A DNA stretch of 64,000 bases from Leisingera sp. ANG59. GTDB taxonomy: Bacteria > Pseudomonadota > Alphaproteobacteria > Rhodobacterales > Rhodobacteraceae. How positions within the stretch are numbered: the stretch's first letter is position 1; the number at the start of each line of letters is the position of its first letter. Below the pieces are notes generated by a model, which was not told where the DNA came from, searched no databases, and saw nothing but the letters and a program-made list of their open reading frames with translations. Of this stretch, positions 1 to 64,000 are shown piece by piece. The DNA lies in assembly GCF_013317235.1 (NCBI RefSeq), contig NZ_WLCM01000008.1:17711-81710 (forward strand). The letters run 5' to 3'. A program made the position numbers and the translations under genes.

Positions 1-232
1 CTTCGCCCTCGATCTCGCCGCCCTCTTCCGCGATCCAGCCATAAGTCGGGCGGGCGTTGCGCAGCTCTTCCTTGATGATCTTCTCGGCGGCGATGTCGGC
101 CTTGGAGACGAAGTCGCCCGCGCCTTTCATCGAGACCTGCAGGTTTTCCACCTCGCGGAAGTCCTTCACCAGGGAACGGCCTGCCTTGCGGGCGGCCTTT
201 ATCATCACATTGAGGTTTGCGCTGCCAATCAT
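1..232 (-). CDS. suhB: Inositol monophosphatase family protein (SuhB-like), partial
   Basis: The frame opens at the ATG complementary to 230-232 and runs off the left edge, so only about 77 N-terminal residues are visible. They read as the start of an inositol-1-monophosphatase: an N-terminal helix (MIGSANLNVMIKAARKAG), then GAGDFVSKADIAAEKII and a segment ending EEGGEIEGE, which fits the early metal-binding Glu of the family. Members dephosphorylate inositol monophosphates; in enterobacteria SuhB also takes part in rRNA transcription complexes. It is transcribed away from the oxidoreductase that starts at 425, with a 192-base gap between them. The catalytic DxDGT-type centre lies outside the window, so the exact subfamily is open. 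Confidence 0.82.
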   Translation of the reverse strand, partial: MIGSANLNVMIKAARKAGRSLVKDFREVENLQVSMKGAGDFVSKADIAAEKIIKEELRNARPTYGWIAEEGGEIEGE

Positions 233-424
233 GTCTGCAGAATCCTGTCACGTCGGGGAGATGCCGGGTCAATGCGTGCCTATACGCGCCCTGCCCCCGA
301 ATGCCAAGGGGTTATGCCGCAAACTGCACATCCCGCCTGACGCCGCGGCGCGGGGCACGCGGGCGGTTGAAATCCGCCGCCGTCGCACCCAGACTTCGCT
401 GCAAACAGAACAAGGAGTGCCCCC

Positions 425-1444
425 ATGCCCGACCAGATGCAGCGTATCGTGCTGGCCAGCCGCCCCGAAGGCCAGGCCAGCGAGGAGAACTTCCGCCTGG
501 AGACCGTGGACCCGCCCCAGCCCGGCGAAGGCGAAGTGGTTGTAAAGGTTCATTATATGTCGCTGGACCCCTATATGCGCGGGCGCATGAACGCAGGCAA
601 ATCCTATGCCCCGCCAGTGGAGATCGGCGAGACCATGACGGCGGGCGGCGTCGGGGAAGTGATCGCCTCGAACAGCCCGGACTACCAACCCGGCGACTTC
701 GCTCTGGGCATGTTCGGCTGGGCCAGCCATGCCTGCGCCAAGGCCTCCGAGATCCGCAAGCTGGACCCGGACATGGCACCGCTCACCACGGCGCTTGGCG
801 TTCTCGGCATGCCGGGGTTTACCGCATGGCATGGCTTGGACGCCTATGGCCGCCCGCAGGCGGGCGAAACCCTGGTGGTTGCCGCGGCCACCGGCCCGGT
901 CGGCTCCATGGTGGGGCAGCTAGCCAAGCAAAAAGGCCTGCGCGTGGTTGGCATCGCGGGCGGCGAGGACAAGTGCAAGCTGGCGGTGGAGACTTTTGGT
1001 TTTGACGCCTGTCTCGACCACCGGGCCCTGGGATCGGCCGAGGCGTTGAGCGCGGCACTAGCGGCTGCCTGCCCGGACGGCATCGACATCTATTATGAAA
1101 ACGTCGGCGGAAAGGTGCTGGAGGCGGTGCTGCCGCTGATGAACAACTTCGGCCGCATCCCGGTCTGCGGCATGATCGCCTGGTACAACAGCGCTGAGAC
1201 GGACCTGACAGCTCCGGCGATCTGGCGCGCGGTGCTGACCAGGTTCCTGTCGGTCAATGGCTTCATCATCTTCAACCACTACGACCGCTACCCGGCCTTC
1301 CTGCAGGAAGTAGCCCCCAAGATCGCCAGCGGCGGGATCAAGTACCTGGAGGACATTGCCGAGGGGCTGGAAAATGCACCTTCGACCTTCCTGTCGATGA
1401 TGCAGGGCGGCAATACCGGCAAGCAGATCGTCAAGCTGGTCTGA
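425..1444 (+). CDS. NADP-dependent oxidoreductase, MDR superfamily (CurA/leukotriene B4 dehydrogenase-like)
   Basis: 339 residues, the usual length for zinc-free medium-chain reductases that reduce alkenal/one double bonds with NADPH. The family signature LDPYMRGRM is at residues 48-55 and the glycine-rich nucleotide-binding loop AAATGPVG at 153-160, followed by a Rossmann fold. A clear AAGGAG ribosome site lies just before the ATG. It stands alone, divergent from the suhB-like gene and convergent with metR. The substrate cannot be read from sequence; YncB/CurA-like enzymes act on curcumin, prostaglandins or small enones, so a general detoxifying reductase is the safe reading. Confidence 0.9.
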   Translation: MPDQMQRIVLASRPEGQASEENFRLETVDPPQPGEGEVVVKVHYMSLDPYMRGRMNAGKSYAPPVEIGETMTAGGVGEVIASNSPDYQPGDFALGMFGWASHACAKASEIRKLDPDMAPLTTALGVLGMPGFTAWHGLDAYGRPQAGETLVVAAATGPVGSMVGQLAKQKGLRVVGIAGGEDKCKLAVETFGFDACLDHRALGSAEALSAALAAACPDGIDIYYENVGGKVLEAVLPLMNNFGRIPVCGMIAWYNSAETDLTAPAIWRAVLTRFLSVNGFIIFNHYDRYPAFLQEVAPKIASGGIKYLEDIAEGLENAPSTFLSMMQGGNTGKQIVKLV

Positions 1445-1540
1445 GCCAAGCGCCGGCATCTGCCGGATTATGCAACCGCGCGGAGCGGGCACAGGCGCCG
1501 GAACGGCGCAGGCCGCTCCGTGCCTCTCCGGCGGCAGCAT

Positions 1541-2446
1541 CTATTGATGCTGCAGCTTGCGCGCCTCGACCTTGGCCAATCGGATCAGCTCCTGCATGAA
1601 AGGCTTCTCGCGGTCCTCGGTCCGGATTGCCGCATAGAGGCTGCGGGTGATGCCGGATTTGGTCAGCGGCCGGGTCACATAGTCGGAGGAGTATTTCACC
1701 TCCCGCACCACCCAGTCCGGCAGCACCGACACGCCGCGGTTGGAGGCAACCAGCAAGAGGATCACCGCCGTCAGCTCCACCTGCCGGATCGAGGCGGGCT
1801 CCACACCGGCGGGGATCAGCAGCTGGCTGAACACATCCAGCCGGGTCTTGTCCACCGGGTAAGTGATCAGATTCTGGCCGATGAAATCCTCGGCCTCGAC
1901 ATAGGGTTTCTCTGCTAGCGGATGCTGCGCCGAGGCGACAAACACGGCGTTGTAGTCAAACAGCTCGATGAAATCGACGCCGTTGATGTCTTCCGGATCG
2001 GAAGAGACCACCAGGTCCACCTCCTCCTTCAGCAGCGCGGGCAGCGCGTCAAAGGCCAGCCCTGGGCGGATATCCACGTCCACATCGCCCCAGTTCTTGC
2101 GGAACCCCTCCAGCACCGGGAACAGCCATTCGAAACAAGCGTGGCATTCGATGGCAATATGCATCCGGCCTGTGTTGCCGTCGCGCAGAGAGGAGAATTC
2201 TGCTTGCGCAGCCTCGACTTGCGGCAGGACTTGCTCTGCCAGCCGCAACAGACGCAGCCCCGCCGGCGACAGCTTCATCGGCTTGGAGCGGCGGATGAAC
2301 AGCTCCACGCCTGCCTGATCCTCCAGCCCCTTCACCTGATGACTCAGTGCGCTTTGGGTGATGTTCAGCTGCTCGGCAGCACGGGCCAGACCGCCGGCCT
2401 CATGGATGGCCTTGATGGTGCGGAGATGGCGGAATTCGATATGCAT
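1541..2446 (-). CDS. metR: LysR-family transcriptional activator MetR
   Basis: 301 residues. A winged HTH covers residues 1-60 (with QSALSHQVKGLE) and a LysR effector domain about 90-290. The stretch IAIECHACFEWLFPVLEGF (98-116) closely resembles enterobacterial MetR at the same place (IAIECHSC.QWL), and SRLYAAIR-like sequence near the end also fits. MetR senses homocysteine and activates methionine genes such as metE and metF. Here it is divergent from metF with about 100 bases between the two starts, the classic arrangement for control of metF, and a near-consensus MetR site lies in that gap. No other met gene is in the window. Confidence 0.88.
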   Translation of the reverse strand: MHIEFRHLRTIKAIHEAGGLARAAEQLNITQSALSHQVKGLEDQAGVELFIRRSKPMKLSPAGLRLLRLAEQVLPQVEAAQAEFSSLRDGNTGRMHIAIECHACFEWLFPVLEGFRKNWGDVDVDIRPGLAFDALPALLKEEVDLVVSSDPEDINGVDFIELFDYNAVFVASAQHPLAEKPYVEAEDFIGQNLITYPVDKTRLDVFSQLLIPAGVEPASIRQVELTAVILLLVASNRGVSVLPDWVVREVKYSSDYVTRPLTKSGITRSLYAAIRTEDREKPFMQELIRLAKVEARKLQHQ

Positions 2447-2480
2447 CCTATCAGATCGCTCATGTTAATCTTGAGTATTA

Positions 2481-2493
2481 TGAAATTGTCTCA
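2481..2493. promoter_or_regulatory. Candidate MetR operator between metR and metF
   Basis: The sequence TGAA-ATTGT-CTCA matches the known MetR consensus TGAA-N5-TTCA at seven of eight defined positions. It lies 53 bases upstream of the metF ATG and 35 bases from the metR ATG, so it could serve both divergent promoters. Assignment rests on the consensus and the neighbouring metR gene; binding is inferred. Confidence 0.5.
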
Positions 2494-2545
2494 CATTGCT
2501 GCGCGTGCAACAAGAGCTGACATCAACCTAGCGAGAGACCCTGAG

Positions 2546-3415
2546 ATGACGACGCCCAAGATTTCCTTCGAATTCTTCCCGCCGCAAAATCTCGAAGCCT
2601 CCTTCCGGCTTTGGGACACCGTGCAGGTCCTCGCCCCGATGGGTCCGCGCTTTGTTTCCGTCACCTATGGCGCCGGCGGCACCACCCGCAGCCTTACCCG
2701 CGACGCGGTGGCCACGCTGCACAATTCCTCCGGCCTCAATGTGGCGGCGCATCTGACTTGCGTGAATGCCTCCAAGGCGGAAACGCTGGAAATCGCCGAT
2801 CAGTTCGCCGAGGCCGGCGTGACCGAGATCGTCGCCCTGCGCGGCGACCCGCCCAAGGGCGAAGGCAAGTTCACCCCGCACCCCGAAGGCTTTGCCAATT
2901 CGGTTGAGCTGATTGAAGGACTGAAGGCGCGCGGCGATTTCAGCATCAAGGTGGGCGCTTACCCGGACCGCCACCCGGAAGCCGCCGATCAGGCCGCCGA
3001 CGTCGAGTGGCTGAAGCGCAAGCTGGATGCCGGCGCCGATGAGGCGCTGACCCAGTTCTTCTTCGAGGCCGAGACCTTCTTCCGCTTCCGCGATGCCTGC
3101 GAGAAGGCCGGGATCGACGGAACAAAGCTGACGCCCGGCATCCTGCCGATCGAGAACTGGAAAGGCGCGCGCAATTTTGCCAAGCGCTGCGGCACCGTCA
3201 TTCCCGACTGGGTCGAGGACGCCTTTGACAAGGCGCTGCGCGACGGCCGCGAGGAACTGCTGGCGACCGCGCTGTGCACCGAACTGTGCTCAGACCTGCT
3301 GGAGGGCGGCGTGGAAAAGCTGCACTTCTACACGCTTAACCGGCCGGAGCTGACGCGCGACGTCTGCTTTGCTCTGGGTGTCACGCCCAAGGTTGCGCTG
3401 CAGAACGTGGCGTAA
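2546..3415 (+). CDS. metF: Methylenetetrahydrofolate reductase (NAD(P)H)
   Basis: 289 residues, typical for bacterial MetF. It reduces 5,10-methylene-THF to 5-methyl-THF using bound FAD, supplying the methyl group for methionine synthesis. The family hallmark SFEFFPP is at residues 7-13, VTYGAGG at 39-45, LRGDPP at 98-103, and the C-terminal FYTLNRPEL stretch. The frame stays open far upstream, but the ATG at 2546 starts the protein exactly at the conserved MTTPKISFEFFPP; the earlier part overlaps metR in antisense and is not plausible protein. The ribosome site is weak (GAGAG about ten bases before the ATG). Likely regulated by the divergent MetR. Confidence 0.95.
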   Translation: MTTPKISFEFFPPQNLEASFRLWDTVQVLAPMGPRFVSVTYGAGGTTRSLTRDAVATLHNSSGLNVAAHLTCVNASKAETLEIADQFAEAGVTEIVALRGDPPKGEGKFTPHPEGFANSVELIEGLKARGDFSIKVGAYPDRHPEAADQAADVEWLKRKLDAGADEALTQFFFEAETFFRFRDACEKAGIDGTKLTPGILPIENWKGARNFAKRCGTVIPDWVEDAFDKALRDGREELLATALCTELCSDLLEGGVEKLHFYTLNRPELTRDVCFALGVTPKVALQNVA

Positions 3416-3478
3416 GCGTTGCGCAAATCGGCGCGCGGTTTCTAATGGCAGGGATTTCCCGCCAAGGACCCGCGCGCC

Positions 3479-3964
3479 ATGTTTTATGCCAAACAGCCCT
3501 CCGACCTGCTGACGATCGATCAGATCACCAGGATTTCCGGTCTTGATTTCATGCAGGGCATTCTCGACGGCCATCTGCCCGGCCCGCCGATTGCGGAGAC
3601 TCTCGGCTATCACCTGCACAGCGTCGAAGACGGTGAGGTGGTGTTTCGCGGCACGCCGGAATTCTCTGTCTGCAACCCGATGGGCACGGTGCATGGCGGC
3701 TGGTACGGAACACTTCTGGACAGCGCTATGGCCTGCGCTGTGATGACCAAAGTTCCGGTGGGCGCGGTCTACACAACGCTGGAATACAAGATCAACATCC
3801 TTAGGCCTATTCCGCTGGGCACCACGATCGACTGCACCGGCAGCATCGACCACGTGGGCCGTTCAACAGGCGTGGCGCATGGCGAGATCCGCGGGCTGGA
3901 GGACGGCAAACTCTACGCCACCGGCTCCACCACCTGTATCGTGATGCAGATCGCTCCGCGCTGA
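3479..3964 (+). CDS. PaaI-family hotdog thioesterase
   Basis: 161 residues with one hotdog fold domain. The segment GTVHGGWYGTLLDSAMACAV (about 75-94) carries the HGG motif and the following acidic residue used by PaaI-type acyl-CoA thioesterases, and RPIPLGTTIDCTG fits the next strand. Such enzymes hydrolyse aromatic or medium-chain acyl-CoA esters. It follows metF by 63 bases on the same strand, but nothing ties it to methionine metabolism. No phenylacetate genes are near, so the substrate is unknown and the paaI symbol is withheld. Confidence 0.85.
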   Translation: MFYAKQPSDLLTIDQITRISGLDFMQGILDGHLPGPPIAETLGYHLHSVEDGEVVFRGTPEFSVCNPMGTVHGGWYGTLLDSAMACAVMTKVPVGAVYTTLEYKINILRPIPLGTTIDCTGSIDHVGRSTGVAHGEIRGLEDGKLYATGSTTCIVMQIAPR

Positions 3965-4051
3965 GGACACGGCAGGCGGACGCGGGCTTGCCACCTGCGG
4001 CTTTTCACCTAAGTCTGTGCAGGCATATGAAAAACAGCAGAAAGGCAGGCC

Positions 4052-4570
4052 ATGCCGCCAAACAGCCTAGCCCGCGCCGCAACTGCCCGCATCCAGGTTC
4101 TGGCCCCTGTTGACGAGCTGGATTTCCTGGACACCCAATCGCTGGTTCTGCCGGTTCAGGTCACGCCGCTGGAAGCCTGGAACATCATGCACGCCACGCC
4201 GCTGCCCGGCCTGAAGCTGGCCTTCCGGCTGCGCGATGCCGTTTCCGCCTTGTTCGGGGTCAAGCGCATCGGCGGCTTCTCCGGCCGGGCGCGGCTGAAT
4301 GTGGAGGCCGGGGAGAAGCTCGATTTCTTTCTGGTTGAGGCTGTATCAGACGACGTTTTGACACTCACGGTCCGGGACCGGCATCTGGACGTGATGACCT
4401 GCGTCACCAGCAATAGCGGTGTGCTGAGCATCACCTCGTCTGTGAAAACCAATAACCTGTTCGGCCGGATCTACATGCTGCCGGTCCGCCCGGCGCACAA
4501 GCTGATCGTCGCGCTGTCTCTGAAACGGCTGCAGAAAGAGCTGGAACAGCGCAATGCGGCCAGACAGTAG
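4052..4570 (+). CDS. DUF2867 domain protein
   Basis: 172 residues matching the general pattern of DUF2867, a family of unknown biochemical role: a WNIMHATPLPGLKLAFRLRDA segment near residue 43, followed by FGVKRIGGFSG and a beta-rich second half with DVMTCVTSN and a C-terminal helical tail. No signal peptide or membrane segment is seen. It has a good AAAGGCAGG-like ribosome site before the ATG and is convergent with the DUF2235 gene. The DUF assignment is from pattern recognition; no function is offered. Confidence 0.65.
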   Translation: MPPNSLARAATARIQVLAPVDELDFLDTQSLVLPVQVTPLEAWNIMHATPLPGLKLAFRLRDAVSALFGVKRIGGFSGRARLNVEAGEKLDFFLVEAVSDDVLTLTVRDRHLDVMTCVTSNSGVLSITSSVKTNNLFGRIYMLPVRPAHKLIVALSLKRLQKELEQRNAARQ

Positions 4571-4635
4571 CACCGCGGGCTCCCGCTGCTGCTGGCCGGG
4601 CCTGCCTGACTTGTCCGGCCATGGCCCGGCCGCCT

Positions 4636-5712
4636 TCAAGTCTTAGAAAACCTTGCCAGCCAGCCTTCCGCTACGGAGGCCTTTTGCCTTCCTGCATCGA
4701 CGCTGCTGTGAAGACGTTCGCTGGCGTCCAGACCAACCCGGCGGCGGCTGCGCAGCAGAAAGATCTTGGCCCAGCCCTGCCAGGTGCCGACAGAGGGCGC
4801 CTGGGGATCAACCGGGAACCGCACCCGCCAGTCCAGCGGCAGCGGCAGCCCGCGTTCCTCAGCCTTCTCCAGCATCCAGATCAGCGACACATTGGCCAGC
4901 GGCCGCGCGTCTTCAAAGCCGCCAAGCTGACCGCCCACATCGCCGTGCGCGCCGCGGAACCAGACCTGCTCGACATGGCCGTTCCAGCCCTTCGGGCAGT
5001 CCCAAAGAACCGGTTTGAACACATCTCGTGTCTCATCCAGAGCCAAGGCGTGATAGCCGCTCTTGATATGCGGCCCCAGTGTATGGTTGTGGAAATTGTG
5101 CTGCTTCTCCGCCCAGCGCCACAGAAGCGGCAGGCGAAGGCCCAGCGCCTTCACCGTGTCCCAGGCGCCGACCATCTCGATTCCGACCTCTTCATGGCAA
5201 TACGCCTTGCTGAACGCCGCACCTGTCTTGGACCGCCCGTTCAGCCGGTAGTGGCGGTAGGCAGTGCGGATGTGGCGCACGGTGGCATGTTCGGGTTTCA
5301 GCAGGCCGATCCGGTCGATCACCCCGGCCAGTGACCGCACCGCATAGGCGCCGCGGGAATACCCGAACAAATAGATCCTGTCGCCGGGGCGGTACCGGGA
5401 GGCAAGGTAGCCGTAGGCGCGGCGGATCTGCCGGTTGATGCCGCGCCCCATCATCACATCCGGTGCGCTGCCCCACCCTTTCCACTGCACCCCGGATTCA
5501 TAGAAGACAGACACCTGGCCACCCATTTCCCGGCACAGGCGGTAAAGCTGGCCGGCATGGGTTTCACGGCCCGTTTCCAGTGTCGACATGGTGCCATCCA
5601 GGATGATCACATGGGCCTGCGGTCCGCGCAGCTTGGTTTCGCCGGAATGCTCCGATCGAAGCGGCCGTCCCAGCCATTCTAAAACCCGTCTACTCAGCTG
5701 CCTCAGTAACAT
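4636..5712 (-). CDS. DUF2235 alpha/beta hydrolase (Tle1-like phospholipase domain)
   Basis: 358 residues. The core has HVIILDGTMSTL (about 33-44), GRGINRQIRRAYGYLA, and the nucleophile elbow YLFGYSRGAYAVRSLAG (about 112-128), the G-x-S-x-G of DUF2235 hydrolases. Later come VGAWDTVKALG and FRGAHGDVGG, which would supply the acid and His of the triad. DUF2235 includes type VI secretion phospholipase effectors (Tle1), but no secretion genes or VgrG/PAAR-like features are nearby and there is no signal peptide, so a housekeeping esterase is equally possible. Its start lies inside the 3' end of the upstream molybdenum hydroxylase gene (23-base overlap), implying coupled translation. Confidence 0.85.
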   Translation of the reverse strand: MLLRQLSRRVLEWLGRPLRSEHSGETKLRGPQAHVIILDGTMSTLETGRETHAGQLYRLCREMGGQVSVFYESGVQWKGWGSAPDVMMGRGINRQIRRAYGYLASRYRPGDRIYLFGYSRGAYAVRSLAGVIDRIGLLKPEHATVRHIRTAYRHYRLNGRSKTGAAFSKAYCHEEVGIEMVGAWDTVKALGLRLPLLWRWAEKQHNFHNHTLGPHIKSGYHALALDETRDVFKPVLWDCPKGWNGHVEQVWFRGAHGDVGGQLGGFEDARPLANVSLIWMLEKAEERGLPLPLDWRVRFPVDPQAPSVGTWQGWAKIFLLRSRRRVGLDASERLHSSVDAGRQKASVAEGWLARFSKT

Positions 5713-7987
5713 CCTTAAGCACTTCCCAAATCCTCAGCGGGGTGAACGGCATGTCCACTTGCCGCACGCCGCGGTCCCAGACCGCGTCCTGCACCGCGTT
5801 TGCAACTGCTGCCAGCGCGCCGACGGTGCCCGCCTCGCCGCAGCCTTTCATCCCCATCGGGTTTTGTGTCGAAGGCACCGGCTCGGAGGTGAATCCAATC
5901 ATGGGAACGCCGCTTGCCCGCGGCAAGGCATAGTCCATGAACGAAGCTGTGAGCAGCTGTCCGTCCTCATCGTAGACAACGCGCTCCAGCATGGCCTGTC
6001 CCAGCCCCTGCGCCACCCCGCCATGCACTTGACCTTCGGCCAGCCGCGGGTTGATCAGATTACCGAAATCGTCAACTACAGTGTAGCGCTCCACATCTGC
6101 TTGCCCAGTCTCCGGATCGATAACAATTTCGGCAATATGTGCGCCGTTCGGAAACGAGCGCCCCGGCAGCCGGGCCCGTGCCGCGTGACGCTGCAGATCG
6201 GTGCGGCCTTGCGCGCGGGCCATCTTTGCCGCTTCCAGCATGGTGGGTGTCAGGTTGGATCCTGGCGCGCGGAAGGTATTGCCGTCGAAATGCACAGCGC
6301 CTTCTTCCACCCCCATTTCCTGCGCGAGGAATGGGGTGAAGGCGGCAATCATGGTCTCCACCGCGGCCAGCGTCGCATTGGCCTGGGTGGTGACCGAGCG
6401 CGAGCCGCCAGTGCCGCCGCCTTGGGCAATGCGGTCGCTGTCGCCTTGGATCACCTGAATGTTTTCCGCCGGGATACCGCTCTGGTCGGCAAGGAACTGG
6501 GCATAGACGGTCTCATGCCCCTGTCCGTTGCTTTGCGTGCCGACATAGATGTTCACCCGGCCATCCTCCAGAAACTCCACTTCCGCGCCTTCTGAAGGAT
6601 CGCCCAAAATGCTTTCGATATAGTAACAGACCCCAACGCCCCGGTACTTGCCGCGTTTACCATTTTCCGCGCGGCGGGCGGCGAATCCCTTCAGATCCGC
6701 CTCCTCGGCGGCGCGGCTCAGCACTTTATCGAAGTCGCCCACGTCATAGGTCTCCCCGGTCACGGTGCCATAGGGAAACGCGGCGGGCTTAATGAAGTTC
6801 CGCCGCCGCAGATCAAGCGGATCAACCCCCAGCTCCCGCGCAGCGCGGTCCATCACCCGTTCCAGCACATAAATCGCTTCGGGCCGCCCGGCGCCCCGGT
6901 AGGCGTCGACCTGGGTGGTGTTGGTATAGATCCCCTCCACCTGCAGCCAGGCGGTCTGGATGTCATAGACACCGGCCAGCACCCGGCTGAACAGCTGGGT
7001 TTGGATCGGCTGCCCGAAATGCGCGTTGTAAGCGCCAAGGTTGCATCGGGTGCTGACGCGGTAGGCGGTGATCTTCAAGTCCGCATCAAAGGCCAGCTCC
7101 GCCAGCGAGGTCAGATCGCGCCCGCCATTATCGCTCAGCATTGCCTCGCTGCGGTCCGACATCCAGAACACCGGGCGGCTCAGCACGGTGGCGGCATGGG
7201 CCACCGCAAAATACTCCGGATAGGCAAAGGCCTTCATTCCGAAGCCGCCGCCGACATCCGGCGTGGTGACCCTGATGTCCTCCTCGTTCAGCCCCAGCTT
7301 GGCGGCCAGCTGGCTTTTCATGCCCCAGACCCCCTGACCGCCAAAGGTGAAATGCAGCCGCCCCTCCTGCCATTCGGCAAAGCAGCCGCGTGGCTCCATG
7401 GTGCTGACCATGATCCGGTTGTCCTCAACCTGCAGCGCCACCGTATGAGCGGCGGTGCGGAATGCCTCGGCCGTTGCCGCCTCATCCCCCATGCCCCAGT
7501 CGAAGGCCTTGTTGTCCGGCACGCCGTCATGCAGCGGCTCGCCGCCGGGCATCAGGTCCAGCTTGACCGGCAGGTCGTCGATTTCCAGCTCGATCAGCTC
7601 ACCCGCATCGCGGGCCTGCTCCAGCGTTTCGGCGACAACAACGGCCACGGGTTCGCCGACATAGCGCACCCGGTCGCGCGCCAGCATCGGCCGTTCCGGC
7701 GACGCCCCGTCTGAGCCGTCGCGGTTCTTCACCGTGGTGCTGTCCATCGAGACGTCTATACCCGCCGCCTCCAGCTCTGCCAGTGTGATCACCGCATGGA
7801 CACCGTCGGCTTCCAGCGCATCTTCGGTGTGCAGCGCTGTGATCACCCCATGCGCCACCGGGCTGCGCAGCACCCAGACGCGCAGGGCGCCTGCCGGGGC
7901 AGCGTCTTCGATGTAGTTGCCATGCCCGGTCAGGAACCTGACATCCTCGACCCGCTTTACCGGCTGGCTTTTCCCGAATTTGTCCAT
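5690..7987 (-). CDS. Xanthine dehydrogenase/CO dehydrogenase-family molybdopterin-binding large subunit
   Basis: 765 residues, normal for a CoxL/aldehyde-oxidase-type Mo subunit. The N-terminal a/b hammerhead (RVEDVRFLTGHGNY at 11-25), the cofactor loop DVGGGFGMK at 244-252 and the active-site loop AYRGAGR at 362-368 are present; AYRGAGR is the form II type, not the AYRCSFR of true CO dehydrogenases. The C-terminal MGMKGCGEAGTVGAL carries the catalytic Glu. This family hydroxylates aldehydes or heterocycles and normally works with an FAD subunit and a 2Fe-2S subunit. Neither is adjacent here: upstream is a decarboxylase and downstream the overlapping DUF2235 gene. It therefore looks like an orphan subunit that borrows partners encoded elsewhere. 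Confidence 0.92.
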   Translation of the reverse strand: MDKFGKSQPVKRVEDVRFLTGHGNYIEDAAPAGALRVWVLRSPVAHGVITALHTEDALEADGVHAVITLAELEAAGIDVSMDSTTVKNRDGSDGASPERPMLARDRVRYVGEPVAVVVAETLEQARDAGELIELEIDDLPVKLDLMPGGEPLHDGVPDNKAFDWGMGDEAATAEAFRTAAHTVALQVEDNRIMVSTMEPRGCFAEWQEGRLHFTFGGQGVWGMKSQLAAKLGLNEEDIRVTTPDVGGGFGMKAFAYPEYFAVAHAATVLSRPVFWMSDRSEAMLSDNGGRDLTSLAELAFDADLKITAYRVSTRCNLGAYNAHFGQPIQTQLFSRVLAGVYDIQTAWLQVEGIYTNTTQVDAYRGAGRPEAIYVLERVMDRAARELGVDPLDLRRRNFIKPAAFPYGTVTGETYDVGDFDKVLSRAAEEADLKGFAARRAENGKRGKYRGVGVCYYIESILGDPSEGAEVEFLEDGRVNIYVGTQSNGQGHETVYAQFLADQSGIPAENIQVIQGDSDRIAQGGGTGGSRSVTTQANATLAAVETMIAAFTPFLAQEMGVEEGAVHFDGNTFRAPGSNLTPTMLEAAKMARAQGRTDLQRHAARARLPGRSFPNGAHIAEIVIDPETGQADVERYTVVDDFGNLINPRLAEGQVHGGVAQGLGQAMLERVVYDEDGQLLTASFMDYALPRASGVPMIGFTSEPVPSTQNPMGMKGCGEAGTVGALAAVANAVQDAVWDRGVRQVDMPFTPLRIWEVLKDVTEAAE

Positions 7988-8035
7988 GCTCGCCCCCTGT
8001 CCGTGCTGACTGATCTCAAGGGGGCGAGAGTACCC

Positions 8036-9187
8036 TTAGCTGGCCGGTTGTCCAGCCAGCTCTATCACCGTCGCCACGTCACTGAGGCCGTAGCCGTTGA
8101 ACTGCGTGCTCATGGCGGAAGAATAGGCGCCCAGTCCCGGGAACAGAACATAGTCGCCTGTCGCCGCATCACAAGGTAGCGGCAGCCCGTCCGGCAGCCG
8201 ATCCAGGCTGTCGCAAGTTGGGCCGAACACCACCCGCGGCTTGCGCTCGCCCCCGCGGTGCTTGCCGTCAGTACCGACGACTTCAACCCGGCCCGGCAGA
8301 CCCATGTCACGGATATCGACCAAGCCGCCATAGATGCCATCATTGAGAAACACCACCTCGCCTTCCTTGCGCATCCCCTTGATGCGGGCGGCCAGGGTAA
8401 AGCACTCAGAAACCATGGCGCGCCCGGGTTCGCAGATCAGCTCCGGCTTGTCTCCGCCAAAGGCCTGATCTGCCGCATTGCCGATGGCGGCAAAGACCTT
8501 CTCCAGATCCGGTGCCACGCCGTCGCGGTTGGCTGCAAAGCCACCGCCGACGTTCAGCCGCGCGATCTGCACGCCGGCCTGATCAATGATCCGCTTGGCG
8601 GCGTGGACATATTCGACCCAGGCGCTTTCATCCTCGCATTGGGTGCCGGGGTGGAAACACAGCGCCGGGGTCCAGCCGCGGGTAGCCACCTGTTTCAGCA
8701 GGTCAACGGCCTCCTCCGGCGCAGCGCCGAACTTGCTGCCGAAGTCATAGGCCGCACCCGCCACGGGCAGGGCAAAGCGCACGGCGATTTCACAGGAGCG
8801 CGGCACCGCGTCCAGTTTTTCCAGTTCGCTCAGCTCATCCACCGACCAGCTGGCAACGCCGTGTTCGATAGCGGCGGCAATCTCCGCCTCGGAGCGCATC
8901 GGGTTGTTGTAATGCATGACCGCATCAGGGCTGGCGGCGCGCACTGCTTCCATCTCAGCGGGCGAGGCCACGTCAAACGCCGTGATCCCGGCAGCCACCA
9001 GATTGGACAGAACCGCCGGGTGCGGGTTTGCCTTCACCGCGTATGTCACCAGCCCCGGAAACCCCTCGCGGAACCGCCGCGCCACCTCATGCAGGACTCG
9101 CGGCGAGAAATACAGGATCGGATGATCCGGCGCGCTGCGGGAGAGGTGGGATTCAGGCGAAAGCCATAGCGGGGGAATCTGCTGCAT
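8036..9187 (-). CDS. Group IV PLP-dependent decarboxylase, ornithine/lysine type
   Basis: 383 residues from the preferred ATG at 9187, which has GAGGG about eight bases upstream; an in-frame ATG at 9214 would add nine residues. Fold III (alanine racemase-like) enzyme: PLP lysine in YAVKANP (K52), glycine loop GGGFA (214-218), EPGR (253-256), and GPTCDSLD (322-329) with the Cys-Asp pair typical of ornithine rather than diaminopimelate decarboxylases. It would make putrescine or cadaverine. It is divergent from an Lrp/AsnC regulator with an inverted repeat between them. Specificity for ornithine versus lysine cannot be decided here. A link to the gamma-glutamyl amine pathway at 21-26 kb is possible but not shown. 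Confidence 0.87.
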   Translation of the reverse strand: MQQIPPLWLSPESHLSRSAPDHPILYFSPRVLHEVARRFREGFPGLVTYAVKANPHPAVLSNLVAAGITAFDVASPAEMEAVRAASPDAVMHYNNPMRSEAEIAAAIEHGVASWSVDELSELEKLDAVPRSCEIAVRFALPVAGAAYDFGSKFGAAPEEAVDLLKQVATRGWTPALCFHPGTQCEDESAWVEYVHAAKRIIDQAGVQIARLNVGGGFAANRDGVAPDLEKVFAAIGNAADQAFGGDKPELICEPGRAMVSECFTLAARIKGMRKEGEVVFLNDGIYGGLVDIRDMGLPGRVEVVGTDGKHRGGERKPRVVFGPTCDSLDRLPDGLPLPCDAATGDYVLFPGLGAYSSAMSTQFNGYGLSDVATVIELAGQPAS

Positions 9188-9258
9188 CGTGTAACCCTCA
9201 TTCGTTTTACACATTTTCCGCGAATATTACGTCGATTCCGGTTGGCACATTGTCTATA

Positions 9259-9278
9259 GTGACGAAAACTAACGTCAC
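9259..9278. promoter_or_regulatory. Inverted repeat, candidate Lrp/AsnC-type operator
   Basis: A perfect 6-base inverted repeat GTGACG-N8-CGTCAC sits 15 bases upstream of the Lrp-family gene ATG and within the 105-base gap shared with the divergent decarboxylase. A local Lrp-type regulator commonly binds such a site to control itself and its divergent neighbour. Function is inferred from position only. Confidence 0.4.
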
Positions 9279-9292
9279 ATCGTAGGCAGAAC

Positions 9293-9730
9293 ATGCAAAC
9301 CGACGACACTGATCAACGCCTTGTCACTCTGCTACGGGAGAACGCGCGCCGCCCGGTGGCCGAACTTGCCCGCCACCTGGGCCTGGCCCGCACCACCGTG
9401 CAGGCACGGATCGAGCGGCTGGAGGCGACCGGTGTGATCACAGGCTACACGCTGAAAACCTCCGCCGCTGCCCGCCCGCCGCTGCAGGCCACGGTGCTGA
9501 TGTCGATTGAACCGCGGTCAGGGCCTGAGGTGCTGGCCCGCCTGCGCAGCCTGCCCGGGGTTGAGGTGGTGCACACGACATCCGGCCGGTTCGATCTGCT
9601 GGCGCAGGTGGTTGCGCAAAGCACTGCGGAACTGGACGATACCATCGACAGCATCGCAGAAGCCCGCGGCGTGCGATCTTCCGAGAGCCTGATCCACCTG
9701 GCCACCAAGCTGGACCGGACCGGGCAATAA
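9293..9730 (+). CDS. Lrp/AsnC-family transcriptional regulator
   Basis: 145 residues. An N-terminal HTH (about 5-55: TDQRLVTLLRENARRPVAEL and GLARTTVQARIERLEATGVI) is followed by a RAM/AsnC ligand-binding domain (about 65-140). This is the usual size and order for feast/famine regulators that sense amino acids. It is divergent from the decarboxylase gene and is a likely local regulator of it. The stop lies four bases from the end of the convergent LysR gene. Confidence 0.92.
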   Translation: MQTDDTDQRLVTLLRENARRPVAELARHLGLARTTVQARIERLEATGVITGYTLKTSAAARPPLQATVLMSIEPRSGPEVLARLRSLPGVEVVHTTSGRFDLLAQVVAQSTAELDDTIDSIAEARGVRSSESLIHLATKLDRTGQ

Positions 9731-9733
9731 GGG

Positions 9734-10615
9734 TCATACCGTTTTCACGTAATCCAGCAGCCAGTCCCGGAACAGTTTTGCTGCGGGACGCAGGGCGCCG
9801 CGGTCGGGATAGATCAGGTGATAAGCCTCCTGCCCCGGCACGTCGGCGTCCGGCAGGCAGCGCACCAGCCCGCTGGCCCTGACGACCGCATCCGACGCAG
9901 GTGCCCGCGCCAATGCAATCCCTATCCCCTGCGCCGACAGTTCCGCCGCCATCAGCGAGTTGTCGGCAAAGAAATAGCGCGCCTGCCCGTGGGACAGGCG
10001 CAGGGTTTCGAACAGCTGCACCCAGCTGGCCCGGTGGGTCGAGACTTCGATCAGGGGGAAGCGGAACAGATCCTGCGGAGACTGGATCTGTGCAGCAATC
10101 TCCAGCGGCGCAACCGGATAGAGCACTTCCCGCAGAATCTCATCCCCCTCGGTCCCGAACAGCGACGGGTTGCCAAAGACGATCTGCAAGTCGGTGAACT
10201 GGTTGGCGAAGTCCGCTGCCATATTGCCGGTGCTGAGCGCCAGGCTGACCTGCGGATGCGCGGCTTGGAACTGCGGCAGCCCGCGCGCAAGCACCCCGTG
10301 GGCAAACAGCAATACAGACTGCACAAACAGCCGCTGCTCGCGGCTTTCGCCGAACAGGCCGGTGGTGGCAGTTTCCAGCCTCAGCAGCGACTGCTGCACC
10401 GAGGGCAGATAGGCCCGCCCGGCCTCTGTCAGCGTCACCGCGTGGGCGTGGCGGTGAAACAGCGGTGTGCCGAGCTGCGTCTCCAATGCCTTCACCTGCT
10501 GGCTGACGGCTGCGGCCGACATGTTCAGCTGGGCTGCTGCACGGGCAAAACTTTCGGTACGCGCCGCAGCCTCGAACACGCGCAGCCAATTCAGGGAGGG
10601 GATCCGGGTCGCCAT
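9734..10615 (-). CDS. LysR-family regulator (GcvA-like group)
   Basis: 293 residues. It opens with MATRIPSLNWLRVFEAAART, the typical start of the GcvA/AmpR-like subgroup, with an HTH covering about 7-65 (SFARAAAQLNMSAAAVSQQVK) and an effector domain after about residue 90. It is divergent from the fatty-acid hydroxylase gene with 136 bases between starts, so that gene is its most obvious target. The ligand is unknown. Confidence 0.88.
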   Translation of the reverse strand: MATRIPSLNWLRVFEAAARTESFARAAAQLNMSAAAVSQQVKALETQLGTPLFHRHAHAVTLTEAGRAYLPSVQQSLLRLETATTGLFGESREQRLFVQSVLLFAHGVLARGLPQFQAAHPQVSLALSTGNMAADFANQFTDLQIVFGNPSLFGTEGDEILREVLYPVAPLEIAAQIQSPQDLFRFPLIEVSTHRASWVQLFETLRLSHGQARYFFADNSLMAAELSAQGIGIALARAPASDAVVRASGLVRCLPDADVPGQEAYHLIYPDRGALRPAAKLFRDWLLDYVKTV

Positions 10616-10751
10616 GAGAGAGGCTAAGCAGAACTAAGCCTGACCGGCAAGACATACCGTGCTGTGATTTTCCGCCCCTCCCCTAGGGTTCATGGCAGCG
10701 ATCACCCCGCTGCAACAGCGGCAAACCCACCAGCCAATTGAGAGACGAGAC

Positions 10752-11753
10752 ATGACCGGTCCCGCCAATGCCCCGCGCCCCAAACGCAAGATTTGGAACT
10801 TCACCCCCCAGCTCCCAATCCAGACCTCGCCCTATTGGGACTGGCCGATGAAGCCGCTGGCCTCGGTCAGATACCTGCTGCAAAGCTGGAACCCGCTGGC
10901 CCTGCGGGCGCTGCTGCTGGTCTTTGCCATCATCACCTGGAATTTCTTCACCCCGTCCCTGGACCGCATCGCAACCTTCAGCTGGGACTGGGTGGCCGAG
11001 ATCTGGTTCCGCAACTTCTGCATCCTGATGGTGGTGGCCGGCGGGCTGCACCTGGCGCTGTGGAAGTTCCGGACCCAAGCGGATGAGTACCGCTATGACA
11101 TGCGCCCGATGATGAAAGGCGCCAAGGTGTTCACCTTCAAAAACCAGGTCTGGGACAACATGTTCTGGACCCTTGGCCCGGCGCTCACCTTCTGGACCTT
11201 CTGGGAGAGCTTCATTCTTTACGCCTATGCCAATGGCTGGGTCACAATGATCACGCTGGAGGACAACCCCGTCACCTTCATTCTGATGACCATTTTCATC
11301 CCAATCTGGGCGGGCTTCCACTTCTACTGGCTGCACCGGCTGCTGCACGTGGGCGTGCTCTATACCAAGGTGCACGCCTGGCATCACCGCAACATCAACA
11401 CCGGCCCCTGGTCCGGCCTGGCGATGCATCCGGTGGAGAGCTTCTTCCTGATGTTCGACACGATGATTTTCTTCCTGCTTCCCGGGCATCCGGTGCTGGC
11501 GATCTTCCTGCTGTTCCACCACGGGATCGGCGCCCCGACCTCGCATGCCGGGTTCGAGCATGTGAAGTTCAGCAACACGGCCAAGTTCCTGGTCGGCGAT
11601 TTCTTCCACCAACTGCACCACCGGTTCTTCGACTGCAACTACGGCACCTGGGAAACCCCCTGGGACGAGTGGTTCAACACCTTCCACGACGGCACCGAAG
11701 AGGGCAACGAGATGGTCAAGGAGCGCCGCCGCAAGATCTGGAACACCGGCTGA
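10752..11753 (+). CDS. Sterol desaturase/fatty acid hydroxylase superfamily membrane protein
   Basis: 333 residues from the ATG at 10752, which has GAGAGACGAGA directly upstream; an upstream in-frame ATG at 10692 lacks such a site. Several hydrophobic spans (about 45-62, 80-97, 130-150, 167-190, 228-250) alternate with the His clusters of di-iron membrane hydroxylases: HRLLH near 196-200, HAWHHRN near 209-215 and HQLHHRFFD near 279-287. Family members hydroxylate or desaturate lipids, carotenoids or sterols. No lipid partner gene is adjacent; the divergent LysR is the probable regulator. Substrate unknown. Confidence 0.87.
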   Translation: MTGPANAPRPKRKIWNFTPQLPIQTSPYWDWPMKPLASVRYLLQSWNPLALRALLLVFAIITWNFFTPSLDRIATFSWDWVAEIWFRNFCILMVVAGGLHLALWKFRTQADEYRYDMRPMMKGAKVFTFKNQVWDNMFWTLGPALTFWTFWESFILYAYANGWVTMITLEDNPVTFILMTIFIPIWAGFHFYWLHRLLHVGVLYTKVHAWHHRNINTGPWSGLAMHPVESFFLMFDTMIFFLLPGHPVLAIFLLFHHGIGAPTSHAGFEHVKFSNTAKFLVGDFFHQLHHRFFDCNYGTWETPWDEWFNTFHDGTEEGNEMVKERRRKIWNTG

Positions 11754-11786
11754 GCCTGCACCGGAGCGCCTGCTGTGATCCTGATC

Positions 11787-11814
11787 CATTGGGTATCTGG
11801 AACCAGAAAGAAGC
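11787..11814 (+). repeat. Interspersed repeat copy 1 (core GGAACCAGAAAGAAGC)
   Basis: A 28-base element beginning CATTGGGTAT and ending AACCAGAAAGAAGC. It pairs with the reverse-oriented copy at 11967-11994 (25 of 28 bases identical after inversion) and shares its ends with a third copy at 60642-60662. It is intergenic, between the hydroxylase stop and valS. Confidence 0.7.
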
Positions 11815-11966
11815 GGAAAGATTCTGTTAACCAGAATCGCCGCACTCTCCTTATGCGGTACAGGCTGGGGAGCCGATGACCGCATCAGGAAGAAGCTGCC
11901 CCCTGTTCCTGGCATTGCGTATTCCCTGGCGAATGGACGGCCGGTTTCAGGGAGAGCTTCGGACCT

Positions 11967-11994
11967 GCTTCTTTCTGGTCCGAAATACCCAATG
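11967..11994 (-). repeat. Interspersed repeat copy 2, inverted relative to copy 1
   Basis: Read on the minus strand this is CATTGGGTAT, three variable bases, then GGACCAGAAAGAAGC. It is the inverted partner of 11787-11814. The pair may be a miniature repeat or a structured transcript end; no flanking target duplication is evident. Confidence 0.7.
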
Positions 11995-12109
11995 TGCCGC
12001 CGCCGGCCCTTTGCGGACCGCTGGCGGGCAAAGAAATAACCACATCCTGCTTCCCCTTCCAGCCGCCATTGGGTAATTGATCGCCCAACTGCATGAGGGA
12101 TCGAGACGC

Positions 12110-15100
12110 ATGGCGATGGAAAAGACATTCAACGCGGCTGAGGCCGAGAGCCGCCTTTACAAAGCCTGGGAAGAAGCGGGCTGTTTCAAGGCAGGTGCAA
12201 ATGCCAAGCCGGAGGCTTCCACCTATTGCATCATGATCCCGCCGCCGAACGTCACCGGCGTGCTGCACATGGGCCATGCCTTCAACAACACCCTGCAGGA
12301 CATCCTGATCCGCTGGAAGCGGATGCAGGGCTATGACACCCTGTGGCAGCCGGGCACCGACCACGCGGGCATCGCCACCCAGATGGTGGTGGAGCGCGAG
12401 CTGGCCAAGACCCAGCAGCCGTCGCGCCGCGAATTGGGCCGTGAGAAATTCCTGGAGAAAGTCTGGGAGTGGAAAGAGAAATCCGGCGGCACCATCGTCG
12501 AGCAGCTGAAACGCCTCGGCGCCTCCTGCGACTTCTCCCGCACCGCCTTCACCATGGCGGGTGCCCATGGCGACACCCGCGTGGGCCACGAGAACTCTCC
12601 CAACTTCCACGACGCCGTGATCAAGGTGTTTGTGGAGATGTACAACAAGGGCCTGATCTACCGCGGCAAGCGGCTGGTCAACTGGGACCCGCATTTCGAG
12701 ACCGCGATTTCCGACCTGGAGGTGGAGAACATCGAGGTCGCGGGCCACATGTGGCACTTCAAGTACCCGCTCGCGAACGGCGCCACCTACACCTATGTGG
12801 AGAAGGACGCCGACGGCAACGTGATCCTCGAGGAGGAGCGCGACTATATCTCCATCGCCACCACCCGGCCCGAGACCATGCTGGGCGACGGTGCGGTGGC
12901 GGTGCACCCCTCGGATGAGCGTTACGCCCCCATCGTCGGCAAGCTGTGCGAAATCCCGGTCGGTCCCAAGGAGCACCGCCGCCTGATCCCGATCATCACC
13001 GATGAATACCCGGACAAGGACTTCGGCTCCGGTGCGGTGAAGATCACCGGCGCGCATGACTTCAACGACTACCAGGTCGCCAAGCGCGGCGGCATTCCGA
13101 TGTACCGCCTGATGGACACCAAGGGCCAGATGCGGGCCGACGGCGCGCCTTATGACGAGGCCGCAGGCATTGCCATGGCGGTGGCCAAGGGCGAGCAGAC
13201 CCTGAGTGAGAACGAGGCCGATGCCGTCAACCTGGTGCCGGACGACCTGCGCGGTCTGGACCGGTTTGAGGCGCGTAAACTGGTGGTCGAGCAGATCACC
13301 AGCGAAGGCCTGGCAGTGATGGTCAGCGAGACCAAGACCGTCAAGGGCGAGGACGGCGAAGAGACGCAGGTCACCGAGACCGTGCCGTATGTCGAGAACA
13401 AGCCGATCATGCAGCCCTTTGGCGACCGCTCCAAGGTTGTGATTGAGCCGATGCTGACCGACCAGTGGTTTGTGGACGCGGAAAAGGTGGTCGGCCCGGC
13501 GCTGGACGCTGTACGCAACGGCGATGTGAAGATCCTCCCGGAATCCGGTGAGAAGACCTATTACCACTGGTTGGAGAACATCGAGCCCTGGTGCATCTCG
13601 CGCCAGCTGTGGTGGGGCCACCAGATTCCGGTTTGGTTCGACCTCTATGGAAATGAGTTTTGTGCGCCTACCGAATCTGAAGCTAAGAAATTGGCGCAAG
13701 AATTTCATGAGAAAGCCAATCCTGGCGTTTCTGTGAATGTCGTTATCGATGACGGGTTTGTGCTTTCGAAGCCAGATAGCGCGGGTCGCCCTCAAACCAA
13801 CCCACCTGCAGTAGGCTCTGGTTGGGTTGGGGCACCGGAAACTGATCAATTGAAGATTGGCCTTTCCCGCGATCCCGACGTCCTCGACACTTGGTTCTCC
13901 TCCGGCCTCTGGCCGATCGGCACCCTGGGCTGGCCGGAATGGACCGAAGAGACGAAGAAATACTTCCCGACCTCGACCCTCGTCACCGGTCAGGACATTC
14001 TTTTCTTCTGGGTTGCCCGGATGATGATGATGCAACTGGCGGTGCTGGACGAAAGCCTGCCGGTCAAGGAACGCATCCCCTTCGACACTGTCTACCTGCA
14101 TGGCCTGGTGCGCGACGCCAAGGGAAAGAAGATGTCGAAATCCACCGGCAACGTGGTGGACCCGCTGGAGATCATCGAGGAATTCGGCGCCGACGCGCTG
14201 CGCTTCTCCTCCGCGGCGATGGCGGCGCTTGGCGGCGTGCTGAAGCTGGATATGGAGCGCCTGAAAGGCTACCGGAACTTTGGCACCAAGCTGTGGAATG
14301 CGGTGAACTTTGCCCATTTCAACAACGTCTATGACGAAGCCGTCCCGGCCTATGCCTGCCCGGATGCCAAGGCCGCAGTGAACCAGTGGATCATCGGCGA
14401 GACCGCCAAGGTGCGCGTGGAAGTGGACGCGGCACTGGAAGCCTACCGATTCAACGATGCGGCCAATGCGCTCTATGCCTTTGTCTGGGGCAAGGTCTGC
14501 GACTGGTACATTGAGCTCAGCAAGCCGCTGTTCAACTCCGACGACGAGGCAGTGATCGCCGAGACCCGCCAGACGCTGGGCTGGGTGCTGGACCAGTGCA
14601 TGATCCTACTGCATCCGATCATGCCCTTCATCACCGAGGAGCTGTGGAGCAACACCGCCAAGCGCGAGAAGATGCTGGTGCATGCTGAGTGGCCCACCTA
14701 CGGCACCGAGCTGGTCAATGCGGATGCGGACGCCGAGATGAACTGGGTGATCACCGCGATTGAAAACATCCGCTCCACCCGGGCGCAGATGCATGTGCCG
14801 GCCGGTGCCAAGATCCCGATGGTGGTGACCGAGTTCTCCGATCAGGCCCGCACGGCCTGGGAGAAGAACGAGGCGATGATCCAGAAGCTTGCCCGCATCA
14901 CCTCATTGGAGCAGGTGGAGAGCTTCCCCAAGGGCTGCGCGTCGGTCGCCGCCCCCGGCGCCTCATTCGGCCTGCCGCTGGCGGATGTGATCGACGTGGA
15001 CGCCGAAAAAGCCCGCCTGGAGAAGACCCTGGGCAAGCTGGCCAAAGAGCTGGGCGGCCTGCGCGGGCGGCTGAACAACCCGAAATTCGCGGCCTCCGCG

Positions 15101-15202
15101 CCGGAAGAGGTGGTGGCGGAAGCCCGTGAGAACCTTGCTGCGCGCGAGGAGGAGGAAGCCAAGGTCAAGGAAGCGCTGGCGCGCCTGGCCGAGATCGCCT
15201 GA
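12110..15202 (+). CDS. valS: Valine-tRNA ligase
   Basis: 1030 residues; class I aminoacyl-tRNA synthetase charging tRNA-Val. The HIGH motif appears as GVLHMGHAF near residues 50-58 and KMSKS as [11 protein letters not shown] near 672-681; the editing domain lies between, the anticodon domain after about 700, and the C-terminal coiled-coil tail ([20 protein letters not shown]) is intact. The ATG at 12110 follows GAGGGATCGAGA and gives MAMEKTFN; an earlier in-frame ATG at 12077 is less likely. Oddity: bases about 13651-13860 (residues about 514-584), just before [15 protein letters not shown], are roughly 50% GC by hand count with AT-ending codons, unlike the rest of the gene. The frame is unbroken. 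Confidence 0.97.
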
Positions 15203-15223
15203 CCCTGCTGCAGAGCATTTTCT

Positions 15224-15252
15224 AAACGCCCGCCCCTCCCGGCGGGCGTTTT
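15224..15252 (+). terminator. Rho-independent terminator of valS
   Basis: An 11-base perfect stem (AAACGCCCGCC / GGCGGGCGTTT) with a six-base loop ends in a T run, 22 bases after the valS stop. Confidence 0.85.
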
Positions 15253-15387
15253 GCTTTCTGCCGCAGCATATTGAAACCATTGGGCTTTCGTACAATACGG
15301 GGAATTTCCTTGTATCCGCCCCATTGTCTTTGCAGCCCTTTTGTATCAGCCTGCCCGCAACTAAAATAAGATCGGAGGCTGCAGCCC

Positions 15388-15696
15388 ATGCCCAATGACT
15401 CCCGGCCCAAAGGATACTGGGTGGCCCATGTGGATGTGCACGACATGGAGCGTTACAAGGATTATATCAACGCAAACGGGCCTGTCTTTGCCGAATACGG
15501 GGCTAAATTCCTGATCCGCGGCGGCGGCCGCGAAGTGCGCGAAGGCCAGTTCCGTGCCCGCACAGTGGTGATCGAATTCAAGGATTTCGAAACCGCAAAA
15601 GCCTGCTATGATTCAATGGCCTATCAGGACGCCAAGGCGCTTCGCGATCCGGTTTCGGCGGGTGATATGCAAATCATTGAGGGCTATGGCGGCTGA
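15388..15696 (+). CDS. DUF1330 family protein
   Basis: 102 residues, one ferredoxin-like alpha/beta domain of the DUF1330 type: KGYWVAHVDVHDMERYKDYI at 8-27, FLIRGGGREVREGQ in the middle and VVIEFKDFETAKACYDS later. Family members are small cytosolic proteins of unknown role, related in fold to dimeric alpha/beta-barrel monooxygenases. A GGAGG ribosome site precedes the ATG by about ten bases. It stands between the valS terminator and the TerB operon. Confidence 0.85.
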   Translation: MPNDSRPKGYWVAHVDVHDMERYKDYINANGPVFAEYGAKFLIRGGGREVREGQFRARTVVIEFKDFETAKACYDSMAYQDAKALRDPVSAGDMQIIEGYGG

Positions 15697-15732
15697 GCCC
15701 GCCTGCCCTGCCGCTCTGCCTGAGGTTTGCCG

Positions 15733-16200
15733 ATGCCCTTGCTCAAGAAATTCTTCCAAGCTTTCCGCCCCTCCGAACCGCCTGCCCTGCCGGACCCGGA
15801 TGCCGAACTGGCGCTGGGGGCGTTGCTGGTGCGGGTTGCGAAGTCGGACCGGGACTACAAGCTGGAGGAGATCAGCCTGATCGACCGGATCCTGGCGCGC
15901 CTCTACCAGCACAATGCGATCGAGGCCGCCAAGGTCCGCGCCACCTGCGAAAAACTGCATGCCGCCGCGCCGGAGACCGACACCTTCGGGCGGCTGATCC
16001 GCGAGACCACCGGTCTTGAGGAACGGCTGGCGGCGCTGGATGCGCTGTGGGAGGTCGTGCTGGCGGACGGCAATGAGCATGAAGGCGAAATCACCATCAT
16101 CGAAGATGCACGCAAGGCCATGGGCCTGTCTTATGCCGACAGCCAGAAAGCCCGCGCTCGCGCCGTCGAGAAATTCAGCCCCACGGCGGAGGACAGCTGA
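15733..16200 (+). CDS. TerB-like protein, first of a tandem pair
   Basis: 155 residues. After a short basic N-terminus (MPLLKKFFQAF) there is a TerB-type all-helical domain with two acidic repeats, KSDRDYKLEEISLIDRIL (about 36-53) and VLADGNEHEGEITIIEDA (about 110-127), the family's likely metal-binding segments. TerB proteins occur in tellurite resistance and stress-signalling clusters. The ATG at 15733 has GAGG at 15722-15725. The stop overlaps the next start (TGATG), and the next gene is a clear paralogue. Confidence 0.82.
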   Translation: MPLLKKFFQAFRPSEPPALPDPDAELALGALLVRVAKSDRDYKLEEISLIDRILARLYQHNAIEAAKVRATCEKLHAAAPETDTFGRLIRETTGLEERLAALDALWEVVLADGNEHEGEITIIEDARKAMGLSYADSQKARARAVEKFSPTAEDS

Positions 16201-16640
16201 TGTTCAAGGAACTGCTGAACCGGCTGCTGGAGCCTGCCCCGGCACAGCTGGACGACGAAGGCGCGAAACTGGCGCTGACGGCGCTGCTGGTGCGGATTGC
16301 CCGCTCCGACCACAACTATTCCGAGGTGGAGAAGGACCGCATCGACCGCATCCTGACCACCCGCTACGGGCTGGACACCGGCGGCGCGCTGATCCTGCGC
16401 GAACAGGCAGAGGCGATGGAGGCGGAGGCGCCCGATACCGTGCGCTTTACCCGCGCGATCAAGGACGCAGTGGCCTATGAGGACCGCACCGGCGTGATCG
16501 AGGCCCTGTGGCAGGTGGCGCTGGCCGACGGCCGCCGGGACGCCAACGAGGATGCGCTGCTGCGGCTTTCCTCCAGCCTGCTAGGGGTTTCAGACGTGGA
16601 CAGCGCCATGGCGCGCAAACGGGCAGAGGCTGCGAAATGA
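16200..16640 (+). CDS. TerB-like protein, second of a tandem pair
   Basis: 146 residues, paralogous to the preceding protein: RSDHNYSEVEKDRIDRIL (about 38-55) and ALADGRRDANEDALLRL (about 109-125) align with its acidic repeats. It lacks the basic N-terminal tail and starts MFKELLNRLLEP, possibly a membrane-facing amphipathic helix. Its ATG overlaps the upstream stop, and its own stop overlaps the ATG of the PhnD-like gene, so the three genes are probably translated as a unit. No terC, terD or terZ is nearby, so tellurite resistance is not implied. Confidence 0.82.
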   Translation: MFKELLNRLLEPAPAQLDDEGAKLALTALLVRIARSDHNYSEVEKDRIDRILTTRYGLDTGGALILREQAEAMEAEAPDTVRFTRAIKDAVAYEDRTGVIEALWQVALADGRRDANEDALLRLSSSLLGVSDVDSAMARKRAEAAK

Positions 16641-17410
16641 TTGCTCATCTTGGGATGTACGACCGCCCGGAAACCGCGGTGGCCAATGACACGTTCTGGG
16701 CTCAGATCCGCAAAAACCTGAGCGGCGGGCCCGAACAGCTGACCCGCGGTGCCGATTTCTGGGAAGTGTGGAAATCCCCGGACCTCTTGCTGTCGCAAAC
16801 CTGCGGCTGCCCCTACCGTACCCGGCTGTATGGCGAAGTGGAACTGGTGGGGACCCCCGATTACGGCCTGCCCGGCTGCGCCCCCGGCTACTACAACAGC
16901 GTAATTGTCACCCGCAAGGCGGACGCAGGCCAGCCGCTCTCTGCCTTTGGCGGCCGCCGCTTTGCCTACAACGAAGCGCTGTCGCAGTCGGGCTGGGCCG
17001 CGCCGATGGTGCATCTGCATGAGCGCTCCATCCTGCCCGGCGCACTGGTGGAGACCGGCGGTCACCGGCTGTCTGCCGAAGCCGTCGCAGAGGGCCGCGC
17101 TGACTTTGCCTCCCTTGACGCTCTGACCTGGGAAATGATCAAGCAGTATGATGGTTTCGCCGCCGGATTGTGCGAAATCGAGCGCACCGTGCCGACCCCC
17201 ACCCTGCCCTACATCACTGCTCTCGGCAGGGATGCGGATGAGCTTTTCACAGCCATTGAGGCGGCCATCCGCAGCCTGGATGAGGACACCAGAGCCCGCC
17301 TGCATCTGAAAGGACTGGTACGGTTCGCCCCCAGTGATTATCTGGCGGTGCCGACCCCGCCTGGCCCGGTGCTGACCGAACAACGCATCCGCGCAACGGA
17401 GCTGACGTAA
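16637..17410 (+). CDS. PhnD-like phosphate/phosphonate substrate-binding family protein without signal peptide
   Basis: 257 residues from the ATG at 16637, which overlaps the TerB stop (ATGA). The protein resembles the PhnD-type binding-protein superfamily: it starts IAHLGMYDRPETAVANDTFW, has SQTCGCPYRTRLYGEVELVG, a GYYNSVIVTRK strand and a second-lobe strand near the C-terminus. There is no hydrophobic leader, so it would stay in the cytoplasm, unlike transport-associated PhnD. No permease or ATPase follows in the operon; the ABC genes after 17546 are a different type. A ligand-sensing role beside the TerB pair is speculation. Confidence 0.72.
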   Translation: MIAHLGMYDRPETAVANDTFWAQIRKNLSGGPEQLTRGADFWEVWKSPDLLLSQTCGCPYRTRLYGEVELVGTPDYGLPGCAPGYYNSVIVTRKADAGQPLSAFGGRRFAYNEALSQSGWAAPMVHLHERSILPGALVETGGHRLSAEAVAEGRADFASLDALTWEMIKQYDGFAAGLCEIERTVPTPTLPYITALGRDADELFTAIEAAIRSLDEDTRARLHLKGLVRFAPSDYLAVPTPPGPVLTEQRIRATELT

Positions 17411-17486
17411 CGCCCTCTTCCGATTTGGGCCTCTTACCCCGCCATTTTGACGCCTGAGGTGCCAGCTTATGCGGTTTGAACGTTGC

Positions 17487-17520
17487 ATTCGTTCTTTTTT
17501 TCGGTCCAATAAGAACGAAT
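17487..17520. promoter_or_regulatory. Inverted repeat upstream of the ABC transporter operon
   Basis: Perfect 10-base arms ATTCGTTCTT and AAGAACGAAT are separated by 14 bases and end 25 bases before the TTG start of the ATPase gene. The arms are AT-rich against a GC-rich background. The position suits a repressor site or a leader hairpin; no regulator gene is adjacent to name it. Confidence 0.5.
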
Positions 17521-17545
17521 TTCCACTCACAGGGACAAAGACACC

Positions 17546-18325
17546 TTGACCGATACTACGCCCGTTCTGCAAATCCGCGGCCTGCATAAATCCTATGGCG
17601 AGCTGGAAGTGATCAAAGGCGTCGACATCACCGCCAAGAAGGGCGATGTGGTGTCGCTGATCGGATCTTCGGGGTCGGGCAAGTCCACGCTGCTGCGCTG
17701 CTGCAACCTTCTGGAGGACAGCCAGCAGGGGGAAATCCTATTCAAGGGCGAGCCGATCACCTGGACCGGCCAGGGGCTGGCGCGCCGCCCTGCAGACGCC
17801 AAACAGGTGCTGCGCATCCGCACCAATCTGTCGATGGTGTTCCAGCAGTTCAACCTGTGGGCCCATATGACCATCCTGCAGAATGTGATGGAGGCGCCGG
17901 TCACCGTGCTGGGCCGCGACAAGGCTGAGGTCGAGGAGAAGGCCCGCTATTACCTGACCAAGGTCGGCATCGGCGACAAGTGCGATGTCTACCCGGCACA
18001 GCTGTCCGGCGGCCAGCAGCAGCGCGCGGCCATTGCCCGCGGCCTGTGCATGGAGCCGGAAGCGCTGCTGTTCGACGAACCCACCTCCGCGCTGGATCCT
18101 GAATTGGAGCAGGAAGTGGTCAAGGTGATCAAGGATCTGGCCGCCGAAGGCCGCACCATGCTGATCGTGACGCACGACATGAAAATGGCGGCCGATGTGT
18201 CCAGCCATGTGGTCTTCCTGCACCAGGGCCTGATCGAAGAAGAGGGCACCCCGGACGAAGTCTTTGGCGGCACCCGCTCCGAACGGCTGCGGGCGTTCTT
18301 GTCATCGACCCGCCACGAGCAATAA
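17546..18325 (+). CDS. ABC transporter ATP-binding protein, polar amino acid type
   Basis: 259 residues. Walker A GSSGSGKST at 40-48, Q-loop in VFQQFNLW, signature LSGGQ at 153-157, Walker B with LLFDEPTSALD near 174-184, switch His in VTHDMK. This is the HisP/GlnQ class that energises uptake of polar amino acids and related cations. The start is TTG: no ATG or GTG lies before the Walker A region in a sensible place, and AGGGAC sits about ten bases upstream. It opens a four-gene transporter operon. Confidence 0.93.
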   Translation: MTDTTPVLQIRGLHKSYGELEVIKGVDITAKKGDVVSLIGSSGSGKSTLLRCCNLLEDSQQGEILFKGEPITWTGQGLARRPADAKQVLRIRTNLSMVFQQFNLWAHMTILQNVMEAPVTVLGRDKAEVEEKARYYLTKVGIGDKCDVYPAQLSGGQQQRAAIARGLCMEPEALLFDEPTSALDPELEQEVVKVIKDLAAEGRTMLIVTHDMKMAADVSSHVVFLHQGLIEEEGTPDEVFGGTRSERLRAFLSSTRHEQ

Positions 18326-18363
18326 TAATGAAATCAATAACCAACCAAAATGGGAGTAACCTG

Positions 18364-19071
18364 ATGAAATCACTGATCCTTGGCACCGCCGCCCTGGCGC
18401 TGACCGCGGGCATGGGCCTGGCGGACACCGTGCGTCTGGGCACCGAGGGCGCCTACGCGCCGTGGAACTTCGTCAACGACGCCGGCGAGATCGACGGCTT
18501 CGAGCGCGAACTGGGCGATGAGCTGTGCAAGCGCGCCGAGCTGACCTGCGAGTGGGTCAAGAACGACTGGGATTCGATCATTCCGAACCTGGTCTCCGGC
18601 AACTACGACACCATCATCGCCGGGATGTCGATCACCGACGAGCGTGACGAGGTCATCGACTTCACCCAGCCCTACACGCCGCCGGATCCTTCGGCCTATG
18701 TGGCGCAGTCGGCTGACGTCGACCTCGAAGGCGGCGTGATCGCAGCCCAGGCCACCACCATCCAGGCGGCCTTCATCGCTGAGCAGGGCTGGACCCTGGT
18801 CGAATTCGCCACCCCGGAAGAAACCGTCGCTGCCGTGCGCAACGGCGAAGCTGACGCGGTTCTGGCCGACAAGAGCTTTCTCGACACCGTGGTCGGCGAC
18901 GATCTGGTGATGCTGGAAAAAACCGAATCCCTGGGCGGCGGCGTTGGCATGGGCTTCCGCGAGTCGGATGCCGAGCTGCGCGGCAAATTCGACGCGGCCA
19001 TCCAGTCGATGAAAGACGACGGCTCGCTGAACGAACTGATTGCCAAGTGGGAAGTGTCCTCCCAGTGGTAA
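18364..19071 (+). CDS. Periplasmic substrate-binding protein, family 3 (polar amino acid/opine type)
   Basis: 235 residues from the ATG at 18364, preceded by GGGAG. The signal peptide is MKSLILGTAALALTAGMGLA with likely cleavage before DTVRLG. The mature protein has the family 3 pattern: GTEGAYAPWNFVNDAGEIDGFERELGDEL, then IIAGMSITDERDEVIDFTQPY and a C-terminal lobe. Ligands of relatives include lysine/arginine/ornithine, histidine and octopine/nopaline. Two hairpins separate it from the permeases, consistent with higher expression of the binding protein. Confidence 0.92.
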   Translation: MKSLILGTAALALTAGMGLADTVRLGTEGAYAPWNFVNDAGEIDGFERELGDELCKRAELTCEWVKNDWDSIIPNLVSGNYDTIIAGMSITDERDEVIDFTQPYTPPDPSAYVAQSADVDLEGGVIAAQATTIQAAFIAEQGWTLVEFATPEETVAAVRNGEADAVLADKSFLDTVVGDDLVMLEKTESLGGGVGMGFRESDAELRGKFDAAIQSMKDDGSLNELIAKWEVSSQW

Positions 19072-19074
19072 TCT

Positions 19075-19122
19075 GATCCTGTATCAGGATCCAGCAGGCC
19101 CGCCGCTGCGGCGCGCGGGCCT
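19075..19122 (+). other. Two consecutive hairpins between binding protein and permease genes
   Basis: First, GATCCTG-TAT-CAGGATC (19075-19091), a perfect 7-base stem; second, AGGCCCGC ... GCGGGCCT (19096-19103 with 19115-19122). Neither is followed by a T run, so they fit mRNA-stabilising or partial-termination structures placed after binding-protein genes rather than a full terminator. Confidence 0.55.
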
Positions 19123-19182
19123 CATTCATTCTCTTCCGGTGCGAATTGCACCGGGCACGACCGGAGAAAGACAGGCTCAAAC

Positions 19183-20067
19183 ATGTTTTCCTACTGCACG
19201 GACCCATCCACGCTTGAGGGGCTGAGCTGGCTCAGCTGCTATCTGACCACCGGCAAGCATGTGAACCTCTACATCTCGGTCTTCGTGGTGCTGGCCCTGC
19301 TGGCGATCACCGCCCCCGTGGCACTGCTGTTCGGCTTCGGTGCTGCCAGCGCCGCCCGCTCCAAATTCTTGCCGCTGCGCTGGTTCGGCAAGGGCTACAC
19401 CAGCATCGTGCGTGGTGTGCCGGACATTGCTTTCTTCCTGTTTTTCGTCATCGCACTCGATCAGGCGTTTGAATGGATGCGCCACAAGGTGAAATGCCCG
19501 GACTGGGATCAGCCGATCCGCCAGGGTATCGACTTTGTGGTCTGCGACGTGGCCAAGCTGCCGCTCTCGACCTCGCCGCAGTGGGTGCATGAAACCTACG
19601 GTTTCTTTCTGGCGGTGCTGACCTTCTCCATCGTCTTCGGGGCTTTTGCCGCCAACGTCCTCTATGGCGCCATGCGGGCAGTCCCGCGCGCCCAGATCGA
19701 AACCGCCGAGGCCTATGGCATGACCCACCGCCAGGCGTTCTGGCGCATCCTGGTGCCGCAGATGTGGGTCTATGCGCTGCCCGGCCTGTCGAACCTGTGG
19801 ATGGTGCTGATCAAGTCCACGCCGCTGCTGTTCCTTCTGGGGGTCGAGGACATCGTCTATTGGGCGCGTGAACTGGGCGGCACTAAGACCGCGCGCTTCA
19901 CCGACTATCCGCACCCGAACTGGCATGTCTGGTACTTTGCCGCGCTGCTGGTGTTCTACCTCTGTTTCACCAAAGTGTCCGAAGTGGTGCTGGATCGGGT
20001 CATGAAGCGCCTGACCAAAGGCCAGGCCACCGCGGGTGGCGAAGCACAAAGAAAGGCAGCGGCATGA
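19183..20067 (+). CDS. ABC transporter permease, HisM/HisQ family (first)
   Basis: 294 residues, inner-membrane permease. Hydrophobic segments include about 29-52, 84-100, 141-165 and 250-270, and the EAA loop reads RAQIETAEAYGMTHRQAFWRILVPQMW (about 177-204), the contact site for the ATPase. It is longer than average because of an insertion with KCPDWDQ between the first spans. The stop overlaps the next permease start (ATGA), so the two are co-translated and should form the heterodimeric channel. Confidence 0.92.
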   Translation: MFSYCTDPSTLEGLSWLSCYLTTGKHVNLYISVFVVLALLAITAPVALLFGFGAASAARSKFLPLRWFGKGYTSIVRGVPDIAFFLFFVIALDQAFEWMRHKVKCPDWDQPIRQGIDFVVCDVAKLPLSTSPQWVHETYGFFLAVLTFSIVFGAFAANVLYGAMRAVPRAQIETAEAYGMTHRQAFWRILVPQMWVYALPGLSNLWMVLIKSTPLLFLLGVEDIVYWARELGGTKTARFTDYPHPNWHVWYFAALLVFYLCFTKVSEVVLDRVMKRLTKGQATAGGEAQRKAAA

Positions 20068-20870
20068 GTTGCGTCGAAACCATCCAGGCCTATGCCCTCC
20101 GCTCCCTCGGCTTTGGCGAACGGCTGCTGCCGCGCGGTGAATATACCCTGTGCGAGCATTTCACCCTGATCGGCTCCGGCCTGATCTGGAACGTCTATTT
20201 CGGCGCGCTGGCGCTGATGACCGGCTTCTTCCTGGCGGTGGCGCTGGCGGTGGGCAAATCCAGCACCAACCCGCTGTGGCGCAAGCCGGCCGAGTGGTTC
20301 ATCTTCGTGTTCCGCGGCAGCCCGCTGTTCATCCAGTTCTTCTTTGCTTACGCCTGTTTCCTCAGCCTGAAAGGCGTGTCCAGCTTCTTCGATCCGTTCA
20401 CCTCCGCCTGGCTGGGGGCGCTGATCGTGCTGTTCTGCAACACCGCAGCCTACTCGGGTGAGATCTTCTATGGCGCGCTGCTGTCGATCCCCAAAGGCGA
20501 CATCGAAGCCGCCGATGCCTATGGCATGACCGGCTGGAACCGCTTCCGCCGCATCACTTTCCCGACTATGCTGCGGCTGGCCTGGCCTGCCTACACCAAC
20601 GAGGCGATCTTCCTCTTCCACGCCACCACGCTGGTCTTCTTCTCCGGCTTTCCGGCGTGGCGCCAGCAGGGCGATGCGCTCTATTACGCCAGCTATTTCG
20701 CGGACAAGACCTTCAACCCGTTTGTCCCCTACCCGATCCTGGCCTTCTACTTCATCCTGCTGACGCTGGTGATCATTTCCCTGTTCGGCTTTGTGAACCG
20801 GCGGCTGAACAGGCATTTGCCGCAGGAGCGGCGCAAGAAGTTCCGCTGGCGTCCGAACCTGATCCGCTAA
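20064..20870 (+). CDS. ABC transporter permease, HisM/HisQ family (second)
   Basis: 268 residues. Membrane segments at about 42-66, 82-105, 113-135 and 235-255. The EAA loop is KGDIEAADAYGMTGWNRFRRITFP (about 148-171), and FVFRGSPLFIQFFF is the usual first-loop signature of polar amino acid permeases. With the previous gene, the ATPase and the binding protein it completes an importer. A terminator follows directly. Confidence 0.92.
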   Translation: MSCVETIQAYALRSLGFGERLLPRGEYTLCEHFTLIGSGLIWNVYFGALALMTGFFLAVALAVGKSSTNPLWRKPAEWFIFVFRGSPLFIQFFFAYACFLSLKGVSSFFDPFTSAWLGALIVLFCNTAAYSGEIFYGALLSIPKGDIEAADAYGMTGWNRFRRITFPTMLRLAWPAYTNEAIFLFHATTLVFFSGFPAWRQQGDALYYASYFADKTFNPFVPYPILAFYFILLTLVIISLFGFVNRRLNRHLPQERRKKFRWRPNLIR

Positions 20871-20876
20871 CGGCAG

Positions 20877-20900
20877 AATGGCTCCTTCGGGAGCCATTTT
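20877..20900 (+). terminator. Terminator of the ABC transporter operon
   Basis: AATGGCTCC-TTCG-GGAGCCATT is a perfect 9-base stem with a stable TTCG tetraloop followed by TT, 6 bases after the second permease stop. It separates transporter transcription from the following ligase genes, at least in part. Confidence 0.8.
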
Positions 20901-20993
20901 CGTTGAGGGAGCAGACCGCCAGAAAGCATGCCCTGGCCTGATGTGCCGGCCCTCCCCCTCGGAAAACCGCTCACGCAGCCGCCACCTCAAACT

Positions 20994-21003
20994 TTTGATC
21001 AAA
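20994..21003. promoter_or_regulatory. TTTGATCAAA palindrome, operator copy 1
   Basis: A perfect 10-base palindrome 50 bases upstream of the first glutamine-synthetase-like gene. The same core recurs at 22449-22458 in front of the amidotransferase gene. I found no other complete copy in intergenic DNA of the window, which argues for a shared regulator of this pathway. Confidence 0.55.
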
Positions 21004-21052
21004 TTATCTTGGCGAATGGATTTCCTTAGGCTAGGGTTGGCGCAACGCACTT

Positions 21053-22384
21053 ATGGAGCCTCAAATGGACCTGCCCGGACTGAAGACAATCCGCATTGCT
21101 GCCTGTGACATGAACGGCCAGATGCGCGGCAAGCGGCTGCCCGCGAGCCAGGCCGGCAAGCTGGAGAGCGGCGGCGCACGGATGCCGGTATCTGCCCTCA
21201 ACGTTGATCTGTGGGGCCGCGACGTCGAAGACAGCCCACTGGTTTTTGAGACCGGCGATGCCGACGGCGTGATGCTGCCCACCGAACGCGGTCCGGTGCC
21301 AATGCCCTGGCTCAAAACTGCCTCGGCGCTGGTGCCGATGGCGATGTACTGGGAGGATGGCTCCCCTTTCCTGGGCGACCCCCGCCATGTGCTGGCTGAT
21401 GTGCTGTCGCGCTACACTGCGCGCGGCTGGACTGTGGTTGCCGCCACCGAGATGGAATTCAGCCTGCTGGACGACAGCGGCACCCGCCCTGCGCCGCCGA
21501 TCGATCCGCTCACGGGGCGCGAACTGGATCAGCAATCGGTGCTGTCGATCGCCGAACTGGACGCCTTTGACGAGTTCTTTTCCGATCTCTACGACGGCGC
21601 CGAGGCGATGGGCATCCCTGCCCAGGACGCCATTTCAGAGGCCGGCCTCGGCCAGTTCGAAATCAACCTCCTCCACCAGGAGGCCATGCGCGCCGCAGAT
21701 GATGCATGGCTGTTCAAGGCCTTGGTCAAAGGGCTTGCGCGCAAACACGGATTTGCCGCGACCTTCATGGCCAAGCCGTATGCCGAAGATGCCGGTAACG
21801 GCATGCATGTGCATTTTTCGGTCGAAGACCAGGACGGAAACAACGTCTTTGATGACGGCAGCGAAAAGGGATCCGACCTGCTGATGCACGCGGTGGCCGG
21901 CTGTCTGGCAGCAATGCCTGCCAGCTCGCTGATCTTTGCGCCGCATGGCAATTCCTATGACCGGCTGGTGCCTGGCGCCCATGCGCCAGTCAGTGCCGCC
22001 TGGGCTTATGAAAACCGCACTGCCGCCATCCGCATCCCTGGCGGCAGCCCCAAGGCGCGGCGGATCGAACACCGGGTCGCAGGCGGCGACATCAACCCCT
22101 ACCTGATGCTTGCCACAGTGCTGGGCGCGGCCTTGGCCGGGATTGAGGAAAGGATGCAGCCGCCCGCTCCCTCCGCCGGCAACATCTACGAGATCGAGGG
22201 CCTGCCGCAGCTGGCCTCCGACTGGGAGACCGCGATCAACTGGTTCGACACCGACCCGCTGATCGCCCGCATTCTGCCCGATCTGGCCATCCGGAACCTG
22301 GTGATGACCAAGCGGCAGGAGCTGAAAGGCTTTGCGGAGCGCCCCAAGGAGAGCCATTGGCTGTCCTGGCTGGAAGCGGTATAA
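21053..22384 (+). CDS. Glutamine synthetase family gamma-glutamyl ligase (PuuA-like), copy 1
   Basis: 443 residues; glutamine-synthetase fold. The metal-binding strand reads VVAATEMEFSLL (about 128-139), then AGLGQFEINL (about 199-208), GNGMHVHFS (about 247-255) and the ENRTAAIRIPGG active-site loop (about 321-332). This class condenses glutamate with an amine (putrescine or others) using ATP. It differs clearly from copy 2 at 23150, so the two probably act on different amines or at different levels. ATGs at 21053 and 21065 are both possible starts. A TTTGATCAAA site lies upstream. Confidence 0.88.
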   Translation: MEPQMDLPGLKTIRIAACDMNGQMRGKRLPASQAGKLESGGARMPVSALNVDLWGRDVEDSPLVFETGDADGVMLPTERGPVPMPWLKTASALVPMAMYWEDGSPFLGDPRHVLADVLSRYTARGWTVVAATEMEFSLLDDSGTRPAPPIDPLTGRELDQQSVLSIAELDAFDEFFSDLYDGAEAMGIPAQDAISEAGLGQFEINLLHQEAMRAADDAWLFKALVKGLARKHGFAATFMAKPYAEDAGNGMHVHFSVEDQDGNNVFDDGSEKGSDLLMHAVAGCLAAMPASSLIFAPHGNSYDRLVPGAHAPVSAAWAYENRTAAIRIPGGSPKARRIEHRVAGGDINPYLMLATVLGAALAGIEERMQPPAPSAGNIYEIEGLPQLASDWETAINWFDTDPLIARILPDLAIRNLVMTKRQELKGFAERPKESHWLSWLEAV

Positions 22385-22446
22385 AACCGCTTTGCCCGAG
22401 GCGCCTGGCAAGGCTCTTGCCCGCTCAGGCAACCTCGGCTAGGCTT

Positions 22447-22460
22447 AATTTGATCAAATT
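22447..22460. promoter_or_regulatory. AATTTGATCAAATT palindrome, operator copy 2
   Basis: A perfect 14-base palindrome 9 bases before the ATG of the amidotransferase gene, sharing the TTTGATCAAA core with 20994-21003. So close to the start codon it would block ribosome access as DNA-bound repressor or lie over the promoter. The regulator is not encoded nearby; GntR- or LacI-like proteins often use sites of this symmetry, but that is only analogy. Confidence 0.6.
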
Positions 22461-22469
22461 TGGTGACTC

Positions 22470-23150
22470 ATGAAAATCGGCATCCTGCAAACCGGCCACT
22501 CCCCCGAAGACCTGTTCGGCCCGTTCGGCGACTACGACGCTATGTTCCGCGACATGCTGGACGGCCACGGGTTTGAGTTTCAGACCTGGCCGGTGGTGGA
22601 CGGCATCCTGCCCGGCGGGCCTCAGGACGCCGACGCCTGGCTGATCACCGGCTCCAAGCACGGCGCCTATGAGGATCACGCCTGGATCCCGCCGCTGGAG
22701 GAACTGATCCGCGCCATCCATGCGCGCAAGCAGCCGCTGGCCGGGATCTGCTTCGGCCATCAGATCATCGCGCAGGCGCTCGGCGGCAAGGTCGAGAAGT
22801 TCGAAGGCGGCTGGGCAGTGGGTCCCGTCACCTATCAGGTGGGCGGCAAGGATCTGACCCTGAACGCCTGGCATCAGGACCAGATTGTTAAGCTGCCCGA
22901 AGACGCACGGGTGCTGGGCGGCAATGATTTCTGCCGGAACGGCGTCCTCGCCTATGGCGACCACATCATCTCCTGGCAGCCCCACCCGGAATTCCCCAAT
23001 GCCTTTGTCGGCGGCCTGATTGAAAAACGCGGCCGCGGCGTGGTGCCCGACGACCTGCTGGACCGTGCAGCCGAACAGCTGGACGCTCCCGTGGACAACC
23101 AAGAGATCGCAACCTTCCTCGCAGAATTTTACAGGAAAGAGAGGACCTAA
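22470..23150 (+). CDS. Class I glutamine amidotransferase-like hydrolase (possible PuuD role)
   Basis: 226 residues. The triad is visible: Cys94 in AGICFGHQ, His172 and Glu174 in QPHPEFP. It is of the type 1 amidotransferase (GATase1) group rather than the peptidase C26 form used by E. coli PuuD, yet its place between two gamma-glutamyl ligase genes suggests it hydrolyses a gamma-glutamyl product or delivers ammonia. The stop TAA shares its last base with the ATG of the next gene. Confidence 0.85.
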   Translation: MKIGILQTGHSPEDLFGPFGDYDAMFRDMLDGHGFEFQTWPVVDGILPGGPQDADAWLITGSKHGAYEDHAWIPPLEELIRAIHARKQPLAGICFGHQIIAQALGGKVEKFEGGWAVGPVTYQVGGKDLTLNAWHQDQIVKLPEDARVLGGNDFCRNGVLAYGDHIISWQPHPEFPNAFVGGLIEKRGRGVVPDDLLDRAAEQLDAPVDNQEIATFLAEFYRKERT

Positions 23151-24508
23151 TGTCAGCCTGGCTCGACACCCTTCCCGAAGCAGCAAAAGCCTATCTGGAG
23201 GGGCGTCGTCTCGACGAAGTCGAATGCGTTATCTCGGACCTTCCCGGTATCGCCCGCGGCAAGGCGGTACCGGCATCGAAATTCGCAAAGACCGATTACT
23301 TTCATCTGCCCGACAGCATCTTTTACCAGACCATCACCGGGGACTGGGCTGATGCCGCGGATGAGGACGGCTGGATCGAAAAGGACATGACCCTGAAGCC
23401 GGACATGTCGACGGCCACGGCTGCGCCCTGGACTGGCGACTGGACGCTGCAGGTGATCCACGACGCCTATGACCGGCACGATCAGCCGATCCCCTACAGC
23501 CCGCGCAACGTGCTGAAACGCGTGGTGCAGCTGTACCGCGACAAGGGCTGGAAACCGGTTGTGGCGCCGGAGATGGAATTCTTCCTGGTTGCCCGCAACA
23601 TCGACCCGGCCAAGGAGATCGAGCCGATGATGGGCCGCTCCGGCCGCCCGGCAGCGGCGCGGCAGGCCTATTCGATGACCGCGGTGGACGAGTTCGGACC
23701 CGTCATCGACGATATCTACGACTTTGCCGAAGCGCAGGGGTTCGAGATCGACGGCATCACCCAGGAGGGCGGCGCCGGCCAGCTGGAGATCAACCTGCGC
23801 CACGGCGATCCGGTCAAGCTGGCGGATGAGGTGTTCTACTTCAAGCGCCTGATCCGCGAGGCGGCACTGCGCCACGACTGTTTTGCCACCTTCATGGCCA
23901 AGCCGATCGAGGATGAGCCGGGTTCGGCCATGCATATCCACCATTCCATCCTGGATGTGGAAACCGGCCAGAACATCTTCTCCGGCCCGCAGGGCGGCGA
24001 GACGGATGCGTTCTACAACTTCATCGCCGGTTTGCAGAACCACCTGCCTGCCGGTCTGGCTGTGATGGCGCCCTATGTGAACTCCTACCGCCGCTACGTG
24101 AAGGACCACGCCGCGCCGATCAACCTGGAATGGGCGCGCGACAACCGCACCACCGGCATCCGCGTGCCGCTTTCTGGACCCGAGGCCCGGCGCGTGGAGA
24201 ACCGCATCGCCGGCATGGACTGCAACCCCTACCTGGGCATCGCTCTGTCGCTGGCCTGCGGCTATCTCGGCCTGATCAACGAGGAACGCCCGCGCAAGCA
24301 GTTCAAGGGCGACGCCTATGAGGGCGAAGGCGATATCCCGCAGGTGATGGGCCAGGCGCTGGACCTGTTTGACGAGGCCAAGGAGCTGCACGAGGTGCTG
24401 GGCCCGGACTTTGCCCGCGTCTACTCAATCGTGAAGCGCGCGGAGTATGAGGAGTTCCTGCAGGTTATCTCCCCCTGGGAGCGCGAACATCTGCTGATGA
24501 ACGTCTAA
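23150..24508 (+). CDS. puuA: Gamma-glutamylputrescine synthetase-like ligase (PuuA), copy 2
   Basis: 452 residues; glutamine-synthetase fold. VVAPEMEFFLV (about 140-150), EGGAGQLEINLRHGD (about 206-220), GSAMHIHHSI (about 260-269) and RDNRTTGIRVPLSGPEARR (about 327-345) are the catalytic segments. The N-terminal VECVISDLPGIARGKAVP fits PuuA. It would ATP-dependently link glutamate to an amine in the first step of the Puu route. It is translationally coupled to the amidotransferase and followed, after a hairpin, by a PuuB-type oxidase. The putrescine specificity is from context, not proven. Confidence 0.85.
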   Translation: MSAWLDTLPEAAKAYLEGRRLDEVECVISDLPGIARGKAVPASKFAKTDYFHLPDSIFYQTITGDWADAADEDGWIEKDMTLKPDMSTATAAPWTGDWTLQVIHDAYDRHDQPIPYSPRNVLKRVVQLYRDKGWKPVVAPEMEFFLVARNIDPAKEIEPMMGRSGRPAAARQAYSMTAVDEFGPVIDDIYDFAEAQGFEIDGITQEGGAGQLEINLRHGDPVKLADEVFYFKRLIREAALRHDCFATFMAKPIEDEPGSAMHIHHSILDVETGQNIFSGPQGGETDAFYNFIAGLQNHLPAGLAVMAPYVNSYRRYVKDHAAPINLEWARDNRTTGIRVPLSGPEARRVENRIAGMDCNPYLGIALSLACGYLGLINEERPRKQFKGDAYEGEGDIPQVMGQALDLFDEAKELHEVLGPDFARVYSIVKRAEYEEFLQVISPWEREHLLMNV

Positions 24509-24513
24509 AGCCT

Positions 24514-24541
24514 CTGGCGCTGCGCCCCGGTGCAGCGCCAG
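24514..24541 (+). other. Perfect hairpin between puuA and puuB
   Basis: CTGGCGCTGC - eight-base loop - GCAGCGCCAG is a perfect 10-base stem starting six bases after the puuA stop. No T run follows, so it is more likely an mRNA processing or stability element, or a partial attenuator, than a full terminator. Confidence 0.6.
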
Positions 24542-24614
24542 TGCAATTGAGTACTTGGGCAAAGAAGAACAGCGGGACTCTGAGCGAGCCTCCCGCCAAC
24601 AGGTGAGGTGCGGG

Positions 24615-25925
24615 ATGGCGATGAACCTGCTCTATTCCAATGACCGCAAGGGCGAGTATCCAAACAGTTGGTATGCGGCGACCGCCGCACCGCTGGAGCG
24701 GTTTCCGGCGCTGAAAAGCGATGTAAAGGCGGACGTCTGCATCGTCGGCGGCGGCTACACGGGCCTGTCTGCCGCCCTGCATCTGGCAGAGGCAGGCCTG
24801 TCCGTCGTTCTGCTGGAAGCGCAGCGGGTGGGCTTTGGCGCCTCTGGCCGCAACGGCGGCCAGCTGGGCAGCGGCCAGCGGATGGAGCAGGACGGGCTGG
24901 AAAAGCTGGTCGGCCTCGATGATGCCCGCAAGCTCTGGGATCTGGCCGAAGGCGCCAAGGACCTGGTGAAGGGCCTGGTCGCCCGCCATTCCATCGACTG
25001 CCACCTGAAGCTTGGCTTGGCCCACGCCTGTTTCTCCAAGGGCGAAACAGCGCATGAGCATGCCTATGCCGAGCATCTTCAAAACCGTTACGGTTATAGC
25101 CAGATCGAACCGCTGAACGAGGAGCAAATGCAAGCCCTCTGCCCGTCGCCGGCCTATGTGGGGGGTTCCTTGGACAAGAGGGCGGGCCATCTTCACCCGC
25201 TCGCCTATGTGCTGGGCCTGGCCCGCGCAGCAGCCACTGCCGGAACCGTAATCCACGAGGGCAGCGAGGTTCTGGATATTGAGGAAGGCGCCAGGCTGCG
25301 TATCCGCACTGCAGGCGGCACCGTCACCGCGGATCACCTGATCCTTGCCTGCAACGGCTACCTCGGCGGGCTGAACGGCCAGGTCGCTGCGCGGGTGATG
25401 CCGATCAACAACTTCGTTGTGGCCACCGAACCGCTGGGTGAGGACGCCGCCCGGGTGCTGACCCGCGACGTTGCTGTTGCGGACACCAAATTCGTGGTGA
25501 ACTACTTCCGCCTCAGCCACGACAAGCGGCTGCTGTTCGGTGGCGGCGAAAGCTATGGCTACCGGTTCCCGGCAGACATCTCCGCCACCGTGCGCAAGCC
25601 GATGACGGAGATCTTCCCGCACTTGAAAGACGTGAAGATCGATTACGCCTGGGGCGGCACCCTGGGCATCACCATGAAGCGGATGCCGTACCTGGCGCGG
25701 CTGGCGCCCAATGTGCTGACCGCCTCCGGCTACTCCGGCCACGGCGTCGGCACCGCCACCCATGCGGGCCAGCTGATGGCGCAGGCCATTCAGGGGCAGG
25801 CCGAAGGGTTTGATACTATGGCCCGCGTCCCCGCCCCGCGCTTCCCCGGCGGGCCGCGGATGCGTTCTCCGCTTCTGGTGCTGGCCATGACCTGGTTTGC
25901 CATGCGCGACCGGCTGGGGGTCTGA
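24615..25925 (+). CDS. puuB: Gamma-glutamylputrescine oxidase-like FAD oxidoreductase (PuuB)
   Basis: 436 residues from the ATG at 24615, with GAGG seven bases upstream; a second ATG at 24621 is also possible. DAO-family flavoprotein: the dinucleotide-binding motif VCIVGGGYTGLSAALHLAEAG spans 41-61, then GFGASGRNGGQL. The C-terminus FPGGPRMRSP ... MRDRLGV matches the end of E. coli PuuB (FPGGRTLR ... RDRLGV), and YSGHGV is shared. PuuB oxidises gamma-glutamylputrescine to the aldehyde. No PuuC aldehyde dehydrogenase is in the window. Confidence 0.9.
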   Translation: MAMNLLYSNDRKGEYPNSWYAATAAPLERFPALKSDVKADVCIVGGGYTGLSAALHLAEAGLSVVLLEAQRVGFGASGRNGGQLGSGQRMEQDGLEKLVGLDDARKLWDLAEGAKDLVKGLVARHSIDCHLKLGLAHACFSKGETAHEHAYAEHLQNRYGYSQIEPLNEEQMQALCPSPAYVGGSLDKRAGHLHPLAYVLGLARAAATAGTVIHEGSEVLDIEEGARLRIRTAGGTVTADHLILACNGYLGGLNGQVAARVMPINNFVVATEPLGEDAARVLTRDVAVADTKFVVNYFRLSHDKRLLFGGGESYGYRFPADISATVRKPMTEIFPHLKDVKIDYAWGGTLGITMKRMPYLARLAPNVLTASGYSGHGVGTATHAGQLMAQAIQGQAEGFDTMARVPAPRFPGGPRMRSPLLVLAMTWFAMRDRLGV

Positions 25926-26073
25926 CGCCCCCGCCGGGCCGGCTGGTTTCCGCGCAACTCCGCAACAGTTCTGTGAAATTTCGCCGGGCGCGGCAAATTC
26001 CGCCGCGCCCGGGCTTGGCATCCCGGAAACTTAGTTTTAAATTTCCCAAAGAAACTATTCAGGATTTTGAAAT

Positions 26074-27279
26074 ATGGCCCTGCCGCCCAACGTTCATGAC
26101 GCTGAACCCATCCCCGCAGCCGCCCGCGATGCCATCGACGCCCTGATGCAATCGGGCGACCTGTTCCGCTACACAGCGCCGGAAGATGCGCCAGTGACGC
26201 TGCTGGAACAGGAATACGCGGCGCTCCTGGGCAGCAAATACGCGCTGGCGGTCTCTTCCTGCTCGGCGGCGCTGTTCCTGTCTCTGAAGGCGCTTGGCCT
26301 GCCCCGCGACGCGCGGGTTCTGATCCCGGCCTTCACCTTTGCCGCAGTGCCTTCTTCGGTGGTGCATGCAGACTGCGTGCCGGTGCTGTGCGAGGTGGGC
26401 GAGAATTACCGCATCGACATGGACGATTTCGAGGCCAAGCTGGACAGCGTGCAGGCTGTGATCATCAGCCATATGCGCGGCCATACCTCCGACATGGACG
26501 CGATCATGGCGCTGTGCGACGCCCGCGGCATCCCGGTGGTCGAAGACGCGGCCCATTCGCTGGGCACCACCTGGCACGGCCGGAACATCGGCACCATCGG
26601 CAAGGTGGGCTGCTTCTCGTTCCAGTCCTACAAGATGGTCAACGCCGGCGAAGGCGGCATCCTGATCACCGACGACGCCGACCTGATCGCCCGCGCCGTG
26701 ATTATGTCCGGCGCCTATGAGCACAACTGGAAAAAGCACAAGGGCCCGCACGGGGAAAACACTCCGGACCTGGAGCAGGCCTTTGCCAAGTGGCAGAACC
26801 AGCTGCCGCTGTATAACCTGCGGATGAGCAACCTGTCCGCCGCCGTGATCCGCCCGCAGCTGCCGGAGCTGGCGCGCCGGGTGCGAGACGGGCTTGCCAA
26901 CCACGACTATGTGGCCGAACGGCTGAACGCCTCGCCCTATTTTGACGTTCCGGCACCGCTGGCCCCGGAACGCCGGGCGCCGGATTCGATCCAGTTCAAC
27001 CTGGTGGATCTCAGCGAGGCGCAGACCCGTGCTTTTGCCGCCGCGGCTGAGGTCAAGGGCGTCAAGGTGCAGGTCTTCGGCCTCTCCACCGACAACGCAC
27101 GCGCCTTCTGGAACTGGCAGTTCCTGCGCGATCAGCCCGACCTGCCGCAGACCCGCGCGATGCTGATGAAAGCCTGCGACGTGCGCCTGCCGGTGCGCCT
27201 GACCCGGGCGGAGCTGGACGTGATCGCGGACATACTGCTGGCCGCGGCCGAGGAAACCATGGGCAGGGCAGCTGCCTGA
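26074..27279 (+). CDS. DegT/DnrJ/EryC1/StrS family PLP aminotransferase
   Basis: 401 residues, fold type I. GSKYALAVSSCSAALFLSL (53-71), PAFTFAAVPSSV, the PLP-holding EDAAHSLG (157-164) and the lysine in FSFQSYKMVNAGEGG (K187) are present. Family members aminate sugar nucleotides or cyclitols. Here it is solitary: no sugar-nucleotide or glycosyltransferase genes are adjacent. It follows puuB by about 150 bases on the same strand, so it may be part of the amine operon or independent. The ATG has no strong ribosome site. A terminator follows. Confidence 0.88.
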   Translation: MALPPNVHDAEPIPAAARDAIDALMQSGDLFRYTAPEDAPVTLLEQEYAALLGSKYALAVSSCSAALFLSLKALGLPRDARVLIPAFTFAAVPSSVVHADCVPVLCEVGENYRIDMDDFEAKLDSVQAVIISHMRGHTSDMDAIMALCDARGIPVVEDAAHSLGTTWHGRNIGTIGKVGCFSFQSYKMVNAGEGGILITDDADLIARAVIMSGAYEHNWKKHKGPHGENTPDLEQAFAKWQNQLPLYNLRMSNLSAAVIRPQLPELARRVRDGLANHDYVAERLNASPYFDVPAPLAPERRAPDSIQFNLVDLSEAQTRAFAAAAEVKGVKVQVFGLSTDNARAFWNWQFLRDQPDLPQTRAMLMKACDVRLPVRLTRAELDVIADILLAAAEETMGRAAA

Positions 27280-27306
27280 GGACCACTGGCGCTTTAGCGC
27301 GTTATC

Positions 27307-27332
27307 GCCCTGGCCCTGCGCCGGGGCTTTTT
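27307..27332 (+). terminator. Terminator after the DegT aminotransferase gene
   Basis: GCCCTGG - seven-base loop - CCGGGGC (one G-U pair) followed by TTTTT, 28 bases after the stop. Confidence 0.75.
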
Positions 27333-27373
27333 CATGATTGCAATCCAGGCTTGTGCCGTCCACGTTGCCGCCC

Positions 27374-27895
27374 ATGAAAGGCCCGATGAAATTCAAACGG
27401 CGCCCGGCCACCGCGCTGGTTGCCATGGCAAATTCCCTGAGCATGGGGGATGCCGTCCCCGAGGACGAACTGAGCCAGATCATTGGCGCGGTTGTGTCCG
27501 GCCGAGCGGAGCGGGCCGCGCTGCTCGCTGCCCTCCGGGCGTCGAACGACCCGGACTGCGGGCTGGCCGTAGCCGACCTGCTGATCGCCTTTGCCACGGA
27601 AGCCGCCGGGGCTGAGGCGCAGGCCAGAGACGCAGACCAAGTCATCGGCCAATGGGCGCAGCGGCTGGCCGCAGGCGCGCTGCTGGCGAGCTTTGGCGCA
27701 GCCATTGCCGGCACCGTCACCGGCGGGCTGGCCTTTGGCCTCACACTACTGTCCTTTTCAGGCTTCATTTTCGCCACCGCCTCCAGGATCGGCGGGCGGG
27801 GGAAAATGCGCCGCCGCGCGCAAGACCGGGAAAGCGCCGACTCGCTGGCCCGCCACGTGCTCGAGGCAGGCAAACTTAAGCAAGACGGGAAGTGA
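27374..27895 (+). CDS. Hypothetical membrane protein
   Basis: About 173 residues from the ATG at 27374 (27386 is an alternative). An N-terminal soluble helical part (DAVPEDELSQIIGAVVSGRAERAALLAALRAS) is followed by hydrophobic segments around residues 102-121 and 126-146 (ASFGAAIAGTVTGGLAFGLT and LLSFSGFIFATA), then a basic tail (GRGKMRRRAQDRES). Two adjacent transmembrane helices with a short turn are likely. I do not recognise the family. The next small membrane protein gene starts 53 bases downstream. Confidence 0.55.
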   Translation: MKGPMKFKRRPATALVAMANSLSMGDAVPEDELSQIIGAVVSGRAERAALLAALRASNDPDCGLAVADLLIAFATEAAGAEAQARDADQVIGQWAQRLAAGALLASFGAAIAGTVTGGLAFGLTLLSFSGFIFATASRIGGRGKMRRRAQDRESADSLARHVLEAGKLKQDGK

Positions 27896-27948
27896 TATGG
27901 AATTTTCAGCTTTCTTCCCCTATATTGGCAGCACAACCGGAGAACCAC

Positions 27949-28143
27949 ATGTTCGAAGCCATGGGACTTGAGACTGTCATCGTCAGCACGATCATTGGCG
28001 CCTGCGCCCTTTCCTTTGGCGCCAGCGCCTATCTTTTCATGCGCGCGCGTCCGCAACCGGCGGCAAAAGATTTGGACAAAATCGTGAAAAACGCCCCCTA
28101 TCACCGCCTGCACAACGTGCTGAAGGTCGAGGCCGGGTCCTGA
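27949..28143 (+). CDS. Small single-span membrane protein, hypothetical
   Basis: 64 residues from the ATG at 27949 with GGAG seven bases upstream. One transmembrane helix (TVIVSTIIGACALSFGASAYLFM, about 9-31) is followed by a charged tail ending KIVKNAPYHRLHNVLKVEAGS. No family is recognised. It shares its neighbourhood with the preceding membrane protein and lies opposite phaR across a shared hairpin. Confidence 0.55.
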   Translation: MFEAMGLETVIVSTIIGACALSFGASAYLFMRARPQPAAKDLDKIVKNAPYHRLHNVLKVEAGS

Positions 28144-28176
28144 TCCGCACACGCAACTAACTGACCGCGCATTAAA

Positions 28177-28205
28177 AAGCCCCCGCCGAACCGGACAGGG
28201 GGCTT
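28177..28205 (-). terminator. Terminator of phaR (convergent region)
   Basis: AAGCCCCC - 13-base loop - GGGGGCTT. On the minus strand the stem is followed by TTTTT-equivalent bases, so it serves phaR best; on the plus strand the T tract is weak. Confidence 0.75.
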
Positions 28206-28242
28206 ATCTGTAAGTACTGCTGTCAGCGCCGGGCGCTGCGCG

Positions 28243-28800
28243 TCACTTCATCTTCGACAGTTTTTCCTGCAGCGCCGCCAGCTGTTTCTTGATGTCGTCC
28301 AGATCCTCGCCGCTGCCTTCGGATTTCTCTTCGTCAGCCGCGCCGCCGGTCCATCCGCCGGCACCGAACCCGCCGGTCATCGCCTTCAGGAACGCTTCCT
28401 GTTGCGCCTTCATCGCCTCGAACCCAGGCATCTTGGACATCGGGTTCATGGCGTTCATGTTCTCCATCATCTTCGACTGGCTCTCGCGCAGCATGTCAAA
28501 GGAGGTCTGCAGGAACTGCGGCATCACCCCGCCGCCCGGCACCATGTAGCTGCGCACCAGGTCGTTCAGCACATTGACAGGCAGCACGTTCTCGCCGCGA
28601 CTCTCATGCTCGGCAATAATCTGCAGCAGATACTGGCGGGTCAGGTCGTCACCGGTCTTCAGGTCGACGATCTGCACTTCGCGGCCTTCCCGGATGAACC
28701 CGGCGATATCCTCCAGCGTTACATAATCGCTGGTCTCGGTGTTATAGAGCCGCCGGCTCGCATACCGTTTGATCAGCAAGGGTTTGTCCTGTTCTGCCAT
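28243..28800 (-). CDS. phaR: Polyhydroxyalkanoate synthesis repressor PhaR
   Basis: 185 residues. The N-terminal PHB/PHA accumulation regulator DNA-binding domain is clear (LLIKRYASRRLYNTETSDYV, about 8-27, then TLEDIAGFIREGREVQIVD), followed by the PHB-binding domain (LPVNVLNDLVRSYMVPGG) and a Met-rich, Gln-rich helical tail ending in a coiled coil (DDIKKQLAALQEKLSKMK). PhaR binds DNA when no polymer is present and leaves it for PHB granules, releasing phasin and polymer genes. The CTGC-N3-GCAG sites near phaP and phaC/phaZ are its likely targets. Confidence 0.95.
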   Translation of the reverse strand: MAEQDKPLLIKRYASRRLYNTETSDYVTLEDIAGFIREGREVQIVDLKTGDDLTRQYLLQIIAEHESRGENVLPVNVLNDLVRSYMVPGGGVMPQFLQTSFDMLRESQSKMMENMNAMNPMSKMPGFEAMKAQQEAFLKAMTGGFGAGGWTGGAADEEKSEGSGEDLDDIKKQLAALQEKLSKMK

Positions 28801-28996
28801 GTGTTCCCTCCCCGGTCATGACGCATTGCAGCGAAGCCTATGCCACTGCAGAACAAAAGGGAAGCCTTGGCGTGTTTTCCGCAACAATTGTTCTGTACAG
28901 CCCTGCTGCATCTGCATCGAAAGCGCTTGACCTGAACCTGGCTTGAGCTTTTATCAGTACCCCCGCACCAGAATTTTAGAGCGGGAGCACACAGCT

Positions 28997-29866
28997 ATGA
29001 ACATCCTGATCCTGGGCGGAACCGGCTCCATCGGCACCGCAGTCACCCAAGAACTTATCCGCCACGGCCACGGCGTCACCGGCCTCAGCCGGTCGCAGGC
29101 TTCGGACCGCAAGCTGGAAGCGATGGGCGCCCGCACCCTGCGCGGCGATCTGCGCAGCCCCGGCGCCTGGATCCGCGAAGCGGCCCGCGCGGACGGGCTG
29201 ATCCAGCTCGCCGCAACCTTCGATGATGACATGGCCGAGGCCGATACCACGGCCATTGCCGCCATCCTGCAGCAAGCCGCCCTGCGCCCGGAGCCGCTGC
29301 GGATGATCTACACCGGCGGCTGCTGGCTCTATGGCGCGACCGGCAGCCGCATCGCGGATGAGGCCAGCCCGATGCGGCCGATCAAACCCTTTGCCTGGAT
29401 GGAGAGGAACGCCCGCACGGTTCTGTCCTCGCCCGCCGTCTCAGCCGCGGTGATCCACCCGGCGATGGTCTACCACGCCGGGGGCGGCGCGTTTTCAAGC
29501 TACCTCGACGCCGCCCGCAACGGGCAGCCGTTCGAGATCTGGGGCAGCATCTCTACCCGCTGGCCGCTGATCCAGCGTGATGACCTGGCCCGCGCCTACC
29601 GCCTGCTGCTGGAAAATCCGGAACTCACCGGCCATTTCAACGCCAGCGCCCAGGACGGCGTGTCGGTGGCGGAGATCACCGGCGAGATCGCCCGCCGCCA
29701 CGGCCACGACAGCGGCTATGTGGTGCGCAGCCTGAAGCACGTGCTGTTCGAATACGGCGCCTGGGCCGAAGGCCCTGTATTGGACCAGCAGATGGGCTCC
29801 TCCAAACTGCGCCGCCTGACCGGCTGGCAGCCGCAATATGCCAGCTTCCGCGATGCGCAGTTCTGA
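28997..29866 (+). CDS. NAD-dependent epimerase/dehydratase family protein
   Basis: 289 residues from the ATG at 28997 with GGGAG upstream. Extended short-chain dehydrogenase: Rossmann motif ILGGTGSIGTAV (4-15), followed by DLRSPGAW, and YTGGCWLYGATG in the position of the usual substrate loop. The canonical Tyr-x-x-x-Lys is not obvious, so it may be an atypical or NmrA-like member that binds but reduces nothing. It stands alone, divergent from phaR. Substrate unknown. Confidence 0.8.
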   Translation: MNILILGGTGSIGTAVTQELIRHGHGVTGLSRSQASDRKLEAMGARTLRGDLRSPGAWIREAARADGLIQLAATFDDDMAEADTTAIAAILQQAALRPEPLRMIYTGGCWLYGATGSRIADEASPMRPIKPFAWMERNARTVLSSPAVSAAVIHPAMVYHAGGGAFSSYLDAARNGQPFEIWGSISTRWPLIQRDDLARAYRLLLENPELTGHFNASAQDGVSVAEITGEIARRHGHDSGYVVRSLKHVLFEYGAWAEGPVLDQQMGSSKLRRLTGWQPQYASFRDAQF

Positions 29867-29939
29867 AGGAAAGTCATAAACCGCTGAAAAAGGGCGCGCT
29901 TTCCCACCCCATAAAACCACTAAAAAATCCTCAATATGA

Positions 29940-29945
29940 TATAAT
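29940..29945 (+). promoter_or_regulatory. Candidate -10 element (TATAAT) of the cyclase gene
   Basis: A perfect TATAAT in an AT-rich stretch, 34 bases upstream of the ATG at 29980. No good -35 hexamer is seen at the right distance, so either an activator is involved or this is chance. Confidence 0.35.
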
Positions 29946-29979
29946 ACAGGCTAGGTCTTTGAGTCTGTGGTGCAGGAGA

Positions 29980-31728
29980 ATGGCTGACCAAGGGGACAGA
30001 CAAAGACAAGCTGCCATATTGATTGCTGACGTTGCCGGTTTTTCCGCGCTTGTGGAAACAGGGGAATCCGAGGCCGTTGCGGCCGTGCGCAAACTGGCCG
30101 ACCAGATCATCGTGCCCGCAGCGCGTCAGTATTCGGGCCAGCTTGTCAAAACACTGGGGGACGGTTTTCTTCTGGAATTTCCCTCCTCCTTGCAGGCTGT
30201 GAAAGCTGCCCTGCTGATATCCCGGAGGGCAACAGGCCAGGCGGCCAGCCCGGACCATAAGCGTCTGGCATTACGCATGGGCATCCACACGGGAAGTGTG
30301 ATCTCATCCGGAGACGACCTGTTCGGAAACTGCGTCAACATTGCTGCCCGGCTTGAAAGCCTGGCCGGGCCTGGCGAAATCTGTGTCTCAGGCACCGTGC
30401 AGGAACAGGTCCGGGGGCGGATCAATGCCGCCTTCGACGACCTGGGCCTGCAGGTCATCCGCAACATTTCCGATCCTGTGCGGATTTTCCGCATTGCTGA
30501 AAACACCATGCCGCAGCTGGATCCTGAAGGCCCGGCCTACGAAATCTCCATTGCGGTTCTGCCTTTCACCGGCAAACCTGCCGATGCGGACAGCGCAAGC
30601 AACCTGGCGGAATCGCTGACCGAGGACATCACCATCGGCCTCTCCCGCTTTCGCGACCTGCGGGTGATATCCCGAACGACCGCGCTGCGCTATGCCAGCA
30701 GCGCCTCGGAGACTTCCCTGGCCGCGGTTGAACTGGGTGTACGCTACCTGGCCGAAGGCACTGTACGGCATTTGCCGGACAGACTACGGGTCGCCATCAC
30801 TCTGGCCGATGGGATCAGCGGCACTACGCTGCTCAGCGAACAATTCCATCTGGAGGCCGACGCCGGCATTGGCCAGCAGGACGCTCTGGCCCGGCAGATC
30901 ACGCAAACCCTGGCGGGACAGCTGCAAGCCACTGCAAAACGGAAAGCGGCCGCGATATCCGCAAGCGGCGCTCCGATGACCGCGAGGGAACTTGTCCTGA
31001 AAGCAAAGGCACTGATCCTGGACACTCGCGACGCGCTGTTCCAATGCCGCAGCCTGTACCAGCAGGCCAGCGACGCCGACCCTGGTAACGCCACTGCCTG
31101 TTCAGGTCTGGCGCTGACTTACTTGGTGGAATGGATGAGCGGCTGGGGCAAGTCGCCTGCCGAAACCCTGGACCGGGCCTTCCCGCTGCTGCGCCGCGCC
31201 GCCCGCATCGACCCCTTGGACAGCGTGGCGCAGCGCCGCCTGGCAGTCATGCATCTGTTCAAGGGCGAGTATTCCCTGGCAGAGGATCATTTCCAGCGCG
31301 CTCTGGCGCTCAACCCGAATGACACAGACGCCATGGCCTTTCGCGGCTTGGCCATGATCTATCAGGGCAAGCCGGAAAAAGCGCTTGCCGAGCTTGAGGA
31401 GGCCACCGCACGCAACCCGTTCCATCCAACATATTTCCATTGGTTCAAAGGCCTGGCGCTGTACATGTGCCGGGAATACAAGCCCGGCATTTCAGAGGTG
31501 AACAAGGCGGTCGGGCTGTTTCCGGGTTTCCCCGCGCCGCGCCGCCACCTGGCGGCCTGCTACGGCCAGCTGGGCGACCGATCTGCCGCAGCCCAGGAAT
31601 GCGAGCGCATTCTGCAGCTGGAACCCGGATTTTCAGTCAACCGCATCCGCGGCACGCTGCCCTTCGCAAAAGCGGAAGACCTGGAGCATTACTGCGACGG
31701 TTTGCGCCTCGCCGGGCTGCCGGACTGA
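29980..31728 (+). CDS. Class III adenylate/guanylate cyclase with C-terminal TPR region
   Basis: 582 residues from the ATG at 29980 (AGGAG lies very close, one base before). The catalytic domain spans about 10-180: first metal Asp in LIADVAGFSALV (D17), second in KTLGDGFLLEF (D61), and GIHTGSVISSGDDLFGNCVNIAARLE. A TolB/adenylate-cyclase-associated domain follows (about 195-320: ISIAVLPFTG ... LAESLTEDITIGLSRFRDLRVISR), then TPR-like repeats (about 370-560, e.g. FKGEYSLAEDHFQRALALNPND). Soluble, no membrane segment. Such proteins in rhizobia and roseobacters make cAMP in response to unknown partners. Confidence 0.9.
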   Translation: MADQGDRQRQAAILIADVAGFSALVETGESEAVAAVRKLADQIIVPAARQYSGQLVKTLGDGFLLEFPSSLQAVKAALLISRRATGQAASPDHKRLALRMGIHTGSVISSGDDLFGNCVNIAARLESLAGPGEICVSGTVQEQVRGRINAAFDDLGLQVIRNISDPVRIFRIAENTMPQLDPEGPAYEISIAVLPFTGKPADADSASNLAESLTEDITIGLSRFRDLRVISRTTALRYASSASETSLAAVELGVRYLAEGTVRHLPDRLRVAITLADGISGTTLLSEQFHLEADAGIGQQDALARQITQTLAGQLQATAKRKAAAISASGAPMTARELVLKAKALILDTRDALFQCRSLYQQASDADPGNATACSGLALTYLVEWMSGWGKSPAETLDRAFPLLRRAARIDPLDSVAQRRLAVMHLFKGEYSLAEDHFQRALALNPNDTDAMAFRGLAMIYQGKPEKALAELEEATARNPFHPTYFHWFKGLALYMCREYKPGISEVNKAVGLFPGFPAPRRHLAACYGQLGDRSAAAQECERILQLEPGFSVNRIRGTLPFAKAEDLEHYCDGLRLAGLPD

Positions 31729-31741
31729 CCTCCCGAAATGC

Positions 31742-31772
31742 AAAAGGACAGGCCTTGCGGCCTGCCCTTCTT
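31742..31772 (-). terminator. Terminator of phaP, shared with the cyclase gene end
   Basis: GGACAGGCC - TTGC - GGCCTGCCC lies between two convergent stops. On the minus strand a GCAA loop is followed by TTTT, giving a good terminator for phasin; on the plus strand the stem is followed by TTCTT and may also work. Confidence 0.75.
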
Positions 31773-31823
31773 CACGGTCCGGCTCCGTCAGGGAGGAGAG
31801 CGAGGGCCGGATCGTGGACGTTC

Positions 31824-32273
31824 TTACTTGGCAGCTGCCGAAGCTTTCTTCGCTGCGGAGGTCACCTCTTCGGTGGCCTTTTTCACGGCAGCGGTTGCTT
31901 CTTCGGTTGCGTCTTTGCCAGCAGCCATCAGCAGCTCAACGGTGTCCATCTGGACTTTCTTTGCCACTTCGGCGAAGGCAGCCATGTTTTCGGCAGCCAC
32001 TTCAGCGGAAGCGGACGCGAAGTCGGTTGCGGCTTTGGCGTAGTCGGCCGGCTCTGCCTTGACTTTGGAAACGTCGCCCAGCTTGGCGATGGTTTCTTTG
32101 GTCCACTTGTTGGAGATCTCGGCGGATTTGCCGGCAGCGTCCAGCGCAACGGCGGACAGCTTCTCGTTCAGGGCTGCGGTGTTCTTGAATGCGTCTTCCA
32201 TCGCTTTGGTGTCGACCGGGAAGGCGCCCATGAAGTCTTTCATCATCGCGGTGAAGTCTTGGGTCTTTGCCAT
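31824..32273 (-). CDS. phaP: Phasin (PHB granule-associated protein)
   Basis: 149 residues, Ala- and Lys-rich, almost entirely helical (MAKTQDFTAMMKDF start, tail KKATEEVTSAAKKASAAAK), the pattern of Rhodobacter/Paracoccus-type phasins. It coats PHB granules and limits their fusion. It lies downstream of phaC on the same strand with its own promoter region containing two exact CTGC-N3-GCAG sites, so PhaR control is likely. Confidence 0.92.
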   Translation of the reverse strand: MAKTQDFTAMMKDFMGAFPVDTKAMEDAFKNTAALNEKLSAVALDAAGKSAEISNKWTKETIAKLGDVSKVKAEPADYAKAATDFASASAEVAAENMAAFAEVAKKVQMDTVELLMAAGKDATEEATAAVKKATEEVTSAAKKASAAAK

Positions 32274-32340
32274 AGTTCTAATTCCTCAGAAAGCTGCAGC
32301 AGGACCATCCTGCGCTCTTAGCATGAGAGGAATATGCTTT

Positions 32341-32351
32341 CTGCACCGCAG
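32341..32351. promoter_or_regulatory. PhaR-type site CTGC-ACC-GCAG upstream of phaP
   Basis: Exact match to the CTGC-N3/4-GCAG pattern described for PhaR of Paracoccus/Rhodobacter, 68 bases upstream of the phaP ATG. A second exact copy lies 18 bases further upstream. Confidence 0.65.
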
Positions 32352-32369
32352 CATTTCAAGGGTTTTCTG

Positions 32370-32380
32370 CTGCGGTGCAG
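32370..32380. promoter_or_regulatory. PhaR-type site CTGC-GGT-GCAG upstream of phaP
   Basis: Second exact copy, 97 bases upstream of the phaP start and in the 132-base gap after phaC. A weaker third match (CTGC-ACTT-GCAA) follows at 32392-32403. Confidence 0.65.
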
Positions 32381-32405
32381 AAAAATTCTTTCTGCACTTG
32401 CAAAA

Positions 32406-34208
32406 TCAACGGTTTGCCTTCACCTTCACATAGGATCCGGGCGCCGGCATCAAAGAGGGATAGCCCGAATCCCCCACCTCGCGGGCGGGAACCTGCTTGC
32501 CGGAGCGCTTCTTCAGCCAGTCGTTCCAGCGCGGCCACCAGGAACCCTCGTGGTATTCTGCGCCCTCCATCCAGGCCTCGCAGTCGCCCTTGAGGTCATC
32601 GTTGGTGTAATGGCCGTACTTCTTCTTGCTCGGCGGGTTGACGATGCCGGCGATGTGGCCGGACTCCGACACGATGAAGCTCTTGCTGCGCGAGCCCATC
32701 TGCTGCACGCCGTGATAGCAATCCTTCCAGCGGGCAATGTGATCGGTCTCGCAGGTGATCGCCATCAGCGGCACATCCACTTCCTTAATATGCAGCTTAT
32801 GGCCCATCAGCTCGAACCCGTCGCCGACAAACTCGTTGTTCTGGCACAGGCCGCGCAGATACTGCACCGCCATCCGGCCCGGCAGGTTGGCGCCGTCGCC
32901 GTTCCAGTAGAGCAGATCGAAGGCCGGCGGCGTCTCGCCCATCATGTAGCTTTTGACGGCGGGGCCATAAATCAGGTCCTTGGAGCGCAGGAATGACATG
33001 GTCCGCGCAATCACCCAGGACCGCAGCAGCCCCTCCTCTTCCACCTGCGCCTCGATCCCGTCGACGAAATCGTTCTGCAGGAACGGCGTGAACTCGCCCT
33101 GGTCGCCGAAATCCGTCAGCGTGGTAAAGAAGGTGGCCGACTTCACCGACTTGTCGCCGCGCTGTTTCAAAAGCGACAGGGTCAAGCTGAGTGTGGTGCC
33201 GGCGATGCAATAGCCGACCGCATTGACCTGCTTCACCTTGCAGATCTCCTTGGCGGTCTCGATCGCGGTCAGGAAACCTTCCTGGATGTAGTCCTCCATC
33301 CCCACATCCGCGTGGCTGGCATCGGCATTGACCCAGGACACCACAAACAGGGTGTAGCCCTGCTCGGTCACCCATTTGATCAGGCTGTTCTGCGCCTTCA
33401 GGTCGAGAATGTAGAACTTGTTGATCCAGGGCGGGAACAGCACAATCGGGGTTTCATGCACTGTGTCCGTCACCGGCTTATATTGGATCAGCTCCATCAT
33501 CCGGTTGCGGTAGACCACGTCGCCCGGCGTGGTGGCGATGTTGCCGCCTAGCTCAAAGGCGCTCTCATCCGCCAGCCGCACCACCAGCTCACCGTTGTTG
33601 GCCTCCAGATCGGTAACCAGGTTCTCCAGCCCGTCGATCAGCGACTGGCCTTCGGTCTCCACCGCCTTCTCCAGCGCGTCCGGATTGGTTGGCAGGAAGT
33701 TGGTCGGCGCCATCATCTCGATGATCTGATCGGCAAAGTAGGTCAGCCGCTGCTTGTCCCTGCGGTCCAGGTCCACCGCCTCATGCACCGCCTTGCGGAT
33801 CGCATCGGCGTTGGTCATGTACTGCTGCTTCACGAAGTTGAAGTAGGGGCTGGTCTCCCACAGCGGATTCGAAAAACGGCGGTCCTTCGGGCCGCCGTCA
33901 TCCGTGCTCTCCTGTTTTCCAGCCAGGGCTTTCTGCGCTTCGGCGAAATTCAGCACAGACTTGCTCCAGTATTCGACCTGTTGCTCCAGGATCTTGGCCG
34001 GGTTCTGCATCGCCTCCGCCCAATAGGCGGTTGCTGCGCGCGCATAAAGCTCTTGATTCGGACCGTCCAAAGCCGGGTTGTGCGGCACCTTCCGGGACAT
34101 GACATCGGCCAGACGCTTGCTCAGCTCCTCCACACGGGTCATGTTTTCCTTAAGCTTTTCAATGCTCTCGGAATTGGGTGCTGCGGATAATTCGTCACTA
34201 GTTGTCAT
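32406..34208 (-). CDS. phaC: Class I poly(3-hydroxyalkanoate) synthase
   Basis: 600 residues, typical of class I PhaC. N-terminal domain of about 210 residues, then an alpha/beta hydrolase domain with the lipase-like box GYCIAGT (332-338; nucleophile Cys334), the acid Asp489 in CETDHIA and His518 in SGHIAG. IVLFPPWINKFYILDL is the conserved oxyanion strand. It polymerises 3-hydroxybutyryl-CoA into PHB. The gene is divergent from phaZ and upstream of phaP, with PhaR-type sites on both sides; phaA and phaB are not in the window. Confidence 0.96.
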   Translation of the reverse strand: MTTSDELSAAPNSESIEKLKENMTRVEELSKRLADVMSRKVPHNPALDGPNQELYARAATAYWAEAMQNPAKILEQQVEYWSKSVLNFAEAQKALAGKQESTDDGGPKDRRFSNPLWETSPYFNFVKQQYMTNADAIRKAVHEAVDLDRRDKQRLTYFADQIIEMMAPTNFLPTNPDALEKAVETEGQSLIDGLENLVTDLEANNGELVVRLADESAFELGGNIATTPGDVVYRNRMMELIQYKPVTDTVHETPIVLFPPWINKFYILDLKAQNSLIKWVTEQGYTLFVVSWVNADASHADVGMEDYIQEGFLTAIETAKEICKVKQVNAVGYCIAGTTLSLTLSLLKQRGDKSVKSATFFTTLTDFGDQGEFTPFLQNDFVDGIEAQVEEEGLLRSWVIARTMSFLRSKDLIYGPAVKSYMMGETPPAFDLLYWNGDGANLPGRMAVQYLRGLCQNNEFVGDGFELMGHKLHIKEVDVPLMAITCETDHIARWKDCYHGVQQMGSRSKSFIVSESGHIAGIVNPPSKKKYGHYTNDDLKGDCEAWMEGAEYHEGSWWPRWNDWLKKRSGKQVPAREVGDSGYPSLMPAPGSYVKVKANR

Positions 34209-34232
34209 ATAAAAGAATCCCTCATAGGCTTT

Positions 34233-34243
34233 CTGCTATGCAG
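34233..34243. promoter_or_regulatory. PhaR-type site CTGC-TAT-GCAG between phaC and phaZ
   Basis: Exact match in the 133-base divergent gap, 24 bases from the phaC ATG and 98 bases from the phaZ ATG. It could tie synthesis and breakdown of PHB to the same regulator. Confidence 0.62.
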
Positions 34244-34341
34244 AATACTCTTCTGCAATTTTCAGGGCAAAGCGGCGATTGGTCCAATGTTCCGGAAGTG
34301 ATGGTCCGTTGACGCTGGGGCAGAGCCCGAAGGAGACGCGC

Positions 34342-35619
34342 ATGCGATACATGATGACCTACGACCTGATGGAGACCGTCCGGAACACCAACCAATGGTT
34401 GGGTGCCACCGCCCTCTCCATGGCATCTTACCCGGTCTTTTCCGCCTTGCCAAATCCTGCGCTCAGCTGGATGGCCGCCTGGGGCGAAGTGACGGAACGT
34501 ACTTACCAGCGCATGGTGGTAAAACCGGCCTGGGGCATCCGCACCTTCACCTGCGAGGACGGCAAGGACCACCTGGTGGACATCACCACGGTGGTGGAGC
34601 GCCCATTCGGCGACCTCATCCATTTCAAGGTCAACGGACGCGAGGAGCAGCCGCGCAAGGTGCTGCTGGTTGCCCCGATGTCCGGCCATTACGCCACCCT
34701 TCTCCGCTCTACCGTCAAGAGCTTGCTGGTGAACTGTGAAGTCTATGTGACGGACTGGCACAACGCCCGCGACATTCCTGTTTCCGCAGGGAAATTCGAC
34801 GTCGAGGACTACACGCTCTACCTCGTGGATTTCATGCGCGAGCTGGGACCCGACACCCATGTTGTCGCGGTCTGCCAGCCGGTGCCGCTGACGCTGGCCG
34901 CCACCGCCTATCTGGCGGAGCAGGATCCCAAGGCGCAGCCCTCCTCGCTGACCCTCATCGGCGGCCCGGTGGACCCCGACGCCACCCCGACCGAAGTCAC
35001 CGACTTCGGCCGCCGCGTCACCATGGGCCAGCTGGAGGAAACCATGATCCAGCGTGTCGGCTTCAAGTATCCCGGTGTGGGCCGCAAGGTCTACCCGGGC
35101 CTGCTGCAGCTCGCTTCTTTCATGTCGATGAACGGCGAACGCCACTCCAAGGCCTTCATGGACCAGATCCAGCGGGTCTCCCGCGGCGAAGCCTCGGATC
35201 ACGATGCCCACAATCGCTTCTATGATGAATACCTAGCGGTGATGGATATGACCGCGGAATTCTACCTGTCCACGGTGGAACGCATCTTCAAGAAGCGCGA
35301 GATCGCCCGCAACGAGTTCGTCGTGAACGGCCACAAGGTCGACTTCTCGAAGATCACCGACGTGGCGGTCAAAACCGTCGAAGGCGCCAAGGATGACATC
35401 TCTGCCCCCGGCCAATGCATCGCCGCGCTGGATCTCTGCACCGGCCTGCCGGAAGAGAAGAAGGCCAGCCATGTGGAGCCCGGCGCCGGTCACTACGGCA
35501 TCTTTGCGGGCCGCAGCTGGCGCAACAATATCCGGCCGCTGGTGATCGACTTCATGAACGCCAACAGCCGCCGCACCCCGGCGGCCCGCAAGCCCGCCAA
35601 CAAAAACACGGCTGCCTGA
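34342..35619 (+). CDS. phaZ: Intracellular PHB depolymerase
   Basis: 425 residues from the ATG at 34342, preceded by AGGAG with good spacing; the earlier ATG at 34279 lies in the promoter gap. The protein matches intracellular PhaZ1: it starts MRYMMTYDLMETVRNT, has VLLVAPMSGHYATLLRST (107-124), and the nucleophile region VVAVCQPVP with Cys178, as in the cysteine-using depolymerases. It mobilises stored PHB. Translated directly before a zinc-site protein gene, four bases downstream. Confidence 0.94.
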   Translation: MRYMMTYDLMETVRNTNQWLGATALSMASYPVFSALPNPALSWMAAWGEVTERTYQRMVVKPAWGIRTFTCEDGKDHLVDITTVVERPFGDLIHFKVNGREEQPRKVLLVAPMSGHYATLLRSTVKSLLVNCEVYVTDWHNARDIPVSAGKFDVEDYTLYLVDFMRELGPDTHVVAVCQPVPLTLAATAYLAEQDPKAQPSSLTLIGGPVDPDATPTEVTDFGRRVTMGQLEETMIQRVGFKYPGVGRKVYPGLLQLASFMSMNGERHSKAFMDQIQRVSRGEASDHDAHNRFYDEYLAVMDMTAEFYLSTVERIFKKREIARNEFVVNGHKVDFSKITDVAVKTVEGAKDDISAPGQCIAALDLCTGLPEEKKASHVEPGAGHYGIFAGRSWRNNIRPLVIDFMNANSRRTPAARKPANKNTAA

Positions 35620-35623
35620 CCGC

Positions 35624-36196
35624 ATGGCGGACGGGCTGGCGTTTTCCTGCAATTGCGGGGCCTTGCGCGGCGAAGTTGCCGTGCAAGGCATCAAGACCGG
35701 CACACGTGTCGTCTGCCATTGCAAGGACTGCCGCGCCAATGAGCTCTACCACGGCCAGCCCGACCCGGCGCCCGATCCGGTCGACCTGTTCCAGCTGTCG
35801 CCCGATGCCATCACCATCACCCAGGGCGCCGAGCACCTGAAGGCGCTCCGCCTCGGCCCCCGCGGCCCGTTGCGCTGGTACGCATCCTGCTGCGGCACCC
35901 CGTTCGCCAATACGCTAGCCAAGCCCGGCCTGCCCTTTGCCGGGATGCGCTCCGATCTGTTTCAGGACAAATCCGCCCTGGGCAAGATCCGCGCCAGGGC
36001 CTTCATCCCCGCCCCGGGCAAGCAAGCCCGCACCAAGGGCGGCGGCGCCATGGCCTGGGGCATCGTCAGCCGGATGATCACCGCGCGGCTGTCAGGCCGC
36101 TGGAAGGACACCCCGTTCTTTGATCCTGAAACCGGCAAGCCGGTGGCGGAGCCTCATCTGATCAGCAAAGCCGAGCGCGCCCGGCTTTACCCCTGA
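35624..36196 (+). CDS. DUF6151/GFA-CENP-V-like zinc-binding protein
   Basis: 190 residues. Cysteine spacing FSCNCGALRG (8-17), CHCKDCRA (31-38) and ASCCGTPF (about 87-94) is that of the CENP-V/GFA zinc fold, but the total arrangement is closer to the DUF6151 variant. No enzymatic role is established. The start is four bases after the phaZ stop, so co-transcription is likely; a role in PHB use is untested. Its 3' end overlaps the convergent hydrolase gene by ten bases. Confidence 0.68.
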   Translation: MADGLAFSCNCGALRGEVAVQGIKTGTRVVCHCKDCRANELYHGQPDPAPDPVDLFQLSPDAITITQGAEHLKALRLGPRGPLRWYASCCGTPFANTLAKPGLPFAGMRSDLFQDKSALGKIRARAFIPAPGKQARTKGGGAMAWGIVSRMITARLSGRWKDTPFFDPETGKPVAEPHLISKAERARLYP

Positions 36197-36948
36197 GCGC
36201 ACAGCGCAGGCGAAGGAGCATGTTCAGCAGCAGGCGCTGCCAGCCAGTGCAGCAGCGCCCGGTTCACTGCGTCCGGCTGCTCCAGCACGGGAAAATGCCC
36301 GGCATCCGGCAAGATTGCCAGCCGCGCCTCAGGAATCAGCTGCGCCAGCAGGTCCAGCTTTGCCGGCGGCACGATCGTGTCATGCTCACCGCCCAGAACC
36401 AGAGTGGGCACATGCACCCGCCGCATCGTCGCCTGCTGATCCGGCCGCCGCTGCAGGGCACGCGCCTGCGCCACATACATCTCCGGCCCCAGTTCCATCC
36501 CCATCCGGCAGAACAGCTTGTGCACCTCCAGCCGCAAGGGGCCGGGTGCGAGCGCTTCCATCGGCAGCGTCTCGCGCAGCACGTCCTCCAGCCGCCCGGC
36601 GCGCGCCGCGACGATCTGCGGCTCCCGGCCGGCGGCTTGGTCCGGAGTGTCGGCCAGCGGGCCGGCCCCGATGATGCACAGGCGGCTGATCCGCTCCGGC
36701 GCCCGGCGCATCAGTTCCATCGCCAGGATGCCGCCCATCGAGAACCCCGCCAGGGCAAAGCGCGGCGGCAGATGGCTCAGCATCCGGGCGGCGATCTTCT
36801 CCACCGTGTCGCCGCCTGCCAGCGGCAGCACCATCACCGGCATGCTGCCGGAAAACGTCCTGACCTGAGCGTAAAATATCCGACCGTCGCACATCATGCC
36901 CGGCAGCAGAACCAGGGGTTCGCGGCACGGTTGCTGATCATAAGGCAT
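36187..36948 (-). CDS. Alpha/beta hydrolase (esterase/lactonase type)
   Basis: 253 residues from the ATG at 36948, which follows GAGGGCAGGA; a longer reading to 37014 is less likely. PLVLLPGMMCDGRIFY (10-26) is the oxyanion strand, GFSMGGILAMELM (about 82-94) the nucleophile elbow, LGGEHDTIVPP (acid) and PDAGHFPVLEQPDAV (His) complete the triad. This compact single-domain form fits homoserine-lactone or carboxyl-ester hydrolases. It lies 121 bases past the VOC gene on the same strand. Confidence 0.85.
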   Translation of the reverse strand: MPYDQQPCREPLVLLPGMMCDGRIFYAQVRTFSGSMPVMVLPLAGGDTVEKIAARMLSHLPPRFALAGFSMGGILAMELMRRAPERISRLCIIGAGPLADTPDQAAGREPQIVAARAGRLEDVLRETLPMEALAPGPLRLEVHKLFCRMGMELGPEMYVAQARALQRRPDQQATMRRVHVPTLVLGGEHDTIVPPAKLDLLAQLIPEARLAILPDAGHFPVLEQPDAVNRALLHWLAAPAAEHAPSPALCAQG

Positions 36949-37069
36949 GTCCTGCCCTCGCGGTTTGCCTCCCACCCGTTTTTCAATTCTGCGGACGGCA
37001 AACTCCTGGATCAAGAAAAACCTTCCGGTGGCGGCAATTTACGGAGAAGCTGCCGCCGCCGCGCCACGC

Positions 37070-37498
37070 TCAGTAGCCGTTCCAGCGGAACGCGCCGTCC
37101 TCTGCCAGCGGCGAAAACGGGTTGAAGGCGATCTCCCAGACATGCCCGTCCGGGCTGCGGAAATAGCCGTGATGGCCGCCCCAGAACACATCCTGCGCAG
37201 GCTTCAGCACCTCTGCCCCGGCGGCCTCGGCCGCGGCCAGCAGTTCCGCCACCTCTTCCTTGGTCCGGGTGTTGTGGCTCAGCGTCATGGCACCGGTTCC
37301 CAGGGCGTCTGCGGGCAGGCCGATATCCTCTGCCAGCGCCGCCAGCGGATAGAGGCCAAGCGTCTGCGAAATCAGGTCGAAGGCAATCACCCCATCGGGG
37401 CTGTCTGCCCGTATCCAGCCCAGGGCCTCATAAAAAGCCGCGGCCTTCGCCATGTCCGGCACGCCCAGCGTAATCAGGCTCACCCTTTGTTCCATCAT
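37070..37498 (-). CDS. VOC (glyoxalase/bleomycin resistance) family protein
   Basis: 142 residues with paired beta-alpha-beta-beta-beta units: LITLGVPDMAKAAAFYEALGW (8-28) and a second unit ending FRSPDGHVWEIAFNP. The usual metal ligands are partly present (Glu in VWEIAFNP; His is not at the first-strand position), so it may be a non-metal or single-site member. The start overlaps the end of the upstream hydrolase gene by four bases, so they are co-translated. Substrate unknown. Confidence 0.82.
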   Translation of the reverse strand: MMEQRVSLITLGVPDMAKAAAFYEALGWIRADSPDGVIAFDLISQTLGLYPLAALAEDIGLPADALGTGAMTLSHNTRTKEEVAELLAAAEAAGAEVLKPAQDVFWGGHHGYFRSPDGHVWEIAFNPFSPLAEDGAFRWNGY

Positions 37499-38484
37499 TC
37501 AAATCCTTGTGTTTTCAACCACTTTAATATGCTGTCCACCGTTGCCTGCGTCTGGCCGGGGGAGACGATATCTCCGGCCAGAACATGGCCATGAATATCG
37601 TCCGCAGACCCCGGCGGCACCAGGTTCGCCGCCACCGGGCCACCCCATGCCGCGGCGACCTCGTCGGTGATGTCCGGCCGCACCACCTTATCGCCCTCCG
37701 AATACCAGAACAATACCGGAACATTTCCTTTGCTGAAATCCATTCCGCGGACCGTTTTCAGCAACGCCGCCATCGGCAGCACGGCCAGCGACGGGTATCG
37801 CGTGGTCCAGAACCGGCCATAGGCCTCGCTGCGCACCGGCAGCTCTATCTCCTGCCCGGCCAACGGCGGCAGCCAGTAGCGCGCGGCAGGCCAGGTCAGC
37901 AGCGGTGCAAAAGTAGTGTTCAGCCCGTAGTTCGGCGACATCAGCACCATCGCATCGATGGCCTGCGCCAGGTCCGGATCCAGCGCCGCCACCGTGGCCA
38001 GGGTGGCACCGGTGGAATTGGCGATCACCACAACCCGCTCCCCCACCTGCGCCGCCGCCGCCAGCGCCTCAGCAGTATCCTGCATCCAGGCCTTGGGCGA
38101 GCCCTCCAGCATCGCCGCGCCAGTGCGCCCGTGGCCGGTCAGCCGGGTAAAGACCAGGTTGGCCCGCAGGGCCTGCGCCACCCGGTCCGGCACCGGGCGG
38201 ATTTCTTCGGAGGTCGCGGAAAAGCCGTGGATATAAAGGACGGAAACCGCCGTCCGCGCCTCCGCCTGCCCCGCCCAGACCACACGCTTCTCTGCACCCG
38301 GAGTAATGTCGTTAAACCGGCCCTCGACGCTCTCGAAGTAGACCTGCACACCTCCGCCGAACTTGCGAGTGTCAAAGCTGGCGCTCAGGTCCACATCTTC
38401 ATAGGGGCCAAAGGTCCACAGCGCCGCCACCGGCACCGCCAGCGCCAGCAGACCCCACCCCAGGGCGCGTCCGAACCTGCGCAT
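37495..38484 (-). CDS. Alpha/beta hydrolase with N-terminal membrane anchor
   Basis: 329 residues. A single hydrophobic N-terminal helix (ALGWGLLALAVPVAALWTFG, about 7-26) is a signal anchor. The catalytic domain has VSVLYIHGFSATSEE (about 80-94, oxyanion), IANSTGATLATV (nucleophile Ser in a variant NSTG box, about 153-164), YSEGDKVVRP (acid) and the C-terminal DIHGHVLAGD (His). Such proteins act as carboxylesterases on the cell surface or in the periplasm. It overlaps the genes on both sides by about one to four bases. Confidence 0.82.
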   Translation of the reverse strand: MRRFGRALGWGLLALAVPVAALWTFGPYEDVDLSASFDTRKFGGGVQVYFESVEGRFNDITPGAEKRVVWAGQAEARTAVSVLYIHGFSATSEEIRPVPDRVAQALRANLVFTRLTGHGRTGAAMLEGSPKAWMQDTAEALAAAAQVGERVVVIANSTGATLATVAALDPDLAQAIDAMVLMSPNYGLNTTFAPLLTWPAARYWLPPLAGQEIELPVRSEAYGRFWTTRYPSLAVLPMAALLKTVRGMDFSKGNVPVLFWYSEGDKVVRPDITDEVAAAWGGPVAANLVPPGSADDIHGHVLAGDIVSPGQTQATVDSILKWLKTQGFE

Positions 38485-39233
38485 CAGGCGCCGCCCAGAA
38501 CGTCCAGCACCGCGTCTTCGATCATCATCAGGCAGGCCTCATCCGAAAACCGGTGATCGGCATCTTTCACCAGGTTCAGCCGCATGTCCGGGCAGGTCGC
38601 ATGGTCCATCAGCCGCAGCGCGGTCTCCGTGGACACCGCCGTATCCGCCGTCCCCTGCAGGCAGCGCACCTTGAAGGGCAGGAACAGCGGCGTGCGCAGC
38701 ACCAGCCGCTTGCGCCCGTCCTCGATCATCCGCTTGGAGATATGGTAGGGCTCCATGTAATCGCTCGGCAGCTCCACATAGCCTTTGGCTTCCAGCTCCG
38801 CCTTCTGCACGTCCGAGAAATTGGCCCAATAGCCGTCCTCGGTGAAATCCGGCGCCGCGGCGATGGTCACCAGGCCCTTGATCCGCTCCGGCATCTCCCG
38901 CGCCAGCAGCAATGCCTGCCAGCCGCCCATGGACGACCCCACCGGCACGATCTCCCCTTCGGTCAGCTGCGCCACCGCCTCCAGCGTGTCCTCATGCCAG
39001 TCGCCGATGCAGCCTTCCTCGAAGGTGCCGGAGCTTTCGCCGTGGCCGGAATAGTCGAACCGCAGAAACGCCTGGCCTCGCGCCTTGGCCCAAGCCTCCA
39101 GATGCACCGCCTTGGTGCCCTCCATGTCCGACTTCAGCCCGCCCAGGAACACCACGCACGGCCCCTGCCCCTCGCTTTTGTGATAGGCAATCCGGCGGCC
39201 CTGGGCGGTCTCAAGGTAAGATGCGGCTGGCAT
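38484..39233 (-). CDS. Alpha/beta hydrolase (ABHD10/palmitoyl thioesterase-like)
   Basis: 249 residues from the ATG at 39233, which has GGAGAGCAA upstream. CVVFLGGLKSDMEGTKA (about 26-42) is the characteristic oxyanion region of ABHD10-like enzymes, then FRFDYSGHGESSG, the nucleophile elbow GSSMGGWQALLLA (about 96-108) and the His in DADHRFSDEA. The family removes acyl groups from proteins or cofactors in mitochondria and bacteria. It is the first gene of the hydrolase/VOC operon; its stop overlaps the next start. Confidence 0.85.
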   Translation of the reverse strand: MPAASYLETAQGRRIAYHKSEGQGPCVVFLGGLKSDMEGTKAVHLEAWAKARGQAFLRFDYSGHGESSGTFEEGCIGDWHEDTLEAVAQLTEGEIVPVGSSMGGWQALLLAREMPERIKGLVTIAAAPDFTEDGYWANFSDVQKAELEAKGYVELPSDYMEPYHISKRMIEDGRKRLVLRTPLFLPFKVRCLQGTADTAVSTETALRLMDHATCPDMRLNLVKDADHRFSDEACLMMIEDAVLDVLGGA

Positions 39234-39366
39234 GTCTTTGCTCTCCTGTGCTTTTCCCAAGATGTGGCACGGCTCCGCCCGCCCCGCAAGCGGCAGCACT
39301 GCCTGCTTGCAACACCCCCGCCGGCTTCCTTATGGTCCGCGAAAATTTTTTTGAAGGACCCGGGGC

Positions 39367-40371
39367 ATGTTCAGACTCATCAAGGGCATTTTCACAGGCG
39401 CCGCCATTCTCGCGGTGGCGTTGGCCACGGCCTGGGCCGTGCTCGCCCTGTGGTACCGGCTGCCGTTCGAGGCGCTGGGGCGCAGTGCCCTGGCCGGCAG
39501 CTTTGCCCTTCTGGGCCTTGCAGTCAGCGCCGGACTGTTCCGCCGCCGGGCCTTGCGCGCGCTGACAACCTTCACCCTGGCCCTGGCCGCGGTCATCCTG
39601 TGGTGGTCCACCCTCACCCCGCCCGCGGACCGCGACTGGGCACCCGACGTGGCCCGCCAGGTGACCGGCCAGGTCGAGGGCGACTTCCTCACCCTTAGGG
39701 ACGTGCGCAATTTCGCCTGGGAAACGCCGGAAGACTTCACCGAAAACTGGGAAAGCCGCAGCTACGACCTGACCAAGCTCCAATCCACCGACCTGTTCCT
39801 GTCCTACTGGGCCGGGCCGCAGATGGCGCACATGATCGTCAGCTTCGGCTTTGAAGGCGGCGAACATATCGCCTGGTCGGTCGAGGTTCGGCGCCAGCTG
39901 GGCGGTGGTTTCTCCCCGATTGCCGATCTGTTCAAGTCCAACACCCTGGTCCTGGTCGCCGCGGATGAGCGCGATGTGGTCGGCACCCGCACCAACGCCC
40001 GCGGCGAGGACGTGCAGCTGTTCCGCATCGGTGTCAGCCCCGACACCGGCCGGGAACTGCTGCTGAAATATGTCGAGACCGCCAACAGACTGGCGGCCCG
40101 GCCCGAGTGGTACAATTCACTGACCACCAATTGCACCACCGTGGTGATGGACCTGATCCGCAGTTTCGCGGATGAGGTGCCGCTGGACTGGCGGGTGCTG
40201 GCCAACGGCTATCTGCCGGAATTTGCCTGGGAACAGGGCGTGCTGGACCAGAGCCGCAGCGTGGGCGAATTGCGCGCGCTTGGCAGCATCACCCCGATTG
40301 CACAGGCGCATGGCGTGACACCGGACTACTCCGCAATGATCCGAGAAGGCGTGCCGTCACCGGCCCAATAG
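39367..40371 (+). CDS. DUF4105 family membrane protein
   Basis: 334 residues. Two or three N-terminal membrane helices (about 8-29, 38-56 and 60-78) lead into a periplasmic domain with SRSYDLTKLQSTDLFLSYW, AHMIVSFGFEGGEHIAWSVE and YNSLTTNCTTVVMDLIRSF. The Cys in NCTT (about 258) and the His in the AHMIVS strand are the residues that make DUF4105 proteins look like papain-type hydrolases. Function is unknown; in other bacteria some modify envelope lipids or lipoproteins. A solitary gene. Confidence 0.82.
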   Translation: MFRLIKGIFTGAAILAVALATAWAVLALWYRLPFEALGRSALAGSFALLGLAVSAGLFRRRALRALTTFTLALAAVILWWSTLTPPADRDWAPDVARQVTGQVEGDFLTLRDVRNFAWETPEDFTENWESRSYDLTKLQSTDLFLSYWAGPQMAHMIVSFGFEGGEHIAWSVEVRRQLGGGFSPIADLFKSNTLVLVAADERDVVGTRTNARGEDVQLFRIGVSPDTGRELLLKYVETANRLAARPEWYNSLTTNCTTVVMDLIRSFADEVPLDWRVLANGYLPEFAWEQGVLDQSRSVGELRALGSITPIAQAHGVTPDYSAMIREGVPSPAQ

Positions 40372-40454
40372 TCCCGGATCCTTTTCATCCGGCCGGGAAT
40401 ATCCCGGGGAGCGCGAGGGGAGGGCCCCTCGCCCGCCTGCCAATTTCTGCCCGG

Positions 40455-40703
40455 TCAGGAAAGGCCGGCAGCCGGTGTCCCGTCGGCCTTCTGCATCTGC
40501 AAACGGCCCAGCAAGTTCCGGATCCGGCTCAGCGTCTCCCCGGTCTGCACCGCCTTCTCCGCATTTGCCCCGCCTTCGATCTGCGCGCCATGCTCATAAG
40601 ACAGATGGCGATGCGACAGGATCTTTTGCGACTGGCACAGCGCGGTTTCAATCAGATCCACATCTTCAACCGTCAGGTCAAAGTTCGGGTTCGGGCGGGT
40701 CAT
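40455..40703 (-). CDS. Small conserved hypothetical protein
   Basis: 82 residues from the ATG at 40703, preceded by AGGAG nine bases upstream. Acidic and helical: [38 protein letters not shown], then [18 protein letters not shown]. No signal peptide, cysteine motif or DNA-binding motif is seen. The look is that of a conserved Rhodobacteraceae hypothetical, but no family is recognised. It is divergent from thrS. Confidence 0.6.
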
Positions 40704-40782
40704 CGGAACACTCCTGGTATGTCCTTGGGTCTCAGGTTTCGGCCACCCTGCCCCGGATTCCCATCCATGGCAACCATTTTTA

Positions 40783-40813
40783 TTGTTATTTTTCAATTGC
40801 TTAGTGGTATACA
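40783..40813 (+). promoter_or_regulatory. Candidate promoter of thrS
   Basis: TTGTTA (40783-40788) and TATACA (40808-40813) with a 19-base spacer in an AT-rich island, which would leave a leader of about 165 bases before thrS. The spacer is long, so this is a weak call. I see no T-box or ThrS-type operator structure in the leader. Confidence 0.35.
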
Positions 40814-40983
40814 AATATGTGCAATCGCATGCGCAGGCACACAATCGGATTTTCCTGCGCAATTACAATCACATGCAAAGCCGCCTTGACACTGCTCCTT
40901 GCTGGCCGCAAAACGCGCGGACCAAACACATACCCGCAACCGGGCGTTCTGTGGGCGCCAAACCGACGAGGAGCAGCCAGACC

Positions 40984-42930
40984 ATGGCCCAAATCTCTCT
41001 CACCTTCCCCGATGGCAATGCACGATCCTACGACGCAGGCGTCACGCCGGCGCAGGTGGCTTCCAGCATTTCCACCTCGCTGGCCAAGAAGGCCATCTCC
41101 GCCACCGTCAACGATCAGCACTGGGACCTGCAGTGGCCGATCGAAGGCGACGCCACCATTGCCATCCACACCATGAAGGACGAGGCGCAGGCCAACGAGC
41201 TGATCCGCCACGACCTTGCGCATATCATGGCGCGCGCGGTGCAGGAGATCTGGCCCGACACCAAGGTCACCATCGGCCCGGTGATCGAGAACGGCTGGTA
41301 TTACGACTTCGACCGCGCAGAGCCCTTCACCCCCGAAGACCTCGGCGCGATCGAGAAGAAGATGAAGGAAATCATCAACAAACGTGATGAGGTCCGCACC
41401 GAGGTCTGGGAACGCGACCGCGCGATCCAGCATTACACCGACAACAACGAGCCCTATAAGGTCGAGCTGATCGAGAGCATCCCCGGCGACGAGCCGCTGC
41501 GGATGTACTGGCACGGCGACTGGCAGGACCTCTGCCGCGGCCCGCACCTGCAGCACACCGGACAGCTGCCGGGTGACGCCTTCAAGCTAATGTCGATCGC
41601 GGGCGCCTACTGGCGCGGTGACTCGTCGCGCCAGATGCTGCAGCGCATCTACGGCGTGGCCTTCACCGGCAAGGAGAAGCTCAAGGCGCATCTCACCATG
41701 CTGGAGGAGGCCGCCAAGCGCGACCACCGCAAGCTGGGCCGCGAGATGGACCTGTTCCACATGCAGGAGGAAGCCCCGGGGCAGATCTTCTGGCACCCCA
41801 ACGGCTGGACCATCTACACTGAGCTGCAGGACTACATGCGCCGCCAGCAGCGCAAGGGCGGCTATGTCGAGGTGAACACCCCGCAGGTCGTCGACCGCAA
41901 GCTGTGGGAACGCTCGGGCCACTGGGACAAGTACCAGGAGAACATGTTCATCGTCGAGGTCGACGAGGAGCACGCCCGCGAGAAGGCAGTGAACGCGCTG
42001 AAGCCGATGAACTGCCCCTGCCACGTGGAGATCTTCAAGCAGGGCCTGAAGTCCTACCGCGATCTGCCGCTGCGCATGGCGGAATTCGGCTCCTGCAACC
42101 GCTACGAGCCCTCGGGCGCGCTGCACGGCATCATGCGGGTGCGAGGCTTCACTCAGGACGACGCGCATATCTTCTGCTCCGAAGACCAGATCGAGTCCGA
42201 GACCGCAACCTTTATCGAGTTCCTGTCGACCATCTACAAGGACCTCGGCTTCGAGAAGTTCTCGGTCAAGTTCTCCGACCGGCCGGAAACCCGCGCGGGC
42301 TCCGACGAGGTCTGGGACAAGGCCGAGGCCGCGCTTCTGTCCGCCACCCGCGCCGCGGGCATCGAGCCGGAACTGAACCCGGGCGAAGGCGCCTTCTACG
42401 GGCCCAAGCTGGAGTTCGTGCTGACCGACGCCATCGGCCGCGACTGGCAGTGCGGCACCCACCAGGTAGACTTCGTGCTGCCCGAGCGGCTGGACGCGAC
42501 CTACATCGGCGCCGACGGCAACAAGCACCGCCCGGTGATGCTGCACCGTGCGACTCTGGGCTCGTTTGAACGCTTCATCGGCATCCTGATCGAGGAGCAC
42601 GCGGGCAAGCTGCCGTTCTGGCTGGCGCCGCGACAGGTGGTGGTGGCCTCGATCACCTCGGAGGCCGACGACTACGTGCATGAGGTCGTGGCGGAACTGA
42701 AGAAGGCCGGCGTGCGCGCCGAGGCCGACATCCGCAACGAGAAGATCAACTACAAGGTCCGCGAGCATTCGGTGGGCAAGGTGCCGGTCATCCTCGCCGT
42801 CGGCCACCGCGAGGTGGAGGAGCGCACCGTCTCCGTCCGCCGCCTCGGCGAGAAGCAGACCAGGGTGGAGAGCCTCGAAAATGTTACAAAGTCGCTGGCG
42901 GTGGAAGCCACCCCGCCGGACCTTCTGTAA
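40984..42930 (+). CDS. thrS: Threonine-tRNA ligase
   Basis: 648 residues from the ATG at 40984, with GAGGAG 11 bases upstream. Class II synthetase: TGS domain (about 1-60: [16 protein letters not shown]), editing domain with HDLAH (76-80) as the zinc-binding HxxxH, catalytic core with [14 protein letters not shown] near 385-400, and an anticodon-binding C-terminus ([18 protein letters not shown]). The frame remains open upstream of 40984 but that part is promoter. It charges tRNA-Thr. Confidence 0.97.
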
Positions 42931-42955
42931 CATTCCGCCCCGAAAACAGCTTCAG

Positions 42956-42979
42956 CGGCCCCCATTCGGGGGCCGTTTT
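42956..42979 (+). terminator. Terminator of thrS
   Basis: CGGCCCCC-ATTC-GGGGGCCG, a perfect 8-base stem, followed by TTTTG, 25 bases after the thrS stop. Confidence 0.88.
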
Positions 42980-43151
42980 GTTTCATGAACTGGTTAAACC
43001 CCGTTATTTCAGGGCTTTGCGCGGCTTGCCGCTCTCACATACACTGACGCGGACGTGAGACACGGCCTCGTGACTTAAAATCCCGGAGGCCTCGGGTTAG
43101 TGTTTTCTTGTCAACACGACACCGCACGATTAACCGAAAGGAATTCACGAG

Positions 43152-43457
43152 ATGTCGACCACCGCAAAATCCCTGGCCGTTGCCAGCGCCGTTGCCGCCG
43201 CCCTGACCGCAGCATCAACCATCCCTGCTGCTGCCGCCACCAAGGAAAAATGCTACGGCGTTTCGCTGGCAGGCCAGAACGACTGCGCCGCCGGCCCCGG
43301 CACCACCTGCGCAGGCACCTCGACCATCGACTACCAGGGCAACGCCTGGACCCTGGTGGATGCAGGCACTTGCGAAGGCATGGAGCTGCCGGCCACGGCC
43401 GACGGCACCGAGCGCAAGGGCTCGCTGGAGCCGCTGGAACGCGACCTGCCGGCATAA
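43152..43457 (+). CDS. bufA1: Bufferin-type RiPP precursor (DUF2282, BufA1 family)
   Basis: 101 residues. An N-terminal signal peptide ([23 protein letters not shown], cleavage near 29) is followed by a small Cys-rich domain: C34 in EKCYGV, C45 in NDCAAG, C53 in TTCAGT and C74 in GTCEG, the four-Cys DUF2282 pattern. In known bufferins, a DUF692 enzyme converts central cysteines into thiooxazole-type heterocycles and the exported product binds copper. The next three genes are the expected maturation and partner set. GAAAGGAA upstream is the ribosome site. The symbol follows the bufferin naming; copper dependence here is inferred. Confidence 0.85.
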
Positions 43458-43474
43458 GAGCGGCTTGAATTCAG

Positions 43475-43504
43475 GGGGCGGGAGTGAGAATTCCCGCCCC
43501 TTTT
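43475..43504 (+). terminator. Intra-operon terminator/attenuator between bufA and bufB
   Basis: GGGGCGGGA - eight-base loop - TCCCGCCCC, a perfect 9-base stem, followed by TTTT, 17 bases after the bufA stop and 22 bases before the bufB ATG. It should stop most transcripts after the precursor gene, giving more precursor than enzyme. Confidence 0.82.
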
Positions 43505-43526
43505 GCACCCGGACACAGGACCCGCC

Positions 43527-44381
43527 ATGCTCGACGCCGCTGCTCATGACAAACTGCCTGCCGCTCCCGGCGTTGGCTACAAGCCGCAGCATTTCGCCCA
43601 GATTACCGCTGACCCTGGCGCGGTCAAATGGCTGGAAATCCATGCGGAAAACTACATGGGCGACGGCGGACGGCCGCTTGCGCAACTGCGCCACCTGTCC
43701 GAGCGCTTTGCCATGTCGGTGCATGGCGTCGGCCTCTCTATCGGCGGTGAAGGACCCTTGGACGCAGACCACCTGGTCCGGCTCAAACACCTGGTGGGAT
43801 GGCTGACCCCCGCCAGCTTCTCCGAGCATCTGGCTTGGTCCACCCATGACAGCCATTTCTACAACGACCTGCTGCCGCTGCCTTACACGGACGCCAGCCT
43901 GCAGAGGATCTGCGATCATATTGACGAACTGCAGAGCACCATCGGCCGCCGTATGCTGCTGGAAAACCCCTCCAGCTACCTCGCCTTTGCCGAGAGCACC
44001 TGGTCCGAGCCGGAGTTCCTCGCGGAAATCTCCCGCCGGACCGGCTGCGGCCTGCTTCTGGACGTGAACAACGTCTTTGTCTCGGCCACCAACCTCAATT
44101 TCTCGCCGCAGGGCTACATCGAAGCCTTCCCGCTGCACGAGGTGGATGAGATCCACCTGGGTGGCCACGACGAGGATGAGGACGGCCACGGCCGCCCGCT
44201 GCTGATCGACAGCCACGGGTGTGCTGTGGTGGATCCGGTCTGGGCGCTCTTGGACTTTACCCTCGCCCGATCCGGCCCCAAGCCGGTGCTGATAGAATGG
44301 GACAACGACGTGCCGGATTGGCCGGTGCTGGAGGCCGAAGCCGCCCGCGCCGCAACCGCGCTGGAGCGCGTCCCGGCATGA
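43527..44381 (+). CDS. bufB1: MNIO-type RiPP maturation enzyme (DUF692, BufB1)
   Basis: 284 residues from the ATG at 43527. TIM-barrel DUF692: GVGYKPQHF (15-23), EIHAENYMG (37-45), VHGVGLSIGG (65-74), SEHLAW (99-104), LENPSSYL, LLLDVNNVFVSATNL (176-190), EIHLGGHDEDED (208-219), LIDSHG (226-231) and IEWDND (256-261). The His, Glu and Asp residues in these strands bind the multinuclear iron centre that oxidises peptide cysteines. Partner of the DUF2063 protein next door; the two starts overlap (ATGA). Confidence 0.9.
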   Translation: MLDAAAHDKLPAAPGVGYKPQHFAQITADPGAVKWLEIHAENYMGDGGRPLAQLRHLSERFAMSVHGVGLSIGGEGPLDADHLVRLKHLVGWLTPASFSEHLAWSTHDSHFYNDLLPLPYTDASLQRICDHIDELQSTIGRRMLLENPSSYLAFAESTWSEPEFLAEISRRTGCGLLLDVNNVFVSATNLNFSPQGYIEAFPLHEVDEIHLGGHDEDEDGHGRPLLIDSHGCAVVDPVWALLDFTLARSGPKPVLIEWDNDVPDWPVLEAEAARAATALERVPA

Positions 44382-45133
44382 GCGTGTCCCAGACAGAATT
44401 CACCCGCGCCATGATGGATGCGGGGCAGCCGGTGCCGGACGGTCTGATCGACCATCACGCCCAGCCCGCCGGGCGCCGCTTCAACGTCTACCGCAATAAT
44501 GTGGCCGTCTCGCTGACCGAGGCGATGCACAGCGCTTTTCCGGTGATAGCCAAGCTTCTGGGAAAGCAGAACATGGACGGGCTGGCAGGCATCTACCTGC
44601 GCCAGCACCCGCCATCCACGCCCCTGATGATGTTCTACGGCGAAGATTTCCCCGCTTTCCTGGAAGCCATGGAGCAGCTCAAGCATCTGGGCTACCTGGG
44701 CGATGTAGCACGGCTGGAACTGGCCCTGCGCCGTGCCTATCACGCCGCAGATGCCGTCCCGGTCGCGCCGGAAGAGCTTGGCGCCCTGGCACCGGACCAG
44801 CTGATGAACACCCGCCTGACGCTGGCGCCTGCGGTGGACGTGCTGCGCTCGCCCTGGCCCATTCACGCGATCTGGCGCTACAACACCGAGGACGGCGCGC
44901 CCAAGCCTGAGCTGCGAGCCCAGGACGTGCTGGTCACCCGCCCCGAATTCGACCCCACTCCCCAGGTTCTGCCGCCCGCGGGCGCGCAGTGGATCCGCGC
45001 CCTGATCGGGGGCGCTTCCATCGGCGAAGCACTGGAACAGGCCGCCGCCGAAGACAAAAGCTTCGACCTGGGTGCCACGCTGGCCTTGCTGTTGCAGGGC
45101 GGCGCAATAACAGGATTGGACAGCAAAGGGTAA
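44378..45133 (+). CDS. bufC1: DUF2063 partner protein (BufC1)
   Basis: 251 residues from the ATG at 44378, overlapping the bufB stop. The N-terminal part (TEFTRAMMDAGQPVPDGLID, then RRFNVYRNNVAVSLTEAMHSAFPVI, about 31-56) is the DUF2063 DNA/peptide-recognition-like domain that in other MNIO clusters presents the precursor peptide to the enzyme. The C-terminal half is a mixed alpha/beta domain. No catalytic motif is expected. Confidence 0.88.
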   Translation: MSVSQTEFTRAMMDAGQPVPDGLIDHHAQPAGRRFNVYRNNVAVSLTEAMHSAFPVIAKLLGKQNMDGLAGIYLRQHPPSTPLMMFYGEDFPAFLEAMEQLKHLGYLGDVARLELALRRAYHAADAVPVAPEELGALAPDQLMNTRLTLAPAVDVLRSPWPIHAIWRYNTEDGAPKPELRAQDVLVTRPEFDPTPQVLPPAGAQWIRALIGGASIGEALEQAAAEDKSFDLGATLALLLQGGAITGLDSKG

Positions 45134-45137
45134 ATCC

Positions 45138-45701
45138 ATGCACGCACTTGTCTCCATTCACGACGCCGTATTCCGCCAGGTGGAAAGGGCCGGCAACTGG
45201 CTGCTGCCGCTGGCGGCGCGTTTTGTCTTTGCCTCGACGCTGCTTCTTTATTTCTGGAACTCCGGACTGACCAAGCTGGGCGACGGCATCCTTGGCCTGT
45301 TCAGCCCCTCGATCGGCGCCTACAGCCAGATCTTCCCGAAACAGCTTGAGGCGGCCGGCTATGACATCTCGCAGTTCAGCCTGTTTCATAAACTGGTGGT
45401 TCTGGCCGGCACTTATGCCGAATTCATCCTGCCGCTGCTGATCGTGATTGGCCTGCTGACCCGGCTGGCCGCGCTTGGCATGATCGGCTTTGTCGTCGTG
45501 CAGTCGCTGACCGATATCTACGGCCACGGCGCCACCGACGACAAAACCCTCGGCGCGCTGTTCGACCGCTTTCCTGATGCGGTGATCCTCGACCAGCGGC
45601 TGTTCTGGATTTTCCTGCTGGCGGTTCTGGTGATCAAAGGCGCAGGCGCCCTGTCGGTCGATGCCCTGCTGCGCCACCGGATGGAGCCCGTTACGGCCTG
45701 A
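45138..45701 (+). CDS. DoxX family membrane protein (BufD-like)
   Basis: 187 residues, four membrane spans (about 22-42, 84-105, 109-127 and 156-175). FVFASTLLLYFWNSGLTKLGDG near residue 30 is the usual DoxX first-helix signature. DoxX proteins are often the last gene of bufferin operons, perhaps in redox or export. Starts four bases after bufC with AAAGGG in the stop region, so it belongs to the operon. Confidence 0.87.
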   Translation: MHALVSIHDAVFRQVERAGNWLLPLAARFVFASTLLLYFWNSGLTKLGDGILGLFSPSIGAYSQIFPKQLEAAGYDISQFSLFHKLVVLAGTYAEFILPLLIVIGLLTRLAALGMIGFVVVQSLTDIYGHGATDDKTLGALFDRFPDAVILDQRLFWIFLLAVLVIKGAGALSVDALLRHRMEPVTA

Positions 45702-45722
45702 GCCTGAAAACCGCCCATCAAA

Positions 45723-45755
45723 AAAAGGCGCCCTGCTCCGGCAGCGGTGCCTTTT
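45723..45755. terminator. Bidirectional terminator after the bufferin operon
   Basis: AAAAGGCGCCCTGC - TCCG - GCAGCGGTGCCTTTT, a long stem with one mismatch and one bulge, flanked by A and T runs on both sides, between two convergent genes. Confidence 0.82.
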
Positions 45756-45774
45756 CCATTCGGACCGGCCTGCG

Positions 45775-46143
45775 TCAGAAATGCGCCTTGGGCTCATCCG
45801 GCTTGCCGGCCGCCAGCGCCATCAGCCCGCCCACGGCAGCAAAGCTCAGCGGGAAGATAGTAAAGACGTTGAGGCCGAACCCCGCATACATGCCTGCCGC
45901 TGACCCCAGTAGCAGCACGCCGCCCCACAAGGCCCGAGCCCGTGCCATCGCCCCGCCGGCAATCGCCAGCAGCGGCGACAGCACCGCCAGCAGCCGCAGC
46001 TGCTCGACATTCTCCACCTGCTCAGCCAGCCCTTCGACCTCGCCAAAATGCTCCACCGCCGCGGTGTAGCCGTAGCCGAAAAAGCCCACCACCATGCCGA
46101 AAATCCCGGCGATGATCCCCAGAACAAGGGCTGCATTCCGCAT
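45775..46143 (-). CDS. Small hypothetical membrane protein
   Basis: 122 residues from the ATG at 46143, preceded by GGGAGAG. Three or four membrane spans (about 4-24, 50-66, 73-88, 93-111) with a central acidic helix EHFGEVEGLAEQVENVEQLR. No recognised family. A housekeeping-looking DUF of the inner membrane; convergent with the DoxX gene. Confidence 0.6.
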   Translation of the reverse strand: MRNAALVLGIIAGIFGMVVGFFGYGYTAAVEHFGEVEGLAEQVENVEQLRLLAVLSPLLAIAGGAMARARALWGGVLLLGSAAGMYAGFGLNVFTIFPLSFAAVGGLMALAAGKPDEPKAHF

Positions 46144-46185
46144 CAATTCTCTCCCAAAAACTGAGGTAAAGACATATGCGCCGCG

Positions 46186-46503
46186 TTAAGCCGCGCCAAG
46201 GGCCGCCTTGGTGTTCTGATCCCACCCCAGGAAAAATTCCCCGTCACGCTCGATCAGCGGCCGCTTCATCAATGCCGGGTGCGCCCGCAGCAGCTCCAGC
46301 GGCTCGCCGGAACGCTCTTCCTCGCTTAAGCCCCGCCAGGTGGTGGAGCGCGTATTAACCAGCTTGGCGCCGAACTGCGCAAGGGCTGCCTCCAGCAAAC
46401 CCTCCGGCATGCCATCCGCGCGGATATCGACCAGAACCGAATCTGGACGCTCTTTCAACGCCTTGCGGCAAGTATCGCAGTTCTTGAGCCCGTAGATTTT
46501 CAT
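46186..46503 (-). CDS. ArsC/Spx-family thioredoxin-fold protein
   Basis: 105 residues; KIYGLKNCDTCRKALKE (2-18) gives the CDTC redox motif, and NTRSTTWRGLSEEE near 49-62 plus PLLIERDGEFFLG-like sequence fit the ArsC superfamily, closest to YffB. Arsenate reduction is not certain because ars partners are absent. Its start is 190 bases from the cold-shock gene in a divergent arrangement. Confidence 0.85.
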   Translation of the reverse strand: MKIYGLKNCDTCRKALKERPDSVLVDIRADGMPEGLLEAALAQFGAKLVNTRSTTWRGLSEEERSGEPLELLRAHPALMKRPLIERDGEFFLGWDQNTKAALGAA

Positions 46504-46692
46504 GATGCCTTCATGCTCCCCATCCGGGATTTACACAATTTATGGTAGAATTCACCGGTTTCTCTTGATTTTCAGTCAGCCCGTGCAAAACTCTAGGTTG
46601 TCCGGCTTCGCCTTACCCCGCGCGGGCAGGGAGCTGGCCGGATGCCCCGGGATGCCCCTGGGCGACGTGCAAAGTAGAAGGAGACACGGGAA

Positions 46693-46899
46693 ATGCCAAG
46701 CGGCACCGTGAAGTGGTTCAACACCACCAAAGGGTACGGGTTCATTGAACCCGATGAAGGCGGCAAGGATGTGTTTGTGCACATTTCAGCGGTGGAGCGG
46801 TCGGGCATGACCGGTCTCGCCGACAACATGAAAGTCGGCTATCAGCTGACCGAGGGCCGGGATGGCCGGCAGATGGCTGCTGACATCAAGGCGATGTAA
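46693..46899 (+). CDS. Cold-shock domain protein
   Basis: 68 residues: GTVKWFNTTKGYGFIEPDEG (4-23) with the RNP1-type KGYGFI and RNP2-type DVFVHI (about 27-32) motifs of single-stranded nucleic acid-binding CspA proteins. AAGGAG lies nine bases before the ATG. The preceding 180 bases are non-coding and could be a structured leader, as in cspA, but no cold box was confirmed. Whether this copy is cold-induced cannot be seen. Confidence 0.93.
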   Translation: MPSGTVKWFNTTKGYGFIEPDEGGKDVFVHISAVERSGMTGLADNMKVGYQLTEGRDGRQMAADIKAM

Positions 46900-46915
46900 G
46901 GTCTCATGCCTGCGC

Positions 46916-46940
46916 TGCGCCCGGGCTTTGGCCGGGCGCA
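46916..46940. other. GC-rich hairpin between cold-shock gene and folA
   Basis: TGCGCCCGG - seven-base loop - CCGGGCGCA, a perfect 9-base stem between convergent stops. No T tract on either side, so at best a weak terminator. Confidence 0.5.
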
Positions 46941-46956
46941 GGCAATAGAGGCGGCC

Positions 46957-47436
46957 TCAGCCCCGCCGCAGATATTCCACCATGATACAGGCCGGATCGC
47001 TGTCGCGCAGCACTGTCTCCCCGGCTTTGGTCCATTTGTCTGCCTGAAACTCCGGGAAAAACGCGTCTGCATCCTCAATGGTCAGATCCACCTCGGTGAC
47101 CAGCAGCCTGTCCGCCATCCCCAGCATCCCGCGATAGATCCCCTCGCCGCCGATGCCATAAACACGCCGGTAGCCTTGGGCATAGGCTTCCTGCATCGCA
47201 GCTTCGATTGAGGGCAGCACGGTCTCTGCCGCCTGCGGGTTGGAGGACACCACCAGATTAAGCCGGTTCTTCAACGGCTTCACCGGCAGGCTGTCCCAGG
47301 TATTGCGGCCCATGATGATGGCACCGCCCAAAGTCTCGCGCTGGAACGCCTTCAGATCCTCGGGCGCAAACCACGGAATTTCGTTGTCCTTGCCGATGGC
47401 GCCGTTGCGCGCCCGCGCAGCGATCAGGGTAATCAT
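46957..47436 (-). CDS. folA: Dihydrofolate reductase
   Basis: 159 residues. MITLIAARARNGAIGKDNEIPW (1-22) with the catalytic acidic/Trp region APEDLKAFQ, GGAIIMGRNTWDSLP and the VYGIGGEGIYRGM NADPH-binding segment are all typical. It reduces dihydrofolate and thus recycles the folate oxidised by thyA, which lies immediately upstream on the same strand (gap 18 bases), an arrangement that implies co-transcription. Confidence 0.96.
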   Translation of the reverse strand: MITLIAARARNGAIGKDNEIPWFAPEDLKAFQRETLGGAIIMGRNTWDSLPVKPLKNRLNLVVSSNPQAAETVLPSIEAAMQEAYAQGYRRVYGIGGEGIYRGMLGMADRLLVTEVDLTIEDADAFFPEFQADKWTKAGETVLRDSDPACIMVEYLRRG

Positions 47437-47454
47437 GCCTGTTGTCCTTGTTTC

Positions 47455-48288
47455 TTAGACCGCAACCGGCGCCTTGATCACCGGGTCCGGGTCATAATTC
47501 AGGATCTCGAAATCCTCGAAGGTGAAGTCGAAAATCGAGTTCACCTGACGCTTGATCCGCAGCTGCGGCAGCGGCTTGGGGCTGCGTGACAGCTGCAGCT
47601 GCACCTGCTCCAAATGGTTCGAATAGATATGCGCATCCCCCATCGTGTGCACGAAATCCCCGGCCTCGTAGCCGGTCACATGCGCCAGCATGGCCAGCAG
47701 AAGCGAATAGGAGGCGATATTGAACGGCACCCCCAGGAACATGTCGGCGGAGCGCTGGTACAGCTGCATATGCATCTTGCCGCCCGCAACCCGCACCTGC
47801 CACAGCGTATGGCAGGGCGGCAGCGCCATGTCCGGCACATCCGCAGGGTTCCAGGCTGAGACGATCAGGCGGCGGCTGTCCGGGCTTTTGCGGATCATCT
47901 CCACCAGATCCGAAATCTGGTCGACACTGCCCGCACGGTAAAGCGGCTCATCCCCGATGGTGCCCTCTGCCAGCTCCAGCTTGGGGAACCGGCGCCATTG
48001 GTGGCCGTAAACGGGGCCGAGGTCGCCGTTCTCATCGGCCCATTCGTCCCAGATCGACACCCCGTTTTCCTTCAGGTAGCGGATGTTGGTGTCGCCGGAC
48101 AGGAACCACAGCAGCTCATGGATGATCGAGCGCAGATGCAGCTTCTTGGTGGTGACAAGCGGGAAACCGTCCGCCAGGGAATAGCGCGCCTGCATCCCGA
48201 AACAGGACAGCGTGCCGGTGCCGGTGCGGTCGTCTGACGGCACCCCGTTATCCAGAATGAACTGCAGCTGATCGTGATACTGTTGCAT
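47455..48288 (-). CDS. thyA: Thymidylate synthase (ThyA)
   Basis: 277 residues from the ATG at 48288, with GGGAGCAGG upstream; the open reading to 48426 is unlikely. Conserved: DRTGTGTLS (20-28), [10 protein letters not shown], the catalytic Cys159 in [25 protein letters not shown] and the C-terminal tail ending KAPVAV. It makes dTMP from dUMP and methylene-THF. It forms an operon with folA. Confidence 0.96.
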
Positions 48289-48515
48289 GGCCTGCTCCCT
48301 GCCCTCTGGCGCTGGCCCGGTCTTACCTTCCGGACCGGGCGGGGCCAAGCGGGAATCCCTTGCGCCCTGCCCCTGGGAACATACTACATCTGGCCCGCCG
48401 GGAATCAAAAGCCGCAAAATGAGCATAGGATCGTGACGGCAGCCCCGTCTTTGACGCTTTTCCTTCTGCGCGGTGCAGGCAATACTGCGGGCAAAACCAA
48501 TCAGGGGAAACCATC

Positions 48516-48944
48516 ATGCCGCTTACTTATCTGCACACCATGGTCCGGGTGAAGGATCTGGAGAAGTCCATGGCCTTCTTTGAACTCCTCGGCCTCAAGG
48601 AGACCCGCCGCTGGGACAACGAGCAGGGCCGTTTCACCCTGGTTTTCATGGCGCCTCCGGGCCAGGAAGACGCCCCTATCGAGCTGACTTACAACTGGGA
48701 CGGCGACGAGGGGCTGCCCAGTGACAGCCGCCACTTCGGCCATCTCGCCTATGGGGTGGATGACATCTATGCCACCTGCCAGCACCTGAAGGACAACGGT
48801 GTCACCATCAACCGCCCGCCGCGCGACGGGCATATGGCCTTTGTGCGCTCGCCGGACAATATTTCCATCGAACTGCTGCAGAACGGCACCTCCCTGCCTG
48901 CGGCAGAACCCTGGGTGAGCATGGAAAATACCGGTCATTGGTAA
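48516..48944 (+). CDS. gloA: Lactoylglutathione lyase (glyoxalase I type, VOC)
   Basis: 142 residues. Metal ligands appear in all four expected places: HTMVRVKDLEKSM (His7), IELTYNW (Glu about 56), FGHLAYGVDD (His about 74) and SIELLQNG (Glu about 122), matching bacterial GloA. It isomerises the methylglyoxal-glutathione hemithioacetal. Alone between thyA (divergent) and a 478-base empty gap. Confidence 0.92.
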   Translation: MPLTYLHTMVRVKDLEKSMAFFELLGLKETRRWDNEQGRFTLVFMAPPGQEDAPIELTYNWDGDEGLPSDSRHFGHLAYGVDDIYATCQHLKDNGVTINRPPRDGHMAFVRSPDNISIELLQNGTSLPAAEPWVSMENTGHW

Positions 48945-49422
48945 AACTGGCCGCCGGTGGCACAGGCCGCGCCCGGCGGGACTGTCTGCCAGACTGGCTG
49001 CAAAGGCGGCCTCCGGTCGGCCGGTAAGTGGAGGTCAGGGGGGCGGCTTGCGCGTGTCACTGGCCGCCAGCCCGCCCCTGGAAACAGGCTGCTTGCACAG
49101 AGACAAGCGGCCGCATGGCCCCGAACGCACCGGGCACAGCCGACCGCGCGCGACAGCCCCAAACTTATTTAGGACCCTCACGCAGAAAACCGGCTCAGCC
49201 CTGCCGGGGCTGTCCGTGCAAAAAACGCCAGTTCTTTACCCCGTTAATGCCGGGCGGAAAGGGCGGCCGCTTCTGCAGCCTCTGCCGTGGCCTGCGCGAG
49301 GCCCGGCGCCTTACCCTTCAATCCTAGCAGAGCACGGTTTCCCCTCATGCCCTGTCAGCGGCCTGCCGGTATCCCCCGGCTGCGCGGCCTGTTTCCTGCT
49401 GGTAAGTTTCGCCGGCAGGCCC
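48945..49422. other. 478-base gap without genes
   Basis: Lies between two convergent stops (gloA and the MarR-like gene). I see no credible coding frame, tRNA or repeat family member. A hairpin CCGCCGG / CCGGCGG follows the gloA stop (48951-48979), and a 10-base inverted repeat is at 49360-49421 next to the MarR-like stop. The rest is GC-rich, plain sequence. A small RNA cannot be excluded. Confidence 0.55.
49360..49421. repeat. 10-base inverted repeat next to the MarR-like stop
   Basis: Arms GGCCTGCCGG (49360-49369) and CCGGCAGGCC (49412-49421) are perfect, with a 42-base spacer. No T tract follows on the minus strand, so termination is doubtful. Confidence 0.5.
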
Positions 49423-49920
49423 TTAGTAAATATAGCGGATCTGGTCGGACCAGTAGCGCTCCATCCGCTTCAGCGAGGCGGTAATGTCCTCGATCCCTTC
49501 CGACGTGATCACGTTCTTGCCCTCCAGCCCTTCGGCATGGCGGGAGAACAGCGCCGACACGATGTCGCGGATCTCGCGGCCCCGCTGGGTCAGGCGCACC
49601 CGTACAGAGCGGCGGTCGATCTCGCAGCGCTGATGGTGCATATAGCCCATCTCGACCAGCTTCTTCAGGTTGTAGCTGACATTGCTGCCCTGATAGTAGC
49701 CGCGGGTTTTCAGTTCCCCGGCGGTGACCTCATTGTCGCCGATGTTGAACAGCAAGAGCGCCTGGACCGCGTTGATCTCCAGCACCCCGACGCGCTCAAA
49801 TTCATCCTTGATGACGTCCAGCAGCAGGCGGTGAAGGCGCTCAAGCAGCCCCAGCGCCTCCAGGTAGCCAGTCATGAATCCCTTGCGGTCCGTCTGGCCA
49901 ATTGGCAATTCCATACTCAT
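49423..49920 (-). CDS. MarR-type winged-helix regulator (LdtR-like)
   Basis: 165 residues from the ATG at 49920 with GGAG six bases upstream. Helices about 15-45, then a winged-helix core (EINAVQALLLFNIGDNEVTAGELKTRGYYQGSNVSYNLKKLVEMGY) and RCEIDRRSVRVRLTQRG as the wing. Comparable alphaproteobacterial proteins include LdtR, which responds to envelope stress. It is third in a minus-strand cluster with the HTH protein and SdhE; the target is unknown. Confidence 0.83.
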   Translation of the reverse strand: MSMELPIGQTDRKGFMTGYLEALGLLERLHRLLLDVIKDEFERVGVLEINAVQALLLFNIGDNEVTAGELKTRGYYQGSNVSYNLKKLVEMGYMHHQRCEIDRRSVRVRLTQRGREIRDIVSALFSRHAEGLEGKNVITSEGIEDITASLKRMERYWSDQIRYIY

Positions 49921-49996
49921 TCGCATCTCCGACTCGAATTTGCTTCTGAGACAAGATGCCAACAATTCCCGAAAAATCGGTTAAGCCGGAATTTTA

Positions 49997-51980
<1,984 letters not shown>

Positions 51981-51994
51981 CAGGAGACAAGAGC

Positions 51995-52408
51995 ATGAGC
52001 GCCGATCTGCCGGATTATTACTTCCGCGTCCGTGAGAACGGCGCTTTTGTCTTCCGTGTCGATACCGAGAACCGCAACCGGCGGATCGAGATGGACCAGA
52101 TCGCCGTAGTGAACATCCGCAACGGCGAAATCAAGCCGCACGGCCAGCGCCAGCTGACCGCTCAGGACATCGCCGAGATCAAATCCTGGATGGAGGCCCG
52201 TGCCGCCACCCTGGCGGCCCGCGATATTGACGACATCCACCGCGCCATCGACCACCTGAACCTCACCGCTCACTGGGTCAACAGCCGCGCCACGGATGCA
52301 CAGCTGGAGGACGTCACCGATGCGCTCTTGCTGGCGATGCACGACCTGCGCAGCGTGCTGGTGCGCAAGAAGGCCGACCGGCTGATGAAGGAACGCGGCG
52401 CCGAATAA
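51995..52408 (+). CDS. Conserved hypothetical protein
   Basis: 137 residues, soluble: DLPDYYFRVRENGAFVFRVDTENRNRRIEM then QIAVVNIRNGEIKPHGQRQL, a helical C-terminal half (AIDHLNLTAHWVNSRATDAQLEDVTDALLLAMHDLRSVL). It begins 14 bases after the aminotransferase stop with a clear AGGAGA ribosome site, so it is likely cotranscribed. No domain is recognised. Confidence 0.7.
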   Translation: MSADLPDYYFRVRENGAFVFRVDTENRNRRIEMDQIAVVNIRNGEIKPHGQRQLTAQDIAEIKSWMEARAATLAARDIDDIHRAIDHLNLTAHWVNSRATDAQLEDVTDALLLAMHDLRSVLVRKKADRLMKERGAE

Positions 52409-52420
52409 CCCCGCCCCGTT

Positions 52421-53194
52421 TCAGCCGCAATAGAGCGACCGGACCGAAAAGGACCGTACCGGGCTCTGTGGCTGCGGCAACGCAGTGCTGGTCTGCCCAG
52501 GCTTGTGCCTTGGCAAATTCGGATTGCCCAGAACAAAGCCGCTGCGCTGCCGCAGCGCGTCCGGCGTTCCCGGGGCCACCCCTATCAGTCCCAGCCGCCA
52601 ACTCAGATGCACTACGCCCCGTGCGTGCAGATCACCGCCCAAGGTAAACCAGCGCGGCGGCCCGACCCGCTGCGGCTGCACCTCTTCCAGGCCGGCAATC
52701 TGGCAGACGAACTGGCCCTTGACCTCTGCCCGCAGGCCGCCGCTCCGCGGCTCCCGCGTCAGCGACACCAGGTGCCCCGCCTTGATCCCTGCGCCGCGAA
52801 CCGCAAAGTCCAGCGCCTCCGGCAGCTCGAACACCACGGTGTCCGGCCCGAACAGCTTGTCTTCGCCCTGCCAGTCGCTGCCGCTGGCAAAGCGCAGCTG
52901 ATAGCGCCCTGGCGGCACCAGCACCTTGAAGAACGCGCCGCCCTGGATATAGGCCGCCAGCGCGTCGCCGCCGCGGCCCGACAGCACCAGGTAATAATCC
53001 GCGCCCTCCGGCGTTTTGACCTGCAGCGGGAACACGGCGGGCAGCCCGGTGCGGTTCCACATCAGCCCGGCGCGGGGATGCTCAGCGGAAGTCTCCGCAG
53101 CAACCGCCGCCGCCCCGCAGAAAACCGCCAGCAGCAGCCCGGCCAGACGTGCTGCCCAAACCCTGCATGCCGGACCGCTCGGCCCCCGCATCAT
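52421..53194 (-). CDS. Exported hypothetical protein
   Basis: About 257 residues; ATGs at 53194 and 53191 follow a GTG at 53197, and AGGAC lies near. The N-terminal leader (VWAARLAGLLLAVFCGAAAVAAE) is a signal peptide. The mature part is beta-rich with VKTPEGADYYLVLSGRGGDALA, FFKVLVPPGRYQLRFASG and GLEEVQPQRVGPPRWF, suggesting an envelope protein. No family recognised. It ends only 12 bases from the convergent hypothetical gene. Confidence 0.62.
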   Translation of the reverse strand: MMRGPSGPACRVWAARLAGLLLAVFCGAAAVAAETSAEHPRAGLMWNRTGLPAVFPLQVKTPEGADYYLVLSGRGGDALAAYIQGGAFFKVLVPPGRYQLRFASGSDWQGEDKLFGPDTVVFELPEALDFAVRGAGIKAGHLVSLTREPRSGGLRAEVKGQFVCQIAGLEEVQPQRVGPPRWFTLGGDLHARGVVHLSWRLGLIGVAPGTPDALRQRSGFVLGNPNLPRHKPGQTSTALPQPQSPVRSFSVRSLYCG

Positions 53195-53400
53195 CACTGC
53201 CAGTCCTTTCTGCCGCCACAGCTTGCGGCTGCCATCAGCCTATCACACCTGCGCGGTTCTGCCCGCCCAAGCCCCGGCAAGGCTTTGCCGACTCCAGCCC
53301 CCGCTGCACGCTGCGGCTGGACGCAGGCTCAGCCGCATGGTTGAGGTTCAACAGCTCCGCCGGATCTCATTCCGGCCCCTGGCAGAATACGAGAACGCCC

Positions 53401-54075
53401 ATGCGCCCCGGTTTCCTCTTCAGCACCCTTCCCCTTCTCTGCGCCCTGGCCCTGCCGCATGCCGCCGCGGCCGGCGGCCCGTCGATCAAGGTCCAGGACA
53501 AGGGCAACCAGTACAAGTACGAGTACAAGGACCACCGCTGCCAGTTCAAATACCACCTGAAGTACGGCAAGGGCGACGCCAAGACCTCAACCAAGGGCGA
53601 CTGCTCCCACATCGCCCGTTTCCCGCAGTTCGCGCCGCCCGCCGCCTATGCCCACGGCAGCAGCGGGCGGGCACCGCAGCCCGCATCCTGGCCGTCGTGC
53701 AACTCGCAGGCCTTGGGCCGCCTGCTCGGCGGCGCAGCCGGGGCAGCGGCGGGTTCCCGGCTCGGCAATGGCGACACCATCACAATTGCCGCGGGAACGC
53801 TGCTGGGCGCCCTGCTGGGCGGCGAGATCGGCCGCCGCCTGGGTGCGGACGACCGCCGCTGCATCGGCTCGGCCCTGGAATACGCAGGCGACAGCCAGGT
53901 CTTCGACTTCACCAACCCGCAAACGGGTCTCGCCTATGCGCTGCGCCCGCTTGCGCGCAGCAGCCACGACGGCAGCACCTGCCGCAGCTTCGATGCCCGG
54001 TTCGACGGCGGCCCCTGGCACCGCGGCCTGGCCTGCCGCGAGGGCGGCGAATGGCGGATCGTCAGCCTGGACTGA
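53401..54075 (+). CDS. Glycine-zipper 2TM envelope protein (17 kDa surface antigen-like)
   Basis: 224 residues from the ATG at 53401. The leader FLFSTLPLLCALALPHAAAA gives a signal peptide (cleavage near 25). After a Lys/Tyr-rich stretch (QYKYEYKDHRCQFKYHLKYGKG) comes a double glycine zipper, LLGGAAGAAAGSRLGNGD (about 105-122) and LLGALLGGEIGRRLG (about 131-145), typical of Rickettsia 17 kDa-like lipoproteins, although no lipobox Cys is at the cleavage site. C-terminal Cys residues may form disulfides. Likely envelope stability role. Confidence 0.75.
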   Translation: MRPGFLFSTLPLLCALALPHAAAAGGPSIKVQDKGNQYKYEYKDHRCQFKYHLKYGKGDAKTSTKGDCSHIARFPQFAPPAAYAHGSSGRAPQPASWPSCNSQALGRLLGGAAGAAAGSRLGNGDTITIAAGTLLGALLGGEIGRRLGADDRRCIGSALEYAGDSQVFDFTNPQTGLAYALRPLARSSHDGSTCRSFDARFDGGPWHRGLACREGGEWRIVSLD

Positions 54076-54433
54076 CGGCGCCGGGCCGCGGATGTCACGG
54101 GATTTCTTGCCCTCCGCTCAGGCCCCTCGGCCAGCACCACCGCAGCCGCCCCCGCAATGCCGCGGGTTGCCGCAAAGGAACTGCACATTTCCTAAGCGCC
54201 TCCAGTTGCATTGCCTTTGCTCTGCCCTGGGCTCGCTGAACTGTCAGGCGCGCACCGTGAATTGCCCGCCCTGCAGCGGCCGCGCCACCCGCCGGATACG
54301 AAGAAAGGCCCCGCAATCCGAGGGGCCTTTCCTGGGCTATGCCGCCACCGGCGCGGCTGCAAGGACTATGCTGCGCCCGCCCCAAAAGGCCAAAGGGGAG
54401 CAGCGGGACGGTACACCGGCGGCTTTAGCCGGA
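54076..54433. other. 358-base gap without genes
   Basis: Between two convergent stops. It holds one clear hairpin (54303-54329), nothing else that I can support; the remaining sequence is GC-rich without ribosome-site-preceded frames. Confidence 0.55.
54303..54329. terminator. Terminator-like hairpin
   Basis: AAAGGCCCC - nine-base loop - GGGGCCTTT, a perfect 9-base stem. T tract short on both strands (TTTC), so it may serve the exported EF-hand gene on the minus strand or the glycine-zipper gene on the plus strand with moderate strength. Confidence 0.55.
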
Positions 54434-54682
54434 TCAGCCCGCCCGGGTCAGAACGCCGGCTTCAATCGCCGCGTTGACCTCAGCTGCATCGGCTTCGCCG
54501 TCCGCATTGGCATCAACCGTGGCAAAGGTTTCCGCGGTCAGGTCCGGGAACGCCAGCTGAAGCTCTTCCAGCGAGAAAGTACCGTTGCCGTCTGCATCCA
54601 GCTCTGCTGCGACGTCCTTTGCAGCCAGCGGGGATGCAACCAGGACAGCAACAGCGGCGGCGGTCAGGGCAAACTTTTTCAT
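54434..54682 (-). CDS. Exported EF-hand protein
   Basis: 82 residues from the ATG at 54682 with GGAG nine bases upstream. Signal peptide MKKFALTAAAVAVLVASPLAA (cleavage near 21), then two EF-hand loops: LDADGNGTFSLEEL (about 27-40) and VDANADGEADAAEV (about 55-68), each with Asp/Asn at positions 1, 3 and 5 and Glu at 12. It should bind Ca2+ in the periplasm. Very small for the family; no partner is apparent. Confidence 0.82.
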   Translation of the reverse strand: MKKFALTAAAVAVLVASPLAAKDVAAELDADGNGTFSLEELQLAFPDLTAETFATVDANADGEADAAEVNAAIEAGVLTRAG

Positions 54683-55136
54683 GTGAGACACTCCAGTCAT
54701 CCTTTGGTTTGTTGCGGTCCGAGGCTTGTCCTGCGAACCGTGAGAAACAGCTAAGAGGCCGCCCCGCCCGCCGCCACCCCCAGACCGCAGCCAGCGATAT
54801 TCCGGGCGCAAGAGTGCCGTTTTCCTGTTTCTGATAAGCAGGTTACCGCCTCAGATCCCGATCCGGCCTTGTTCAGCTCAAGGCCAGCAGCCGATCCTGC
54901 GGCTTTCCGCCCAGCCAAAAGCAAGTGCACCGTGACCGGGAACCAATCCGCCTGTCAGGTTTCACGCTTTGCCTCGCTGCAGCGATGCGCGACCTGTGTT
55001 GCGCCGCGGCCTGCAATAATCTGGCCAGCCGGCCCGGAACCGGTAAAGGTGTATTTCCCTGCCCGCGCCACTGCCGGATTTGCTATGCTGAGACAGCGCC
55101 TGTCTCCGCAGGCCATCCCAAACCCGCAGCCTGCCG
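54683..55136. other. 454-base gap, divergent promoter region
   Basis: Contains the promoters of the EF-hand gene and of the patatin gene. I see no further coding frame with a ribosome site, no repeat and no palindrome worth naming. Confidence 0.5.
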
Positions 55137-56276
55137 ATGCCCGACACGCCCTCGCAAAGCAAGAAGATCGCCCTGGTCCTGCAGGGCGGCGGCGCGCGCG
55201 GTGCCTATCAAGTCGGCGCGCTCAAGGCGATTGCAGAACTGTCGGCACAGCAGCGCTCGCCGTTTCAAATCATCTGCGGCGCATCGGCGGGAGCCATCAA
55301 CGCCGCCTCCATCGCGGCCGCTTCAAACAGCTTTCAGAACGGGGTGCAGCACACCGAAAAGCTGTGGCGCAGCCTGCGCTGCAACTCGATCTTTGACACC
55401 CGCGCCCTGCCGCTGCTGCTGACCAGCCTGCATTGGGCCGGAACGCTGCTCTTCGGCCATCTCGGGCTGCGTGCCACCGGCGGGTTCCTCGACTATTCCG
55501 CCCTGCGCGCCCTGCTGGAACGGGAGTTCAACCACCGCCACCTGCAGCGCGCGATCCGCAGCGGCGCGCTGCACGCCTTCTGCATCACCGCCTCCAGCTA
55601 TTCCGAGGGCAAGGCGGTTACCTTCTTCGACGGCCATAAGGACATCGCCGGCTGGACGCGGGCCCGGCGCCGAGGTGAACGCACAAAGATCGGCCCGGAC
55701 CACCTGCTGGCCTCCTCGGCTCTGCCTTTCGCCTTTGCGCCGGTGCGCATCGGCGGCGGCTTCCTCGGCGACGGCTCGCTGCGGCTCACGTCGCCGCTGT
55801 CGCCCGCCATCCATACCGGCGCCAGCAGAATTGTGGTTATCGCCACCCGGGACCAAGGCACCGCCGGCATGCGCAGCCGCCCGGAACAGGACAGCCCCTC
55901 CATCGGCGAAATTGCCGGCCACGCACTCGACATCCTGTTCAACGACAACCTCGAATCCGATTACGAGCGGCTCAGCCGGGTCAACCACACCCTGTCGCTG
56001 CTCAGCCCGGAGGCCCGGCAGCAGACCCCGCTCAGGATCATCGAGGCGCTGCTGCTGTCGCCCTCCCGCGACCTGCGCGAAACCGCCGTTGCCCATGCGT
56101 CAGAAATGCCTCAGGCGGTCCGCCTGCTGATCCGCAGCATGGGCGGCCGGCACGGCGATGGACGGCTGGAAAGCTATCTGCTGTTCGAGCCGGGGTACAT
56201 CGGAGCCCTGATCCAACTCGGCTACGCCGATACCATGGACCGGGCCGGCGAGGTTCTTGCCTTCCTGCGCAACTGA
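55137..56276 (+). CDS. Patatin-like phospholipase (DUF3734-type)
   Basis: 379 residues. Patatin core: oxyanion loop LQGGGARGAYQVG (15-27), nucleophile elbow GASAG (48-52, Ser50) and the catalytic Asp212 in GGFLGDGSL, where DGS replaces the more common DGG. The rest is a longer C-terminal region (NDNLESDYERLSRVNHTL, then LRIIEALLLSPSRDL) that fits the DUF3734 form. The family includes lipid acyl hydrolases; no signal peptide, so it acts in the cytoplasm or on the inner face of the membrane. Confidence 0.88.
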   Translation: MPDTPSQSKKIALVLQGGGARGAYQVGALKAIAELSAQQRSPFQIICGASAGAINAASIAAASNSFQNGVQHTEKLWRSLRCNSIFDTRALPLLLTSLHWAGTLLFGHLGLRATGGFLDYSALRALLEREFNHRHLQRAIRSGALHAFCITASSYSEGKAVTFFDGHKDIAGWTRARRRGERTKIGPDHLLASSALPFAFAPVRIGGGFLGDGSLRLTSPLSPAIHTGASRIVVIATRDQGTAGMRSRPEQDSPSIGEIAGHALDILFNDNLESDYERLSRVNHTLSLLSPEARQQTPLRIIEALLLSPSRDLRETAVAHASEMPQAVRLLIRSMGGRHGDGRLESYLLFEPGYIGALIQLGYADTMDRAGEVLAFLRN

Positions 56277-56289
56277 CGGCGGAGCCGCC

Positions 56290-56736
56290 TTACTCGGCGA
56301 TGTCCTCGGACCACAGATCCGGCTGCTCGCGGATGAACCGCTCCATCAGCGCGATGCAGTCGGGATCATCGGCAATCACCACCTCGACGCCGTGCTTGCG
56401 CAGGAATGCCTCGTTGCCGCCAAAGTTCTGCGTGTCACCGATCACCACCCGCGGGATGCCGAACTGCACGATGGTGCCGCTGCACATCATGCAGGGCGAC
56501 AAGGAGGTATAGAGCACCGTGTCCCGGTAGGACTTCTGCCGCCCGGCCTTGCGCAGCGCATCCATTTCGCCGTGGGCGATCGGGTCGCCCTTCTGCACCC
56601 GCTGATTGCGCCCCTGCGCCACCGCCTGGCCCGCCCGCGCCAGCACCGACCCGATCGGGCAGCCGCCCTCGTCAAACCCCGCCTTGGCTTCCTCATAGGC
56701 AAGGCGCAGCAGGCGCCTGTCGTCGTCGGTCATCAT
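56290..56736 (-). CDS. Cytosine deaminase-like zinc deaminase (yeast Fcy1 type)
   Basis: 148 residues from the ATG at 56736 (56733 also possible). Zinc site: HGE in AHGEMDAL (55-57) and PCMMC (81-85). Compared with yeast Fcy1 the match runs over the whole length, including YTSLSPCMMCSGTIV, GIPRVVIGD and the C-terminal DLWSEDIAE (Fcy1: DWFEDIGE). This suggests cytosine or a close base as substrate rather than tRNA adenosine, because the tRNA-binding tail of TadA is missing. Specificity is inferred. Confidence 0.83.
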   Translation of the reverse strand: MMTDDDRRLLRLAYEEAKAGFDEGGCPIGSVLARAGQAVAQGRNQRVQKGDPIAHGEMDALRKAGRQKSYRDTVLYTSLSPCMMCSGTIVQFGIPRVVIGDTQNFGGNEAFLRKHGVEVVIADDPDCIALMERFIREQPDLWSEDIAE

Positions 56737-56847
56737 GGGCAACGGCCTCTTTCCGAATGAATACAATGCTCTCCTGAAAGCCTGCCCGCCAGCTCCAGTC
56801 CGGTCAAGCCCGCCAGGAAACAAGGTAGACCCGCTGAGCAGCCCGGC

Positions 56848-58224
56848 TCAGGCAGCCCCTACCGTCAGGATCGACCGGCGCCAGAACCGAAGCATCAGGA
56901 ACAGCCCCGCCGTGGTCAGGCCTGCAACCAGCCCCATCCAGACGCCCAGGCCGCCCCAGCCCAGCAGGAAGCCAAAGACGTAGGAGGCCGGAATGCCCAC
57001 CGCCCAATAGCTGAGCGCGGCAATCACCATTGGCATCCCGGTATCCTGCACCCCGCGCAGCAACCCCAGCGCCACCGCCTGCATCCCGTCCATCAGCTGG
57101 AACAGCGCCGCCGCCGCCAGCAGCACCCCGCCGATCAGCAGGATCGCGTCCTTCTGCGGATCTGCACTGTCCAGGAACAGCGACATCAGCGCATCAGGAA
57201 TGGTCAGGAACAGAGCAATCGCCACCGCCGACACCGCCAGCGACATCACCGTCACCGCCTTGCCGCCGCGCGCCAGATGCTCCCGGTCGCCGCGGCCAAA
57301 GGCATTGCCAGCCCGGATGGTGGCGGCGTTGGACAGCCCCAGGTGCACCATGAACGTGAGCCCCGCCAGCGAGATGGCAATCCCGTGCGCCGCCAGCGTC
57401 ACCGTGCCCAGCCAGCCCATCATCATGGCCGAGGCCGCAAACAGGCTGGCCTCCGCAAGGGTCGTCAGCCCGATCGGAGCGCCCATGCGGAACACCTTGC
57501 CCAGCATCTCCCAGTCCGGCCGGTGGAAGTTTTTGAGCAGCTCATGCTCCGGCAGCACCCGCAGCGCATAGGCCAGCACCAGCACGAAGGACACCCCGTT
57601 GGTCACCAGCGAGGCAATCGCCGCCCCGGTGATTCCCAGCTCCGGCGCCCCCCAGTTGCCAAAGATCAGCGCATAGTTAACCAGCGCGTTGATCACTGCC
57701 GCAAAGACCGACAGCCACAGCACGATCTGGGTCCGCTCCAGCGCCGCCAGATAGGATTTCGCGACCATGTACAAAAGCGCCGGAAACAGCGACCAGCCGG
57801 CAATCCGCAGATACTCTGCCGCGTCATGCGCCACCTGCGCCTCCTGCCCCAGCATCAGCAGGATAGGCTCCGACCACCACAACAGCGGCATCGCCGCCAC
57901 GCCATAGGCCAGCGACAGCCACAGACCCATCCGGGTCGAACGGCGGATCTGCCGTTCCTCTCCCGCGCCGGCCGCGGCCGCCACCATCGGCATCACCGCA
58001 AAGGCAAAGCCGGAGCCCAGAAGGAAAATCGAGAAGAAATAGGACGAGCCCAGCGTCACCGCCGCCAGCTCCGCCACCCCGTACCAGCCCAGCATGACGG
58101 TATCGGTCAGGCCGATGGCAAACTGCGCCACATGGCCGCCGATCAGCGGCAGGCCCAGAACGGCAATCGCCCGCACGTGGCCGCGCAGGGGCATCTCGGT
58201 GTGTCTGGTCGCTAACGTGCTCAT
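56848..58224 (-). CDS. MATE family efflux transporter
   Basis: 458 residues from the ATG at 58224, twelve membrane spans in two six-helix halves (e.g. LIGGHVAQFAIGLTDTVMLG early, and LTTLAEASLFAASAMMMGWLG starting the second half). The N-terminal LGLPLIGGHVAQFAIGLTDT and MGWLGTVTLAAHGIA motifs are typical of NorM-like Na+/H+-drug antiporters. The open frame upstream of 58224 is an antisense artefact. Substrates cannot be predicted. Confidence 0.92.
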   Translation of the reverse strand: MSTLATRHTEMPLRGHVRAIAVLGLPLIGGHVAQFAIGLTDTVMLGWYGVAELAAVTLGSSYFFSIFLLGSGFAFAVMPMVAAAAGAGEERQIRRSTRMGLWLSLAYGVAAMPLLWWSEPILLMLGQEAQVAHDAAEYLRIAGWSLFPALLYMVAKSYLAALERTQIVLWLSVFAAVINALVNYALIFGNWGAPELGITGAAIASLVTNGVSFVLVLAYALRVLPEHELLKNFHRPDWEMLGKVFRMGAPIGLTTLAEASLFAASAMMMGWLGTVTLAAHGIAISLAGLTFMVHLGLSNAATIRAGNAFGRGDREHLARGGKAVTVMSLAVSAVAIALFLTIPDALMSLFLDSADPQKDAILLIGGVLLAAAALFQLMDGMQAVALGLLRGVQDTGMPMVIAALSYWAVGIPASYVFGFLLGWGGLGVWMGLVAGLTTAGLFLMLRFWRRSILTVGAA

Positions 58225-58336
58225 CCCGCCAGCCTTAGGCGCCCCCGCACGCCCCGGCAAGAGAAGAGTTTCCTTGCCTGCGCACAGGCCCATGGTGGTA
58301 TTCTGCACAGGCAACCCTTCGCAGGAGCCCTTTTGA

Positions 58337-58987
58337 ATGACCGACGCCTTTGCCCAGCTGATCCCCGACGCCCGCGCCTTTCTGGCGGAGCTTGCGCAGA
58401 ACAACAGCCGGGACTGGTTCACCGCGCACAAGGACCGGTACGAGGCGCAGCTGAAATCCCCCGCGCTCCTGCTGATGGACGAGGTCGCACAGGCGATCAG
58501 CCGCCGCAGCGGCGCGCCGGTCACCGCCAAGCTGTTCCGCCCGCAGCGCGACGTGCGGTTTTCCAAGGACAAGACGCCCTACAATACCCATCTGCACATG
58601 ATGTGGACCCTGAACGGCGCAGGCTGTGCGCTGTTCTTCGGCATCGCACCGGACTATTGCACCGCTGGCGGCGGCATCATGGGCTTCAGCAAGGCGCAGC
58701 TGCCGCGCTGGCGGCAGGCCATCGACGGCGCCTTCGGCGATGAAACCGCGGCACTGGTGGACATCCTCGCGCTCAAAGGGTTTGCCGCCAGGGACCCGGA
58801 ACTGAAACGCGTTCCCGCCCCCTATGGCAAGGCCCACCCCCACGGCGCGCTGCTGCAGCGCAAGTCGCTGACGGTCTGGCATGAGATGAACGCGCACGAG
58901 CAGGCCGCCCCGATGGGCGCGCTGATGTCGGCTTACCTGACGCAGGAGCCGATGTTTGCGATGCTGGACAGTGCTCTGTCGGAGTGA
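58337..58987 (+). CDS. DUF2461 (TIGR02453) family protein
   Basis: 216 residues with the family pattern: AFLAELAQNNSRDWFTAHKDRYE (13-35), LFRPQRDVRFSKDKTPYNTHLH (about 66-87) and a later GALLQRKSLTVWHEM. It is a widespread, short cytosolic protein without known enzymatic role. Stands alone with a 112-base gap from the divergent MATE gene. The stop is four bases from the convergent NicO gene. Confidence 0.87.
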   Translation: MTDAFAQLIPDARAFLAELAQNNSRDWFTAHKDRYEAQLKSPALLLMDEVAQAISRRSGAPVTAKLFRPQRDVRFSKDKTPYNTHLHMMWTLNGAGCALFFGIAPDYCTAGGGIMGFSKAQLPRWRQAIDGAFGDETAALVDILALKGFAARDPELKRVPAPYGKAHPHGALLQRKSLTVWHEMNAHEQAAPMGALMSAYLTQEPMFAMLDSALSE

Positions 58988-58990
58988 GGC

Positions 58991-59932
58991 CTAGAGCGCC
59001 CGCAGCATGATCTGGCTGGCCAGCACCGCCACCACGGCGCCGGCAAGGATCTCCAGCACTGCCGCCGCCCGCAAGGCACCAGTGCCCTGCATCTGCGCCA
59101 GCGCGCCCTTGCGCATGGTCACCGCCGCAATGGCCACAGCCACCGTCACCGTGGCGGTGCCGATCCCCATGGCAAAGGCGCCGGCAATCCCGGCCCACAG
59201 CACCCCCATCCGCCAGGTCAGCAGCAGCAGGAACACCGCGCCGGTGCAGGGCCTGAGCGCCACCGCGCCAATGATTGCCAGCGCATCGCTCAGCGAATGC
59301 ACATTAGCGGCTTCCTCGACCGTCGGCCCGTGCCGGTGTCCGCATGAGACGCAGCCCCCGTCATCATGATCGTGATGATGATGATCATGGCCGTGCCCAT
59401 GGTGATGATGCCCGGCATGGCTTGCGGCCTGAACGGTGCGGCTGCCCATCAGCCGCCGCAGACCGCGCCACAGCAGCCAGAGCCCGACCAGCGCAATCAG
59501 CCCGTATGACAGCGGCGCCAGAACATCCTCCGCCGCACTGGTCAACTGCTCGCGGCCCCAGTCCAGCAGCAGCAGCCCGCCCGCCACCAGCAAGACCGCC
59601 GTGGCCGCCTGCGCCAATGAGGAGGCCAGCGCCAGCCCGGCCAGCCGCAAGAGCGGCACCGGCTTGCCCATGCCGTAGCCGCCGATGACCAGCTTGCCAT
59701 GCCCCGGCCCGGCGGCGTGAAAGAACCCGTAGGCGAAACACAGGGACAGCAGCGCCATCAGCGCCCCCGGCTCCCCGGCGCGCAGGGCCCGCAGCCCCCG
59801 CGCCATCGCGTTCTGCGCCTCGCGCTGGCCCTCCGCCGCCCAGGCTGTCACCGCCCCGGCACCGCCAAAGCCCCAGAGCCAGAGCGCCAGCACAGCCACG
59901 CCCAGCGCTGCTATGGTTAATAAAATCCTCAC
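58991..59932 (-). CDS. NicO/RcnA-type nickel/cobalt transporter with His-rich loop
   Basis: 313 residues, six or so membrane spans. The start is GTG (59930-59932) directly after the stop of the DUF1007 gene, so translation is coupled. A signature [25 protein letters not shown] is near residues 66-90, and a His/Asp-rich cytoplasmic or periplasmic loop (about 172-204: [18 protein letters not shown]) ends with CVSCGHRHG. The family exports or imports Ni2+/Co2+ and possibly Zn2+. The region of the loop reads as GAT/CAT-like simple sequence in the DNA. Confidence 0.88.
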
Positions 59933-59933
59933 C

Positions 59934-60569
59934 TTACGCGCCGCAGCTCAACCGCACGGTATCGGCAAAGGCTTCGCCCACTTCCGGGTAGGCCTCCTCC
60001 GCCTGTTCCGCAGGCATTGCGTAAAGCAGCTCCTCCACCAGGGTATAGGCCTGATCCAAGTTGGGCGGGGTAATGCTGCCCTGGCAGCCGCCGGTGACAT
60101 CCAGCCCCTGGGTCACCGTATAGGCGGTGTAGTAGGTCGGGTCATAGGCCTTGATCACCACCCCGTCCGCGGCCTGCGGCTGTGCCAGAACGCGCCGGTG
60201 CCGCGTTGTGATCCGCCCGTCCTGCACCTCGGTGGACAGATGCTCCGGCGCCCCCAGCGCCAGCGCCTCCCCGTCCTGCGTCAGATAGGTATCGCCCTGA
60301 AACCCCTCGCTCCAGGCCAGATCAAACCCTTGCAGCTGTGCCAGTTCCTCCGCCGTCAGGCTGCCGTCGAAATCACTGTCCAGCCCCCGGTCCTCAAAGA
60401 TCAGCAGCGAATAGAATTCATCATAGGCCCAGGTGATCTCCACCGCCTGCAATTGCCCGCCATCGGACACCACCAGCTTCATGCCGGTGTCGATAAAGAT
60501 ATGCGGATGCGCCGCGGCGCCTTGCGGGGCCAGCAGCGCAAGCGTGAACAAGGGAACAAAACGTTTCAT
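59934..60569 (-). CDS. DUF1007 family periplasmic protein
   Basis: 211 residues from the ATG at 60569 with a signal peptide ([17 protein letters not shown], cleavage before HPHIFID). HPHIFIDT at about 20-27 and [18 protein letters not shown] (EF-hand-like acidic stretch) fit DUF1007, regularly paired with NicO permeases and thought to help metal transport. It is directly upstream of the NicO gene with overlapping boundaries. Confidence 0.87.
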
Positions 60570-60641
60570 GCCCAAAGATCTAAGCCCTGCGCCGCTGCCC
60601 CGCAACTGCCGAAGGCCGCTAAGGCGGTCTTCAGCGCAAGT

Positions 60642-60662
60642 GCTTCTTTCTGGTTCCCAATG
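60642..60662 (-). repeat. Interspersed repeat copy 3
   Basis: Read on the minus strand: CATTGGG directly joined to AACCAGAAAGAAGC. It shares both ends with the two copies near 11.8-12.0 kb but lacks the seven bases between them. It is intergenic, between the DUF1007 and AhpD-like genes. Confidence 0.65.
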
Positions 60663-60700
60663 CCCCGGGGGAGGCCCGCAAGGGCCGAGGGGCGGCGCCC

Positions 60701-61309
60701 CTATTTATGCCCCCAGTCATCGGGATTTTCCGAATTGTTCGGACTCAGCCCCAGCACATCCCCCTTGGTGGAGCATCCAAGCCCCAGCACTGTCCGGTTG
60801 GCATATGCGAAATAGGCTGTGACCTGATTGATCTCCAGAATTTCCCCGTCGTCGAATCCGGCCTCCCGCAAGGCCCCGATATCGGCTTCGCTCACGCTGG
60901 CGGGCTCCTCGGTCAGCATCCGGGCATAGCCCATCGCCAGCACCTGCGCAGGCTCCAGGGGCGCGCCCTCCGGATCGCGCGCCTCGATCGCCGCCCGGAT
61001 TGCCTGCCCGCGCGCCTGATCCCCCAACAGCCGCTGCAGGCCGGCAAAGTGGTGCTCCACGCAATAGGCGCAATCATTGAGGCTGGATACCCAAACGCCC
61101 AGCACCTCCAGAAACCATTTCGGAATTTTATTGCCGGTGTGGTGCAGCACATTCTTGTACAGCGCCATATGGCCTTCCATCGAATGCGGCCGCAGGGAGT
61201 GCGCCATCATGATGTTGTCCACGTTGCCACCCGGCCCGCTCACCCGCTCATAAAGCTTCTTCAGTTTGCCAGCTGCCTCTTCAAATGGAACGGTCCTGAT
61301 CCAGGCCAT
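60701..61309 (-). CDS. AhpD-like alkylhydroperoxidase/carboxymuconolactone decarboxylase family protein
   Basis: 202 residues. The peroxidatic centre is CAYCVEHH (80-87), i.e. CxxC plus His four residues later as in AhpD, in a helical CMD fold; MAWIRTVPFEEAAGKLKKLYERV at the start is typical of the peroxidase-related TIGR01926 group. It would reduce hydroperoxides via a thiol partner. No ahpC is adjacent. Solitary gene on the minus strand. Confidence 0.88.
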   Translation of the reverse strand: MAWIRTVPFEEAAGKLKKLYERVSGPGGNVDNIMMAHSLRPHSMEGHMALYKNVLHHTGNKIPKWFLEVLGVWVSSLNDCAYCVEHHFAGLQRLLGDQARGQAIRAAIEARDPEGAPLEPAQVLAMGYARMLTEEPASVSEADIGALREAGFDDGEILEINQVTAYFAYANRTVLGLGCSTKGDVLGLSPNNSENPDDWGHK

Positions 61310-61545
61310 GTCTCTCTCCCTGATTATCTGACGCCGAGAGTAGCGGGATATGGCACCACCGAAAGACGAAACCGAACGTCACAGGCGGCCCGCCAGGCGG
61401 CACCGCTGCCCCGTGCCTGCCTGCCCCCCCCGGCAGGCGCGTTCAACAGTTCAGCTTGGTGCGAAGTTTGCTTCTCTATCCCGCCGGGCGCCAAGTATCC
61501 CGGTTCCCGCATTGCGCCCGCCCTGGCAGACGCGTGGCTTAGCGC

Positions 61546-62961
61546 TCAACTTGCCGCTTCCCGCGCCACCGCGGCAATGGCCGCCCGCACATCCGCCTCG
61601 CGGCTGCGGTGGTTGGTGATTGCGGCTCGCAGCATCACCCGGCCTTCCGCACGGGTGGTCGAGAACACCGCCTCGCCGCTTTCCTGCAGGGTCTGGGCGA
61701 CATGGGCATTGACCACCGACTGCGCCTCCGGCGGCAAATCGCTGCGCGCGGTGAACACGCAGACATTCGACACCACCGGCGCCCCCAGCGCCATAAAAGG
61801 CTGGGCCTCGACCTCTGCCGCCATGAACGCCGCCAGTTCGCAATTGCCGGTGATCGCCTCGGAAAAGGCCGCCTCGCCATAGGTCTCCAGCGCCGTCCAG
61901 ACCTTCAGCGCCCGGTTGCCGCGGGACAAATCAATCCCGTAATCGCAGAACCACGGCTCGCCCCCCGCCAGCCCGCGCTCGGCGCCTTCCAGATACGCGG
62001 GCCGCGCCGCAAAGGCCGCCCGGTGCTCGTCCTCATTGCGCAACAGCGCCATGCCGCAGTCATACCCCACATACATCCACTTGTGGAAATCCAGCGCGAT
62101 GCTGTCGGCCCGCCCGATGCCGTCGGACAGCGACCGGTACGGCTCCGCCGCAATCCGCGTCCAGGCGCCAAAGGCCCCGTCCACATGCAGCCACAGCCCC
62201 AGCTCCGCTGCCGCATCCGCCAAAGCGTTCAGATCATCAAACAGCCCCAGATCCACCGTGCCCGCGTTGCCCACCACCAGGAAGGGCAGCGCTCCGGCAG
62301 CCTTGTCCCCGGCCACCATCGCCGCCAGCGCGCCGCAGTCCAGCTTGCCATCGGCCAAGGGCACCTTGCGCAGGTTGTCCGAACCGATGCCCAGCAGCTC
62401 CACCGCCTTCAGCGTTGCGTTATGCACGCCCTCGCCCGCATAGGCGGTCAGCCGAACATCGCCCTGCCCGCGCTTGCGCAGATCCTTCAGAACCCGCAGC
62501 CGCGCCGCCTGAAAGGCAATCACCGTCGCCTGCGACGTCCCCGTCACCAGCAATCCGCTGGCCCCCTCCGGCAGCCCCATCTTGCGGCGGGTCCAATCCA
62601 CCACCGCACGCTCCATGTAGTTGGCGCCGTGATCGCGCCCGCCCATATTGGCATTGACCGCCGCCGCTGCCAGCGAGCTGATCAGGTCAGAGGCCAGCCC
62701 CGACCCCTGCACCCAGCCCCAGAACCGCGGATGAATATTGCCGCCATGATAGGGCAGCACGTCCTCAATGATCCGATCCACGGTCTCCTGCGGCCCGCGC
62801 GCCTCAGCCGTCACCGCATAGCGTGCATCAATATCCTCCGGCACCGGCTGCCACGGCCGCTCCGCCGCCTGCTGCATCTGATCCAGTGCCGCATCCAGCA
62901 TCCGCTGCGCCTCTGCCCGGAACGCCGCCCAGTCCTGCGTCCTGATCCCCTTCTCAGCCAC
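61546..62961 (-). CDS. Group II PLP decarboxylase (aromatic amino acid decarboxylase family)
   Basis: 471 residues. Preferred start is GTG at 62961 because AGGAGGAGG lies just upstream with proper spacing; an earlier GTG at 63024 would add 21 residues. Fold type I: HPRFWGWVQGSG (77-88), TGTSQATVIAFQAAR, HVDGAFGAW (259-267) and the PLP lysine in DFHKWMYVGYD (K294). Relatives decarboxylate DOPA, tryptophan, glutamate or aspartate; the HVDGAFG (not HVDAA) and the length place it nearer to the generic decarboxylases. Substrate unknown. Confidence 0.85.
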   Translation of the reverse strand: MAEKGIRTQDWAAFRAEAQRMLDAALDQMQQAAERPWQPVPEDIDARYAVTAEARGPQETVDRIIEDVLPYHGGNIHPRFWGWVQGSGLASDLISSLAAAAVNANMGGRDHGANYMERAVVDWTRRKMGLPEGASGLLVTGTSQATVIAFQAARLRVLKDLRKRGQGDVRLTAYAGEGVHNATLKAVELLGIGSDNLRKVPLADGKLDCGALAAMVAGDKAAGALPFLVVGNAGTVDLGLFDDLNALADAAAELGLWLHVDGAFGAWTRIAAEPYRSLSDGIGRADSIALDFHKWMYVGYDCGMALLRNEDEHRAAFAARPAYLEGAERGLAGGEPWFCDYGIDLSRGNRALKVWTALETYGEAAFSEAITGNCELAAFMAAEVEAQPFMALGAPVVSNVCVFTARSDLPPEAQSVVNAHVAQTLQESGEAVFSTTRAEGRVMLRAAITNHRSREADVRAAIAAVAREAAS

Positions 62962-63307
62962 CTTCGCGCCCTCCTCCTGCCTGCCGCTGGCGGCAGGTTT
63001 AGCCCGCAAATGCTGCAGTTGCACGGATAAGATCGCCGCACCCGGATAACCGGAATTTACATTCGAGGGATTGATAACTCTCTCACGGCTGCAACCAATC
63101 TAGACGAAAGTGGACGCGCTGCAGCATGGTTGACCCAGCGGCACTCCGGGCAGCCCCATCGGCGGAGGCAGCCCTCACCGTTTAAGATTCAAGACGATAC
63201 AAAGCCCAATCCACCTTATCCACAGCCCCTTGCGTCCCTCTTCCACCCGGCCCCAACACCTGCCATAATGGGCGCCAATCAACACCAAGGAAGAGCAGCT
63301 CCCGCAC
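62962..63307. other. 346-base divergent gap before parE
   Basis: Holds the promoter regions of the decarboxylase gene and of parE, and one perfect DnaA box at 63216-63224. No other gene or repeat is seen. A GATTC site (63186) lies nearby but alone means little. Confidence 0.5.
63216..63224 (+). promoter_or_regulatory. Single DnaA box (TTATCCACA) upstream of parE
   Basis: Exact consensus 9-mer, 83 bases before the parE ATG. As a lone box it is not evidence for an origin; it may control parE or be chance. Confidence 0.4.
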
Positions 63308-64000
63308 ATGGCCGACGACCTCCTCAGCACGCCCGCTTCTGAGACTTATGACGCGTCCTCCATCGAGGTTCTGGAAGGCCTCGAACCGGTCCGCCAGCGC
63401 CCCGGCATGTATATCGGCGGCACCGATGAGCGCGCGCTGCACCACATGGTAGCCGAGATCCTCGACAACTCCATGGACGAGGCCGTCGCCGGCCACGCCA
63501 ACCGGATCGAGGTGACGCTGCATTCCGACTACGCCGTCACCATCTCCGACAACGGCCGCGGCATCCCGATCGACCCGCACCCCAAGTTCCCGGACAAATC
63601 GGCGCTTGAGGTGATCCTCTGCACCCTGCACGCGGGCGGCAAATTCTCCGGCAAGGCCTATCAGACTTCGGGCGGCCTGCACGGCGTCGGCTCCTCGGTG
63701 GTGAACGCGCTGTCGGATTCCATGGTCGTGCAAGTGGCCAAGAACAAGGAGCTGTTCGAACAGCGCTTCTCCCGCGGCCTGCCCCTCGGCCCGGTGGAGA
63801 AAATCGGCGCCGCCCCCAACAAGCGCGGCACCTTCGTGACCTTCCACGCCGACGAGCAGATCTTCGGCCACCACCGCTTCAAGCCCAAGCGCCTGTTCAC
63901 CCTGGTGCGCTCCAAGGCCTACCTGTTCTCCGGCGTCGAGATCCGCTGGAAATCCGAAATCGACGACGGCGAAACCCCGACTGAGGCCACCTTCCACTTC
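63308..64000 (+). CDS. parE: DNA topoisomerase IV subunit B, partial
   Basis: First 231 residues, cut by the window end. GHKL ATPase motifs: AEILDNSMDEAVAG (about 49-62, Asn for Mg-ATP), ISDNGRGIP (about 79-87), and GGLHGVGSSVVNALS (about 123-137). The VRQRPGMYIGGTDERALHH start (28-46) is typical of ParE rather than GyrB in this group. It decatenates chromosomes with ParC. A ribosome site GGAAGAGC is near the ATG. Confidence 0.93.
   Translation, partial: MADDLLSTPASETYDASSIEVLEGLEPVRQRPGMYIGGTDERALHHMVAEILDNSMDEAVAGHANRIEVTLHSDYAVTISDNGRGIPIDPHPKFPDKSALEVILCTLHAGGKFSGKAYQTSGGLHGVGSSVVNALSDSMVVQVAKNKELFEQRFSRGLPLGPVEKIGAAPNKRGTFVTFHADEQIFGHHRFKPKRLFTLVRSKAYLFSGVEIRWKSEIDDGETPTEATFHF

Follow-up and report, generated by a model that had tools for sequence, protein, structure and literature searches.

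The four genes at positions 43152 to 45701 of the window, i.e., the whole stretch of 64,000 nucleotides from Leisingera sp. ANG59 that was analyzed, constitute a Buf1-type bufferin operon. This kind of locus is known and common, and its control region makes the present one a variant that differs from the best-studied case in Caulobacter. We consider the following account, taken as a whole, to be quite likely: the operon would provide a copper-binding thiooxazole peptide, would be read from a sigma70-like promoter governed by a palindrome-binding regulator, and would maintain an excess of bufA by means of a hairpin.

Open reading frames and Pfam searches place all four genes, intact and on one strand, where a sequence-only reading of the same DNA had located them, and the families named there (DUF2282, DUF692 or MNIO, DUF2063, and DoxX) all score above their Pfam cut-offs:

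43152..43457, + strand: bufA, Buf1 (DUF2282) bufferin precursor, 101 aa, Cys34/45/53/74 (PF10048, 84 bits)
43527..44381, + strand: bufB, MNIO (DUF692) bufferin maturase, 284 aa (PF05114, MbnB_TglH_ChrH, 331.8 bits)
44378..45133, + strand: bufC, DUF2063 and RRE-like partner (PME-type 1), 251 aa (PF09836, 82.2 bits)
45138..45701, + strand: bufD, DoxX-family membrane protein, 187 aa (PF07681, 32.5 bits, cut-off 23.6)

The tight spacing of bufBCD was borne out as well, with a 4-base overlap of bufB and bufC and a 4-base gap between bufC and bufD. According to parts of PMC12452194, the core of a Buf1 cluster consists of bufABC plus doxX; all defining genes are present here in the canonical order bufA-bufB-bufC with doxX behind, and the operon is thus complete, as had been proposed. 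By tblastn with printed coordinates, all four genes were found in the same order in 80/80 loci, these being the best 80 of at least 573 confirmed relatives and nearly all labelled as roseobacters, which excludes a chance grouping. With 80/80 loci among these best 80, thiooxazole copper-buffer peptides would seem part of the core chromosomal gene set in a dominant marine group. The accompanying claim that the product has been described for few operons of this kind was fair for the roseobacter lineage, where our literature searches found no paper joining Roseobacter, copper, and DUF692, but not for the product class, which is described in parts of PMC12452194 and PMC12668002.

Across the best 80 of at least 573 relatives, BufB identity ranges from 74 to 93 %, with Leisingera closest (93 %), and thrS lies upstream of buf in 78 of these 80 loci; the exceptions are L062, which sits at a contig end and has no upstream DNA, and L068, with a different gene in that place. 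Loci L059, L061, and L077, in which the cysteine pattern missed bufA, were left out of the upstream, operator, hairpin, and TANNNT counts. One record titled Nocardioides marinus (L033, JAHVJD010000002.1) carries a roseobacter-type thrS-bufABCD locus together with the operator described below and is probably mislabelled or contaminated. More broadly, of 120 genomes sampled at one per genus from the family of the window, 85 have DUF2282, as do 100 of 289 from the class.

BufA is encoded by the only DUF2282 gene of its genome and, like the precursors of Buf1 clusters, carries four cysteines. Its N-terminus, judged by eye only, resembles a Sec-type signal. An NCBIfam search gave no match to a BufA1 model, and assignment as a Buf2 bufferin was rejected at 20.3 bits on the BufA2 model (cut-off 60). 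As laid out in PMC12452194, Buf1 bufferins carry the modification on their two central cysteines, and a disulfide links the outer pair; the modification is a copper-binding 5-thiooxazole (PMC12452194 and PMC12668002). By homology, BufA would be synthesized with a Sec-type signal peptide and presented by BufC (DUF2063 plus RRE) to BufB, a presumed multinuclear iron enzyme converting C45 and C53, the modified residues as judged by position, into 5-thiooxazoles, while C34 and C74 would form the disulfide. The exported peptide probably mops up copper, with the mature product binding an excess of this metal in the periplasm, and the DoxX protein BufD may have an accessory membrane role. Past the DUF2282 domain, BufA has a 12-residue C-terminal tail that shows strong conservation among roseobacter loci (best 80 of at least 573) but varies across the class sample; the tail might serve as a signal for recognition or export. 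Tandem precursors, i.e., two adjacent DUF2282 genes, were seen in locus L199 (genome G295) and in genome G387.

The best start of bufB, the only MNIO gene of its genome, is the ATG at 43527, and its product scores 364.2 bits on the NCBIfam model MNIO_BufB (cut-off 310), as expected of a bufferin-type MNIO. Other MNIO types (methanobactin, oxazolin, ApyH, and chryseobasin) were rejected, with BufB remaining under the NCBIfam cut-offs for MbnB, HvfB, ApyH, and ChrH. BufB aligns with PDB entry 3bww (E 3e-41) and also with TglH and MbnB. A lack of the DUF692 iron-ligand residues, which the sequence-only reading had named as grounds for abandoning its proposal, is not what the alignment revealed: E41, H66, H101, E146, D179, N181, N182, H214, D228, H230, and E257 are invariant in 81/81 aligned BufBs (best 80 of at least 573). 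Putative iron ligands among these motif residues were assigned by motif alignment with solved MNIOs and by reference to HvfB, for which the residues used were N175, D242, and H244, as given in parts of PMC13419390.

For BufC, whose DUF2063 domain spans residues 5–95, neither phmmer nor a 39-sequence profile returned a PDB relative by sequence, and the protein stays under the NCBIfam cut-off for HvfC. Its AlphaFold2 model (mean pLDDT 93.3) was matched by Foldseek to TglI (8hi7; E 2.1e-6, TM 0.60 by query; 234–238 columns), to 8hci (E 2.0e-6), and to NGO1945 (3dee; E 2.2e-4; 210 columns). Because the model matches both TglI and NGO1945, BufC appears by its predicted fold to have the DUF2063-plus-RRE architecture and would thus be a DUF2063-fused-to-RRE partner (PME-type 1, about 250–260 aa).

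Beyond these genes, two features escaped the earlier reading, namely a 69-base gap between bufA and bufB with a strong hairpin and a conserved double palindrome 5′ of bufA. The upstream region is organized as follows:

42954..42977, + strand: terminator-like hairpin after thrS (pattern scan, 10 pairs), parting thrS from the buf promoter region
43045..43073, + strand: 29-bp double palindrome TSACGNNNNYGTGANNCACRNNNNYGTGA, proposed buf operator, 0 mismatches in the window
43075..43080, + strand: putative −35 (TTAAAA), adjoining the operator, inferred from its place 17 bases before the conserved −10
43098..43103, + strand: putative −10 (TAGTGT, pattern TANNNT), sigma70-like, at a fixed offset in relatives

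In 76 upstream regions of related loci (best 80 of at least 573), the palindrome has 0 mismatches in 54, 1 in 13, 2 in 6, and at least 4 in 3, and positions 1, 3, 4, and 11–13 pair with 29, 27, 26, and 19–17 in 70–76 of the 76. It beats all 100 self-shuffles in 71 of 77 regions of the same set, window included, and fails in 6; the consensus for this shuffle test was derived from those very loci (best 80 of at least 573), and the independent tests are therefore a scan of 120 genera and a weight-matrix test within and outside the family. In the scan, 39 sites with at most 1 mismatch were found in 38 genomes, as compared to 1 match of the reversed control pattern, and 35 of the 39 share the strand of a DUF2282 domain and lie 153–192 bp 5′ of it. 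The remaining four comprise a site after bufA in G350, one in G399 (a genome without DUF2282), a second site in G358, and one on another contig in G405. With the weight matrix, 21/30 bufA upstream regions of the family, whose loci partly overlap the 120-genus genomes, beat all 200 shuffles and 9/30 are without a site; among out-of-family regions, 0/30 beat them. The operator-like site in G350 lies 3′ of bufA on contig C9 (6219–6247), and that in G399 is a perfect operator at L153 1501–1529; the nearest open reading frame of L153 (866–1429, minus strand) would, by its sequence, encode a protein resembling an exported L,D-transpeptidase, and this operator is possibly a second target or due to chance.

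With 2 or fewer mismatches allowed, the palindrome occurs once in its own genome. The long pattern with 3 mismatches gave 8 further places versus 5 reversed-control matches, which established no further targets, and the short pattern with 2 mismatches gave 16+20 versus 13+15, that is, control level. TANNNT recurs at one fixed offset in 52/76 related loci (best 80 of at least 573) over a background of 0.5 % per index; a sigma70 consensus scan of 42900–45900 found no promoter, so that the −10 is proposed from this comparison only. MerR/CueR-type copper promoters have a spacer of 19–20 bp, and their dyad sits between the −35 and the −10. Such a promoter was rejected for buf, where the inferred spacer is 17 and the palindrome lies 5′ of the putative −35.

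The palindrome is kept where the flank showed no thrS (L154 and L068, which share upstream DNA, L170 and L194, L180, and L198) and is thus an element of buf, not of thrS. In these loci the upstream genes, which read as dnaE-like, TctC-like, a WYL-type regulator with a membrane protein, and a dehydrogenase, appear mutually unrelated, and no regulator was found by neighborhood. A dedicated regulator, unlinked to buf, probably uses the palindrome as its operator: directly 5′ of the −35 of a sigma70-like promoter, the site would be bound by this protein, encoded elsewhere, presumably in an activating direction. As one highly specific site per genome, the palindrome may serve as direct bait for this regulator and hence lead to its signal, be it copper or another metal. 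No report of a buf operator or hairpin was found in the literature searched, and the words promoter, terminator, and hairpin are absent from the main texts of PMC12452194 and PMC12668002.

The second feature lies within the 69-base gap:

43473..43504, + strand: intercistronic GC-rich hairpin, then TTTT (fold z −3.1)

The gap as a whole folds at −33.1 kcal/mol (z −3.1). Of 77 related loci (best 80 of at least 573), 61 have a stem that outperforms each of 50 dinucleotide shuffles (16 do not) and 71 one that outperforms all but at most 1, with a median fold z of −2.7; the hairpin beats all shuffles in 22/30 loci of the family sample and 7/26 of the class sample. With 70 distinct stem sequences across the 77 loci (best 80 of at least 573), it is kept in place and structure, not in sequence. 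At least 4 T within 8 bases after the stem are present in 27/77 loci of this set. With the T-run mostly weak, a stabilizing or leaky-terminator role, yielding more bufA than bufBCD mRNA, seems more likely than full termination. The hairpin probably sets the precursor-to-enzyme ratio, in that it would hold the mRNA of the substrate (bufA) above that of the enzymes (bufBCD), and offers a testable model for a RiPP operon making much precursor and little enzyme. In the puf operon of Rhodobacter, a stem-loop between cistrons raises the abundance of the upstream mRNA segment, and the buf stem-loop is likened to it by analogy only.

Both features allow for other readings. The hairpin might be a plain intrinsic terminator, with bufBCD depending on read-through or on another promoter. 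We find this somewhat unlikely: the window stem does fold well and is followed by TTTT, but the T-run criterion of at least 4 T of 8 holds in only the 27/77 loci mentioned (best 80 of at least 573), and the 42900–45900 scan offers no sigma70-type promoter for the downstream genes. Less probable still, the double palindrome could act as an RNA element (two small 5′-leader stem-loops) or as an alternative-sigma promoter instead of an operator. Each half, CACGNNNNCGTG, could make a 4-bp stem, the palindrome is without a known regulator, and there is generally one site per genome, all of which would suit such a role. What is kept, however, is the primary sequence and not the pairing, with indices 5/10 being an unpaired A/C in 6/76 regions (best 80 of at least 573), and the palindrome lies 5′ of TANNNT at a fixed offset; an Rfam element was rejected, as no match was obtained at E up to 1.

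With regard to the product, a modified Buf1 peptide whose main job is not copper but another metal (Au, Ag, Hg, Cd, or Zn) or redox/envelope stress is improbable to a similar degree. It would agree with the different buf promoter of the roseobacter lineage, with the response of the Caulobacter sigmaF genes also to chromate and cadmium (parts of PMC3511200 and PMC8224329), and with roles for other metals suggested in a portion of PMC12452194; yet the core cluster is identical to that of copper-binding bufferins, and PMC12452194 and PMC12668002 name copper as the metal of this class. That the cluster is decayed or idle, its genes merely inherited and the peptide unmodified, is highly improbable. 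PMC12538549 reports that a related cluster of Microbulbifer showed no expression under the conditions used there, but no reading frame is broken, all of them are conserved throughout the 80 loci (best 80 of at least 573), and constraint acts on both the promoter and the active site.

The GIG operons of Cupriavidus and Legionella share the core cluster, are metal-responsive, and belong to other lineages. The captophorins (oxazolin/HvfABC and fontiphorin) likewise combine an MNIO and a PME-type 1 partner with an exported precursor and a thiooxazole product; their precursors differ from the BufA family by EGKCG or Lys-Cys repeats, and BufB reaches 218.5 on the HvfB (oxazolin) model at a cut-off of 360. 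In methanobactin biosynthesis, MbnBC similarly pairs an MNIO with a partner acting on cysteines; however, the precursor is a different one, the purpose is copper uptake rather than buffering, and the MbnB score of BufB is 48.6 (cut-off 325).

A close counterpart is the Bufferin 1 operon of Caulobacter (CC3254-3257/CCNA_03363-03366), in which the four gene families follow one another as they do here; its precursor likewise has four cysteines, and it has a signal peptide, to which the Sec-like N-terminus of BufA would correspond. According to parts of PMC3511200 and PMC8224329, it is read by the ECF factor sigmaF (GTAACC-N16-CGAA), and the nearby NrsF is an anti-sigma factor and negative regulator. 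In contrast, the Leisingera genome contains no NrsF (0 matches, the Caulobacter control being positive) and its buf locus has the conserved palindromic element instead of a sigmaF promoter, which was rejected 5′ of bufA as the best match to GTAACC-N16-CGAA has 3 mismatches of 10 in a genome without NrsF. At up to 1 mismatch, a sigmaF-type promoter precedes 1/79 of the named roseobacter loci (best 80 of at least 573; control 0), 6/30 loci of the class sample, and 6/30 of the family sample (controls 1 and 0, respectively), and it is present in 5/8 family-sample loci from NrsF genomes. NrsF was found in 17/120 family genomes, 14 of them with DUF2282, and its distribution excludes that of the operator: 0/35 genomes with the operator before bufA carry it versus 14/50 other DUF2282 genomes (Fisher p 2.7e-4, ignoring phylogeny), which points to two alternative control modes within one family. 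The genome G405 with its operator-like site, though not at bufA, is an NrsF genome by a weak match. Expression of buf would thus be independent of sigmaF/NrsF, unlike that of the Caulobacter operon. We are evenly divided on the further proposal that the roseobacter bufferin moved from the sigmaF/NrsF circuit to a one-target, unlinked regulator on the 29-bp palindrome, with a hairpin of variable sequence setting the peptide-to-enzyme ratio; if true, this regulator would be a metal sensor, either a novel one or one already known whose site has gone unrecognized.
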